Below, in pieces: positions 1 to 45,915 of a stretch of DNA of 45,915 nucleotides. The notes beneath the pieces are model-generated. The model did not search any database and was not told where the DNA came from. It saw nothing but the letters and a program-made list of their open reading frames with translations. The stretch is taken from the NCBI GenBank assembly GCA_031256035.1, contig JAIRRJ010000055.1, positions 1 through 45,915 on the forward strand. Reading direction: 5' to 3'. The first letter of the stretch is position 1; every line of letters starts with the position of its first letter. Position numbers and translations under genes: made by a program. The stretch is from Treponema sp. (GTDB lineage: Bacteria > Spirochaetota > Spirochaetia > Treponematales > Breznakiellaceae).

Positions 1-183
1 GGCAACGGCAAAAGCGGCTTTTTTGCAAAACACGCGGAAAAAGGCAGTTCGCTCGTCTTTATTGACGACTTTTCCGCCGACTGGCTGCGTATCAAGGCTG
101 CTGCCGCTCATACTACTCCCGAAGCAATCATCAGCGAACTGGTTCGCTCGGCAATTACCGCAGAAATAGCCGTCGCTGTTTAA
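1..183 (+). CDS. C-terminal end of an unrecognised protein (partial)
   Basis: An open frame runs from the first base to a TAA at 181-183 and gives 60 residues, so the gene starts outside the window. The tail around 80-165 (RIKAAAAHTTPEAIISELV) looks like a pair of short helices and loosely recalls ribbon-helix-helix antitoxins. That resemblance is weak and I assign no function. Codon use is like that of the neighbouring genes. A block of dispersed repeat follows the stop. Confidence 0.55.
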   Translation, partial: GNGKSGFFAKHAEKGSSLVFIDDFSADWLRIKAAAAHTTPEAIISELVRSAITAEIAVAV

Positions 184-196
184 CTTCATTTCCTCA

Positions 197-278
197 TTCC
201 TCCCCAGTTTAGTGTTTAGTAGATAGCAGTTATCAGTTATCAATGTCCAGTTATCAGTGAGCAGTGTTGGTGTCCCAA
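197..278. repeat. Partial copy of the dispersed AGCAGTTATCAGT-type repeat
   Basis: The stretch contains successive AGCAGTTATCAG, CAGTTATCAGTGAGCAG and GTGTTGGTGTCC blocks. The same blocks recur at 14378-14400, 15770-15845, 16275-16365 and, inverted, at 45826-45915. It is intergenic here, between the partial gene and the lipoprotein gene on the other strand. Confidence 0.7.
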
Positions 279-327
279 AGTTCTGATATATGCTCGGTTG
301 AAACGGGCTAGTGTTAATCACGCACAC

Positions 328-843
328 TTATATATCTTCTTGACATTCATAAATTTGATTATAAGCGTTATATACTGCAGTGGTTATATCAGACTCGTCA
401 AAACATGGCGCTTTAGTTTGAGTTTTTCCGTCGATAATAAGGTCGACTTTGTACTCTACTTCGCGACGTTGTTCGGCAGTAAGCTTAAAGTTTTCTGGGT
501 TATTATGATAATCTCCACCCCTTGCGAGCCAAAAACCCAACGCCGATTGGTCAAATGCATCTTCAACGTGAATAACGTGGTCTGTGTGCAACCCATAACC
601 GCCAACACCATTGAATGCAGCTGCACCACTCATAAGCGCCCGCACCTGACCAAATTCTGCGAAACACTCTCCCCTACAATCTTCGGCCAACCAGTGCCAA
701 GTACCAAATTCGTCTTTGCCTTTGTTTGAATCACCGTCTCCGCCGTTGTCGTTATTGTTGTCATAACCGTTGCAAACGGTCATGGTGAACTGTATTATTG
801 CCACAAGAGCTATAGTTGCTAACAGTTTCTTTGTATTTTTCAT
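328..843 (-). CDS. Hypothetical lipoprotein, 171 aa
   Basis: The N-terminus is a lipoprotein signal: a KK-rich n-region, a hydrophobic core and a cysteine at about residue 24 (MTVCNG). An Asn/Asp/Gly-rich linker follows. The rest contains four further cysteines, two of them in DCRGEC near residue 56, and no family I recognise. The signal begins MKNTKKLLATIALVA and closely resembles those of the lipoproteins at 14579 and 25450, which suggests these leader segments are shared or recombined in this genome. It is likely anchored in a membrane by its lipid. A promoter fits just upstream on the minus strand. Confidence 0.7.
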   Translation of the reverse strand: MKNTKKLLATIALVAIIQFTMTVCNGYDNNNDNGGDGDSNKGKDEFGTWHWLAEDCRGECFAEFGQVRALMSGAAAFNGVGGYGLHTDHVIHVEDAFDQSALGFWLARGGDYHNNPENFKLTAEQRREVEYKVDLIIDGKTQTKAPCFDESDITTAVYNAYNQIYECQEDI

Positions 844-852
844 AGTAAGTGC

Positions 853-881
853 AATTTATCACAAAATGAGCGGTTTGGCAA
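853..881 (-). promoter_or_regulatory. Promoter of the 171-aa lipoprotein gene
   Basis: Reading the minus strand, TTGCCA (881-876) and TAAATT (858-853) are separated by 17 bases and lie just before the ATG at 843. Both boxes are near the sigma-70 consensus. Confidence 0.5.
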
Positions 882-962
882 GCGGGGTTGACGATAATTA
901 GAGGCGCAAAAGCGGCAGTAGCCAACTCAAAGACAAGGAATAAACATCTATTAACTCTTTAC

Positions 963-1065
963 AAGAGTTGAATTACACTCTTAGCAAGAGTTGAATTACA
1001 CTCTTTACTAGAGTTGAATTGCACTCTTAGCAAGAGTTGAATTGCACTCTTGGCAAGAGTTGAAA
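963..1065. repeat. Tandem 23-bp palindromic repeats, 4.5 copies
   Basis: Units start at 963, 986, 1009, 1032 and 1055 (partial), exactly 23 bp apart. Each has the form AAGAGTTGAATTACACTCTT with small changes: AAGAGT pairs with ACTCTT and the centre is AATT. The units follow each other with only three bases between palindromes, which is unlike CRISPR. The array lies about 100 bp upstream of the hisS promoter. Confidence 0.9.
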
Positions 1066-1161
1066 CCAAGATCAGCGCAGTCGCAGCGGCTGAACAAGCG
1101 CCTCCTGCTGCCACGCACCTGAATGATAAATTTGATAACCGCAGGGCATGTTTCAGTGTCA

Positions 1162-1190
1162 TTGCCAACCTTCCCCCTTTCAAATATAGT
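1162..1190 (+). promoter_or_regulatory. hisS promoter, predicted leaderless start
   Basis: TTGCCA (1162-1167), a 17-base spacer and TATAGT (1185-1190) form a near-consensus promoter. The -10 box ends only seven bases before the ATG at 1198, so transcription should begin at or next to the start codon. No Shine-Dalgarno sequence precedes the ATG, consistent with a leaderless mRNA. Confidence 0.55.
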
Positions 1191-1197
1191 GTCTTTA

Positions 1198-2514
1198 ATG
1201 GCAGACTACATCGAACCCAGAGTACTTAAAGGCTTCAGGGACTTTCTCCCCCAAGCGGAAATGATCCGCCGCGATTTGAGCGAAAAAATAGAGAATTGTT
1301 TCCGTTCTTTCGGCTTTTCGCCAATCGACACCCCAGCCCTTGAATACGCGGACATCCTCCTCGGCAAGGGCGGCGGTGAGACTGAAAAACAGATTTACCG
1401 CTTCAAGGACAAAGGGGAGAGGGATGTTGCCCTGCGCTTCGACCTCACCGTCCCCTTCGCCCGCTTTACCGCCCTGCACCGCGAAGAGCTGGTATTCCCC
1501 TTCAAGCGCTACCACATCGGCAAGGTGTGGCGCGGGGAAAATACCCAGCGCGGGCGTTACCGCGAATTTACCCAGTGCGATTTTGACATCATCGGAAGCG
1601 ACAGCGCAGCGGCTGATTTTGAAATTCTCCTTTTGATCCGCACCGCCTTGTTGAGTTTAGGGCTTGATGTAACAATCCGTTTCAACCACCGCGGGCTTTT
1701 TAATAATTTTCTTTCCCATATCGGGCAGAGGGAAAAATCTGTCGAGGTGCTGCGCGCGGTAGACAAACTTGCCAAAGTGGGCGCAGATGAAACACGTAAA
1801 ACCCTGACAGAACTTGCCGGAGAGGCAAACGCGCAAAAGATACTTGATTTTATCAGTGCAAATCGAACCTTAGGTTCGGGGAGTTTCACAGAGACGCTTG
1901 CCCGCATGACAGAACTTTCAGGCGGCGCTTCGCCGGAGTCGCAGCGGCTGGCTCAACTCAGGCAGTACATGAACGATGCTGTTGGCTGCGATGATACCTT
2001 TATCCTCGATCCTTCGATCACCCGCGGGCTGGATTACTATACAGGCGTAGTATTTGAAACCTTTTTGAATGAACTCCCGGACATCGGATCAATTTGCTCA
2101 GGCGGGCGTTACGACAACCTTGCCGGGCTTTACTCCAAAGACAAGGATGCCATTAGCGGTGTTGGCTCTTCTATCGGGCTTGACCGCCTGATTGCCGCTC
2201 TGGAAAGCCTTGGAAAACTGCCCGCTTCAAAAGGATGCGCTCTTGCTATCGCCTGCGTCAACATTGAACACTCAGGCAGGTATCAGGCGCTGGCGCAGAA
2301 ATTCCGGCAATCGGGCGTCCCCTGCGAAGTACACTCCGAAGGAGATGGAAAACAGCTTGTAAAACAATATGTCCTAGCCGAAAAAAAGGGGCTTCGATGG
2401 GTTCTTGTCCCCGGAGAAAATCCGCACGATCCTGTTACCCTGCGTGATTTAGCCGCGCGTAAAAACCGCGAGCTTTCAGTGGAACAGGCAATAGATGCAA
2501 TTCGCAAGGAGTAA
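1198..2514 (+). CDS. hisS: Histidine-tRNA ligase
   Basis: Charges tRNA-His with histidine in the cytoplasm. The 438-aa product has the usual class II HisRS order: GFRDFLP near the N-terminus, motif 2 (KRYHIGKVWRGE), the histidine-binding segment LDYYTGVVFE, SGGRYDNL, motif 3 around GVGSSIGLDRL and a C-terminal anticodon-binding domain. I chose the ATG at 1198 because MADYIEPRVLKGFRDF is where the family begins. The frame extends 25 codons further upstream, but that part overlaps the promoter and is not family-like. The next gene starts five bases after the stop, so hisS probably heads an operon with the rhodanese and copper ATPase. Confidence 0.95.
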   Translation: MADYIEPRVLKGFRDFLPQAEMIRRDLSEKIENCFRSFGFSPIDTPALEYADILLGKGGGETEKQIYRFKDKGERDVALRFDLTVPFARFTALHREELVFPFKRYHIGKVWRGENTQRGRYREFTQCDFDIIGSDSAAADFEILLLIRTALLSLGLDVTIRFNHRGLFNNFLSHIGQREKSVEVLRAVDKLAKVGADETRKTLTELAGEANAQKILDFISANRTLGSGSFTETLARMTELSGGASPESQRLAQLRQYMNDAVGCDDTFILDPSITRGLDYYTGVVFETFLNELPDIGSICSGGRYDNLAGLYSKDKDAISGVGSSIGLDRLIAALESLGKLPASKGCALAIACVNIEHSGRYQALAQKFRQSGVPCEVHSEGDGKQLVKQYVLAEKKGLRWVLVPGENPHDPVTLRDLAARKNRELSVEQAIDAIRKE

Positions 2515-2518
2515 AAGA

Positions 2519-2920
2519 ATGGTTAACATTATCTTAATTACGTTATCTTGTTTAAGCGTTCTTGCGGGATGCTGCAAGACTGAGCCGAATGATACCGCTT
2601 CAAAAGCCGAATACCGCAAGATTTCTGCAGAAGAAGCGCATGAAATGTTAACTACATTAACTGATTTCATTCTGCTTGATGTGCGCACTGAGACTGAGTA
2701 CATGGGAAAAAGAATCGAAGGGGCAATACTGATACCGCATAATGAGATAAAAAGCCGCGCCGAAAAGGAATTGCCCAACAAGAAAGCGGTAATACTCGTC
2801 TATTGCCGGAGCGGAGTGCGAAGCGCCAATGCAGCAAAAGAACTGGTAAGCATGGGATATGTCAACGTGTACGATTTCGGCGGAATCAATGACTGGCCTT
2901 ATGATACGGTTAACAATTGA
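2519..2920 (+). CDS. Rhodanese-domain lipoprotein
   Basis: A 133-aa protein with a lipoprotein signal (lipobox VLAGCCK, cysteine at about residue 17) followed by a single rhodanese domain. The domain shows the conserved [10 protein letters not shown] near residue 60 and the active-site loop CRSGVRS near residue 96. Rhodaneses move sulfane sulfur through that cysteine; the natural acceptor of an exported, lipid-anchored form is unknown. AAGGAG lies seven bases before the ATG at 2519. The stop TGA overlaps the TTG start of the copper ATPase (TTGA), so the two are likely translationally coupled. Co-expression with copA hints at a role in metal or thiol stress, which is inference. Confidence 0.85.
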
Positions 2921-5151
2921 AAGTGCAAAAAGAAACCCTGATGATCGGCGGAATGGGCTGCGCCGCCTGTTCCGCAAGAATTGAAAAGGCTCTCCGTAAG
3001 CTGGAAGGTGTACAAGAGGCGAGCGTAAACCTTGCCACTGAAAAAGCTGTTGTTGTTTTTGATCCGCGTTTCGTAAGCCTTGCCGCCATCAGAGATGAAG
3101 TAACAAAAGCGGGATACCAAGTGCTTGAGGCTGTCAAAACTGTGCTGGAAACTCCGTTGCAAGATGCGCTGGAAACTCCGTTGCAAAAAGCGCGGGAAAC
3201 TTCGTTGCAAAAAGCGCCAGAGATAAATGTTCTAAGAACAAAACTTATCATTGCCGCATCTTTTGCCTTTCCCCTTCTTTACATAGCGATGGCTCCCATG
3301 ATGCGCCTCCCCTTCCCCGCCGCCCTTGAGCCAATGCAATTTCCGCTCACTTTTGCGCTGGCGCAATTGGCGCTTACCATCCCTGTCATAATTGCAGATA
3401 ACAGGTTTTATACTGCCGGTTTCAAAAACCTGCTGCGCCGCAGTCCCAACATGGATTCACTCATCGCTGTCGGAACATCGGCGGCGGTGATTTTCAGTCT
3501 GTACAATGTGTGGCAAATCATCGGCGGTAACCACATGGCGGTACATTCCCTCTATTTTGAAACCGCCGGGGTAATCATCGCCCTCATTCTGCTTGGAAAA
3601 ACACTGGAAGCTGTTTCAAAAGGCCGCACAAGTGAAGCGATTAAAAAACTAATGTCGCTTGCGCCACAGACGGCGATTGTTGTCGAAGGGAGTGAAAAAG
3701 AAATTCCTATTAACGAAGTAAAACCCGGCGACATTATCCTCGTTAAACCCGGCTCGAAAATCCCCGTAGACGGCACTGTTACAGAAGGGTCAAGCGCCGT
3801 TGACGAATCCATGCTTACAGGGGAAAGTATGCCCGTTGAAAAAAAGCCGGGGGACAAAGTCTACAGCGCGACCATCAACACAAACGGACGTTTCTGTTTT
3901 AAGGCCGAAAAGACCGGAGAGGAGACGGCTCTTGCGCAGATCGTAAGGCTTGTGGAAGAAGCACAAAATTCAAAAGCTCCTGTCGCCCGGCTTGCGGATA
4001 CAGTATCCGGTTATTTTGTCCCCATTGTATGCGCCATTGCGCTTGCTGCCGGCATTGTCTGGTTTATCGTGTTATCCGCAAGCCTTGTAACCATACCTGC
4101 CGGAAAATCTGCGCTTGAATTCTCCATGACCATTTTTATCTCTGTGCTGGTCATTGCCTGCCCCTGCGCTCTCGGTCTTGCCACTCCTGCCGCAATCATG
4201 ACGGCAACCGGCAAGGGCGCGGAAAACGGAATACTGTTCAAAAGCGGCGAAGCTCTGGAAACCGCCGGGAAAATACAAACGATTGTTTTTGACAAAACGG
4301 GGACGATTACCGAAGGAAAGCCTGAGGTAACGGATGTGATTGTAGGGAGTAGGGAGTGGGGAGTGGAGAATACAGCCAGCGATTCTGCACTTCTCCTACA
4401 GTTAGCGGCGTCTTTGGAACGTTATTCCGAACACCCCATAGCAAAGGCAGTTTGCGGTTATTACACAGGCGATTATCTGGAAGTAAAAGACTTTAGAGCT
4501 ATTCCCGGTCAGGGAGTTGAGGGCATTGTCAACGGGAAAAAAGTAGAAATCGGACGCGGGATTACAGTTTCAGTCAACGGAGAATACAGAGGGCGGATTG
4601 TTGTTCAGGATAGGCCGAAAGCCAACAGTAAAACGGCTATCCAGCGCCTGAAAAAAATGGGGATTGAGGTTGTCATGATCACAGGCGACAGTAAAGAAAC
4701 AGCGGACGCTGTTGCCGCGCAAGTTGGTATTGACCGCGTCCTTTCACAGGTGCTACCTCAGGACAAGTCCGCCGAGATACAAAAAATGCAAAGCGGCGGA
4801 AAGGTGGCAATGGTAGGAGACGGCATCAATGACGCGCCCGCACTGGCGCAGGCGGACATTGGGATAGCCATTGGCAGCGGGACTGATGTTGCAATCGAAT
4901 CAGCGGACATCGTTCTTATGAAAAGCGACTTAACAGACGTTCCCGCCGCAATCGAATTGTGCAAGCGTACACTCCGTATCATAAAGCAAAATCTGTTTTG
5001 GGCATTCGGCTACAATATGCTGGGCATCCCCATTGCCACCGGGGTTTTGTACCTGTTCGGCGGACCGCTCCTCAATCCCATGTTCGCCGCGGCAGCAATG
5101 AGCCTGAGTTCGGTCTCTGTACTGGCAAATGCCCTAAGGCTCAAACGTTAA
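2917..5151 (+). CDS. copA: Copper-translocating P1B-type ATPase
   Basis: Exports Cu(I) across the inner membrane using ATP. The 744-aa protein has one N-terminal heavy-metal domain (GMGCAACS near residue 12), membrane helices, the phosphatase motif LTGES, the metal-site CPC (IACPCALG, about residue 415), the phosphorylated DKTGT (about 458), SEHPIAKA and [16 protein letters not shown]. The start is TTG at 2917 overlapping the previous stop, or GTG at 2923. Two oddities stand out. The linker after the metal domain is made of three 24-bp repeats (3142-3213). Just after DKTGT, at 4345-4372, a run of GGGAGTG-type heptamers encodes about ten extra residues ([10 protein letters not shown]) in frame within the nucleotide-binding region. 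Confidence 0.95.
3142..3213 (+). repeat. Three 24-bp tandem repeats inside copA
   Basis: Units at 3142-3165, 3166-3189 and 3190-3213 share CTGGAAACTCCGTTGCAA with few changes. They encode the octapeptide series [16 protein letters not shown] and RETSLQKA between the metal-binding domain and the first membrane helix. Confidence 0.9.
4345..4372 (+). repeat. Heptamer repeat (GGGAGTG type) inside copA
   Basis: The bases read GGGAGTA, GGGAGTG, GGGAGTG, GAGAATA, a classic seven-base tandem repeat. The same family appears in the opposite orientation at 9216-9250 at the start of carB. In copA it is open in frame and adds residues to the nucleotide-binding domain. Confidence 0.85.
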
Positions 5152-5154
5152 TAC

Positions 5155-5183
5155 TTTACCAAAAGCCGCTATCTCTCTATACT
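5155..5183 (+). promoter_or_regulatory. icd promoter, predicted leaderless start
   Basis: TTTACC (5155-5160), 17 bases, then TATACT (5178-5183). The ATG at 5190 lies six bases after the -10 box and has no Shine-Dalgarno sequence, so a leaderless transcript is predicted. Confidence 0.5.
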
Positions 5184-5189
5184 ACTTTC

Positions 5190-6392
5190 ATGGCGAAAAT
5201 CTGCATGAAGACCCCTCTGGTAGAAATTGACGGCGATGAAATGACCCGTGTCCTGTGGGCGGTGGTAAAAGAAAAGCTCATCCTCCCCTTTGTTGATCTT
5301 AAAACAGAATATTACGATCTGGGACTTTTGAACCGGGACGCCACAGACGATGCCGTAAGCGCCGAATCTGCGCACGCCATTGCAAGGCTTGGGGTTGGGG
5401 TAAAATGCGCAACAATCACCGCCAATGCCGCAAGACAGGAAGAATACAGCTTAAAACGCCTGCACCCAAGCCCTAACGCTACAATCAGGGCAATCCTTGA
5501 CGGCACAGTGTTCCGAAGGCCGATAATAGTTAACCGCATAAAACCATCAGTTAACACATGGAAATCGCCTATTGTAATTGGCCGCCATGCCTACGGCGAT
5601 GTCTATAAAGCGGCTGAAATGGAGATTGATGGTCCGGGCAAAGTGGAGCTTGTCTACACAAGGGCGGACGGGTCGGAACGCCGCGTTACGGTAGCGGCTT
5701 TTGAAGGAAAAGGCATTGTTCAGGGAATGCACAACTACGACGCTTCAATCAGAAGTTTTGCCCGCGCCTGTTTCCTCTATGCCTTGCAGGAAAAACTCCC
5801 CCTCTGGTTCGCTGCAAAGGATACAATCTCCAAAATCTACGACGGCCGTTTCAAAGCTATTTTCAACGAAGTCTACGAAAGCGAGTTTAAGACACAATGC
5901 GCCGCCGCCGGAATTGAGTATTTTTACACATTGATTGACGATGCGGTTGCGCGGGTAGTAAAGGGCGAAGGCGGCTTTTTGTGGGCATGTAAAAATTACG
6001 ACGGGGACGTAATGAGCGACATGGTGGCAAGCGCAAGCGGAAGCCTTGCCATGATGACAAGTGTCCTTGTCTCCCCTTCAGGCGTTTTTGAATATGAAGC
6101 TGCCCACGGTACTGTTCAGCAGCATTACTACCGCTGGAAGAAAGGCGAAAAAACCAGCACCAATCCTACGGCGCTTATTTTCGCATGGTCGGGAGCGCTT
6201 TCCAAACGCGCTGAATTGGACGGCCTTCCCGAACTTGCGGATTTTGCGAAGCGGCTGGAATCGTCTGTCATCAGCGCTATTGAAGCCGGAGAGATGACCG
6301 GAGACTTGGCAAAGTTTTCTGTTCCTGCGCCTGAAAAAATACTCAATTCATGGGACTTTATTGATCGTGTAGCGAAATTAATGCGTGCCTGA
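5190..6392 (+). CDS. icd: NADP-dependent isocitrate dehydrogenase, eukaryote-like dimeric type
   Basis: Oxidises isocitrate to 2-oxoglutarate and CO2 with NADP, giving a precursor for glutamate synthesis. The 400-aa protein matches the short homodimeric type II family, in which mitochondrial and cytosolic IDH fall: VEIDGDEMTRVLW at the start, SPNATIRAILDGTVFR, the DGDVMSDMVAS metal-site region and EAAHGTVQQHY near the end. The start is set at 5190 because the family begins there; the open frame continues upstream into the copA coding region, which is a shadow. It appears to have its own promoter rather than depending on copA. Confidence 0.93.
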   Translation: MAKICMKTPLVEIDGDEMTRVLWAVVKEKLILPFVDLKTEYYDLGLLNRDATDDAVSAESAHAIARLGVGVKCATITANAARQEEYSLKRLHPSPNATIRAILDGTVFRRPIIVNRIKPSVNTWKSPIVIGRHAYGDVYKAAEMEIDGPGKVELVYTRADGSERRVTVAAFEGKGIVQGMHNYDASIRSFARACFLYALQEKLPLWFAAKDTISKIYDGRFKAIFNEVYESEFKTQCAAAGIEYFYTLIDDAVARVVKGEGGFLWACKNYDGDVMSDMVASASGSLAMMTSVLVSPSGVFEYEAAHGTVQQHYYRWKKGEKTSTNPTALIFAWSGALSKRAELDGLPELADFAKRLESSVISAIEAGEMTGDLAKFSVPAPEKILNSWDFIDRVAKLMRA

Positions 6393-6408
6393 CGCCCCTG
6401 CGCTCTGC

Positions 6409-6498
6409 CTATACTTTTTTCCGCATATACCGTGCAAAAGCCGCTATTGAAAAACCGATGAGAGTGAGCGATATAGCTATACATAATTGAACATACAT
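6409..6498 (-). CDS. 29-aa single-span membrane peptide
   Basis: The minus strand has AGGAGG six bases before an ATG at 6498, then 29 codons to TAG at 6411-6409. The peptide is MYVQLCIAISLTLIGFS followed by a short basic tail (RYMRKK), which is one membrane helix with a positive C-terminus. The Shine-Dalgarno sequence overlaps the end of the preceding 59-aa gene, so the two form a small operon. The ideal ribosome site and overlap argue that it is a real gene. Function is unknown; a small regulatory or holin-like membrane peptide would look like this. Confidence 0.6.
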   Translation of the reverse strand: MYVQLCIAISLTLIGFSIAAFARYMRKKV

Positions 6499-6500
6499 TT

Positions 6501-6680
6501 TCAGCCTCCTATAATCCAAGTTCTTATTATTTCAATTACCGCCAGAAGCCCGACAACTCCTGCTGCGTTTCCTAAAATCTCCAGAACTTTCAAAAATCTG
6601 TTTTCCGGCTTTTGCATTATGCCGATTATTGTATCGGCCTTTTTGTTTAATGCCGTCAATTCCACAATAACCTGTTCCAT
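6501..6680 (-). CDS. 59-aa small membrane protein
   Basis: Starts at the ATG at 6680 and ends at TGA 6503-6501, inside the ribosome site of the 29-aa gene. The first half is polar with a helical pattern (LTALNKKADTIIGIMQK). The second half is one hydrophobic segment (GNAAGVVGLLAVIEII) ending TWIIGG. A strong promoter on the minus strand lies immediately upstream with its -10 box seven bases before the ATG. No known family is recognised. The arrangement resembles small membrane effector pairs, but that is only a structural likeness. Confidence 0.6.
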   Translation of the reverse strand: MEQVIVELTALNKKADTIIGIMQKPENRFLKVLEILGNAAGVVGLLAVIEIIRTWIIGG

Positions 6681-6687
6681 ATTCTAT

Positions 6688-6716
6688 ATGTTATATCTTG
6701 AGAGAAGGATTGTCAA
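6688..6716 (-). promoter_or_regulatory. Promoter of the small membrane-protein pair, leaderless type
   Basis: On the minus strand TTGACA is a perfect -35 box, followed 17 bases later by TAACAT (an overlapping TATAAC is two bases earlier). TAACAT ends seven bases before the ATG at 6680, so the transcript should start at the codon itself. Confidence 0.55.
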
Positions 6717-6764
6717 GTACCAAAACGATACCTGACATCCCGCATGTTCTTGTTAACATATTTC

Positions 6765-6825
6765 TCGAAAGAAGACCGCACGCAAAGGCACCGAGACGCA
6801 AAGGAAACAAAGGGGAAAAAGTGAC
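6765..6825. repeat. Dispersed CGCAAAGGCACCGAGACGCAAAGG-type repeat
   Basis: The stretch ACGCAAAGGCACCGAGACG and its continuation recur in degenerate form near 13088, 14402-14445, 15848-15880, 16370-16395 and 45796-45822. It is intergenic in all these places. Confidence 0.6.
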
Positions 6826-6842
6826 TAACACCCAAATTGTCT

Positions 6843-7100
6843 TTAATGTTCCTGCATCTTGTGCCCACTAAAAAAGAAAGGAATGAAATTAAAGCTGTTA
6901 ATCTCTTTAGGAAAAAAAATATCGTTTGATACACCGTCCAACTCAACAGCTCTGGATTTATCTATAAAACTGAGAAGGGACAGAGCTTCTGTATGGAAGT
7001 AAGTTATCACTTCAGGATTTCTTGACGACATATCAAAATCCTGCGCATCAAGACAAACCAATACATTGATAAATAACATTAATATGCAATATTTAATCAT
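6843..7100 (-). CDS. Hypothetical secreted protein, 85 aa
   Basis: Begins with a short signal peptide (MIKYCILMLFINVLVCLDA) and continues with a polar segment that has no recognisable domain, ending in FNFIPFFFSGHKMQEH. Its ATG overlaps the stop of the gene upstream (ATGA-type junction), so translation is probably coupled. The upstream gene appears frameshifted, so this small protein may itself be a remnant of a larger locus. Confidence that it is a functional gene is modest. Confidence 0.45.
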   Translation of the reverse strand: MIKYCILMLFINVLVCLDAQDFDMSSRNPEVITYFHTEALSLLSFIDKSRAVELDGVSNDIFFPKEINSFNFIPFFFSGHKMQEH

Positions 7101-7517
7101 TTAACAAGCTCCTGCCATTCATTCCAATCGTGTATTCATTGAATGGGAGTGATTTATCATTATTAAACTTACAAAATGACAATATCGACTTAAAAAAGCT
7201 GCCATTATCAGACCAAAAACAAAACACTAAACCTATGGCAGGATTATTGAAATGGGCCAGAGAACCGCTTTTGATGAATAGCTTAAAACCAAACCTTTCC
7301 CAAGCTAACAAATTATATGCTATTTGGATATATGCACCCGTTTCATAATTTTCATTATAAAATTCAACGCCAAAAAACTCCCGGTATCCTGCCTCGGCAG
7401 AGACAATATTAAAACCCAACTCACTTTCCCATTTTAGCTCAAGCTTTCCGGCATAAATATCATATTTTGCATGAAAGTCATAAGCAACATCACCGAAATC
7501 AAAATACGCTTTTTCAT
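7093..7517 (-). pseudogene. Frameshifted outer-membrane-like protein
   Basis: An ATG at 7517 opens MKKRILISVMLLMTF, a good signal peptide, but that frame stops after 27 codons. From about 7514 a second frame, lacking any usual start, reads AYDFHAKYDIYAGKLELKWE and continues to 7093 with alternating hydrophobic and polar residues typical of beta-barrel strands (GVEFYNENYETGAYIQIAY). Joining the two needs one frameshift near 7470-7500. It is either a decayed gene or a sequencing error. It is coupled to the 85-aa gene downstream. I cannot name the family. Confidence 0.5.
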
Positions 7518-7645
7518 CTTAATAAACACCTTTATATTTCTCATTTTCTAATTATGTCAATTATGGGTAGATATTGTCAATACATACATATAGAAAACTT
7601 ATAATTGTACTTTAGGATTTTGTATTTGAACATATTCTGTATGAT

Positions 7646-7984
7646 ATGAAAGCAAAGCCTACAAAAACAAGGAAGATTTTATCGTCAAATCTCAAAAAAC
7701 ATCGTAAAAAATTGGGGCTTTCACAGGAAAAACTTGCTGAAAATGCCGGAATTTCCAGTATGATGGTTAAAGATATAGAAGCATTCCGTACATGGGTTAG
7801 TGATAAGACATTGGAAAGCCTTGCTGTTGCCCTCAAAACAGACATTTACCGCCTTTTAATGCCAGATACCGCCTATGAAGAAGAAATAAACAAGACAATT
7901 CGTAATGATCTAAAAAATATTACTCAAAAAATTCGCCAAGACATAGATTTAACTCTTAAAAATGCCTTCAAATTATGGAGCTAA
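7646..7984 (+). CDS. XRE-family transcriptional regulator, 112 aa
   Basis: Residues about 10-70 form a Cro/C1-type helix-turn-helix: LKKHRKKLGLSQEKLAENAG, then ISSMMVKDIEAFRTWVSDKTLESLAVAL. The usual recognition-helix segment carries MMVKDIE. The C-terminal 40 residues are a charged helix (NDLKNITQKIRQDIDLTLKN) suited to dimerisation. It stands alone, upstream of carA on the same strand with a 75-base gap. Its target is unknown; it could act on its own promoter or on the decayed genes across the intergenic region. Confidence 0.85.
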   Translation: MKAKPTKTRKILSSNLKKHRKKLGLSQEKLAENAGISSMMVKDIEAFRTWVSDKTLESLAVALKTDIYRLLMPDTAYEEEINKTIRNDLKNITQKIRQDIDLTLKNAFKLWS

Positions 7985-8059
7985 ATATTGGCGATTGGCG
8001 GGGTTATTGTTTTTTCCTAAAATACCGTATAGCATTAGCAAAAGCATAACAAGGACAAT

Positions 8060-9208
8060 ATGGGCAAAACAGCAAAACTACCAAAACAAGCTCACATGTT
8101 AAAGCAAGCGAAATTTGTTTTGGAGGATGGCAGCGAATATTTTGGATGGTCATTCGGAAAGAACAGGTCTTTAGCGGGAGAACTTGTCTTTAATACCGGC
8201 ATGAACGGTTTGAATCATATACTGACAGACCCCGGCTCATGCGGGCAGATTGTTGTTTCTACTTATCCGCTGGCGGGCAACGGCGGCGTGCATGTAAAAC
8301 CAAACGGAGAGCCGTTCCTTGATGAACAGGGGCTGCCGCTTTCTCTTGAATCGGAAAAGATTCATGTTTCAGGTTTGGTAGTTTCCGATCTTTGCAGAGA
8401 GCCAAGCCATTATTCTTCAAAGTTAACTTTGTCGTCATGGCTTGAAAAAGAAAATGTACCCGGCATTTACGGTGTTGATACCCGCGCCCTCGCCGTAAGG
8501 CTGCGCGAACGCGGAACTATGCGGGGAAAAATCCTTGTCGAAGGTAAAACCGATGTTACATTGAATCAGGCGCGCCTTGCCAATCCCGCCGATGTTTCAC
8601 ATTATGAGGTTAAAAGTTTTGTTCCCGAAGGCGAAAAGGGAAATGAAAAGAGGCTTAATATTGCTTTAATTGACTGCGGGGTTAAGGCGAATATTATCCG
8701 CTGCTTTCTTGCGCGTAATGCCGAGGTGATCCGCGTGCCTTGGAATCATGATTTAAGCGGGATTGAATACGACGGTATTTTTATTTCAAACGGGCCAGGC
8801 GATCCTAAAGACTGCGGCAAAACAATCGCGGCAGTACGCAAAATGTTTTCAGCTAATAAACCGATCTTCGGCGTTGGTATCGGAAACCTCATCATAGCTC
8901 TTGCCGCCGGCGCGGATACTCACAAAATGCACTTCGGGCATTGCGGGCAGAACCAGCCCTGCATTGAGGCAGATTCAAAGCGTTGTTACATTACCGCGCA
9001 GAATCACGGCTATGCGGTGCGGGGCGAAACGCTCCCCCGCGGCTGGCAGCCCTGGTTTATCAACGCGAACGACGGCAGTATCGAAGGGATACGCTGCACG
9101 GATCAGCCTTTTGCGGCGGTACAGTTCAACCCCGAAGGCTGTCCCGGCCCCCGCGACACTGAATTCCTGTTCGACAAATTTATTGAGCAGGTGAAGGAGC
9201 GCAAATGA
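8060..9208 (+). CDS. carA: Carbamoyl-phosphate synthase small subunit with inactivated glutaminase
   Basis: The 382-aa protein has the full two-domain layout of CarA: an N-terminal domain ([42 protein letters not shown]) and a class I amidotransferase domain ([48 protein letters not shown]). The nucleophile loop, normally GICLGHQ, is GVGIGNL, so the catalytic cysteine is glycine. The catalytic histidine of GHPEASPGP is replaced too (FNPEGCPGP). It therefore cannot hydrolyse glutamine. The GNL in place of GHQ and the sequence GQNQP resemble the ammonia-dependent mitochondrial CPS1. It probably serves as a structural partner of CarB, with free ammonia as nitrogen source. The stop overlaps carB's ATG (ATGA). 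Confidence 0.9.
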
Positions 9209-12200
9209 CACCAAATCCCCCACTCCCTACTCCCCGTTCCCCGCTCCCCAATAAAGTTCTCATTCTCGGTTCTGGCGGACTAAAAATCGGGCAGGCGGGG
9301 GAATTTGACTATTCCGGCTCACAGGCAATAAAGGCGCTGCGCGAAGAAGGGATTAAAGTAGTTTTGATTAATCCCAACATCGCCACAATTCAAACCAGCG
9401 AAGGCATGGCGGACGCTACTTATTATCTTCCCGTAACACCTGAGTATGTGCGCCAGGTAATTGAAAAAGAAAAACCTGACGGGCTTTTGCTGTCGTTCGG
9501 CGGACAGACCGCGCTTAACTGCGGGGTTGCTCTTGACAGGGACGGCACTCTTGCCGAATACGGGGTGAAGGTATTAGGCACTTCTGTAAAAACCATCGAA
9601 GATACCGAAGACCGCGAACTGTTTGTTAAACGCCTTGATGAAATCGGCGCGTTATCTCCCCGCAGTGTAGCCGTTACAGACACCGCCTCTGCGCTAAAAG
9701 CCGCGGGAGAAATCGGCTACCCTGTCATGGCGCGTGTCGCCTACGCGCTTGGCGGCGCCGGTTCGGGCATCTGCCGCAATGAAAAAGAACTTTCAAAAAG
9801 ATGCGGCATGGCTTTCGCAAGGACGAACGAAACGGGCGCATCCCCCCAGATACTTGTTGAAGAATGGCTCGGCGGCTGGAAGGAAATTGAATTTGAAGTA
9901 GTAAGAGATTCATTCGACAACTGCATCACCGTATGCAGCATGGAGAATTTTGATCCTCTCGGCATACATACAGGAGAGAGCATTGTCGCAGCCCCCGCGC
10001 AAACATTATCTGATTCCGAGTTTCAAAAACTAAGAAAGGTAGCGATTGACGTTATCCGCCATCTTGGAATCATCGGCGAGTGCAATATCCAGTACGCCCT
10101 CGATCCGTTTTCGGAAGATTACCGCATCATCGAAGTGAACGCGAGGCTTTCAAGGAGTTCCGCCCTTGCTTCCAAAGCTACAGGTTACCCGCTTGCCTTT
10201 GTTGCGGCAAAACTCGCCCTTGGGTACTCGCTCCTTGACATTGAGAACCGCATCACCCGCGCGACAAAGTCCTGCTTCGAGCCGGCAATAGACTATGTTG
10301 TGGTAAAAGTCCCGCGCTGGGACCTTGCTAAATTCAAAAATGTAGACCTCCGCATCGGCTCGGAAATGAAGTCTGTCGGCGAAGTTATGTCTATCGCGAG
10401 AACTTTTGAAGAGGCGATACAAAAAGCCCTGCGCATGACAGGCATCGGCGCTCCCGGCCTTGCGGGGGAGGATGCCCTTTGTGGGGGCAGCTTTACTCAA
10501 CCGGGAAAGATAGACGCGAAAATCCGCGATGCGCTTTCAATGCCCACAGACAGGAGAATATTTGTAATCTACCGCGCTCTTGTTGAAGGCTGGACGGCGG
10601 ACAAGATTCACAGCCTGACTAAAATCGACAAATGGTTTTTGCACAAGATAGCGAATGTTTATGAGACAGAGAAAGAATTGAGAGGAACAGTGAGCAGTGA
10701 GCAGGGATCAGTTCTTGTTCGCGAGCTTCTTGCAAAAGCCAAACGCCTCGGTTTCTCCGATTCCCGCATTGGAGAGTTTTGCAGTCTTTCAGAAAAAGAA
10801 GTGCGCGCCCTACGGGAAGAGTTCCGCATCTTTCCTGCCGTCAAACAGATTGACACTCTTGCGGCGGAATATCCGGCAAAAACCAACTATCTGTACATGA
10901 GCTACTGCGCCGCGGAAACGGCAAGCGGAGGAATTCCCATTGACGATGTAAGCCCCGCCGGGCGCGGCGTTATGGTGCTAGGCTCGGGGGCTTACAGGAT
11001 TGGAAGCAGCGTTGAATTTGACTGGTGCTGCGTTAACGCGGCGTTGACGGCGCGCAAGCTGGGGCGTTATTCGATCATGGTGAACTGTAATCCCGAAACA
11101 GTCTCCACCGATTACGATATGTGCGACAGGCTCTACTTTGAAGAGCTTACCCTTGAGAGGATTTTGGATATTTACGAACGTGAAAAAGCTGACGGAATAA
11201 TTCTTTCGATGGGGGGGCAGATACCCAATAACCTTGCGACAAAACTTTTTGACGCGTGAACTCATCTTTACGGAACAACACCGCAGTCAATTGACATGGC
11301 GGAAGACAGGCATAAATTCTCACGGCTTCTTGACAAGCTCAATATTGAGCAGCCTGAATGGAAGGAACTGACAGACCTTGCATCAGCGCGTAAATTCGCA
11401 AGTGAAGTTGGCTATCCTGTTTTGATACGCCCCAGTTATGTGCTATCAGGCGCGGCGATGAATGTCGCTTGGGATGATCAGAGCCTTGAGAAATTCTTAA
11501 GCCTTGCTTCGGACGTATCGGCGGAACATCCTGTGGTCATTTCCAAATTTGTCGAAAACTCAAAGGAAATAGAAATTGACGCTGTAGCCAGGAAGGGCGA
11601 GATTCTCTTTAACGCCATTACCGAACATATAGAAAATGCCGGTGTTCATTCAGGAGACGCGACAGTAGTCCTTCCCGCGCAAAGGCTCTATGTGGAAACC
11701 GTGCGCAAGATCAGGAGGATAAGCGAACAAATCGTCAAAGCCCTTGATATTACTGGCCCGTTTAACATCCAGTTTCTTGCACAGCGCGGGCGTGTGCGGG
11801 TGATTGAGTGCAACCTGAGGGCAAGCCGCAGTTTCCCGTTCTGCTCAAAGGTCAGCAGGGTGAACATGATTGAGATGGCTGTCAAGGCAATGCTGGACGA
11901 GCCAGTGGAAAAAACCGCCGTCTCTACCCTGGATTTGCAATGGGTGGGAGTAAAAGCCGCGCAGTTCAGCTTTTCAAGGCTTCACGGAGCAGACCCTGTA
12001 AGCGGCGTGGAGATGGCAAGCACAGGGGAAGTCGGCTGCATAGGAACTGATTTTTCTGACGCTCTGTTAAAGGCGCTTCTTTCCGTGGGATATAAAATCC
12101 CGAAAGCAAAAGCAGGTCGCGTCCCGCGGGTACTGCTTTCTACCGGCCCCATTGAAACCAAAGTGGATTTTCTTGACTCGGCGCAAAAGCTTGTCTCAAT

Positions 12201-12525
12201 GGGCTACGAACTTTTCGGCTCAAAGGGAACGGCAAAATTTCTTGCGGCTAACAATGTCTCCGCAAAAACCCTGCACTGGCCGCTTGAAGACAAACAGCCC
12301 AATATAGCCGATTTCATAAAACGCCGCGAAATTGACATGATTATCAATATCCCGAAAAACAACCGCGAACTTGAACTGAAAAACGACTACATTATCCGCC
12401 GTATGGCAGTTGACTTTGACATTCCCCTGTTCACGAACATCAAGGTTGCAAAAGAATTTATTGACGCTCTTGAGACTCTGCATAACGGAGCAGGCGTGGA
12501 AATTAAAGCTTGGGAAGAATATTAA
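9205..12525 (+). CDS. carB: Carbamoyl-phosphate synthase large subunit, interrupted by an in-frame UGA
   Basis: Makes carbamoyl phosphate for arginine and pyrimidines from bicarbonate, ATP and ammonia. Both ATP-grasp halves and the C-terminal MGS-like regulatory domain ([13 protein letters not shown] onward) are present. The sequence is close to the eukaryotic CPS type ([36 protein letters not shown]). Codon 685 (11257-11259) is TGA, and homology continues in the same frame directly after it ([17 protein letters not shown]), so no frameshift is involved. Without readthrough the products would be 684 aa and, if restarted at ATG 11296, 409 aa. Two repeat-derived insertions occur: [12 protein letters not shown] at the N-terminus (9216-9250) and [10 protein letters not shown] (10687-10712). 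UGA ends other genes here, so it is not a sense codon. Confidence 0.85.
9216..9250 (-). repeat. Heptamer repeat at the start of carB
   Basis: On the minus strand the bases read GGGGAGC, GGGGAAC, GGGGAGT, AGGGAGT, GGGGGA, the same heptamer family as in copA at 4345. It encodes a proline-rich N-terminal extension before the family's usual beginning [14 protein letters not shown]. Confidence 0.85.
10687..10712 (+). repeat. AGTGAGCAGTGAGCAG repeat inside carB
   Basis: ACAGTGAGCAGTGAGCAGGG matches the blocks of the dispersed repeat at 197-278, 14378-14400 and 45826-45915. It lies in frame within carB between the two halves of the protein and adds about ten residues. Confidence 0.75.
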
Positions 12526-12553
12526 ACACCCGCAGGGCGTTGATGAGCCTCTA

Positions 12554-12988
12554 TTACTTATCTTCCGAATATGTAAAACCCGCAGCCTGCCTTTCGTCTT
12601 GCAGTTTTGCCCATGCGTCGATTCCTTTATCGCGTAATAATGCGTTATCAAGCTTGAGTACCGGATAGCCGGCGTCAAAATTATCAATAAGCTCGCACGG
12701 ATAACTTTCACATAAGGCGCACATTTGGACGCCTTTTTCTTCAGCGCATTTGCGAACAACGCATCCCGGATTGCCGCTTCCTTCTTTGCAGGACTTGCAC
12801 TCCCAATGTTCGGCAATGTTTGTCAAAAAACTCCAAAAACCGTCTCCTCCGGGAAGATTGTTCACCACATTGTCAAATCCGGCATTTTTCATTTCTTCAT
12901 ACAAGGTCTTTGCAGCCGGAAAAACCTTTACCTTTACGGCGCAATTTTCGCAATAAAGGCCGCAATAACACATATATCGTTTATCCAT
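12554..12988 (-). CDS. DUF3795 cysteine-rich protein, 144 aa
   Basis: The protein starts MDKRYMCYCGLYCENCAVKV, the CGLYCxxC signature of the DUF3795 family, and contains further cysteines in CKSCKEGSGNPGCVVRKC and MCALCESYPCE. That makes about a dozen cysteines placed to bind metal, probably zinc. Members are small cytoplasmic proteins of unknown function. The gene converges on carB with a 28-base gap. On the minus strand TATAAT and then AGAGGT precede the ATG at 12988, a good -10 box and ribosome site. Confidence 0.85.
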   Translation of the reverse strand: MDKRYMCYCGLYCENCAVKVKVFPAAKTLYEEMKNAGFDNVVNNLPGGDGFWSFLTNIAEHWECKSCKEGSGNPGCVVRKCAEEKGVQMCALCESYPCELIDNFDAGYPVLKLDNALLRDKGIDAWAKLQDERQAAGFTYSEDK

Positions 12989-12994
12989 GTTTTA

Positions 12995-13001
12995 CCTCTT
13001 G
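12995..13001 (-). promoter_or_regulatory. -10 box region of the DUF3795 gene
   Basis: The minus strand shows a perfect TATAAT shortly upstream of AGAGGTAAAACATG; no convincing -35 box was found, only GTGTCT at the right distance. Position is approximate to a few bases. Confidence 0.35.
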
Positions 13002-13029
13002 CGTTATTATAGCTGTAAATTTGGTGTGA

Positions 13030-13200
13030 GACACTTTTTTTTACACGACAGCAGAGGACATGGGAAATTATTCGAAGAAGAGCCTCACGCAAAGATGAAA
13101 AGGAAGAATGAGAATTTTACTTATCTTCTTCATTTGTGAGCTTCGTGTACTTTGCGCCTCCGTGTGAAATCTTCGGGAATTTCGGTAAAATTCCGCTTGA
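13030..13200. repeat. Dispersed CACGCAAAG/CTTTGCG repeat, intergenic
   Basis: The stretch holds CACGCAAAGATGAAAAGG on the left and CTTCGTGTACTTTGCGCCTC on the right. These look like the two facing halves of the CGCAAAG repeat family seen elsewhere in the window. No gene is seen here. Confidence 0.5.
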
Positions 13201-13262
13201 CAATATTTTCACTTTTTGGTATATTTTACCGTAATGACTGCATCATGTGGTACAGGCAGCAT

Positions 13263-13390
13263 GGAACATCAACCGAGTCACTTTAGTGGCGAAGGTTCCC
13301 CTCTTGATGCCGCTGTTTCCAAAGCTTTAGCTGGAGTTTTTTCGCAGAAAAAACTCCTACTGTGCAAATTGGCAGGGATGCCGATTTGCA
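13263..13390. repeat. Stack of palindromic elements
   Basis: Three hairpins follow each other. GGAAC at 13263-13267 pairs with GGTTCC at 13294-13299. GGAGTTTTTTC (13333-13343) pairs perfectly with GAAAAAACTCC (13347-13357). GCAAATTGGCA (13364-13374) pairs with TGCCGATTTGC (13379-13389) with one mismatch. The first hairpin is the same element as the one at 14602-14637. An 85-aa open frame spans the stack, but I think the region is non-coding repeat. Confidence 0.7.
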
Positions 13391-13566
13391 GCAAAACCCC
13401 GCCCTTTGCGGATTTGGGGCGGCTTTTACATGTGAATCGACCGTTATATATATATTCTATAGAAGAGATTTAACCAAAACTTACTTTAATTTACCCTTTC
13501 ACTCACATAGCCCAAAAAACAGCTTTCCGGGTGAGGCGGCTGTATATTCGGGGGACAAAACGATTC

Positions 13567-13657
13567 ATCCGGAGGCAAAAATGGACTATTCGGATGTCCG
13601 AACAAGCCATTCGGAGGCAAAAATAAACCATTCGGGTGTCCGGGCAGGCCGTTCGGA
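13567..13657 (+). repeat. 21-bp-phased ATTCGGA repeats upstream of the 231-aa gene
   Basis: ATTCGGA-like words start at 13567, 13588, 13609, 13630 and 13651, exactly 21 bp apart, within a 42-bp alternating repeat. The copy at 13589-13602 is a perfect palindrome, TTCGGATGTCCGAA. The block ends about 20 bases before the ATG at 13679. Translated, it gives seven-residue repeats (YSDVRTS, HSEAKIN, HSGVRAG), so a coding origin is also possible. Confidence 0.8.
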
Positions 13658-13678
13658 AAAACAAACATAGGAGATTTT

Positions 13679-14374
13679 ATGCAAAGCAACAGAGACTGGC
13701 TGCCGGGCAGCCGCATGGGGCAGCTTGCTATGGCGAAAAACTGGCACAGCGTCCTTACCACAAAAGGCACTCAGTGGCAAATCACTGCCGCAGACGTGTC
13801 GGAACTGAAAGATATTATCGAGGATTCGGACAAGGCTCTTACCAAAGCGATGGCTGGCGACCGGAGCGCGGTTGTTACAGCCAGATGCAAAGAGGCTTTC
13901 GAACCCATGATTTCTTACATGAGGAATATGAAAAAACGCAAGTTCTTCAACCCGCCGCTTTTGGATTCGGATTTTGTCAGCCTTGGGCTTTCTCCTCCAA
14001 ACACTACTTCAACGCCCATTCCGCCGCCCACGGCGCAGGTGATCGCGGACATTACCTTTCCCGGTATTCATCTTGTTGAACTGCGCAATATCCGCGCGGT
14101 GGAAGGCGGCGTGATGCCCGATCCTCGCAGCGACTACGGTGTAAAGATGTGCTGGGGGATAATGGGTCAGCCGACACCTACGGACAAGTTTCACCTGACA
14201 GAGGTTCCGAAATCTGGGCATGACCTGCCGCACTCAAAGTTCAGGCGGCGCAAGAAGGAGTTATTTGACTTTGACGGTGAAAGCGGGAATACGATTTACT
14301 TTTGCCTGCGTTATGAAAACCCGCGCGGAGAGGCTGGGCCGTTTGGACCGATGTTGAGCGCGGTTATTCCATGA
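13679..14374 (+). CDS. Hypothetical protein, 231 aa
   Basis: AGGAG lies seven bases before the ATG at 13679. The product has no signal peptide. An N-terminal helical part (VSELKDIIEDSDKALTKAM) is followed by a proline-rich linker (SPPNTTSTPIPPPT) and a C-terminal beta-rich region (GNTIYFCLRYENPRGEAGPFG) that resembles an immunoglobulin/fibronectin-like strand pattern. I recognise no named family. A repeat-rich upstream region and dispersed repeats downstream place it in an accessory segment. The C-terminal fold recalls bacterial carbohydrate or surface modules, but the lack of an export signal leaves the role open. Confidence 0.75.
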   Translation: MQSNRDWLPGSRMGQLAMAKNWHSVLTTKGTQWQITAADVSELKDIIEDSDKALTKAMAGDRSAVVTARCKEAFEPMISYMRNMKKRKFFNPPLLDSDFVSLGLSPPNTTSTPIPPPTAQVIADITFPGIHLVELRNIRAVEGGVMPDPRSDYGVKMCWGIMGQPTPTDKFHLTEVPKSGHDLPHSKFRRRKKELFDFDGESGNTIYFCLRYENPRGEAGPFGPMLSAVIP

Positions 14375-14377
14375 GCA

Positions 14378-14450
14378 GTGAACAGTTAGCAGTGAAGAGG
14401 TTCACGCAAAGGCGCCAAGTCACGAAGGACACAAAGGGAAGATCAGGGAA
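14378..14450. repeat. Copy of the dispersed ~130-bp repeat family (partial)
   Basis: GAGCAGTGAACAGTTAGCAGTG is followed by CACGCAAAGGCGCCAAGTCACG, the same two blocks, in the same order, as the copy at 45789-45915. It immediately precedes leader A. Confidence 0.7.
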
Positions 14451-14478
14451 GAAGAAGAAAAACAACGGAGTTTTGGTA

Positions 14479-14578
14479 TGGATACAAGGCTGAATACAGC
14501 TTTATGTATACACATTCGTTGAATGTGGAATAATGTGGCAGTTACCCAATAAAGAAGGGTAACCTAAAGGAGTGTGTT
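14479..14578 (+). promoter_or_regulatory. Structured leader A of the BspA-like lipoprotein gene
   Basis: About 100 bases beginning TGGATACAAGGCTGAA are shared with 15901-16001. Two hairpins are visible: CACATTC (14511-14517) with GAATGTG (14521-14527), and GTTACCC (14541-14547) with GGGTAAC (14557-14563). AAAGGAG follows the second hairpin and precedes the ATG at 14579. Compared with leader B the first stem has two compensatory base-pair changes. Confidence 0.7.
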
Positions 14579-15730
14579 ATGAAAAACACAATCAAACTTT
14601 TGGGAACCTCACCCGAGCGCGTGGCGCGAAGGTTCCCCCTCGTTATTATTGCTGTGGCGGCAATAGTCGGTATTTCAATGTTGTCGTGCGGCGATTCGGA
14701 TGATGATGATACTAAAACAACAACCGACTATAACATGGCCGGCATATATTCATTTTCAATAAATAACAATGAGCGTGAATGGATTTTTGATGCTGATTCA
14801 AATTATAGTGCTACTACTGTATATAATCACACCCATAGCGGCTGGTGGAATTCCAAAGGCGATGATGTAACAATCAGCTATGGCTTCGCGGACCCTGATA
14901 AAAAAGAAGTATTTTCTGTGCAAGAGAACGGAAATCAATTGACTCTTACTCTTAAAAATAATTCAGCGCAAGTTTCTTTAGTACTGGAGGAGCTTGGACT
15001 ATCGGCAAAAAAAATAACGTTAACTAAGAGACATACGCCACCCATAGGACAAGCAATTACCAGCGCTGAAGACCTCAGAGCCGTCCTTGTCAAACTCCCT
15101 AAAAACACCGCCGCTACTCCGCACGCCATTGTTTTGAATGTGAGCGATCTTGGCGGCGACACAGATACGAAAGGAAGCATTGGAGATGCACTTCGTGTAT
15201 CCTATAAATTTGTCAGCATTGATCTTTCCGGCAGCACCTTTACCAGCATTGATGTAGAGGCTTTTAAATATCATCTTTTACTTACCAGTGTTACTATGGG
15301 GAATAGTGTTACCAGCATTGGGAATAGTGCTTTTTCCAATTGTGAAAATCTTTCCAGTGTTACCATAGGGAACAACGTTAAAAGCATTGGGGTAAGTGCT
15401 TTTAAAGATTGTAACAATCTTTCCAGTGTTACCATAGGGAACAACGTTGAAAGCATTGGGGGAAGTGCTTTTCAAGATTGTAACAAACTTGACCGTGTTA
15501 CAATACCAAACAAAGTAACATCCATTGGAAAAAATGCTTTTTATTATGGTGTATACGACCGCATCCTCTACGGTCCTTCCAGTGTAACCTTCAAAGGGAC
15601 AATTCCTTCGGCTGGTTTTGATTCTAATGCATTCTACGGCGACTTAAATGCTAAGTTTTATGCGAGCAATACAAGCAATGGAACACCTGGGACATATACT
15701 AGATCGGGCAATAGTTGGACGAAGCAGTGA
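14579..15730 (+). CDS. BspA-like leucine-rich lipoprotein, 383 aa
   Basis: The signal begins MKNTIKLLG and ends at a lipobox cysteine (SMLSCGDSDDD, about residue 41). Between them sit about 13 extra residues (TSPERVARRFPLV) encoded by a palindromic repeat (14602-14637), making the n-region unusually long and charged. A beta-rich domain follows at about residues 50-145. Residues about 215-320 carry BspA-type leucine-rich repeats of about 23 residues (LSSVTIGNNVKSIGVSAFKD and relatives). Such proteins are surface adhesins or binding proteins in oral and gut bacteria. The gene is flanked by dispersed repeats and uses leader A. Confidence 0.88.
   Translation: MKNTIKLLGTSPERVARRFPLVIIAVAAIVGISMLSCGDSDDDDTKTTTDYNMAGIYSFSINNNEREWIFDADSNYSATTVYNHTHSGWWNSKGDDVTISYGFADPDKKEVFSVQENGNQLTLTLKNNSAQVSLVLEELGLSAKKITLTKRHTPPIGQAITSAEDLRAVLVKLPKNTAATPHAIVLNVSDLGGDTDTKGSIGDALRVSYKFVSIDLSGSTFTSIDVEAFKYHLLLTSVTMGNSVTSIGNSAFSNCENLSSVTIGNNVKSIGVSAFKDCNNLSSVTIGNNVESIGGSAFQDCNKLDRVTIPNKVTSIGKNAFYYGVYDRILYGPSSVTFKGTIPSAGFDSNAFYGDLNAKFYASNTSNGTPGTYTRSGNSWTKQ
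14602..14637. repeat. Palindromic element inside a signal-peptide coding region
   Basis: GGGAACCT (14602-14609) and AGGTTCCC (14630-14637) are perfect inverted repeats around CACCCGAGCGCGTGGCGCGA. The element at 13263-13299 is the same family (shared ACCGAG, GTGGCG, GAAGGTTCCCC). Confidence 0.8.
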
Positions 15731-15732
15731 CG

Positions 15733-15895
15733 GAGGCGCGGTGGTGACAGGCACCCACGCAATATGTGGGAGTGAACAGTTAGCAGTGTTGGTGTCCGCA
15801 AGCGTTGTTATCTACACACTGCTCACTGATAACTGCTCACTGCTTCCTTTGCGCCTTGGTGTCTTTGCGAGAGGCTCTTTTTCGAATAAATGTTT
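15733..15895. repeat. Dispersed ~130-bp repeat, copy 1
   Basis: Contains GGCGCGGTGGTG, GCAATATGTGGGAGT, CAGTTAGCAGTGTTGGTGTC, CGCAAGCGTTGTTATCTACA, CACTGCTCACTGATAACTGC and CTTCCTTTGCGCCTTGGTGT in that order. The same order occurs at 16240-16396, and inverted at 45789-45915. It sits between two lipoprotein genes. Confidence 0.88.
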
Positions 15896-15900
15896 TAACC

Positions 15901-16001
15901 TGGATACAAGGCTGAAAACAGCTTTAGTATACACACTTGTTAAGTGTGGACGATTTAATATGTCACCCGTATTATGATAGGGTAACAAAAAGGAGATTCT
16001 T
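15901..16001 (+). promoter_or_regulatory. Structured leader B of the small cysteine-rich lipoprotein gene
   Basis: This is the homologue of 14479-14578. Hairpin 1 is CACACTT (15932-15938) with AAGTGTG (15942-15948). Hairpin 2 is GTCACCC (15962-15968) with GGGTAAC (15980-15986), with one mismatch. AAAAGGAG precedes the ATG at 16002. TATACA just before hairpin 1 could be a -10 box. Confidence 0.7.
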
Positions 16002-16199
16002 ATGAGAAACAGCAAATTATTGATTTTGGGTTTAATTGCCCTACTATTGGTAGGCGGATTGGTACTGGCGAGCTGCAAATTTGGTTGTCAAAATGATTGT
16101 GGTGTTACTTCCTATGATTATGCATATGTTTCAGATCAATGTAAAACTGATTCATGTGCTGTAAAGGGATATGGTCTTTTTATAAAGTGTGATTGTTAA
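16002..16199 (+). CDS. Cysteine-rich small lipoprotein, 65 aa
   Basis: A signal sequence (MRNSKLLILGLIALLLVGG) ends at the lipobox VLASC. The mature part of about 42 residues contains six more cysteines (KFGCQNDCG, DQCKTDSC, IKCDC), a density that suggests disulfides or metal binding in the cell envelope. AAGGAG is well placed. The gene shares its leader with the BspA-like gene upstream and is followed by another copy of the dispersed repeat. No family is recognised. Confidence 0.75.
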   Translation: MRNSKLLILGLIALLLVGGLVLASCKFGCQNDCGVTSYDYAYVSDQCKTDSCAVKGYGLFIKCDC

Positions 16200-16239
16200 C
16201 CAGTACTCCATGAAATTTAAAATAATTTAGGAGTTGCGC

Positions 16240-16396
16240 GGCATAGGCGCGGTGGTGCCATGCACCATGTGCAATATGTGGGAGTTAGCAGTGTTGGTGT
16301 CCGCAAGCGTTGTTATCTACACACTGCTCACTGATAACTGCTAACTATTCACTTCTCACTGCTTCCTTTGCGGATTGGCGCCTTTGCGAGACGCCA
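16240..16396. repeat. Dispersed ~130-bp repeat, copy 2
   Basis: Same block order as 15733-15895, with identical TTGGTGTCCGCAAGCGTTGT and CTACACACTGCTCACTGATA segments, and ending GCGCCTTTGCGAGACG. No gene is seen between it and 16519; GCTTGC/GCAAGC forms a small hairpin near 16480. Confidence 0.88.
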
Positions 16397-16518
16397 AATG
16401 ATTGCACACGGCAGTGTGTGGGTAAGTAAAAGCAACACGGCGAGAGCCCCAGTAAACGCCGCTGTATGCAGGAAAAGCAAGCTTGCTTTAGCAAGCGTAG
16501 GGGCGATTGCGAGTAAAT

Positions 16519-16566
16519 GCTTCACGTCTTCCGCAGCAATTCCATTGGCTTCAGTTTTCCGGCGCG
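16519..16566 (-). repeat. 48-bp duplicate of the 3' end of the lol permease gene
   Basis: Positions 16519-16566 match 17166-17213 with a single mismatch. On the minus strand it encodes the same C-terminus, RAGKLKPMELLRKT followed by a stop, as the permease gene at 17169. The copies are direct repeats about 600 bp apart and bracket the DUF4160/DUF2442 pair. Confidence 0.85.
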
Positions 16567-16625
16567 ATGGGGTTGGTTGATTTAATTTCAATATTAACAT
16601 AAAATAATAAATACGGAGGATTGAT

Positions 16626-16892
16626 TTGCCCGTTTTATCATTATTTTACGGTATTGTTGTCCGCATGTACAAAGAGGCTTCTGAAAAGCACCACAAACCG
16701 CATATACACGTTGAATATGCTGAGGATGAAGCTGCAATTTCTTTAGATGGTGAAATTCTTGAAGGATCAATTCCAAAAGCAAAAATGAAATTAGTAGAAG
16801 CATGGATGGAAATACATCGTGATGATTTGGAAGCAAATTGGAAAATGCTTTCCAAAGGTGAGCAGTTTTTTAAAATAGAACCATTAAAATAA
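16626..16892 (+). CDS. DUF4160 protein, 88 aa
   Basis: TTG at 16626 is preceded by GGAGG at good distance and gives MPVLSLFYGIVVRMY, the standard DUF4160 opening. PHIHVEYAEDEAAISLDGEI and WMEIHRDDLEANWKML follow as in the family, so the unusual start codon is well supported. DUF4160 and DUF2442 genes are often paired and are thought to form a toxin-antitoxin-like unit; the activity is not established. Here the DUF2442 gene follows 17 bases later. Both lie between the 48-bp direct repeats. Confidence 0.88.
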   Translation: MPVLSLFYGIVVRMYKEASEKHHKPHIHVEYAEDEAAISLDGEILEGSIPKAKMKLVEAWMEIHRDDLEANWKMLSKGEQFFKIEPLK

Positions 16893-16909
16893 AAAGAGAG
16901 GTTAATTAC

Positions 16910-17158
16910 ATGTTGTGTCCTAAAATAATTGATGTAGAACCGCTTGATAATTATAAACTAAAATTAAAATACGAAACCGGAGAAATAAAAACATTTGATG
17001 TTTTGCCATATATCTCCGGAAAATGGTATGAAGAATTATACAACAATAACTATTTTAAAACCGTTCATTTAATTTCTGATGGAAAAGGCATTGAATGGGA
17101 AAACGGACAGGACATTGCTCCTCATGAATTATATGAAATGGGTCATATTTCAAATTGA
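16910..17158 (+). CDS. DUF2442 protein, 82 aa
   Basis: The protein reads IIDVEPLDNYKLKLKYETGE, then TFDVLPYISG, IEWENGQDIAPHELYE, the full DUF2442 pattern of a small beta-rich protein. AGAGG precedes the ATG. It is the likely partner of the DUF4160 protein immediately upstream. Its stop is ten bases from the stop of the convergent lol permease gene. The base composition is more AT-rich than the lol genes, compatible with acquisition of the pair. Confidence 0.88.
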   Translation: MLCPKIIDVEPLDNYKLKLKYETGEIKTFDVLPYISGKWYEELYNNNYFKTVHLISDGKGIEWENGQDIAPHELYEMGHISN

Positions 17159-17168
17159 AAAAAGAGCT

Positions 17169-18431
17169 TTACGTCTTCCGCAGCAATTCCATTGGCTTCA
17201 GTTTTCCGGCGCGGCGGGCGGGAATCCATGAAGCAAGTACAGAACATAAAATGGTAAAGCAGCCTATCATAAAAACAGCAGTCCAGTCGATGATAATGGG
17301 AATTGTTTCAAGGTAGAAACCGGGATCAAGTATTTTTACTTCGCCGCCTTTGAACAAGCTTGAGAAAAAAGTTAAAACCTTTTCCAATGAACGGATCAGG
17401 GGATTGATATTTTTTCCGATCAAAAGTCCGGCTATAATGCCGATGCTTCCTCCCGTAAGGCCTGTAAGAAAGCTGCCCCAGATAAAAACAGAGGTAACGC
17501 CAGCGACACCCGCGCCTGAAACCTTCAATACCGCGATGTCCCTCTGCCGTTCAAGCGCCAGCATTGAAGTTGCCGAAGAAACATTCACCGCGGCGACAAC
17601 CACTATCAGCGCCATAATAAACAAAAGTAATTGCCTTGTTGACTCGTATGAACTGTACTGGGAGCGCAAAAGCTCTTTCCATGTGTATATGTTATAGCCC
17701 GCGCCCAATTCGGAATAAAAAGTCCAGAGAAAATCATCAGCCTTTTTATACGGATCGTCTATCTTGACAATTAAACTTGCTGACAAATCCGAAGAAAGAA
17801 TACGTTTACCGCCTTCAAGATTTATGATGCACCACAAAGCGTCAAGTTCATTGTAACCGCAGGATACGATGCCTTTTACATTAAACGGTGCGGTTCTTGG
17901 GGACGGCCTTCCCGCCTCCCCTGTTCTTATGGTCATAAGGCGTACTGTATCGCCCACCTGCACTCCGATTCCAGAAGCAAGCGATTCTCCCAGGACTATG
18001 TCTCTGCCGGTTTCGGGTTTTCCTTCCCCGTCAATAATTTTGAGGTATGCAGCGCTTCCCGGATCGTCCCAAAATGACGACTCAATTGAACGCACTGTAA
18101 CGCCGGTTTTTCCCTTTTTACCGACCAGCACGCCCATGCTCTGCTGCTGCTGCCACGCTCCGCGCACTCCGTCTATGGCTTTAAATTCATTTACAGTGTT
18201 TTCGCCAAAATCGGAATTGAATAAATTATAGGCCTGAAAATGACCTGTCCCCAATTCCAGATAACGGTCGGTAATTCCCCTGATCATGCCGTCCGCGACT
18301 ATCAGGGTAACAATGATTGGTATAAGGCTTACCGCAATCCCTGTGGCTGCGCCGCGGAGGTACCGCCCACCCTCATGCGCTCTGCCCAGAAGATAGCGCA
18401 GGGCAATAAAAAAAGCCGCTCTGCTTTTCAA
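17169..18431 (-). CDS. LolC/E-type lipoprotein-releasing permease (second copy)
   Basis: Inner-membrane FtsX/MacB-family permease that, with LolD, extracts lipoproteins from the inner membrane for transfer outward. The 420-aa protein has an N-terminal membrane helix, a periplasmic domain (about 45-265) and three C-terminal helices (LLLFIMALIVVVAAVNVSSA and two more), then a conserved tail WIPARRAGKLKPMELL. It starts with TTG at 18431 overlapping the stop of lolD (TTGA), so translation is coupled. It is one of two permeases flanking a single ATPase gene, as expected for a LolCDE heteromer. Which is LolC and which LolE cannot be told from sequence alone. Confidence 0.88.
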   Translation of the reverse strand: MKSRAAFFIALRYLLGRAHEGGRYLRGAATGIAVSLIPIIVTLIVADGMIRGITDRYLELGTGHFQAYNLFNSDFGENTVNEFKAIDGVRGAWQQQQSMGVLVGKKGKTGVTVRSIESSFWDDPGSAAYLKIIDGEGKPETGRDIVLGESLASGIGVQVGDTVRLMTIRTGEAGRPSPRTAPFNVKGIVSCGYNELDALWCIINLEGGKRILSSDLSASLIVKIDDPYKKADDFLWTFYSELGAGYNIYTWKELLRSQYSSYESTRQLLLFIMALIVVVAAVNVSSATSMLALERQRDIAVLKVSGAGVAGVTSVFIWGSFLTGLTGGSIGIIAGLLIGKNINPLIRSLEKVLTFFSSLFKGGEVKILDPGFYLETIPIIIDWTAVFMIGCFTILCSVLASWIPARRAGKLKPMELLRKT

Positions 18432-19129
18432 AAGGTATTGTCCTCCGATAATTGTCCGTTTTCCAGAATGAAGCGGATTGATGCCCTTGCGGCGACTTTC
18501 CTGTCGTGGGTAACGACTATCAATGTCTTTCCGCGTTTTTCAGCGCCGGAAAAAAGAAGCTGCGCGACAATTTCACTGTTGTCGGGATCGAGGTTTCCGG
18601 TCGGTTCGTCCGCAAGTATTACAGCCGGATCGTTTACCATTGACCTCGCGACGGCTACCCGCTGACGCTCTCCGCCGGAAAGCTGAGACGGAAAATGCCC
18701 ACCGCGGTCTTCAAGTTTTACATCAGCTAACAGCGACCTTGCCCTGTCAATTGCATCCTTTTTTTTCAATCCCGCAATGTAGGCGGGGATCATAATATTT
18801 TCAAGAGCGGTAAAATCTTTTAAAAGATAATGAAACTGGAAAATAAAGCCTATTTTCATTGACCGGTACAGGGACAAATCTTTTTCATTTAAGGACGTTA
18901 TATCATCATTGCCGATAAAAACAGAGCCGGAGTCTGTCCGGTCAAGCCCGCCGAGAATGTTAAGGAGCGTGCTCTTGCCGCTTCCGCTCCTGCCGCTGAC
19001 TGCCGCGGATTTTCCTTCCTCGATTTCAAAATTCAGCCCTTTCAGGATATGGAGGGTTTCAGTTCCTGAAGTAAAATTCCTGACAAGGTTTGTTACCCTG
19101 ATTATATAATTTATGCCACTGTCATTCAT
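18428..19129 (-). CDS. lolD: Lipoprotein-releasing ABC transporter ATPase
   Basis: The 233-aa ABC ATPase shows Walker A GRSGSGKST, the Q-loop in FIFQFHYLLKDF, the signature LSGGERQRVAVARS and Walker B VILADEPTGNLDP, typical of the LolD/MacB-like group. It powers the two neighbouring permeases. The ATG at 19129 overlaps the end of the upstream permease by eight bases, and its stop forms a TTGA junction with the downstream one. All three are therefore made from one transcript. The many lipoproteins in this window are plausible clients. Confidence 0.92.
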   Translation of the reverse strand: MNDSGINYIIRVTNLVRNFTSGTETLHILKGLNFEIEEGKSAAVSGRSGSGKSTLLNILGGLDRTDSGSVFIGNDDITSLNEKDLSLYRSMKIGFIFQFHYLLKDFTALENIMIPAYIAGLKKKDAIDRARSLLADVKLEDRGGHFPSQLSGGERQRVAVARSMVNDPAVILADEPTGNLDPDNSEIVAQLLFSGAEKRGKTLIVVTHDRKVAARASIRFILENGQLSEDNTF

Positions 19130-20426
19130 AGCGCAGTACCTCCGCCGGTCTTATTTTTGATATTTTGCGGGACGCAAACCATGCCGCGGTAAGAGCGGAA
19201 AGAAAACCAAACATAAAAATCATTATAACCTCATGCGGTATTATTCGCGAAGGTATCTCCTTTATGTAAAATACAGCGGGAGAAAAAACCGCGAAATTGT
19301 CCGCCTGCTCTCCACCAAACAAGCCGGCAATTACGTTAACCATGCCAATCAATGAGTTCACAACCTTTTCCATAATAGTAAAAAACAGCGGTATTCGCGA
19401 GGCAATGAGCAGCCCCAGGACAAGCCCGGCGCCCGCTCCCGAAAAACCGATGATTGCGCCGTCGCAGACAAAAACAAAACGAACAGCCTTTTCCGTTCCT
19501 CCGATTGCCCTTAACAAGCCTATTTCCTCACGCCTCTCCAGCACCGACCGCCTCTGTGCCTGAAAAATATTAAGGCCGACTACAATAAAAATAAGCCCTA
19601 CAAGTATAAACATAAATAATTTCTCTGTTCTTAATGCGCCGAAGAAAGAGCGGTTATAATCCCGCCAGCTTGAAAATTTAGTTTCTTCAAAACCGGAAAT
19701 ATCTGCAAGTTTTTTCTGCGCCTGTTCCAAAGCGTGCCTGTCCTGAAAACGGTTTGCCAGTTTCAATCCGATAATCAAGTCGCTGTCATCCATAAATGCC
19801 TTAGCGCTTTCAATGTTAACATACGCCCAACTGCAATCATATTCATAATAACCGGTTCTGAAAACCCCGGTGATAGTATAGTCTTTTATGCCGCTGTCAT
19901 CGCTTTCCGCCGACATAATTCCCGAAATGGAATAAATCGTTACATCGTCTCCGACTCCAAGCCCAAGCCTGCGGGCAAGTTCTGTTCCCAATAGCACATA
20001 ATTATCCTGAGAAATATCAAATTCTCCCTTTTCAAAATCAAGCCTGGCTTTTATTGCCGGATCCATTTCAAGGATATTTTCCGGCACTCCCCTGACCAAT
20101 ACCGCCTGCTGATTTACACGCTTTCCCCTTGCAATTGCCTGAAATTCCCTGAAAGGAACGGCCGTCTTTACTGCCGGAACAGTAAGCAGGATTCTCCTCA
20201 GCATCGGCGCATCTTTTTCATCAGCAAACGAACTCAAGCGCAGATGATAAGATGAAATTTCAACAATGCTTTCGATAAAGCCAAGCTGAAACCCGTTCAT
20301 TACGGCGATTATTACAATTAACGCAAGAACACCGGTAGCAATCCCAAGAACAGCCAGCGCAGGAGAGTTTCTGCGCCCCTTAAAGATATACCGTGATGCG
20401 ACAAACAAAGTCCAGTTGTTTTTCAA
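19122..20426 (-). CDS. LolC/E-type lipoprotein-releasing permease (first copy)
   Basis: A 434-aa FtsX/MacB-type permease with the LolC/E opening FVASRYIFKGRRNS, a first helix (AVLGIATGVLALIVIIAVMN), a large periplasmic part, helices near residues 270-400 and the ending KIRPAEVLRYE. The start is TTG at 20426, overlapping the upstream stop (TTGA). It lies directly before lolD and probably forms the transporter with LolD and the permease at 17169. Confidence 0.9.
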   Translation of the reverse strand: MKNNWTLFVASRYIFKGRRNSPALAVLGIATGVLALIVIIAVMNGFQLGFIESIVEISSYHLRLSSFADEKDAPMLRRILLTVPAVKTAVPFREFQAIARGKRVNQQAVLVRGVPENILEMDPAIKARLDFEKGEFDISQDNYVLLGTELARRLGLGVGDDVTIYSISGIMSAESDDSGIKDYTITGVFRTGYYEYDCSWAYVNIESAKAFMDDSDLIIGLKLANRFQDRHALEQAQKKLADISGFEETKFSSWRDYNRSFFGALRTEKLFMFILVGLIFIVVGLNIFQAQRRSVLERREEIGLLRAIGGTEKAVRFVFVCDGAIIGFSGAGAGLVLGLLIASRIPLFFTIMEKVVNSLIGMVNVIAGLFGGEQADNFAVFSPAVFYIKEIPSRIIPHEVIMIFMFGFLSALTAAWFASRKISKIRPAEVLRYE

Positions 20427-21694
20427 TATTTTTTCATCCTTGATTCAGATATTTTTCTGCCGTCCTGCCAGTGAGCCACAAGAACCAAATTACCGTTTAT
20501 ATACAGTTCTTCGGTATCAATTTTATCATCTGTATGAACAATACGCTCAACAATTCCGTCTCTTATGTTTTTTTCCCGGATACGGTTTCCATCCGGGTCA
20601 TATTCATATTCGGTCAAATATTCTGTGACGCCGTCTTTTTTTGAAATACTGGTTATACGGTCTTTTGACCAGCTATTCGTGATTACCCAAATAATGTTGT
20701 CTTCATCGTCAAAAAGGGTTTGGGTTAAAATCTTCCCGCGCCCATCGGTTGTAAAAACTGTTCTGTTATTTTCATTTACGGTAACATTGCCGATAGAATC
20801 GGGATACATATTGATTTTTTCGGAAATAAAGTCGTCATTCTTTGCCGTTTCAAGAATACGGTTCGGAAAAGCGATTCTTACGGTATCTTCTGACAAGTCA
20901 ATATGCTGTTCCGTATGGTATATTCTTTCCACAAACCGCAGGAACGTTGAACGGTTGTAGCGGTAATAATCCGTATGCATTTCAATGAATAAACCCGCAT
21001 CCTCTCCCCATGATGACGCCAGTGCGCGGATTACAATTCCGTTATTATAAAAAAAATCGGTTCTATTTATTCCACCGTCATCCAGAAACCTGTATTCTGT
21101 TGTTAACATATGCTCTGCATCATATATTTCGATAAATCCTTTTTTTACAGGTTTTTTAAAAACGGTTTCAATATCCTCATCCTCCAGATCGGTCTCTTCT
21201 TCATGTGCAAAAGTATTATCATTGCTGTCATCAGCATCGATTTCGCGCAATACGGCTACAAGCCTTGAATTACCCTCCCTGTCCCTGAATATCCATTGTG
21301 TGCGGACTTCTTCGTTGTCTTCGTAGAGTGTCCTGATTTCAATATAAAACTTATTGTTATAATACGGCAGAATTTCTTCGGGCAAATCTTCATGACTTGC
21401 ATAATCAACAACAAGGGCATATTTATTGCGAAGAGCGGCCATCCGTGACGGAATTTCTTCAAGAGCCATGCCTCCCGCATTGGAACGGAACCAGCGCGCC
21501 GGCCTTATCCATTCAGGAGTTTCATCTGCCGCATATTCCGGCAGGAAGAACTCATCACTTTCTGTTTCCTGCAGAAACCCTTCATTTTCAAATTCAGGAT
21601 CAGGTAAAAAAATATCCATCTCCTGGGTAACAGCTATAATGCCGGCCAACAGGAGTAAAATAACTATAATGGGCAGTACAATCTTTTTACGCAT
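20423..21694 (-). CDS. Membrane-anchored periplasmic protein, 423 aa
   Basis: The N-terminus is basic and then hydrophobic (MRKKIVLPIIVILLLLAGII), an uncleaved anchor or signal. The rest is rich in acidic residues and has loosely repeated strands such as TEYEYDPDGNRIREKN and RRLVAVLREID-like segments, recalling the YD-type repeats of secreted proteins. No family is recognised. Its start overlaps the end of ftsY by eight bases and its stop overlaps the permease start. Its place in the middle of an ftsY-lol operon suggests an envelope function. Confidence 0.75.
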   Translation of the reverse strand: MRKKIVLPIIVILLLLAGIIAVTQEMDIFLPDPEFENEGFLQETESDEFFLPEYAADETPEWIRPARWFRSNAGGMALEEIPSRMAALRNKYALVVDYASHEDLPEEILPYYNNKFYIEIRTLYEDNEEVRTQWIFRDREGNSRLVAVLREIDADDSNDNTFAHEEETDLEDEDIETVFKKPVKKGFIEIYDAEHMLTTEYRFLDDGGINRTDFFYNNGIVIRALASSWGEDAGLFIEMHTDYYRYNRSTFLRFVERIYHTEQHIDLSEDTVRIAFPNRILETAKNDDFISEKINMYPDSIGNVTVNENNRTVFTTDGRGKILTQTLFDDEDNIIWVITNSWSKDRITSISKKDGVTEYLTEYEYDPDGNRIREKNIRDGIVERIVHTDDKIDTEELYINGNLVLVAHWQDGRKISESRMKKY

Positions 21695-22538
21695 TTCCGG
21701 TAAATTCCATTACATAACGATGGGGATCAAATTTTTCGATATCCCCGTATTTTTCGCCGGTGCAAAGATATACAACAGGCAAATGTAAATCAGAGGCAAG
21801 CGAAAAAACAACTCCGCCCTTTGCCGAAGAATCGTATTTAGTCAATATAACTCCGTCAAGTGCAACTGCATCATGAAAGGTTTCCGCCTGCGCTATGGCG
21901 TTTCTGCCGGTGGTCGCGTCCAATACCAAATATTTCAGATAACGGACGGCAGCAGCTTTTGCCACTACCCTGTCGATTTTTCGCAGCTCATCAAGCAGGG
22001 CCGATTTTGTGTGCATTCTGCCCGCAGTGTCCGCTATAACGGTATCAACGCCGCCTGAAAGAGCCGCTTCCAGTGCATCATACACAACCGCCGCAGGGTC
22101 TCCTCCCTGTTTGTGGGCTATAACCCGCACGCCAAGGTTCTGCCCGTGTATTTTCAACTGATCTACCGCTGCCGCGCGAAATGTATCAGCCGCTGCGAGA
22201 ATTGTTTTCTTACTGTTAAACGCCGCAAGTTTTGCGGCGGTGGTCGTTTTTCCGACACCGTTTACTCCCAGCAGCAGAATCACGGTAAGATTTTGCTGAA
22301 ACTCAGATTCAGGCTTGGCGGCTTTACGTAACTCGTTTTCAAGCAATTCGGCAAGTTCTGCGGAAACATCATAAGAGCCCTTTTTTTTGCAGTTGTTCTT
22401 TAAGTGTTCAGTAATATTGTACGCCTGAGCGGCGCCGAAATCACCTTCAATCAAAAGGTCGCATAAATCATCAAACACTTCATCCGACGGGCTTAAGTTA
22501 CGTGAAAAAAAACTTTTTATCTTTTCGGCAAATTTCAA
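21687..22538 (-). CDS. ftsY: Signal-recognition-particle receptor FtsY
   Basis: Receptor GTPase that docks SRP-bound ribosomes at the membrane. The 283-aa protein is the short form: an N-terminal four-helix NG domain start (KIKSFFSRNLSPSDEVFDDL), then G1 GVNGVGKTTTAAKLA, the DTFRAAAVDQL motif, G3 DTAGRMHTK, G4 TKYDSSAKGG and the C-terminal FDPHRYVMEF. The acidic membrane-binding A domain of longer FtsYs is missing, as is common in spirochaetes. The start is TTG at 22538 overlapping the previous stop (TTGA). Confidence 0.93.
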   Translation of the reverse strand: MKFAEKIKSFFSRNLSPSDEVFDDLCDLLIEGDFGAAQAYNITEHLKNNCKKKGSYDVSAELAELLENELRKAAKPESEFQQNLTVILLLGVNGVGKTTTAAKLAAFNSKKTILAAADTFRAAAVDQLKIHGQNLGVRVIAHKQGGDPAAVVYDALEAALSGGVDTVIADTAGRMHTKSALLDELRKIDRVVAKAAAVRYLKYLVLDATTGRNAIAQAETFHDAVALDGVILTKYDSSAKGGVVFSLASDLHLPVVYLCTGEKYGDIEKFDPHRYVMEFTGNA

Positions 22539-24016
22539 TTCTGTTCCTGCCCGTTTCTGTCCGGTTTTACAATAGGCGTCGAGCCTTTGTTCGAAATGTA
22601 CAGGTATCTGGACATTTGGAATAATTCATACGCAATAAACACGCCCAGTGCAACTGTCGCCCCCATACTGTAATAGTACATTTGCTCGTAATCATCTATA
22701 AATTTATCACCGTAAGACGGAGCCGTACCTGATCTGGCCGCTCCATCGTAACTCATATATGTTTGATATGTTATCCAGCTTGCAATGCCTGTGATCCATA
22801 CGCCGCCCCATGCCCAGTAATGCATACGCCGCGCTTTATCTACCTGTCCTTTTTTGGGAGGCGGTGACGTATGCAGGGATAAATAATACTGCGAATCCGG
22901 GGTTTGTGAAGAAAGAAATACCGCCTGTCCTAATTCCTTTGTCGAAGTCTCCAACTCTATATATTCTATCGTATCCAGCGGCACATTTAACGTTATAGGA
23001 GCGTGCCCCATATACATTGCGCCTCTGTAAACAGAACCGCCATCAGGGAATCCTGAGATTTCAATACTGCCAAAAGAAATCGGATGAAGACGCAAATCAA
23101 CTTCGGTAAGTTCACCGGATACCAGTTCAGTTTCTACTGTAAGAGTTTCATGATTAAGAGCGGAGGCTGTAATGGTTACTTTGCCCGGGGGATATTCTGT
23201 TTTCTCCGTTTCTCCCCTGCCCGCGAATGATCTGTTAATCAAAACCAGAGTTTCCGCAGGTTCGGCTTTGACAGCCAGCAGCGCAGGGCGGTTACCCGAT
23301 AATGTTATGATCAGCCTTCCGGCTATTTCATTCATGGCCTTATCCATGTCCTCAGGAGAAAAAATGACGCTGTCTTCATAAGCGTATGAATCGGTATATA
23401 CGGTATATAGCTTAATTGAAACAAAATATCTGCCGTGGTAATCCGTTATTAAGCCAGTGAGCATCCCGTCAGCTTTCTGACTAATGCAAAACCTTCTTTC
23501 GCCTTTCGGTGAAGGCGGATTTGGAAACACCATGTCCAAATTATTGCTGATTAAACTGAAAACAGGTTCCCTGTTTATAAGAGGCGCATCTTCTTCAACC
23601 GTCTCAAGATCGATTTTTAACTTTTCAATTTCGGCATTTACTTTTTTCAGATTCTGTTTATATTTCCAGTTTGCTTCTCCCCTGAAAAGCAAAATAGAAC
23701 GCTCATCAATCTTGGCGGACAAGGCTTTTGCCGCGGCTGAGCGCGCTTTAGCCCAGGCTTGCCCTTCATAATAGGCATATTCATTGGATACGCGCGTACG
23801 ATAATCGACAATTTTTAGTTTATCAACCAGACTTCGCGTAATCGCATCTGCCATAGGAAGTTTTTCTTCCGGCATGGATTTAACATCAAAAGATGTAACA
23901 CAAAGAAACCATTCGTCATTTTGTACGGGAATTTCAACTATCTCTTGCTTCCCAAATGCCGGCAGATAACTGACTGTTATGAGAAATGGGAGCAGTAAAA
24001 ACAAAATCCTTCGCAT
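22535..24016 (-). CDS. Secreted PEGA-like protein with C-terminal membrane helices, 493 aa
   Basis: I start at the ATG at 24016, which follows AGAAGGAG and begins a signal peptide (MRRILFLLLPFLITVSYLPA). Residues near 240-350 contain a PEGA-type module (GSIEISGFPDGGSVYRGAMY, PITLNVPLDT). Two hydrophobic segments near the C-terminus (YWAWGGVWITGIASWITY and MGATVALGVFIAYELF) may anchor it. At 23491-23527 a repeat-like hairpin encodes NPPSPKGERRFCI in frame. The gene lies 11 bases after prfB and overlaps ftsY. Function is unknown; an envelope role is inferred from the signal and neighbours. Confidence 0.75.
   Translation of the reverse strand: MRRILFLLLPFLITVSYLPAFGKQEIVEIPVQNDEWFLCVTSFDVKSMPEEKLPMADAITRSLVDKLKIVDYRTRVSNEYAYYEGQAWAKARSAAAKALSAKIDERSILLFRGEANWKYKQNLKKVNAEIEKLKIDLETVEEDAPLINREPVFSLISNNLDMVFPNPPSPKGERRFCISQKADGMLTGLITDYHGRYFVSIKLYTVYTDSYAYEDSVIFSPEDMDKAMNEIAGRLIITLSGNRPALLAVKAEPAETLVLINRSFAGRGETEKTEYPPGKVTITASALNHETLTVETELVSGELTEVDLRLHPISFGSIEISGFPDGGSVYRGAMYMGHAPITLNVPLDTIEYIELETSTKELGQAVFLSSQTPDSQYYLSLHTSPPPKKGQVDKARRMHYWAWGGVWITGIASWITYQTYMSYDGAARSGTAPSYGDKFIDDYEQMYYYSMGATVALGVFIAYELFQMSRYLYISNKGSTPIVKPDRNGQEQN
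23491..23527 (-). repeat. In-frame hairpin repeat inside the PEGA-like gene
   Basis: On the plus strand CGCCTT pairs with AAGGCG around TCGGTG, followed by GGATTTGG. The stretch encodes NPPSPKGERRF, which breaks an otherwise ordinary sequence and looks like an inserted repeat. Confidence 0.5.
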
Positions 24017-24027
24017 AAACGCTCCTT

Positions 24028-25153
24028 CTAAACACCGTTTGCCATTACGGCATTGTTCTTCCATGAAAACCGCAGGTATTCTTCGATGAATGGGTCGATG
24101 TCCCCGTCCATCACAGCCTGAATATTTCCTTTTTCGACCTTTGTCCGGTAGTCTTTTACCATCGTATATGGCTGAAACACATAGGACCTTATCTGGTTAC
24201 CCCATGATATATCCTTTTTCTCCTGTGAAAACTTTTGGTTTTCTTTTTCCTTCTCCTGCCTGTAATGTTCATACAACCGCGCTTTAAGGATACTCATGGC
24301 TGTGGCGCGGTTTTTTATCTGGCTGCGCTCGCTCTGACAGGCAACTACAATGCCCGAGGGCAGATGGGTAAAACGCACCGCGCTGTCCGTTTTGTTTACA
24401 TGCTGACCGCCTGCGCCGCCGGAACGGTAGGTATCCACACGCAAATCCTCAGGTTTTATTTCCACTTCTATTGTATCGTCAATAACAGGAAAAATGTAGA
24501 CCGAAGCGAAAGAAGTGTGCCGTCTGGCATTTGAGTCAAAAGGACTTATCCGCACAAGTCTGTGTACGCCGGATTCGCCTTTCAGGTATCCGTAAGCATA
24601 ATCCCCTTCGATCTTGCAGGTTGCCGATTTTATCCCGCCTTCGGCTTCCAGACTGTCAATCTCTTCAACGGAAAAGCCTCTTTGCTCCGCCCAGCGCAGG
24701 TACATACGGTAAAGCATTTGCGACCAGTCGCATGCTTCCGTTCCGCCGGCTCCCGAATGAACGGTGAGAAAACAGGCGCTTTTATCAAGTTCGCCTGACA
24801 TTAATTCAACAATATTTTGTTTTTCATACCTTGATGATACATTCTTGAGCGTACTTTCAATACCGGCGCTTTCCCTCTCATCTTTGGCTTCAACGGCAAG
24901 TTCCAGCAATGTATCAAGGTCTGCAATCTCCCCGCGAAGGCTCTTCCAAGGGTCATACCGGCTTTTGAGGCTTTTAAGTTCAGTTATTGTTTTTTCAGCT
25001 GCTTTTGAGTCGTTCCAGAAATCAGGTTCTGCGGTTTTGGCTTCTATTTCGGCAATACGCCGCCCGAATGAAGCGTCCTCAAAGACGCCCCCATGTTTCG
25101 TTGATTTTTTTTCTTAATTCGGCAACCGGCGTCTCTAATTCGGCAAGCAACAT
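24028..25153 (-). CDS. prfB: Peptide chain release factor 2, with programmed +1 frameshift
   Basis: Ends translation at UGA and UAA. The reading frame begins at ATG 25153, runs 24 codons and meets TGA at 25081-25079 in the context GGGGGCGTCTTTGA: a purine-rich stimulator, then CTT TGA, the standard RF2 frameshift site. After slipping +1 on CTT, the frame continues with GAGGACGCT to the stop at 24028, giving 374 aa. SPF in VRISPFDSNARR reads the stop codon and GGQ in GGAGGQHVNKTDS triggers hydrolysis. A ribosome site (AGGAG) precedes the ATG. The gene heads the long ftsY-lol run. Confidence 0.95.
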
Positions 25154-25178
25154 GATCTTATTTTCTCCTATATTATCA

Positions 25179-25207
25179 ATAATAATGAAAAACCATACGG
25201 CTTTCAA
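25179..25207 (-). promoter_or_regulatory. prfB operon promoter
   Basis: On the minus strand TTGAAA (25207-25202), a 17-base spacer and TATTAT (25184-25179) precede the ribosome site and ATG at 25153. It would drive prfB and probably the genes through 17169. Confidence 0.55.
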
Positions 25208-25277
25208 GTTCCAAAGGCAGTGTAACCTTAAATCTGCCAATATGTGGTTAAATTCTCATTTTTAGTATATATTAGTA

Positions 25278-25306
25278 TTGAGTTGAGGGACGATGCTTGG
25301 TATTGT
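25278..25306 (+). promoter_or_regulatory. Promoter of the small lipoprotein gene
   Basis: TTGAGT (25278-25283), 17 bases, TATTGT (25301-25306). The next ATG is at 25450, so the 5' leader would be about 135 bases, much longer than others here; it shows no obvious riboswitch class. Confidence 0.4.
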
Positions 25307-25449
25307 AATGGAAAATTAACCATATATTGGTAAAACTGCCGGACAGCTTCGTATGTGGTTTCTGGCTGTTTATAGTCTGTCCGTATGGATGGTCAATTTT
25401 ACGTGATATCCTGCTAAATGGTATTGGAATCACACAAATGGGGTTCAAT

Positions 25450-25764
25450 ATGAAGAACTTTTACAAACTTTTCGGGATTATCGCTCTGGTAGCGGTAATT
25501 GTTTTGATTACTGGCTGCGCCACCGCAAGCTCTATCGGTGGAGCAATGGGTCCTCATGGCCTAATTACAGGAAATGGCGCTGCCAGTACACTCATTGAAG
25601 GCAGCGAAGAGATTGCGTCATATTCAGTCATATTTTGGCTTGTTGACTCAGGGTATGAAGAATATGCTGCCGCAGTTAAGCAAGCCGAGGCATCAGGCAA
25701 GAAGGTTACATCAGTAACAACATGGTTATTCTTTATCATGAAAACAACGGCGTATGCCAAATAA
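25450..25764 (+). CDS. Small lipoprotein, TRL-like, 104 aa
   Basis: The start at 25450 gives MKNFYKLFGIIALVAVIVL and the lipobox ITGCATA. The mature part (GLITGNGAASTLIEGSEE, then EEYAAAVKQAEASGKKVTSV) loosely follows the TRL-like small lipoprotein family, in which a Gly/Ala-rich N-terminal segment precedes a KITSV-like end. The likeness is weak. A strong intrinsic terminator follows 35 bases after the stop. The signal resembles those at 328 and 14579. Confidence 0.7.
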   Translation: MKNFYKLFGIIALVAVIVLITGCATASSIGGAMGPHGLITGNGAASTLIEGSEEIASYSVIFWLVDSGYEEYAAAVKQAEASGKKVTSVTTWLFFIMKTTAYAK

Positions 25765-25798
25765 CAGTTCAAAAAAATGACGCAAAAGTGTCATTATG

Positions 25799-25841
25799 AG
25801 CCGTACAATTTTTAGGATTACCTAATTGTACGGCTTTTTTT
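25799..25841 (+). terminator. Rho-independent terminator
   Basis: AGCCGTACAATT (25799-25810) pairs perfectly with AATTGTACGGCT (25824-25835), followed by a run of seven T. It ends the lipoprotein transcript and touches the stop of the convergent HAD gene. Confidence 0.92.
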
Positions 25842-26490
25842 ATGCTAACAATTCAGGCAGCCTATAGACATCTTCGACTCCGTCTACGAGGACTCCGCCC
25901 ATGCCGAGTTCAAGAGGAAGGGCTATGTCAATGTCATAGCGATCCCCTACGGAAACGCAATTTTCGGGAACTGCGCCGCAGAGAATACTTGCGCGCATGA
26001 ACGGCTCAATGTGGGGTTTTGAAACGCCGCAGGTATCAAGTCCGATAATCGCGTGAAACAGTTCATTCACGCCTAACACCGCAAGCGTTCGCTCGGTAAT
26101 GGAAACAGGATTGTTTGTAACTACCGCAAGAGTAAAACGGGAAGCAAGCGGCTCAAGAGCGGCGCGTAACTTTATATCCTCGCCAAGGTATTTTTCGGGC
26201 TGATAGAGTTCTTCCCGCCAGCGGACATTTTCTTTGATTGAAATACCGAAAGACAGAAAAATATTTCCCAGACTGATCGCCTGCCCCTTATGCTCAGCCG
26301 CCCAGTTTTTCCTGTATTCGGCAATTTCACCGCTCATTTGCTCGAATGTTTTTCCCTGTAACTGCGCAAGGCGCATAATGGGAAGATCAATCTGGGTGCG
26401 GGCATATTCATCATGGGTGTAAAGAGTTGAATCCATATCGAAAAGGATCGCCTGAATTTTTGCAATGTCAGGCAGAGCGAATATTTTCAT
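25840..26490 (-). CDS. HAD-family hydrolase, 216 aa
   Basis: Motif I is FDMDSTLYTHDEY, motif II VVTNNP, the lysine lies in SKPHIEPF and motif III is VGDRYDIDI, placing it in the HAD phosphatases with a helical cap (about residues 25-110). Pyrimidine 5'-nucleotidases and phosphoglycolate phosphatases have this arrangement; the substrate cannot be fixed. The gene overlaps the end of the PRPP synthetase gene (ATGA), so a link to nucleotide metabolism is reasonable, but it is inference. Confidence 0.88.
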   Translation of the reverse strand: MKIFALPDIAKIQAILFDMDSTLYTHDEYARTQIDLPIMRLAQLQGKTFEQMSGEIAEYRKNWAAEHKGQAISLGNIFLSFGISIKENVRWREELYQPEKYLGEDIKLRAALEPLASRFTLAVVTNNPVSITERTLAVLGVNELFHAIIGLDTCGVSKPHIEPFMRASILCGAVPENCVSVGDRYDIDIALPLELGMGGVLVDGVEDVYRLPELLA

Positions 26491-27767
26491 CCGTTTCCGT
26501 TTTGCTGGAAGGGCAGTTCATTCTGCGGTTCGGCGATCAGGGTTTGTGAAAGCAGGCGGTTGATAATTTCGGCATTATCCAGAAGGCTTGAAACCGACTG
26601 ATTTTGATGCAGGCGTGAAATAACCTGCGCAAAAAGTCCTGATATGTTCACATTGATGTACCATTCACGTTCAATCACTTCTTTCTGATAGACCGCGTTT
26701 GTTCCGATCAGGCGGTAAAAAAGCCCCTCGCGGTAGGCATCGTCAAAATGGGAAAGCGCCTTACCCGAAAACAGCGGCAGGCTGATTGAACAGATGATCC
26801 TGCGCGCGCCGTTCTCTTTCAGGAGCTTCATTCCCTTTATCAGAGTGCCGCCTGTTCCAAGAATATCATCCGCCATAAAAACTGTTTTGTCTTTCACGTT
26901 GCCCAAGAGCCGTATCTGGGAAATGTTAGTCTGCGAAGCGTCCCTGCTGACTTTGGAATAATCCCTTTCCTTGTACAAAAGAGCCAGAGGTTTTTTAAGC
27001 GCGGAAGCGAAAAATTTATTCCGGTCAACCGCTCCGGTATCGGGAGAAACGACAACAAAGTCATCGTTTAGAATACCGTTCAGTTTGGACAGCGCCTGTA
27101 TAATCTGATAACTTGCGTGCAGGTTTTCAAGCCGCATCCTGTCAAAGGCGCTTATAATGTCTCTGGAGTGAATGTCCAGGGTGATAATATGGTTCACTCC
27201 CAGCCCTTCAAAAATTTTCCCGATACGGCTTGCCGATATTCCTTCCCTCCCCTTCGCCTTGTGCTGGCGGGCGTAAGGATAATTCGGGATCACAAGGGTT
27301 ATCCGTTCAGCGCCCGCCTGCCGCGCGGCGTCTATCGTAACAAAAATCGTCATCAGGTGATCGTTGATTGAAAGGTTATTAACAGCTCCGCCTGAAAAGT
27401 TCAAAGGATAGTGATTTTCCACATCCTGAAAAATATAGACATCCTTTCCGCGGATTGACTCTTCTATTTCTGACTTTATCTCTCCGTTGGCAAAGACCGT
27501 AAATTTAACCGGAACCTTAAAACCATGAATGGAATTCCTGTCCGCACCGCTCTGCGAGGATGAACCTCTGGTAACAATTTTATTGATAAGGTCGATCTGC
27601 AAAGCCGCCTGCTCAACGCTGATATTGTGGCGTTTTGCAAGTTCATCAACAGTCCGCTTGTGGCTGTGGCGGTATTTTCGTTTCAGATGCCCAATAACTT
27701 CATCGGCAAAACTCTCACCGCCGGGACAGGCGATAATGGCAAGATTAGCCGGATTGGAATACTTCAT
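26487..27767 (-). CDS. prs: Ribose-phosphate pyrophosphokinase, long form
   Basis: Makes PRPP from ribose 5-phosphate and ATP. Family landmarks include FANGEIKSEIEESIRGKDVY, IPNYPYARQHKAKGREGIS, TLDIHSRDI, the ATP-binding VVSPDTGAVDRNKF and the PRPP loop DDILGTGGTLIKG. It has 426 residues against about 315 in the common bacterial enzyme. The extra length lies mostly in an N-terminal insertion (RKYRHSHKRTVDELAKRHN and onward, about residues 30-75) and a C-terminal tail. In the PRPP loop the usual second acidic residue before TGGT is glycine. A promoter without a clear ribosome site lies upstream. Confidence 0.85.
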   Translation of the reverse strand: MKYSNPANLAIIACPGGESFADEVIGHLKRKYRHSHKRTVDELAKRHNISVEQAALQIDLINKIVTRGSSSQSGADRNSIHGFKVPVKFTVFANGEIKSEIEESIRGKDVYIFQDVENHYPLNFSGGAVNNLSINDHLMTIFVTIDAARQAGAERITLVIPNYPYARQHKAKGREGISASRIGKIFEGLGVNHIITLDIHSRDIISAFDRMRLENLHASYQIIQALSKLNGILNDDFVVVSPDTGAVDRNKFFASALKKPLALLYKERDYSKVSRDASQTNISQIRLLGNVKDKTVFMADDILGTGGTLIKGMKLLKENGARRIICSISLPLFSGKALSHFDDAYREGLFYRLIGTNAVYQKEVIEREWYINVNISGLFAQVISRLHQNQSVSSLLDNAEIINRLLSQTLIAEPQNELPFQQNGNG

Positions 27768-27861
27768 GGTATATGCTAGTCATAGCATAAAAGGGGGAGG
27801 AGGGTCAATATTGTAAATTCATCTGTTTCATGCTACGCTTACTTTAAGATGGAGGTTTGCC

Positions 27862-28179
27862 ATGACCCAACAGGCTGAATTGCTGAATAGGATTGATGAA
27901 ATACCTCAAAAATACTTTGGCGAAGTGATTAATTTTTTGGGGTATTTGCAGCATAAGGCGCAACAGGAAGCGTCCGACAGCAGCCCCGGACAGGAAGCCA
28001 GCAAAAGGGTTATACAGCTTTCAAAAGACAGCAACGGGAAACTTATTCTTACAAAAGAAATGATTGACGAAATGCTGCAAAACAGTCCGTATACCCGCTC
28101 TCTTTCGGGGATACTGTCCGGAGTGGGTGTTGTTGACCTTGATAAAGTCCGTGCAGAAAGGCTTGCCAAGCACCTATGA
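27862..28179 (+). CDS. DUF2281-type antitoxin, 105 aa
   Basis: GGAGG precedes the ATG. The N-terminus (LLNRIDEIPQKYFGEVINFL) matches the DUF2281 helix found in VapB-like antitoxins. The rest is a short linker and a C-terminal region (VGVVDLDKVRAERLAKHL) that could embrace the toxin. The stop overlaps the start of the PIN gene (ATGA), the usual antitoxin-first order. It likely binds its own promoter with the toxin. Confidence 0.82.
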   Translation: MTQQAELLNRIDEIPQKYFGEVINFLGYLQHKAQQEASDSSPGQEASKRVIQLSKDSNGKLILTKEMIDEMLQNSPYTRSLSGILSGVGVVDLDKVRAERLAKHL

Positions 28180-28592
28180 AGAAAATCCTTATTGACACAA
28201 ATGTTGCGCTTGATTATCTGCTGCACCGGGCGGATTATTCCAATGCTATGATTATCTATCTGCTGGCGGAGCAAAATTTTATTGCCGGTTATATTACCGC
28301 TTCCGCAATAACCGATATTTTCTTTCTTGCCAAAGGAACGCTCGGTAAAAAGCCTGCAAAAGAAGCTCTTAAAAATCTTTTACAGGTTTTCAAACCTGCT
28401 GCCGTAACCGATAGCCATATCTATCAGGCGTTGGATCTGGATTGGAACGATTTTGAGGATTCTGTTCAATACGTTGTGGGCGAAAGTTTTTCCGCTGATT
28501 ATATCGTTACACGCAATACTCATGATTATTCCTCCGGCTCCATTCCAGCTGTAACTCCGCAAGAGTTTATACAAGCCGTTGCTGTTATATAA
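28176..28592 (+). CDS. PIN-domain ribonuclease toxin, 138 aa
   Basis: A PIN nuclease with IDTNVALDYLL at the start (first catalytic aspartate), the second acidic residue in SAITDIFFLAKG, and DFEDSVQYV and IVTRNTHDY near the end, as in VapC/PIN_3 toxins that cut RNA. All four acidic positions appear to be kept, so it should be active. It is coupled to the DUF2281 antitoxin upstream and faces mpg convergently. Confidence 0.88.
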   Translation: MKKILIDTNVALDYLLHRADYSNAMIIYLLAEQNFIAGYITASAITDIFFLAKGTLGKKPAKEALKNLLQVFKPAAVTDSHIYQALDLDWNDFEDSVQYVVGESFSADYIVTRNTHDYSSGSIPAVTPQEFIQAVAVI

Positions 28593-28613
28593 AGACAATT
28601 TCCTCATTGCCTT

Positions 28614-29204
28614 TCACAGGTCAAGTTTAGATACAAACCTGTTCCCCTTGATAAAAAAACGCAGTTCCAGTTCCTTACCTGCCGACAGGCCAATCCGCCT
28701 GCTTGTTTGTATTTCCGGTTTTTTGCGGCTGTCGTGGATTTGCAATTTACCGTCAAGCAGGGCAAGATTATTGTACTTTTTGTTAATGCCGAAGGCCTGA
28801 GTAAGTTTGCCCGGCCCATTGCAGAGGTTTTCGAGTTTTTTTGTTTTACGCCTTTTCTGCATAAGTTCAATACCCTCTACAGGCTCAAGGGCGCGGATAA
28901 GCACAGCCTCGCCATCGCCTTCTTTTCCGCTGACTATGTTGAGGCAGTGGTACATCCCGTAAATAAGGTAGACATACGTCCGTCCCGCAGACCCGAACAT
29001 CGGCGCATTGCGGGGAGTAAGCCCCCTTGAAGCATGGCAGCCGGGGTCATCGCGGTAAAGGTACGCCTCTGTTTCAACGATTTTACCGCGGAGTTTCCCG
29101 CAGACGAGGTACTTGCCCAGCAAAGCCCGTGCAAGAGCAATTGTTGGCTGGTTAAAGAAACGTTTTGTTACTTGCACTTTTTTTACTGCTGCTTCCGTGT
29201 CCAC
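28614..29204 (-). CDS. 3-methyladenine DNA glycosylase, AAG/MPG type
   Basis: Removes alkylated purines from DNA in base excision repair. The 196-aa protein has the AAG features LARALLGKYLV, KIVETEAYLYRDDPGCHAS, GSAGRTYVYLIYGMYHCLN, EAVLIRALEPVEG and NGPGKLTQAFGI, with the active-site glutamate in VETEAY. Its start overlaps the end of the leucine-rich gene upstream by 22 bases, so the two share a transcript. A later GTG start near MKKVQVTKRF-like sequence is possible. Confidence 0.92.
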   Translation of the reverse strand: MDTEAAVKKVQVTKRFFNQPTIALARALLGKYLVCGKLRGKIVETEAYLYRDDPGCHASRGLTPRNAPMFGSAGRTYVYLIYGMYHCLNIVSGKEGDGEAVLIRALEPVEGIELMQKRRKTKKLENLCNGPGKLTQAFGINKKYNNLALLDGKLQIHDSRKKPEIQTSRRIGLSAGKELELRFFIKGNRFVSKLDL

Positions 29205-30772
29205 ACTCTGCTATTGGCAAGCGGGCGGGTATAGGTTCCGGCAAGTCTTCCTGCGTTTCTATATGCCTGTTCAAAACTGGTATCATTTCCAAGAATACCA
29301 GGAAGTTCCTTCTCAGACATATCCCAGTTAGCATAACCATCTACATCTTTCCCAATAGTAATGCTGATCAGAGGATTATTGTGAAAAGCATTGGCATCGA
29401 TGTCACGAACGCTGTCCGGGATGACAACACTGGTCAAATGGTTGTTTTCAAATGCGCCCCACCCGATTCTCGTAACGCTGTCGCCAATAGATACGCTGTT
29501 CAGTTGATTGTCGGAAAATGCCTTAGACCCGATACTCGTAACGCTGCCCGGGATGACAACACTGGTCAAACGGTTATTTTCAAATGCGCCCCACCCGATT
29601 CTCGTAACACTGTCAGGAATGGTAACGCTGGTCAGTTGATTATTACGAAATGTGCCTTCATCAATGATAGTAACACCATTTGGTATGACAACGCTGGTCA
29701 GGCGATTGTTTTCAAATGCACCTGACCCGATACTCGTAACGCTGTCGCCAATGGAGATGCTGTCCAGATGGTTGTCGGAAAATGCCTTAGACCCGATACT
29801 CGTAACGCCGTTGCCAATACTAACACTGGTCAGATTTTTTCCACGAAATGCATCGGAGCCAATGGAAACAACCGGCGGCCAGGGTATCGTTACCGCACTG
29901 CTCGTTCCAACATAGCCGATAATTACTACACCGCGTTCATGATCAAACCATTTAAAATCTTCTAACCTAAAGTCAGCCGCAATAAATTCATCCGCCTGAG
30001 CCAGCCGTGTCCACTCTCTGGTGTCGGCATTCGGGCGGGTATAGGTTCCCGGAAGAAATCCGGCGCTGCGATACGCCTCAATTAAACGGAGGTCATCTTC
30101 AAGAGGGCCGCCATTTGTTCTCGATAGCATTGTTTTTAGCCCGATGGTAATGCTGGTCAGGGGGTTACCGGCAAATGCGCCGGTCTCAATAAGAATTTCA
30201 CTGTCGGGCATGGAAATGCTGATCAAATTATTTTCCTTAAATGCGTTCTTATAAATAACAGTAACACTGTCCGGAATGGTAATACTGGTCAAATTATTTC
30301 CCTTAAATGCGCTCCCCCAGATGTAAGTAACGCTACCGCCAATAATAACGCTGATTAGGCGATTGTTTTCAAATGCGCTGGCTCCAATGGAAGTGACGCT
30401 GTCAGGTATGGTAATACTTGTTAGTTTATTGCGGTAAAATGCGACGTCTTCGATTGTAATAACACTGTCGGGTATCGTAACACCGGTAAGCTCTTTGTAG
30501 GCCAATGCTTCATATCCAATCGAAGTAACCGGCTTTCCAGCTATCATTCCCGGTATCGTAATCATTTTGCTCGTACCGTAATAACCGGTAATCATAATAC
30601 CGCCATGCTCATCATTCGGTAGCCATACAAACTGATGCGGCTGATTGAGGTATTCGCTTTCCTGATTGTTGAGTACCTCATCCGCTTGCTGCTTAAAGAT
30701 CAACGACTGACAGGCAAATATGGAAAATGATAAAACTGCACAGAACAAAATCTTTTTTATAGTTTGGATCAT
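29183..30772 (-). CDS. BspA-like leucine-rich lipoprotein, 529 aa
   Basis: The ATG at 30772 follows GGAGG and gives a signal peptide ending in the lipobox SIFACQ. Two blocks of BspA-type repeats of about 23 residues follow (TSIGASAFENNRLISVIIGG, SVTIPDSVTRIGWGAFENN and relatives), each ending with a PGTYTRP-like segment before VWTR or EWTR. This suggests an internal duplication of a domain built from repeats plus that cap. Such proteins act at the cell surface. It lies directly behind glpK and before mpg on one transcript. Confidence 0.9.
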   Translation of the reverse strand: MIQTIKKILFCAVLSFSIFACQSLIFKQQADEVLNNQESEYLNQPHQFVWLPNDEHGGIMITGYYGTSKMITIPGMIAGKPVTSIGYEALAYKELTGVTIPDSVITIEDVAFYRNKLTSITIPDSVTSIGASAFENNRLISVIIGGSVTYIWGSAFKGNNLTSITIPDSVTVIYKNAFKENNLISISMPDSEILIETGAFAGNPLTSITIGLKTMLSRTNGGPLEDDLRLIEAYRSAGFLPGTYTRPNADTREWTRLAQADEFIAADFRLEDFKWFDHERGVVIIGYVGTSSAVTIPWPPVVSIGSDAFRGKNLTSVSIGNGVTSIGSKAFSDNHLDSISIGDSVTSIGSGAFENNRLTSVVIPNGVTIIDEGTFRNNQLTSVTIPDSVTRIGWGAFENNRLTSVVIPGSVTSIGSKAFSDNQLNSVSIGDSVTRIGWGAFENNHLTSVVIPDSVRDIDANAFHNNPLISITIGKDVDGYANWDMSEKELPGILGNDTSFEQAYRNAGRLAGTYTRPLANSRVWTRKQQ

Positions 30773-30773
30773 G

Positions 30774-32285
30774 TTATCTACTGCCTCCTTCAGGTGCATT
30801 TTGCGGTTCCCACCCCCTGCTTCTTCCTATTGCCTTGTGCCAACCTGCAATCAATTTATCACGGCGACTGCCTTCCATCTCAGGGTGAAATGATGCGTCC
30901 CTCTGCCAGCGGCTTTTTACTTCGTTCTGGTCTTTCCAGAAACCCACGGTAATGCCTGCAAGGCAGGCCGCGCCAAGGGCGGTTGTTTCCCGCACAACAG
31001 GGCGCACAATACACGCGCCGCACATATCCGCCTGAAACTGCATGAGGAATTTATCGCGGCTGGCGCCGCCGTCTACTTTGAGTTCGCTCATTGTAACGCC
31101 TGTGTCTTTTTCCATAGCGCGTAACAAATCCATCACCTGATAAGCGATTGACTCCTCCGCTGCCCTGATGATGTGATTGCGCTTTGTTCCCCTTGTGATC
31201 CCAACGATGCAGCCGCGGGCGTACATGTCCCAGTAGGGGGCGCCAAGCCCTGTAAACGCCGGGACGAGGTAAACTCCTCCAGTATCAGCAACCTTTGACG
31301 CAAAATATTCGCTGTCCGCGCTGTCGGTGATGAGGCGCATCTCGTCCCTCAGCCACTGTATAACAGCTCCTCCTGTAAAGACCGACCCTTCAAGCGCATA
31401 CTGCACCTTGTCGCTAAAACCGGCGGCAATAGTGGTCAAAAGACCGTTCCCGCTTTCTGCGGCGGTTGAGCCGGTATTCATCAACAGGAAACAGCCCGTG
31501 CCGTAGGTACATTTCGCATCGCCCTTTTCAAAACAGCACTGTCCGAACAGCGCCGCCTGCTGATCCCCGGCGTTACCCGCGATAGGGACTTCCCTGCCCT
31601 GAATGTTTGCTGTTGCGAAAATAGCCCCCGATGGTTTTACCTGCGGCAACATAGCGCGGGGAATATCAAGCGCTTCAAGGAGCCTGTCGTCCCAATCAAG
31701 TTTGTGAATATCGAAGATCATGGTACGGCTTGCGTTGGTGTAGTCGGTAACATGGGCGCCGCCGCCCGATAATTTCCAGATGAGCCATGTGTCCACAGTA
31801 CCGAAAAGTATCTCGCCCTTTTGCGCCCTCTCCCTCGCCCCTTCTACATTATCAAGTATCCACTTGATCTTCGTTCCCGAAAAATACGCGTCAGGCAAAA
31901 GTCCGGTTGTCTTTTTGATGTAGTCGCCAAGACCGGCGCTTTTAAGAGAATCAACAATGGATGAAGTCCTGCGGCATTGCCACACGATGGCGTTATAAAT
32001 GGGCTGCCCTGTGTTTTTGTCCCAGAGTATCGTCGTTTCCCTCTGATTGGTGATGCCGATTGCGGCAATGTCCTGCGCCTGCACATTCATGCGAGAGATA
32101 AGGTCAGTCATCACGCCGTACTGTGTGGAATAAATCTCCATCGGGTCATGTTCAACCCAACCTTCCTTGGGATAGATTTGCGTAAACTCTTTTTGCTCTG
32201 TGCCAACAATGTTCTGTTCACGGTCAAATAAAATCGCCCGCGAACTTGTAGTTCCTTGATCAAGCGCGAGAATGTACTTAGCCAT
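30774..32285 (-). CDS. glpK: Glycerol kinase
   Basis: Phosphorylates glycerol to glycerol 3-phosphate, feeding glycolysis and lipid synthesis. The 503-aa protein has the FGGY features [58 protein letters not shown] and [16 protein letters not shown], with the C-terminal FGGY signature in the segment containing [19 protein letters not shown] lies just before the ATG at 32285. No glycerol facilitator or glycerol-3-phosphate dehydrogenase gene is next to it. It follows a malate/lactate dehydrogenase-family gene, with a large palindrome between. Confidence 0.95.
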
Positions 32286-32334
32286 AGTAACCTCCATATA
32301 AAAACACTCAAGGAGATTTTACCACAATAATTAG

Positions 32335-32427
32335 ACCACGAACCTCACGAACACTACGAACTTTCCAACTCCAAATCTTCCGTTGTTCGTGTGCGTACCG
32401 AAGGTACGAGTTCGTGTGGTTCGTGGT
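32335..32427. repeat. Large inverted repeat between mdh-family gene and glpK
   Basis: ACCACGAACCTCACGAAC (32335-32352) pairs with GTTCGTGTGGTTCGTGGT (32410-32427) with one mismatch. Inside lie further CGAAC/GTTCG pairs and the small hairpin GTACC-GAA-GGTAC. It could act as a terminator or an RNA structure ahead of glpK. Confidence 0.8.
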
Positions 32428-32464
32428 AAAAAATCTTGAATATCGACTATTTAGAGATGAGTTC

Positions 32465-33568
32465 TCAGTCAAAATCATACGCATCCAGTCCATATTCATC
32501 TATCAATGTTTTAAGCGTTTTCTTCAAACTGTCGTTGAGCGGCACGCCGGTATCTTTGCGGGAAAGCCACGCAAGGTATTCCTTTTCGCCCGCCGTGTAG
32601 ATACGCTCCTGTCCCGGGGCCTTTGCCGATGCGCGAAGCTCCCGCAGAATATCGCCCGTTGTTTTCTTGAACAGGGCAGGCTCCGTAAAGGCGTTTATAT
32701 CTACCGCGATAAAAAAGTGCCCAAGATGAAAGGGTATTTTTCTGCCGCTCTGATCAATTCCGTCCAGCGCTTTCAGGAACAACCCCTGCTGTAAAGACGC
32801 GCTGAGTATCTCCACCACTGCCGCGTAACCGTATCCCTTGTAACCCGCAGTATCTTCACCCAGACCGCCAAGAGGAGCAAGGGCGCATATCCCCTTGTTC
32901 AGTCCTGCTAGTGCTTTGGCAGGGTCGCTCTCGCTTGAGCCGTCCCGGTTTATGACCCAGCCCTCAGGCATGGTTTTATTTATACGGTCATAATGTTCAA
33001 TCTTGCCCCGCTGAGTAACAGAAGTGGCGCAGTCCAGCACGAAGGGGAAATCTTCATCAGTGGGAAGTCCGAAGGTCAGCGGATTTGTTCCAAGCATATT
33101 TTCAACACCGAAAGTCGGGGCAATCGAAGGCCGCGCATTTGTGCCAGTAATGCCGATCAAGCCTGAGCTTGCCGCCATTGTCGCATAATATCCGGCAATG
33201 CCGTAATGAGTTGAGTTGCGCACCACAACCATGCCGATGCCGTACTTCTTCGCCTTGTCGATTGCCAACTGCATCGACTTCTTCCCGATAACATGACCCA
33301 TGCCGTCATGCCCGTCCACCACCGCAGTCGCAAGATGATCCTTCACCACCTCAAAATTGGTAACAGGGTTTTGAATACCGTCCCTGATCCTGTCAATATA
33401 AATCGGTTTGAACCTGCCCACACCATGGGAATCAATCCCCCGCTTGTCGGATTCAATCAGTATTTCGGCGCAGATTGCCGCGTCTTCGACAGGCACACCA
33501 ACCTTGATAAAAACATCCTTCATGAAGGATTCCATCTTTTCAAAACTCGCGTGGCTTATTGTTGTCAT
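32465..33568 (-). CDS. Malate/L-lactate dehydrogenase-family (type 2) NAD(P)H oxidoreductase
   Basis: The 367-aa protein belongs to the Ldh/MDH_2 family: DAAICAEILIESDKRGIDSHGVGR near the start, VVVRNSTHYGIAGYYATMAA, the NPLTFGLPTDEDFPFVLDCATS segment and GYKGYGYAAVVEIL. Members reduce 2-oxo acids such as oxaloacetate, pyruvate or ureidoglycolate-type products with NAD(P)H. The substrate cannot be fixed. It is most likely a malate or sulfolactate-type enzyme. It lies upstream of glpK on the same strand. Confidence 0.88.
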   Translation of the reverse strand: MTTISHASFEKMESFMKDVFIKVGVPVEDAAICAEILIESDKRGIDSHGVGRFKPIYIDRIRDGIQNPVTNFEVVKDHLATAVVDGHDGMGHVIGKKSMQLAIDKAKKYGIGMVVVRNSTHYGIAGYYATMAASSGLIGITGTNARPSIAPTFGVENMLGTNPLTFGLPTDEDFPFVLDCATSVTQRGKIEHYDRINKTMPEGWVINRDGSSESDPAKALAGLNKGICALAPLGGLGEDTAGYKGYGYAAVVEILSASLQQGLFLKALDGIDQSGRKIPFHLGHFFIAVDINAFTEPALFKKTTGDILRELRASAKAPGQERIYTAGEKEYLAWLSRKDTGVPLNDSLKKTLKTLIDEYGLDAYDFD

Positions 33569-33678
33569 GTAGTTTTAGGTTATATTAAGGACAATAAAAT
33601 GGGAAGATATTCACGCCGAACCAAAGGTTTGACGCCTTCTCGCCACTGCTCACACTAGGCATTTTCTTTCCCAAAAAC

Positions 33679-33707
33679 TTGTTTTTTTTACTGTTTATTG
33701 ATATATT
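33679..33707 (+). promoter_or_regulatory. Promoter of the TPR gene
   Basis: TTGTTT (33679-33684), 17 bases, TATATT (33702-33707); AAGGAG follows before the ATG at 33732. Confidence 0.5.
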
Positions 33708-33731
33708 ACCATCAAGAAGGAGAATATAAAC

Positions 33732-35009
33732 ATGAAGAAATTATTGGCTGTTGCGATTATCGGAATAATGTGCGTCTTCGCGGCTTTTGGGCAAAACGCG
33801 GTAGAACTGGATGCCGCCATACAGCGGGTGGGCAAGGATATAAGCCTTAAACTGGCTATGGGGCCGCGTGTGGCTCTCTTAAGTTTAAGTTCTCCCTCCA
33901 CTGACCTTTCCTCATACTTCCTTAAGGATTTGGCTCTTAACCTTGAGGGCAAAAGAAGCTCAAGAGTGATACCCCGGCAGGAAATAGACCGCGCCCTCAC
34001 ATCGGCGAACCTCAGGTCATCCGGCCCGATAACAGTCGTACAAGCCAGGCAGGTTGGCAGAACATTAAACGCGCAGTTCGCCGTAACCGGCTCAGTAGAG
34101 AAAACCGGCGCCAATTACCGCATCACCGTTTGGCTGATAAGCCTTATTGACAATTCTGTTTTTGAAATATCTCCCGTAAACGTCAGGGACAGCGGGCAAA
34201 TCCGGCAGTTGCTCGGTATTATACCGGAAGCCCCCTCTCCGGCTCCTGAAGCCGCCCCTGCACCGGCAGCGCCGTCCCCTGTGAAAACCGCCAATGATCA
34301 TTATGAGAAAGGCAAAGCGTTTTATGACCGTAACGATTTCGACAACGCCATTGTTGAGTTCGGCCATGCGGTCAGGTTGGATAACAATCACGTCAACGCT
34401 TACTTTTTCCGGGGCAATTCGCACATCAGAAAAGGAGAATATGATCAGGCAATTGCCGATTACACTCAGGCAATCAGGATCGTGCCCGAATTCGACGGCG
34501 CCTATCACAACCGCGGTCTTGCGTACAGCAGAAAAGACGACTATGACAGAGCCATTGCCGATTACACTCAGGCAATCAAACTCGATCCGGATTATTCCCA
34601 TGCATACTTTGGCAGAGGGAATGTATACAGGGCAAAGCGCGAATATGACAACTCCATAGCCGATTATAATGAGGCAATCAGACTCGATCCTGCTTACGCC
34701 TTTGCATACAACAACCGGGGTTGTTCGTTTGATGATAAAAAGGACTATGACCGGGCTATTGCCGATTATACCGAGTCAATCAGAATCATTCCCAATTCCA
34801 CCATGTCTTACGTAAACCGGGCAAGTACTTACAATAACGGCAAGAAAGACTATGACCGGGCATTAGCCGATTATAATGAGGCAATCAGGATCGATCCCAA
34901 TTACGCCATGGCATATCACAACCGGGGCATTGTGTACGATAACAAAGGGGACAAGGCAAAAGCTGACGCTGACAAAGCAAAGGCTCGGGAACTGGGGTAT
35001 ACGCCTTAG
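33732..35009 (+). CDS. Exported TPR-repeat protein, 425 aa
   Basis: A signal peptide (MKKLLAVAIIGIMCVFAAFG) is followed by a domain of about 150 residues (VALLSLSSPSTDLSSYFLKD, VTGSVEKTGANYRITVWLI) resembling the CsgG/LpoB-like periplasmic fold. Next comes a Pro/Ala-rich linker (EAPSPAPEAAPAPAAPSP), then about seven TPR units of 34 residues (DYDRAIADYTQAIKLDPDY and relatives). Such proteins assemble envelope complexes, often with lipoproteins. It is monocistronic and is followed directly by one of the ~75-bp inverted repeats. Confidence 0.9.
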   Translation: MKKLLAVAIIGIMCVFAAFGQNAVELDAAIQRVGKDISLKLAMGPRVALLSLSSPSTDLSSYFLKDLALNLEGKRSSRVIPRQEIDRALTSANLRSSGPITVVQARQVGRTLNAQFAVTGSVEKTGANYRITVWLISLIDNSVFEISPVNVRDSGQIRQLLGIIPEAPSPAPEAAPAPAAPSPVKTANDHYEKGKAFYDRNDFDNAIVEFGHAVRLDNNHVNAYFFRGNSHIRKGEYDQAIADYTQAIRIVPEFDGAYHNRGLAYSRKDDYDRAIADYTQAIKLDPDYSHAYFGRGNVYRAKREYDNSIADYNEAIRLDPAYAFAYNNRGCSFDDKKDYDRAIADYTESIRIIPNSTMSYVNRASTYNNGKKDYDRALADYNEAIRIDPNYAMAYHNRGIVYDNKGDKAKADADKAKARELGYTP

Positions 35010-35010
35010 G

Positions 35011-35098
35011 CTAAATTTGCTCTGCAGAATACCGTAATATGTTCAGTGGCGGCTGCGCACAACCCTGCAGGAGCTAGACGGCTTTGGGTTTTAATTTT
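35011..35098 (+). repeat. Left arm of a ~75-bp inverted repeat
   Basis: The stretch CTAAATTTGCTCTGCAGAAT to GCTTTGGGTTTTAATTT starts three bases after the TPR gene's stop. It is matched in reverse complement at 37371-37443 with about ten bases extra (GCACAACCCT). See the findings. Confidence 0.85.
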
Positions 35099-35118
35099 AC
35101 TCTATAATTAATTTGCTA

Positions 35119-36363
35119 TCACTTGCGGCAATAATAGCCAATACCAGTATCCGGAAAAGTGCGTCCCAAACGTTCTCTGTCTTTTATCATATCGTAATAT
35201 GAATATGAGTCATAACTGCTATATAAATGCGCATTAACATAACAGTTCGTATTTAGATCGAAAATCCCGCCGGTGAGTATTTCGGTATTTTGGTTTCTAT
35301 AAACAATGTGGACAAAATGAGGATTATTTGTCGGGAGTATATCAATCAGATAATCCAACTCTCCTGTAACGGTATCAATGAAGTAAGGTTTAAGCTCCCA
35401 TTCTTTTTTTGTTTCGTTATATAAACCCTCCGCACGCGCATAAGGTTCGTCTTTTCTGGAATAAAACGTCAGCCAGTACCTTCTGTCGCCTATTTCAAGC
35501 GGCGCGTTTAAAAACACACTCGGATCACGATGAAAAGGCCTTACCCAATCCTGAAGCAACAGTGTAAATTTTGGACTAAAATCATTTAATGCCTCACTGA
35601 AATCCGGATCGGCATAGTGCTCTTTTCGGTATTGTTCGTAATCGATCCGTATATTCTCGATAGTTTGGTATGAGGTTCGCGAGATGCCCGCAGTCAAACT
35701 AATTCCCCGCTCTGCAAAATACTCGTTAAGTATACGGACGGCAAGCCCGGAATTGTTTCCCGCAACCCGTTTTACGCTTCCATTATCCATGAATCTATAC
35801 AAATATTTATCAACAAGAAGATAATCGCCTATTACTTCAGTGCTAGACAGAAGATAATTTTCTCTTTCGGGGATTATTGTTTTCCCTGTTACAAGATTAA
35901 CTAAACGGTATTTATGATATGTTTCAGTATAAAACCCTGTTGGTGGTGATCCTGGAACCGGGAGGGGTATAAAACCTATTTGAAACTTGGTTCTTGAGTA
36001 TCCTTTTCTCAATATTGCCACTGTATTTTTTCCGTTTTCCGATGCGATTAAATAGATGTAGTGAAATTGAGGCGTTTGAACAACATTTTCATCTTTATCT
36101 ATTATTATAGTTCGCCATGTATCCCTCTCGGTTACTTCTGCAAAATTACCGACAAACGGATAGGCGATATCGTATTTTGCCTCAATTACAATTTCCTCGG
36201 TATCTTCGTCAAGATAGCCCCATATACGATCGCCTTCTGGATTTAATTTTACGAAGGGAATTAAATTTCTACCGGCATTTGTCATTTCTGTGCTTTCAGT
36301 TCGACAAGCCGCCCAAAAAATCAAACAGAAGATAACAATTAATGCCCCAATTTGATATTTCAT
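35119..36363 (-). CDS. WG-repeat-like lipoprotein, 414 aa
   Basis: The lipobox is FWAACRT after a hydrophobic signal. The next segment, LNPEGDRIWGYLDEDTEEIV then EAKYDIAYPFVGNFAEV, is a WG-type beta repeat, in which a tyrosine/tryptophan-glycine pair recurs every 30-40 residues. The rest is acidic and aromatic with no known domain. The gene is AT-rich relative to its flanks and is encoded with the 293-aa gene seven bases upstream. Both lie between the inverted repeats. Confidence 0.8.
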   Translation of the reverse strand: MKYQIGALIVIFCLIFWAACRTESTEMTNAGRNLIPFVKLNPEGDRIWGYLDEDTEEIVIEAKYDIAYPFVGNFAEVTERDTWRTIIIDKDENVVQTPQFHYIYLIASENGKNTVAILRKGYSRTKFQIGFIPLPVPGSPPTGFYTETYHKYRLVNLVTGKTIIPERENYLLSSTEVIGDYLLVDKYLYRFMDNGSVKRVAGNNSGLAVRILNEYFAERGISLTAGISRTSYQTIENIRIDYEQYRKEHYADPDFSEALNDFSPKFTLLLQDWVRPFHRDPSVFLNAPLEIGDRRYWLTFYSRKDEPYARAEGLYNETKKEWELKPYFIDTVTGELDYLIDILPTNNPHFVHIVYRNQNTEILTGGIFDLNTNCYVNAHLYSSYDSYSYYDMIKDRERLGRTFPDTGIGYYCRK

Positions 36364-36370
36364 TGTTTTA

Positions 36371-37252
36371 CTATAAATATATTGCTACTTTTCGTCGTTC
36401 CAATTTAAGTATTGATTCCAGTAAGTATTCTTCTTTCCTTGTGAATTTATTCATTACTTCCTGATTTGAATACTTTCCTTCATAATTGGGATCATAATAT
36501 CTACGCATAAAACTTTTCCAACGATGAGTTTTAAACGCAAAATTATATTTTGCAAACAAAATATTTCGTATAATTGCCAACTCCTCTATTGTTCTCTTTT
36601 CCAAGATGCTCCAACTTAACCCATTAATGTTTTCATGAACTGTTTTCACAAATGCGGTTAAATATATATCGATTATTTCCTGTTCGGGAATATTCAAAAA
36701 TCTCATCGACCTGTTGTTATCAAGATCAACAGTGATGCTTCCATCCTGATGATAACGTACGTTTTGTGATTTATAACTAATGGGTTGATCGCCAGAACTA
36801 TTATAACTGCATCCTTCAACAGTAACCAGCCTTTTATTTTGATCAGTTATATATCTAATTTCAAGACCCTGAGGTCCCAAAAAACCACCATTTTCCATCC
36901 TGTTCCAATGATGTGGGAGATGATCGTGCTCAATATACCACTCATTAAGACTATAGCCAGTTTCATCATCATGTCTTTCTTCGTGCAGCCACCACTCTTT
37001 ATAATTGGAAATCCTTGACAATATAGTACAAGTGGAAATTTCATTTTTACGCATGTTGCTAATTGCACCTCCCCATATTTTCATAGTTGAGTATAAAGGG
37101 TTATTAACCATGAAAAAATTTCTGCTTATACCTCCGTCCCAGGATACTAATTCTATTGTATTAAATCCAAATGATTCATATTCAATATAATTTTGCGCAG
37201 ATAAATAGTGGGAAATTACTATGACAAGAAAAACCATAATTTTATACTTCAT
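36371..37252 (-). CDS. Secreted protein with C-terminal YARHD domain, 293 aa
   Basis: I start at the ATG at 37252, which follows GGAGG; 17 codons further upstream have no ribosome site. A signal peptide (MKYKIMVFLVIVISHYLSA) precedes a beta-rich middle part. The last 60 residues (ELAIIRNILFAKYNFAFKTH, RRYYDPNYEGKYSNQEV) match the YARHD domain, which is found at the end of many exported bacterial proteins and whose role is unknown. It is co-transcribed with the WG-repeat-like lipoprotein. Confidence 0.8.
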   Translation of the reverse strand: MKYKIMVFLVIVISHYLSAQNYIEYESFGFNTIELVSWDGGISRNFFMVNNPLYSTMKIWGGAISNMRKNEISTCTILSRISNYKEWWLHEERHDDETGYSLNEWYIEHDHLPHHWNRMENGGFLGPQGLEIRYITDQNKRLVTVEGCSYNSSGDQPISYKSQNVRYHQDGSITVDLDNNRSMRFLNIPEQEIIDIYLTAFVKTVHENINGLSWSILEKRTIEELAIIRNILFAKYNFAFKTHRWKSFMRRYYDPNYEGKYSNQEVMNKFTRKEEYLLESILKLERRKVAIYL

Positions 37253-37370
37253 CTTTTCCTCCACAGATAGTAAATATATTAACTTATGAAGAAAAAAAGT
37301 CAATTATCATTTGAATATTTTTACAAATAATTCACGCCACAAACAATGGCATATAACTCACGACTAGGAA

Positions 37371-37443
37371 TAAAATCCAAAGCCGTCTAGCTCCTGTAAG
37401 CAGCCGCCACGGAACATATTACGATATTCTGTGGAGCAAGTTT
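37371..37443 (-). repeat. Right arm of the ~75-bp inverted repeat
   Basis: Read on the minus strand it begins TAAACTTGCTCCACAGAATA and ends GCTTTGGATTTTATT, matching 35011-35098 closely. It directly follows the stop codon of the DUF4469 remnant. Confidence 0.85.
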
Positions 37444-37447
37444 ACCC

Positions 37448-37834
37448 CTAACACCTTACCGTAAAGCCGCTTTCGATTGTACGGGGGCTTTTCAGGTCTT
37501 TGCCGCCGATGGTGAACTGGGTCTTTATCTCGATGCGGTATTCTCCCGGAGGGAGCGCCGGGACAATGCCGCCGACACGCTTGCTTGTGTTTGCCATATA
37601 GCCGCGTTTGAGCTTATAGTGTTTGCCGTCATCTGTTGATACAAAGTAGACCCCGCATTCAGGATTATCCCCTTTTATTTTGATCTTGCTGCCGCGGAGC
37701 GTAAAAAGGCCGCCCGGCGTTACCGTTGTGTTCTCGGTGCCGGAATCACCGTCTAAAAAACGGCTGATCATAGCGCGGTTATCCCACTATCTTAAACAGA
37801 ATGTTTCCGCCAGATTGAGCTTTCCTTCTGCCAT
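37448..37834 (-). pseudogene. Truncated, frameshifted DUF4469-type protein
   Basis: The open segment after ATG 37771 (FLDGDSGTENTTVTPGGLFT, LRGSKIKIKGDNPECGVYFV, VPALPPGEYRIEIKTQF) is a clear DUF4469 domain, an Ig-like module normally at the C-terminus of a longer protein. Upstream, one frame holds DNRA in front of MISRF and a second holds GGNILFKIVG, separated by one extra base near 37790. An ATG at 37834 begins MAEGKLN. Most of the expected N-terminal partner is missing. This is the remnant of a longer gene. Confidence 0.65.
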
Positions 37835-37861
37835 ATCCTTATCTTTACAAAATCAACAACC

Positions 37862-37963
37862 CCGCCCTGAAGGGACGGGGTATGTTGTTCTCATAAGGTA
37901 TTTGTATTCGGGGTTTAATACCTTTTTTAAGCGCCCTAAAGGGCGGGGTATTAAACCCCTCAA
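37862..37963. repeat. Palindromic CCCCGCCC elements
   Basis: ACCCCGCCCTGAAGGGACGGGGT is a hairpin near 37860-37882. GGTTTAATACC and GGTATTAAACC enclose the internal hairpin CGCCCTAAAGGGCG (37914-37958). They lie in the leader side of the LPP20-like gene, just before its promoter. Confidence 0.75.
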
Positions 37964-37988
37964 CACGAATAAAAAAACAGTCTACAAT
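37960..37988 (+). promoter_or_regulatory. Promoter of the LPP20-like gene, predicted leaderless start
   Basis: TCAACA (37960-37965), 17 bases, TACAAT (37983-37988). The ATG at 37996 is seven bases after the -10 box and has no Shine-Dalgarno sequence. Confidence 0.5.
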
Positions 37989-37995
37989 TGAGTCC

Positions 37996-39222
37996 ATGAA
38001 GTATCAGCAATTTTTCCTTTCGGTTGCTCTCATCGCAATAACTGTTATCTGCCTGTCATGCGCTTCGTCCGTAAAAACGCCGGAAACCGAGGCAGAGGTA
38101 AGCTTCCTTCCCCTGAATGCCGGCTGGTATCAGTATGATTTTGAACGGACTTTCAAAGGTATTGAGGACGAGTATAATTTCGCCAAAGCTACCGGAATGA
38201 AAATGGTACAGGAACTCACTTGGAAATATACCGGGGTAGTCTGCCGTTTTGAAGAAGGCGTTCTTTTCGATCCGGTAACGGGAATTGAACTTTCTATAGA
38301 CAGCGAGGGCATGATAAGCTGTGCGGAAAATATTTCCATCAAGGGGAAACTGGAAAACAACGGACGTTTCTTTTGGAGCGGCCTTAAAGAAGAACACGGA
38401 AGATTGAACAGTATCTTTGTTAAAGGGGACTTAAGCCCTCTGCCGCCTTCTGTCAGAGGAGGAGGAGAATTTGACGGGGTTTACCGCTTGATCGATACGG
38501 GAACGGGCAGGGAGATGCTGACAAAAATATCAGGGGGATTTTACACATGGCATTATCTTGACGGGAAGGAAGCCGGATTTACCCCCTGGCCAACTCTGAT
38601 ACGCCCCGATGGTTCTTTTACTTTTAGCATGGATCTGACCACGGTAATGGAAATGGGTGAAATGCAAAAAATGAACTATTCTACCGGTTTTACCTCAAAC
38701 GGGAAGGTTGTTCCGGGACAGGGAATCTCCATAGAGGAAATCTCACGAAGCGCAGGAATGGGGCAGAATCAGAGTGGCGGGCCGCAAATATACGCCGGCA
38801 CTGCAATCCGTTCGGGGGAATATCCCAACGATGCAATCCCCGCTGACATCGAAAATCTGGTACGAGCCGGCAGGGCGGCTGTAAAGATCGAACCGAAACC
38901 CAATCCCGCCCAATATCCTTCATGGTACTTAAGGCCTCCGGTAAAATCCGGATTTCTCTATGCTTCGGGGGAAAAAACCTTTGCAGTAAAAGAAACTGCC
39001 TTTGCCATGGCGGAAGCTGCCGCCGCCGCGAACATTGCCGAGACTCTATGGGTAAGAATTGAAAGTTCAATATTGGATAATTCAGTAAACGGGGAAACTC
39101 GTGTTGACGAACGCATCAAAACCGAAACTTTGCAGCGGCTTGATTACCGGATTGTTGAAAGGCACTACAACGATGTAACCCATACCGCCTTCGTACTGGC
39201 AGAACTGTCCGTTGATCAATAA
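37996..39222 (+). CDS. LPP20-like lipoprotein, 408 aa
   Basis: The lipobox is ICLSCASS. The C-terminal 110 residues (PAQYPSWYLRPPVKSGFLYA, EKTFAVKETAFAMAEAAAAA) resemble the LPP20-type lipoprotein domain, in which PxWyxxPP precedes a GxG and alanine-rich helix. The middle is beta-rich and Gly-containing. At 38434-38472 a repeat-like hairpin encodes LSPLPPSVRGGGEF in frame. The gene has its own promoter and is followed 66 bases later by the P83/100 homologue. Confidence 0.75.
   Translation: MKYQQFFLSVALIAITVICLSCASSVKTPETEAEVSFLPLNAGWYQYDFERTFKGIEDEYNFAKATGMKMVQELTWKYTGVVCRFEEGVLFDPVTGIELSIDSEGMISCAENISIKGKLENNGRFFWSGLKEEHGRLNSIFVKGDLSPLPPSVRGGGEFDGVYRLIDTGTGREMLTKISGGFYTWHYLDGKEAGFTPWPTLIRPDGSFTFSMDLTTVMEMGEMQKMNYSTGFTSNGKVVPGQGISIEEISRSAGMGQNQSGGPQIYAGTAIRSGEYPNDAIPADIENLVRAGRAAVKIEPKPNPAQYPSWYLRPPVKSGFLYASGEKTFAVKETAFAMAEAAAAANIAETLWVRIESSILDNSVNGETRVDERIKTETLQRLDYRIVERHYNDVTHTAFVLAELSVDQ
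38437..38459 (+). repeat. In-frame hairpin repeat in the LPP20-like gene
   Basis: CCTCTG (38437-38442) pairs with CAGAGG (38454-38459) around CCGCCTTCTGT, encoding a proline/glycine stretch (SPLPPSVRGGG) that looks inserted. Confidence 0.5.
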
Positions 39223-39288
39223 TTCAACGAAGACAAAGGCTTCGCTTCCCTTTTTCCCTTTTTTGAATTAGAATATGATGAGGAGTAA

Positions 39289-40872
39289 ATGATGCCGAAA
39301 GCCGCTTTTTTATACCGGGCGCTGTTTGCCGCGGTCATTATTGCAGGAGTTGTCCCTGTTCATGCTCAGGTAGATCAGGGGGAACTTCAGCAGAACCTTC
39401 CGCCCATTACCTTCCTTAACTATGAAGGGCCTCATGCGCGGATTGATACAAGGGAACAGATACGCCAAATCGGTGTGGTTTTGGGGCGGGATATAGCAAA
39501 CGGTGAGGCTCGTATGGCCTCTGTTTTAGCGGGCATGACCGTTGAGCAAAGGCGGCAGTATTCGTACAAGCTCGAGGCGGGCGCGAAAAACCGTTATTAT
39601 GTCAGTCATTCAATTTCAGGCGCGGATGGCAGGAAGCTGGACTCCGATATTTTCGGTCTCGGCATAGATGTCGGCGTGGATCATATCCGTAACCTGCGCA
39701 CGATTATTCAGGGTTATTTGCAGGCGGCATACAGCTACACTGCGCAGGATGCGTCCCTGTTAGCGGAATATATCACCATCTACAATGCAGTATATCGCGG
39801 CAACTGGGATTATTTTACCAGCCGATACAAAACTCAAGTTATCGAAAATATCACAAGAGAAAAGGCTGGGCTTTCAATCCGCTATGACGAATGGCCGGGA
39901 AGAACCCTGATAGTTATTCCCCTCGGTATTGGGGGTTTAAGTTCTGTTGATACTTCTGCAATATCTGATGAGCGGGTTATCGAAGAGATGCGCAAAGAGG
40001 ACGACCGCGGCATTGAACAGCGCCGCGATATGGTTGACCTAAAGGAACGCGAAGCGGATCAGGCTGAACAGAGGGCAAGGACAGAACGCGAAGCCATAAG
40101 GGACGAAGAGCAAAGGAACACACAGGAAAGGCAGGAGATAGCTCAGGAAAGGCAGAGGACGCAGGAAGACCGGGATGCCGGAAGAATAACGCAGGATGAA
40201 GCGCGGCAGAGGGAGCAGGACCTTGCCAAAAGAGAAGATGCGGCAGATCGAAGAGAGCAGGACACTGACAGACGCCGTGATGATGCGCAGAGCTTAGAAG
40301 ATTTTGCCGAAAAGAAAACCGAAGAAGCCCAGCAGGATCGCAGGGATATAGCTGAAGATCAGCAGGCAGCCCTCATCGATGACGGTCAGGGCGGAATAAT
40401 CGGCATAATGATAGAGAAAAGAGATTCCTACATGGGCAGGCTTGTCCGGCTGGGTACGGACGGAAAAGAAATCAGGCGCTCTCCGCTGGATACCGTCCAT
40501 GTGCGCACCATTACCCTGATTGGCGGAAAGATACTCGCTATTGCCGGTGAGAACAGAGGCAACGGAGCAGTCCGCCTTATCGATATAAACAGGAGCAACC
40601 TTGAAATCGCGAAACAGGGAGACGATGACCTCTTGCCGGGAAGCCTGTTATGGGTAAACGGCAATGATCTTTATGCAATCACGGTTGATCTTGCCTCCAA
40701 CGCCTGCTATCTTGGCCGCTTTAACACCAATCTGGCTCTACAGGCGAAATCCAAGGTTCAGATACATGCTCAAAGCTCTGTAACAATCCAGGAAGGGCGG
40801 CTGCTCACCCAGCGCGAAGACGGCTCCGTATTGATACTGAACCCTGCGGATTTGACGGAGGTCAGGAATTAG
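39289..40872 (+). CDS. P83/100-family protein
   Basis: Homologue of the Borrelia P83/100 antigen, a spirochaete-specific exported protein. The 527 residues comprise a signal peptide (about 1-26), an N-terminal domain (TFLNYEGPHARIDTREQIRQ, YYVSHSISGADGRKLDSDIF), then a long acidic/basic coiled coil with many Glu, Arg and Gln from about 230 to 360 (QEIAQERQRTQEDRDAG), and a C-terminal beta-rich domain. A ribosome site (GAGGAG) lies before two consecutive ATGs at 39289 and 39292; the second is an equally good start. The function of this family is not known; it localises to the periplasmic space. Confidence 0.92.
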   Translation: MMPKAAFLYRALFAAVIIAGVVPVHAQVDQGELQQNLPPITFLNYEGPHARIDTREQIRQIGVVLGRDIANGEARMASVLAGMTVEQRRQYSYKLEAGAKNRYYVSHSISGADGRKLDSDIFGLGIDVGVDHIRNLRTIIQGYLQAAYSYTAQDASLLAEYITIYNAVYRGNWDYFTSRYKTQVIENITREKAGLSIRYDEWPGRTLIVIPLGIGGLSSVDTSAISDERVIEEMRKEDDRGIEQRRDMVDLKEREADQAEQRARTEREAIRDEEQRNTQERQEIAQERQRTQEDRDAGRITQDEARQREQDLAKREDAADRREQDTDRRRDDAQSLEDFAEKKTEEAQQDRRDIAEDQQAALIDDGQGGIIGIMIEKRDSYMGRLVRLGTDGKEIRRSPLDTVHVRTITLIGGKILAIAGENRGNGAVRLIDINRSNLEIAKQGDDDLLPGSLLWVNGNDLYAITVDLASNACYLGRFNTNLALQAKSKVQIHAQSSVTIQEGRLLTQREDGSVLILNPADLTEVRN

Positions 40873-41463
40873 TTACGAATAAATATGTTCAAGGCCGTGG
40901 AGCAGTTCCATGGCCTTTTCTTTACAGCCTCCGCAGACTGTGCCGATCTTGGTCGCCTGTTGAAGCTGTTCCCATGTACGGGAGCCGTTATGGAAAGCGT
41001 TCTCAATATCCTTGTCCGTAACGCCCAGACAGTTGCAGATAACGACAGCCTCTTCTTTTAACATGCCCTGCCTGCCTGTCTTTGCAAGATGATCGTCGAT
41101 TGCGGCGCGAAGGGCTTTATCGCCCAAGACGGAACAATGCACCTTAAAGCTGGGAAGCCCGCCAAGTTTTGCGACAAGGTCTTCAGGCCGTATTTTATAG
41201 GCGTCTTCGATCTTCATTCCCTTTATGGTTTCAGAGAGCATACTGGTAGATGCAATGGCGCTTGCACAGCCGTATGTTTTCCAGCGCACATCGGTAATAA
41301 CATCATCGTTTATTTTGAGGAGCATCAGCATCTGATCCCCGCATTTGATGTTCCCCGTCTGCCCTCTCGCATTAGCGGCAAATTCCGCTTCATCACCCAG
41401 CAGCACATTCTGCGGGTTTGTAAAATGTTCTTTTACTGTATCCGAATATAACCAGTCAGGCAT
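40873..41463 (-). CDS. nifU: NifU-like Fe-S scaffold protein, IscU plus BFD-like domains
   Basis: Scaffold for Fe-S cluster assembly. The first 125 residues are IscU-like with the cluster-binding cysteines in IKCGDQ, YGCASAIAS and VHCSVLGDKA. The last 60 carry a BFD-like [2Fe-2S] motif (VICNCLGVTDKDIE, TVCGGCKEK). The C-terminal NifU domain is absent, so it is the short two-domain form. GGAGAG precedes the ATG. It directly follows the cysteine desulfurase gene, its sulfur donor. Its stop abuts the stop of the convergent P83 gene. Confidence 0.9.
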   Translation of the reverse strand: MPDWLYSDTVKEHFTNPQNVLLGDEAEFAANARGQTGNIKCGDQMLMLLKINDDVITDVRWKTYGCASAIASTSMLSETIKGMKIEDAYKIRPEDLVAKLGGLPSFKVHCSVLGDKALRAAIDDHLAKTGRQGMLKEEAVVICNCLGVTDKDIENAFHNGSRTWEQLQQATKIGTVCGGCKEKAMELLHGLEHIYS

Positions 41464-41475
41464 AATTCTCTCCTT

Positions 41476-42645
41476 TTATGTTGTTAATGTTGACATCGCC
41501 CTTAACTTTGCGATAATCGGCGGAAGCGTCTCTATTATATAATCGATATCCTCTGCTGTATTCCCCCACCCCAAGCTGAAACGGATCGAGCCGTGGGCAA
41601 GCTCAGGGCCAAGGCCGATTGCCATAAGCACGTGGGATGGCTCAAGGCTTCCCGAAGCGCATGCTGAGCCTGTGCTTGCTTCAATCCCCTGCATATCCAT
41701 AGAAAGGAGGATCGCCTCCCCTTCCGCGCCGGGGAAGGAAACATTAAGGGTATTGGGCAGCGTATCCTTTGGATGGCCGTTTATTTTAACATTCGGTATA
41801 GCTTTTAGAAGCCCCTCGCGCAACCTGTCCCGCAGGGCGGAAATAACATTGCCGTACTCTTCAATTTCACTGACGGCAATCTCCGCCGCTTTGCCGAAAC
41901 CAAGGATGCCGGTGTTGTTGTACGTCCCAGCACGCAGGCCGCCTTCCTGATGTCCCCCAAGGATCAGGGGGAAAAGAGGAGCGCCTTTTTTTACATAGAG
42001 CGCGCCCACGCCCTTTGGACCGTAAATCTTGTGAGCTGACAATGTAAGGTAATCCACCCCCAGATCTTCCGCGTTTAGCGGCATCTTCCCGGCAGCCTGC
42101 ACCGCGTCTGTGTGCATATAGGCGCCCGACTCCTTTACAAGTGATGCAATCTCTTTTATGTCCTGCACAGTGCCTATTTCATTGTTAGCCGCCATCACAG
42201 AAACAAAAAGAGGTTTTTCAGCAATGGCTTTTTTAAGCTCGTCAATTTTGAGTTTGCCGTATTCGTCCACAGGCAGAATTGTTACGTTGAACCCTTGTTT
42301 TTTTAAGTTCAGCGCGGAATTCAGCACGCAAGGATGTTCAATGGCGGAGATGATAAACCCGTTGCGGCCTTTTTCTTTGGCAAGGCGGCGCATTGTCCTG
42401 AACACCGTATTATTCGCTTCCGAACCGCCGGAAGTGAAGATGATTGCCCCATTTGCCGCTGCCGCAAGCCTCGCAACCGCATCCCGCGCCTGCTCTACTT
42501 TTGTATGAGCAAGCCTGCCCGAAGCGTGCATACTGGAAGCATTCCCGAATATTTCTAAATCTTCTGTAACGGCGGCTTTTACTTCCGGCCTCAGTGGAGT
42601 TGTGGCATTATAATCTATGTAAACTTTCTTTGTGTTTTCGATCAT
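41476..42645 (-). CDS. nifS: Cysteine desulfurase, NifS/IscS type
   Basis: PLP enzyme that takes sulfur from cysteine for Fe-S clusters. The 389-aa protein has YIDYNATTPLRPEV, SGGSEANNTVFRT, the PLP lysine in TLSAHKIYGPKGVGAL and the active-site cysteine in STGSACASGSLEP. Its ATG at 42645 overlaps the adhE stop by one base (TGATG), so the two are coupled. The nifU-like gene follows after 12 bases. The trio links fermentation to cluster supply, which is interesting because the AdhE iron-type domain and clostridial-like enzymes need metal. Confidence 0.93.
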   Translation of the reverse strand: MIENTKKVYIDYNATTPLRPEVKAAVTEDLEIFGNASSMHASGRLAHTKVEQARDAVARLAAAANGAIIFTSGGSEANNTVFRTMRRLAKEKGRNGFIISAIEHPCVLNSALNLKKQGFNVTILPVDEYGKLKIDELKKAIAEKPLFVSVMAANNEIGTVQDIKEIASLVKESGAYMHTDAVQAAGKMPLNAEDLGVDYLTLSAHKIYGPKGVGALYVKKGAPLFPLILGGHQEGGLRAGTYNNTGILGFGKAAEIAVSEIEEYGNVISALRDRLREGLLKAIPNVKINGHPKDTLPNTLNVSFPGAEGEAILLSMDMQGIEASTGSACASGSLEPSHVLMAIGLGPELAHGSIRFSLGWGNTAEDIDYIIETLPPIIAKLRAMSTLTT

Positions 42646-45257
42646 CAGAAATTCGCGCCGCTGTAAGCCTTTTTGTACAATTCAGCCAGTTCCGTTACCA
42701 GCGGCAGCCGTGGATTGGCAGTAGTACACTGATCCTCAAAAGCACGGTTAGCCAGCATATCGACCTTTGACATAAAAATCTGCTCTTCCACATTACAATC
42801 TTTGATCGTTAGCGGTAGATGCAATTCTTTCATCAAGCCGCGAACCGCCTCCGCCAAAGAGGAAACGCCTTCGTCATTGGTGTCGGCTTTTAATCCAAGC
42901 GCCCGCGCGATTTCGCGGTATTTTTGGGGTGCAATGTAATACTCATAACGTGGGAACGATACGAACTTTGTGGGGCTTGCCTCTCCGTTGTACTTGATAA
43001 CCCAAGGCAATAAAACCGCATTGGCTCTTCCGTGCGGTATATGAAATTCTCCGCCAAGTTTATGCGCCAGAGAGTGATTGACACCCAAAAACGCGTTGGT
43101 GAAAGCCATCCCCGCGATACAGGAAGCGTTGTGCATTTTTTCGCGGGCTTCCCTGTCGCTGCCGTTTTTGTATGCCCTCGGCAGATATTCAAACACCATT
43201 TGAATTGCCTTTAACGCAAGAGCGTCCGTATAATCAGACGCCATTATGGAAACATACGCTTCTATCGCATGGGTCAACACATCAATGCCCGTGTCCGCGG
43301 TTATGCCTGCCGGGACAGTCATTACAAAATCAGAATCGATAATAGCGACATCAGGGGTCATGGCATAATCAGCTAACGGGTACTTGATGCCGGTCTTTTT
43401 GTCGGTAATAACCGCGAATGACGTAACTTCAGAGCCTGTTCCCGAAGTTGTCGGTATGGCGACAAAGTGAGCTTTTTTCCCCAGATCGGGTATTTTGTAA
43501 ACGCGCTTACGAATATCCAGAAACTTTTGCGATAAAGCGGAAAAATCAACATCGGGCTGTTCATAGAAAAGCCACATTCCCTTCGCCGCGTCAATGGGAG
43601 AACCGCCGCCCAGCGCTATTATGGCATCGGGCTTAAAGTGCCTCATCATTTCCGCGCCGCGGTTTACGGTTTCTATGCTTGGATCGGGCTCAACATCGCC
43701 GATTACTTCGTAGTGGACGGGTTTGCTTCGTTTTTGCAGATGATACACCACCTTGTCAACATAACCCAACTGAACCATCGACGGGTCCGTTACGATTACC
43801 ACGCGGCTGATGTCCGGCATTTTTTCAAGATACGCGATAGAGCCGGGTTCGAAATAAATTTTTTCCGGGATTTTAAACCATTGCATATTCACTTTTCTCT
43901 TTGCCACCCTTTTTTTATTTACAAGATTAACTGCCGACACGTTGGAAGTTGTGGAATTACAGCCGTAAGAACCGCAGCCCAATGTCAGAGACGGCAGATT
44001 AGTATTGTATATGTCGCCTATCGCTCCCTGCGCAGACGGCGCGTTTACGATAATCCGTCCCGTCTTACAAACATCTGAAAACCGCTTGATGACTTCGTCA
44101 TCGTTTGAGTGTATAACGGATGAATGTCCCAGCCCGCCAAGCACTATCATTTGTTCTGATAAATCAATCCCGTGATCCGCGTTACGCGCTTTCAGGACAA
44201 TCAGCACAGGCGACAGTTTTTCTTTTGACAACGGATACTCACGCCCCACCCCTTCTATTTCGCAGCAGATGATCTTGGTGTCTTTGGGAATGGTGATGCC
44301 TGCCATCTCAGCGATTACATACGGAGGCATACCCACAATTTTTGGATTTACAGCGCCTGTTTCCGGCAGAATTACCACCGGCGTAAGTTTCGCAATTTCT
44401 TCTTTTGTAGCGAAATAACATTTGTTAAACTTCATGAAGTCTGTTGCTTCTTTGTAGATGGATTCTTCGATGATGGCTCCCTGTTCAGAAGCACAGATCA
44501 TTCCGTTGTCAAAAGATTTTGACAGAATCAAATCCGTAACCGCGCGTTTTATGTTAGCTGATTTTTCTATGAAGCAGGGAACATTGCCCGGTCCAACGCC
44601 AAGCGCGGGCTTGCCGGTTGAATAAGCAGCCCTTACCATGCCCGAACCGCCTGTTGCAAGCACAAGTGAAATATTGGGATGGTTCATCAGAAAATTCGTG
44701 GCTTCGATACTGGGGTTCTCTATCCATTGGACGCAGTGCTGCGGCGCGCCAGCGGCTACAGCCGCGTCTCTTACAATTTTCGCGGCGTGCAGTGAACATT
44801 TTTGCGCCGATGGGTGAAAGGCGAACACAATGGGGTTTCTGGTTTTTTGCGATATAATTGACTTAAAAAGCGTAGTGCTGGTGGGATTGGTAACAGGGGT
44901 AACGCCCGCAACAACGCCGACAGGCTCTGCAATCTCAAAATATTCTTCTTCGGTATCTTCGTTTATAACGCCAACTGTTTTTTCATATTTAATGCTGTGG
45001 TAGATATACTCAGTGGCAAAGATGTTTTTAATGATTTTATCTTCGTAAATCCCGCGCCCGGTTTCATCAACCGCCATTCTCGCAAGCTGTGCCTGTGCGG
45101 AAAGCCCCGCCAAAGCCATGTGCATGACGATATTGTCCACTTTTTCCTGAGAGAAGGACATATACTCTTCCAGCGCAGTCAGGGCATTGGCAACAAGCCG
45201 GTTGATTTCCTCCGCCGCAGCAGGCGCGCCTGCGGGCGGGTTTTCCTTTTGATTCAT
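42645..45257 (-). CDS. adhE: Bifunctional aldehyde-alcohol dehydrogenase
   Basis: Converts acetyl-CoA to acetaldehyde and then ethanol, regenerating NAD in fermentation. I start at ATG 45257 (MNQKENPPAG) because the longer open frame begins in a non-homologous region. The N-terminal acetylating aldehyde dehydrogenase half has the catalytic cysteine in NGMICASEQGAI. The C-terminal iron-type alcohol dehydrogenase half has GGGSPIDAAKGMW, IPTTSGTGSEVTSFAVI and the metal-binding histidines in HSLAHKLGGEFHIPHG. The 870-aa length is typical. It heads the adhE-nifS-nifU run and likely forms spirosome filaments. Confidence 0.95.
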   Translation of the reverse strand: MNQKENPPAGAPAAAEEINRLVANALTALEEYMSFSQEKVDNIVMHMALAGLSAQAQLARMAVDETGRGIYEDKIIKNIFATEYIYHSIKYEKTVGVINEDTEEEYFEIAEPVGVVAGVTPVTNPTSTTLFKSIISQKTRNPIVFAFHPSAQKCSLHAAKIVRDAAVAAGAPQHCVQWIENPSIEATNFLMNHPNISLVLATGGSGMVRAAYSTGKPALGVGPGNVPCFIEKSANIKRAVTDLILSKSFDNGMICASEQGAIIEESIYKEATDFMKFNKCYFATKEEIAKLTPVVILPETGAVNPKIVGMPPYVIAEMAGITIPKDTKIICCEIEGVGREYPLSKEKLSPVLIVLKARNADHGIDLSEQMIVLGGLGHSSVIHSNDDEVIKRFSDVCKTGRIIVNAPSAQGAIGDIYNTNLPSLTLGCGSYGCNSTTSNVSAVNLVNKKRVAKRKVNMQWFKIPEKIYFEPGSIAYLEKMPDISRVVIVTDPSMVQLGYVDKVVYHLQKRSKPVHYEVIGDVEPDPSIETVNRGAEMMRHFKPDAIIALGGGSPIDAAKGMWLFYEQPDVDFSALSQKFLDIRKRVYKIPDLGKKAHFVAIPTTSGTGSEVTSFAVITDKKTGIKYPLADYAMTPDVAIIDSDFVMTVPAGITADTGIDVLTHAIEAYVSIMASDYTDALALKAIQMVFEYLPRAYKNGSDREAREKMHNASCIAGMAFTNAFLGVNHSLAHKLGGEFHIPHGRANAVLLPWVIKYNGEASPTKFVSFPRYEYYIAPQKYREIARALGLKADTNDEGVSSLAEAVRGLMKELHLPLTIKDCNVEEQIFMSKVDMLANRAFEDQCTTANPRLPLVTELAELYKKAYSGANF

Positions 45258-45362
45258 AGAAGTAATTATACTGTTTTTGAGCGAAAAAGGCAATCTGCGC
45301 CCCTCCCGGCGTCTCCTCCACTTGCATTTTTGGCATTATGGCTGATATTGTGGAAATACTTC

Positions 45363-45521
45363 ATGAATGCAGAGCAGAGATATAAAAAAAGCGCCAGACA
45401 CCCTTGCCCGTCTGAAAAAAAGTGTCTGTCACCTTTTGCGTTCCCAAAAGCAAAAGCCTATCAGGTCAGGCAGATTAGAGACCTTATTGTGAAATACAGA
45501 CTGGAGGCAAAAAATGAATAA
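45363..45521 (+). CDS. Small 52-aa partner of a HicB-like antitoxin
   Basis: ATG at 45363 opens MNAEQRYKKSARHPCPSEKK and ends VRQIRDLIVKYRLEAKNE. The stop overlaps the HicB-like gene's start by eight bases (ATGAATAA), so they are translationally linked. The middle (about residues 11-29) comes from a dispersed repeat (GTGTCTGTCACCTTTTGCG also occurs at 45736-45757), so the protein may be a small remodelled partner rather than a typical HicA toxin. No HicA motif is seen. Confidence 0.5.
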   Translation: MNAEQRYKKSARHPCPSEKKCLSPFAFPKAKAYQVRQIRDLIVKYRLEAKNE

Positions 45522-45723
45522 ATATGAAATCATTATCTATTGGAGCGAGATTGACAACGCCTATATAGCAGAAGTTCCTGAACTTGCCGGTTGTATGGCT
45601 GACGGTAAAACCTATGCCGAAGCGCTTTACAATGCGGAAATAATTATCAATGAATGGATAGAAACCGCCGTATCCTTGGGACGTACAGTCCCGATACCTC
45701 ATGGTAAATTGATGTATGCGTAA
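45514..45723 (+). CDS. HicB-like antitoxin, 69 aa
   Basis: MNKYEIIIYWSEIDNAYIAE, then VPELAGCMADGKTYAEALYN and AEIIINEWIETAVSLG, is a HicB-family partial RNase-H-like fold of the type that neutralises HicA mRNA interferases. GGAGG lies six bases before the ATG. Normally a hicA gene with a dsRNA-binding-like toxin sits beside it. Here the only neighbour is the 52-aa gene upstream, so it may be an orphan antitoxin. Confidence 0.8.
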   Translation: MNKYEIIIYWSEIDNAYIAEVPELAGCMADGKTYAEALYNAEIIINEWIETAVSLGRTVPIPHGKLMYA

Positions 45724-45730
45724 CCTCATG

Positions 45731-45757
45731 CCGCCACGATGCTGTCACCTTTTGCGT
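45731..45757. repeat. Short TGTCACCTTTTGCGTTCCC repeat
   Basis: GTCACCTTTTGCGTTCCC at 45739-45756 recurs at 45426-45447, inside the 52-aa gene. The pair brackets the HicB-like gene. Confidence 0.65.
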
Positions 45758-45788
45758 TCCCTAATATTAAATGAGATTTTTTCTGGAA

Positions 45789-45915
45789 GAGGTTCTCGCA
45801 AAGACGCCAAGCCGCAAAGGAAGCAGTGAGAAGTGAACAGTTAGCAGTGGTCAGTGTGTAGATAACAACACTTGCGGACACCAACACTGTTCACTGCCAG
45901 CTGCTCACTCCCACA
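45789..45915 (-). repeat. Dispersed ~130-bp repeat, copy 3 (inverted, truncated by window end)
   Basis: Reading minus, TGTGGGAGTGAGCAG, GTTGTTATCTACACACTG and CACTGCTTCCTTTGCGG line up with 15733-15895 and 16240-16396. It is intergenic. Confidence 0.85.

Follow-up and report, generated by a model that had tools for sequence, protein, structure and literature searches.

The carAB genes of a clade of Treponema genomes probably encode an ammonia-dependent carbamoyl phosphate synthase (CPS), which would have arisen on a eukaryote-like CPS by convergence with vertebrate CPS1. One of these gene pairs lies on the 45,915-nucleotide stretch of DNA analysed here (the window; G000 is the window genome, further G numbers denote genomes and L numbers loci). 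In the proposed mechanism, CarA would no longer hydrolyse glutamine, as its nucleophile, its general base and two further residues of the glutamine site are lost, and would be retained for a structural role beside CarB. The large subunit would take free NH3, which we infer to be the donor in vivo, activate bicarbonate with one ATP, form carbamate and phosphorylate it with a second ATP, and the carbamoyl phosphate would be passed on to ornithine and aspartate carbamoyltransferase.

The glutaminase site of CarA

The window carA (8060..9208, forward strand) was assigned as a CPS small subunit with a dead glutaminase site on the basis of its open reading frame, TIGR01368 and the domains PF00988 and PF00117. 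The frame is unbroken and comprises 382 amino acids. Since its TIGR01368 score of 391.7 bits exceeds the cut-off of 307, an annotation by this model would label the protein as glutamine-hydrolysing, a name that would be wrong for the genomes in which the catalytic Cys is missing.

In the alignment to E. coli CarA and human CPS1, the nucleophile loop reads GVGIGNL (residues 271-277; 8870..8890, forward strand) and the His loop QFNPEGCPG (residues 355-363; 9122..9148, forward strand). Gly273 occupies the position of E. coli Cys269, which is Ser in human CPS1, and Asn357 the position of E. coli His353, which is still His in human CPS1, so that of the Cys-His-Glu triad only the Glu is retained (Glu359). 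Cys269 and His353 are described as essential for glutamine hydrolysis (PMC6245113). The first-pass annotation had read the loss of both catalytic residues from the loops GVGIGNL and FNPEGCPG and had proposed this alignment as a check; the replacement of Cys269 by Gly and of His353 by Asn bears it out. Judged by its sequence, the enzyme belongs to the CarAB family but lacks the complete triad that defines a glutamine-hydrolysing CarA.

The loss extends to two further positions. In E. coli, Ser47 and Gln273 line the glutamine site; their equivalents do not vary among the intact relatives (110 of 110) and are both gone in the window CarA, where Gly59 (codon 8234..8236, forward strand) and Leu277 are found. 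CPS1 also has Leu at the latter position, and the equivalents of Ser47, Cys269 and Gln273 are all absent from it too. Among the 13 aligned rows without the nucleophile Cys (Cys-less rows), none keeps Cys269 or the Ser47 equivalent, which is Ser in all 110 intact rows; Gln273 is kept in 2/13 and His353 in 1/13. Human CPS1 reads GISTGNL at the nucleophile loop and QFHPE at the His loop. The likeness to CPS1 that had been suggested beforehand therefore holds for the GNL pattern, which is common to both, but since CPS1 keeps the His of QFHPE, the window CarA has lost more than CPS1. Moreover, the loss is independent of that in CPS1, because the Cys/His site is intact in the closest relatives that share this eukaryote-like CarB.

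A CarA that still hydrolyses glutamine via substitute residues is very improbable. The Glu of the triad persists along with much of its surroundings: of the 167 columns conserved among the 110 intact rows, 102 stay the same in 90% or more of the 13 Cys-less rows. In addition, Cys346 of the window (C346; E. coli Arg342) is Cys in 9 of the 10 rows of the main Cys-less clade. However, the same Cys is found in 5 of 110 intact rows, no His was gained as a replacement in the Cys-less clade (13 Cys-less versus 110 intact rows), the equivalents of Ser47 and Gln273 are lost, and the tunnel gate of CarB is relaxed in most of the clade. Cys and His elsewhere in the pocket had been named at the outset as a finding that would count against a lost activity; the alignment offers the non-exclusive candidate C346 and no replacement His.

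Distribution and order of the losses

A CarA match was found in 31 of the 39 genomes of the window's genus. Two kinds occur, a CPS1-like CarA with 59-71% identity and an ordinary CarA with about 40% identity and a GIC.GHQ-type site. Cys-less CarA is present in 12/39 genomes (G000, G006, G009, G010, G011, G013, G020, G021, G022, G026, G027 and G028), eleven of which also lack the His; the exception is G027, with the Cys lost and the His kept. In three genomes (G030, G031 and G033) the CPS1-like CarA is intact. Unreadable in this motif count were the fragments L017, L038 and L039, with the CarA of G012 and G008 being such fragments, and the His loop of L030. The best 80 of 575 loci in named genomes come mostly from Treponema and other spirochaete metagenome-assembled genomes (MAGs), together with the isolate Breznakiella homolactica; Cys-less CarA occurs in four of these 80 (L058, L064, L092 and L096), all assignable to genomes of the window's genus, and L118 was misread through a frame shift in this motif reading. 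While four of the Cys-less genomes (G020, G021, G022 and G028) carry an ordinary CarA too, none was found in the other eight (G000, G006, G009, G010, G011, G013, G026 and G027). The sample codes Co191 and Emb289 (G021, G022, G009) appear in a paper on termite-gut MAGs (PMC7886697).

The Cys-less CarA shows no sign of being released from selection. In 10 of the 11 CarA pairs, those with at least one Cys-less row, pN amounted to 0.08-0.25 compared to a pS of 0.48-0.73; pN well below pS indicates that CarA was held by purifying selection after the loss. No stops were found in the Cys-less CarA of the relatives. The distances in the CarA tree are longer within the Cys-less clade than among the intact rows. 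Together with the purifying selection, ten other genomes of the genus without both residues and one without the Cys place the residue loss beyond chance. The loss of the catalytic residues is a lineage trait.

The CarB tree, which is independent of the glutaminase trait, branches in the order of intact relatives, G027, the window and the remaining Cys-less genomes (SH-aLRT 99 and 99), and the CarA tree shows the same order (100/98 and 100/99). The trees with relatives, which had also been proposed in advance, give a single stepwise loss within the genus, with the Cys lost before the His. Accordingly ordered, the steps would have comprised Cys to Gly, later His to Asn or Tyr together with Gln273 to Leu, and then a loosening of the tunnel gate. 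Sister species carry intact, Cys-less and Cys/His-less forms, which together make up a natural series for the change from a channelled amidotransferase to an ammonia enzyme. A horizontal transfer of an inactive CPS1 into the clade from an animal host was rejected, since the clade is surrounded by intact spirochaete relatives.

Outside the genus, Cys and His are both kept in 116 of the 118 readable loci of a family survey of 195 genomes. This survey covered 119 loci beyond the genus, of which 24 had been fetched automatically and 95 chosen from the places listed; it did not extend to weaker places off the list or to split N-terminal pieces. L259 is without a His loop, and L272 and L273 are ordinary CarA. 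Both residues are lost in G189 (GIGLGCQ/FYPE) and G185 (GIGLGAA/FQPE), which pair together, apart from the window clade, at 95 in a quick CarA tree with weak deep branches, from which rows spanning less than about 330 residues and two ordinary CarA were dropped. One loss for all Cys-less CarA was rejected: a CarB clade of the window group plus G185 received a p-AU of 7e-10, in a quick LG+G4 tree, for a group named after the tree had been seen and with G189 absent, its carB being cut by a contig end. As G185 pairs with the intact row L279 on CarB (at 89), G185 and G189 could even be two separate losses. Altogether, the catalytic residues seem to have been lost more than once in the family.

CarB and its tunnel gate

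The linked CarB had been described as eukaryote-like, and it is: the identity amounts to 55.5% with human CPS1 and to 42.7% with E. coli, and in a tree with one eukaryote, human CPS1 groups with the CarB of the spirochaetes (96/92). CPS sequences of Sigynarchaeum, Methanomethylicus and Gottesmanbacteria MAGs (L128, L124, L127, L121) also lie in the CPS1-like part of the CarB tree; this placement of archaeal and candidate-phylum CPS is of interest for the origin of the eukaryotic CPS.

In all 12 Cys-less CarB rows, the catalytic positions R129, R169, E215, H243, Q285, E299, N301 and R303 (E. coli numbering) of the first ATP-grasp half are kept. The second ATP-grasp half appears to be retained as well, as judged by eye from the printed alignment. 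The 58 comparison rows include ordinary and distant CarB as well as the misread L118, and one of them has K at 129.

Differences were found at the tunnel gate. The gate of the ammonia tunnel in CPS1 comprises Cys648, Ala667 and Ala729 (PMC4655335), which correspond to E. coli positions 232, 251 and 314 in the alignment made here. Position 232 is C in 58/58 other rows and A or S in 8 of the 12 Cys-less rows, and position 251 is A in 58/58 other rows and S in 4/12, while the third position, likewise invariant in the 58 others, is unchanged in the Cys-less rows. The window CarB retains both the Cys and the Ala. Since the gate Cys is kept in the window, G027, G185 and G189, the drift of the gate follows the loss inside one clade and does not reflect many independent events. 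A tunnel block by Gln at the position of E. coli Gly293, as proposed for CPS1, proved unusable as evidence; most of the intact CPS1-like relatives have this Gln too, which makes it uninformative on the donor.

Linkage of carA to icd

Upstream of the window carA lies icd (5190..6392, forward strand), assigned as NADP-isocitrate dehydrogenase by NCBIfam NF006156 (608 bits, cut-off 335) and by synteny. Its product also exceeds the threshold of TIGR00127, a model of the eukaryote type (487 bits, cut-off 397). In the loci read, icd adjoins carA in 11 of 13 Cys-less compared to 0 of 68 intact loci (Fisher p 6e-12, a value that ignores kinship), or 0 of 61 if only intact loci with at least 1,300 bp upstream are considered. 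Loci were deduplicated by their C-terminal core and counted with at least 600 bp upstream or with icd seen; the count excludes fragments that were not read, namely L055 (without icd) as well as L056 and L057 (both with icd), and also L118 (without icd). The two Cys-less loci without the linkage are those of G027 and G189. Since icd was found in 163 of the 195 family genomes, the linkage to carA is new and not the gene itself. By the trees, the linkage arose at least twice. As both the gate change and the icd linkage are found mostly in one clade, the counts given for them are not counts of independent events.

Placing the operon behind icd could couple it to ammonia assimilation, since the icd product 2-oxoglutarate would be another ammonia acceptor via glutamate dehydrogenase. 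The repeated linkage would also fit a separate glutaminase or deaminating partner that feeds ammonia to CarB by contact, so that the complex would still depend on amino acids, as it suggests a coupling to 2-oxoglutarate/glutamate metabolism. Such a partner is highly unlikely: no amidotransferase or glutaminase was recognised by eye in the neighbour clusters common to the Cys-less loci, and the relaxed gate residues speak against a sealed channel.

In the window, icd and carA are separated by a gap of 1,667 bp (1,686 bp between aligned ends), whereas the aligned ends lie 13-122 bp apart in the remaining icd-linked loci of the genus and 216 bp apart in G185. The intervening stretch (6393..8059, no strand assigned) was defined by synteny and contains a small XRE-type HTH gene (7646-7984; HTH_3); among the icd-linked loci read it was seen only in the window genome. 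It contains 12 promoter-like matches, with 6.8 expected.

The in-frame stop in the window carB

The window carB starts at 9205, directly after carA. Its first 684 codons (9205..11259, forward strand) comprise the bicarbonate-phosphorylating half, the oligomerisation domain and the start of the second half, and end at an in-frame TGA (11257-11259) which interrupts the frame. The carbamate-phosphorylating half and the MGS-like allosteric domain lie in the remainder of the frame (11260..12525, forward strand), with the next in-frame ATG at 11296, before which no clear ribosome-binding sequence was seen by eye. The position of the TGA is a conserved Gly, without a stop, in 12/12 aligned relatives, and carB is uninterrupted in the ten other Cys-less genomes in which it could be read next to carA, as it is in the piece available from G011. 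A reading of the TGA as an amino acid was ruled out, since carA itself ends in TGA and the relatives have a sense codon.

The stop would be either a draft-genome error or a very recent lesion. The window CarB carries 7 private changes in the 652 columns that are otherwise invariant (0-15 in the other 12 rows), and the window CarA 5 in 121 such columns (0-6 in the other rows); the CarB branch of the window is not long (0.12-0.13 in the trees). These few private changes give no sign of a prolonged decay, so that any real lesion would have to be very recent. The enzyme of the window would work only if the TGA stems from an error in the sequence or the assembly, represents a rare allele, or is suppressed. 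In consequence, the reading as an ammonia-dependent CPS is supported for the lineage, and for the window genome it would apply only under one of these conditions.

It is possible that the TGA and the 1.67-kb split between icd and carA mark an early decay. According to this explanation, the window operon would be a fresh pseudogene, and carbamoyl phosphate would come from YgeW and carbamate kinase, encoded on contig C114 of the window genome, or be dispensable owing to arginine and pyrimidine uptake. The in-frame stop, the interrupted icd-carA junction and the presence of a cluster with a YgeW-type knotted carbamoyltransferase and a carbamate kinase in this genome agree with it. On the other hand, carA is intact, CarB shows neither excess private changes nor a long branch, and the TGA may be an assembly error, which leaves this explanation unlikely for the window, though with some weight; the 11 other Cys-less genomes are untouched by it. 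Accordingly, what the first-pass annotation had proposed, an ammonia-fixing CPS in the window, stands at the level of the lineage, where the gate relaxation, the icd linkage, the second loss and a damaged PyrG argue for it, whereas the nonsense codon in the window carB had been missed.

The cluster on C114 (L149, 4338-10210) encodes the carbamate kinase, the knotted carbamoyltransferase YgeW, a YgeY-like hydrolase and a diaminopropionate ammonia-lyase. It is a possible second source of carbamoyl phosphate and ammonia in the window genome.

Comparison with known carbamoyl phosphate synthases

Like vertebrate CPS1 (human PDB 5dot/5dou/6uel), the enzyme of the clade retains a dead class I glutaminase domain with the GNL pattern and has lost the equivalents of Ser47 and Gln273. 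Unlike CPS1, which is one fused chain, it is encoded by separate carA and carB genes without any fusion, and whereas in CPS1 the Cys is changed to Ser and the His is kept, in the window the Cys is changed to Gly and the His is also lost. Compared by eye with the N-acetylglutamate site of CPS1 (residue names from PMC4655335), Thr1391, Thr1443 and Asn1449 are Ser, Arg and Asp here, while Thr1394, Trp1410, Asn1437 and Pro1439 are retained. The inactive glutaminase that marks CPS I is thus found, as far as the sequence tells, but its N-acetylglutamate site is not, and a regulation by N-acetylglutamate as in CPS1 is unsupported, since the activator site is not conserved. With separate subunits, other replacements and a non-conserved activator site, the enzyme would work like CPS I yet not be a CPS I. 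The series found in the clade also lets one ask for the purpose of the dead domain in CPS1. The CPS1 of Rana catesbeiana is likewise ammonia-dependent (PMC4655335); in the frog enzyme, however, the triad is kept and the glutaminase is regained by a single Lys to Leu exchange, whereas here the triad is gone.

With E. coli CarAB (CPS II), the operon shares the two-gene carAB arrangement, the domain order and the ATP-grasp residues, but the glutaminase site of the window is destroyed. The intact eukaryote-like CarAB of spirochaetes, e.g. of Breznakiella homolactica (L072), belong to the same gene family, with an identity to the window of roughly 51-70% for CarA and 64-83% for CarB. In contrast to the window, Cys, His, Ser47 and Gln273 are invariant in these intact enzymes (110/110), as are the gate residues (58/58), and icd is not adjacent (68/68).

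Glutamine is given as the physiological donor of the CPS of E. coli and, by extension, of all bacteria, with E. coli CPS being able to use ammonia when its concentration is very high (PMC6245113). According to PMC4655335, glutamine is used by every CPS type other than CPS1. For carAB of the ant symbiont Blochmannia vafer, a use of ammonia has been proposed (PMC3017870). In titles and abstract openings of the open-access papers retrieved, no bacterial CarA without the glutaminase residues was found described. As far as searched, the retained bacterial CarA without catalytic residues is therefore new, while the use of ammonia by a bacterial CPS as such was already known.

Carbamoyl phosphate metabolism and PyrG

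Genes for the use of carbamoyl phosphate are present in the Cys-less genomes. In the eight genomes without an ordinary CarA, which are 68-95% complete, argF was found in all eight and pyrB above the cut-off in six (not in G010 and G013). The window genome contains both pyrB and argF above the cut-off as well as proteins of the glutamine synthetase and glutamate dehydrogenase families. A full-length match to carbamate kinase was found in none of seven of these eight genomes; the one in the window genome scored 356 bits, just below the cut-off of 358.

A PF00117 search of the window genome returned two proteins only, CarA and the CTP synthase PyrG (G000:C87:20119-20811; locus L283, ORF 595-2214). 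This PyrG keeps the Cys, while the His is lost, with QFQPEF compared to QFHPEF in the best-matching solved CTP synthase. Within the genus, 20 PyrG domains were read, 5 from loci that had been fetched automatically and 15 from loci picked individually, and four of them have lost a catalytic residue: His to Gln in G000, Cys to Asn in G006, Cys to Ser in G003, and Cys to Ser together with His to Asn in G034, whose aligned stretch also contains one stop. On CarB, G034 lies within the Cys-less clade, and G003 is without any CPS match. In G000 and G006, no intact class I glutaminase was found. The other 16 PyrG domains are intact, including those of the CarA-Cys-less genomes G009, G010, G013, G020, G021, G022, G026 and G028. 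As PyrG is intact in most of the genomes with a Cys-less CarA, its loss is sporadic.

High ammonia is reported for termite guts of several feeding guilds (PMC4675541). There is about an even chance that a bacterial lineage in an ammonia-rich gut is abandoning glutamine hydrolysis in more than one enzyme of the nucleotide and arginine pathways, namely in CarA (12 genomes, and separately G185/G189) and in PyrG (G000, G006, G034 and G003), keeping the amidotransferase domains as scaffolds, relaxing the gates and rebuilding an ammonia-assimilation operon of icd, carA and carB apparently twice. The ammonia level may then set the nitrogen flow in these symbionts.

The ordinary CarA in G020, G021, G022 and G028, with the G021 copy lying in an island of glutamine enzymes, would also agree with a CarAB that was put to another use and has ceased to supply carbamoyl phosphate to the arginine and pyrimidine pathways. 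Against this stand the first-half catalytic residues of CarB, kept in 12/12 rows, and the eight genomes in which the Cys-less CarA is the sole one found and argF is present throughout, which makes a repurposing extremely unlikely compared to the preferred synthesis of carbamoyl phosphate from ammonia.

In G021 and G018, the ordinary CarAB lies in an island with glmS-like, glnA-like and purF-like genes, as recognised by eye from the first residues and for glnA also by PF00120. The open frames of the ordinary CarB are about 1,317-1,343 amino acids long (L152:9729-13682 in G021 and L154:9094-13125 in G018), and the ordinary CarB of G021 is fused to a DapF (diaminopimelate epimerase) domain.
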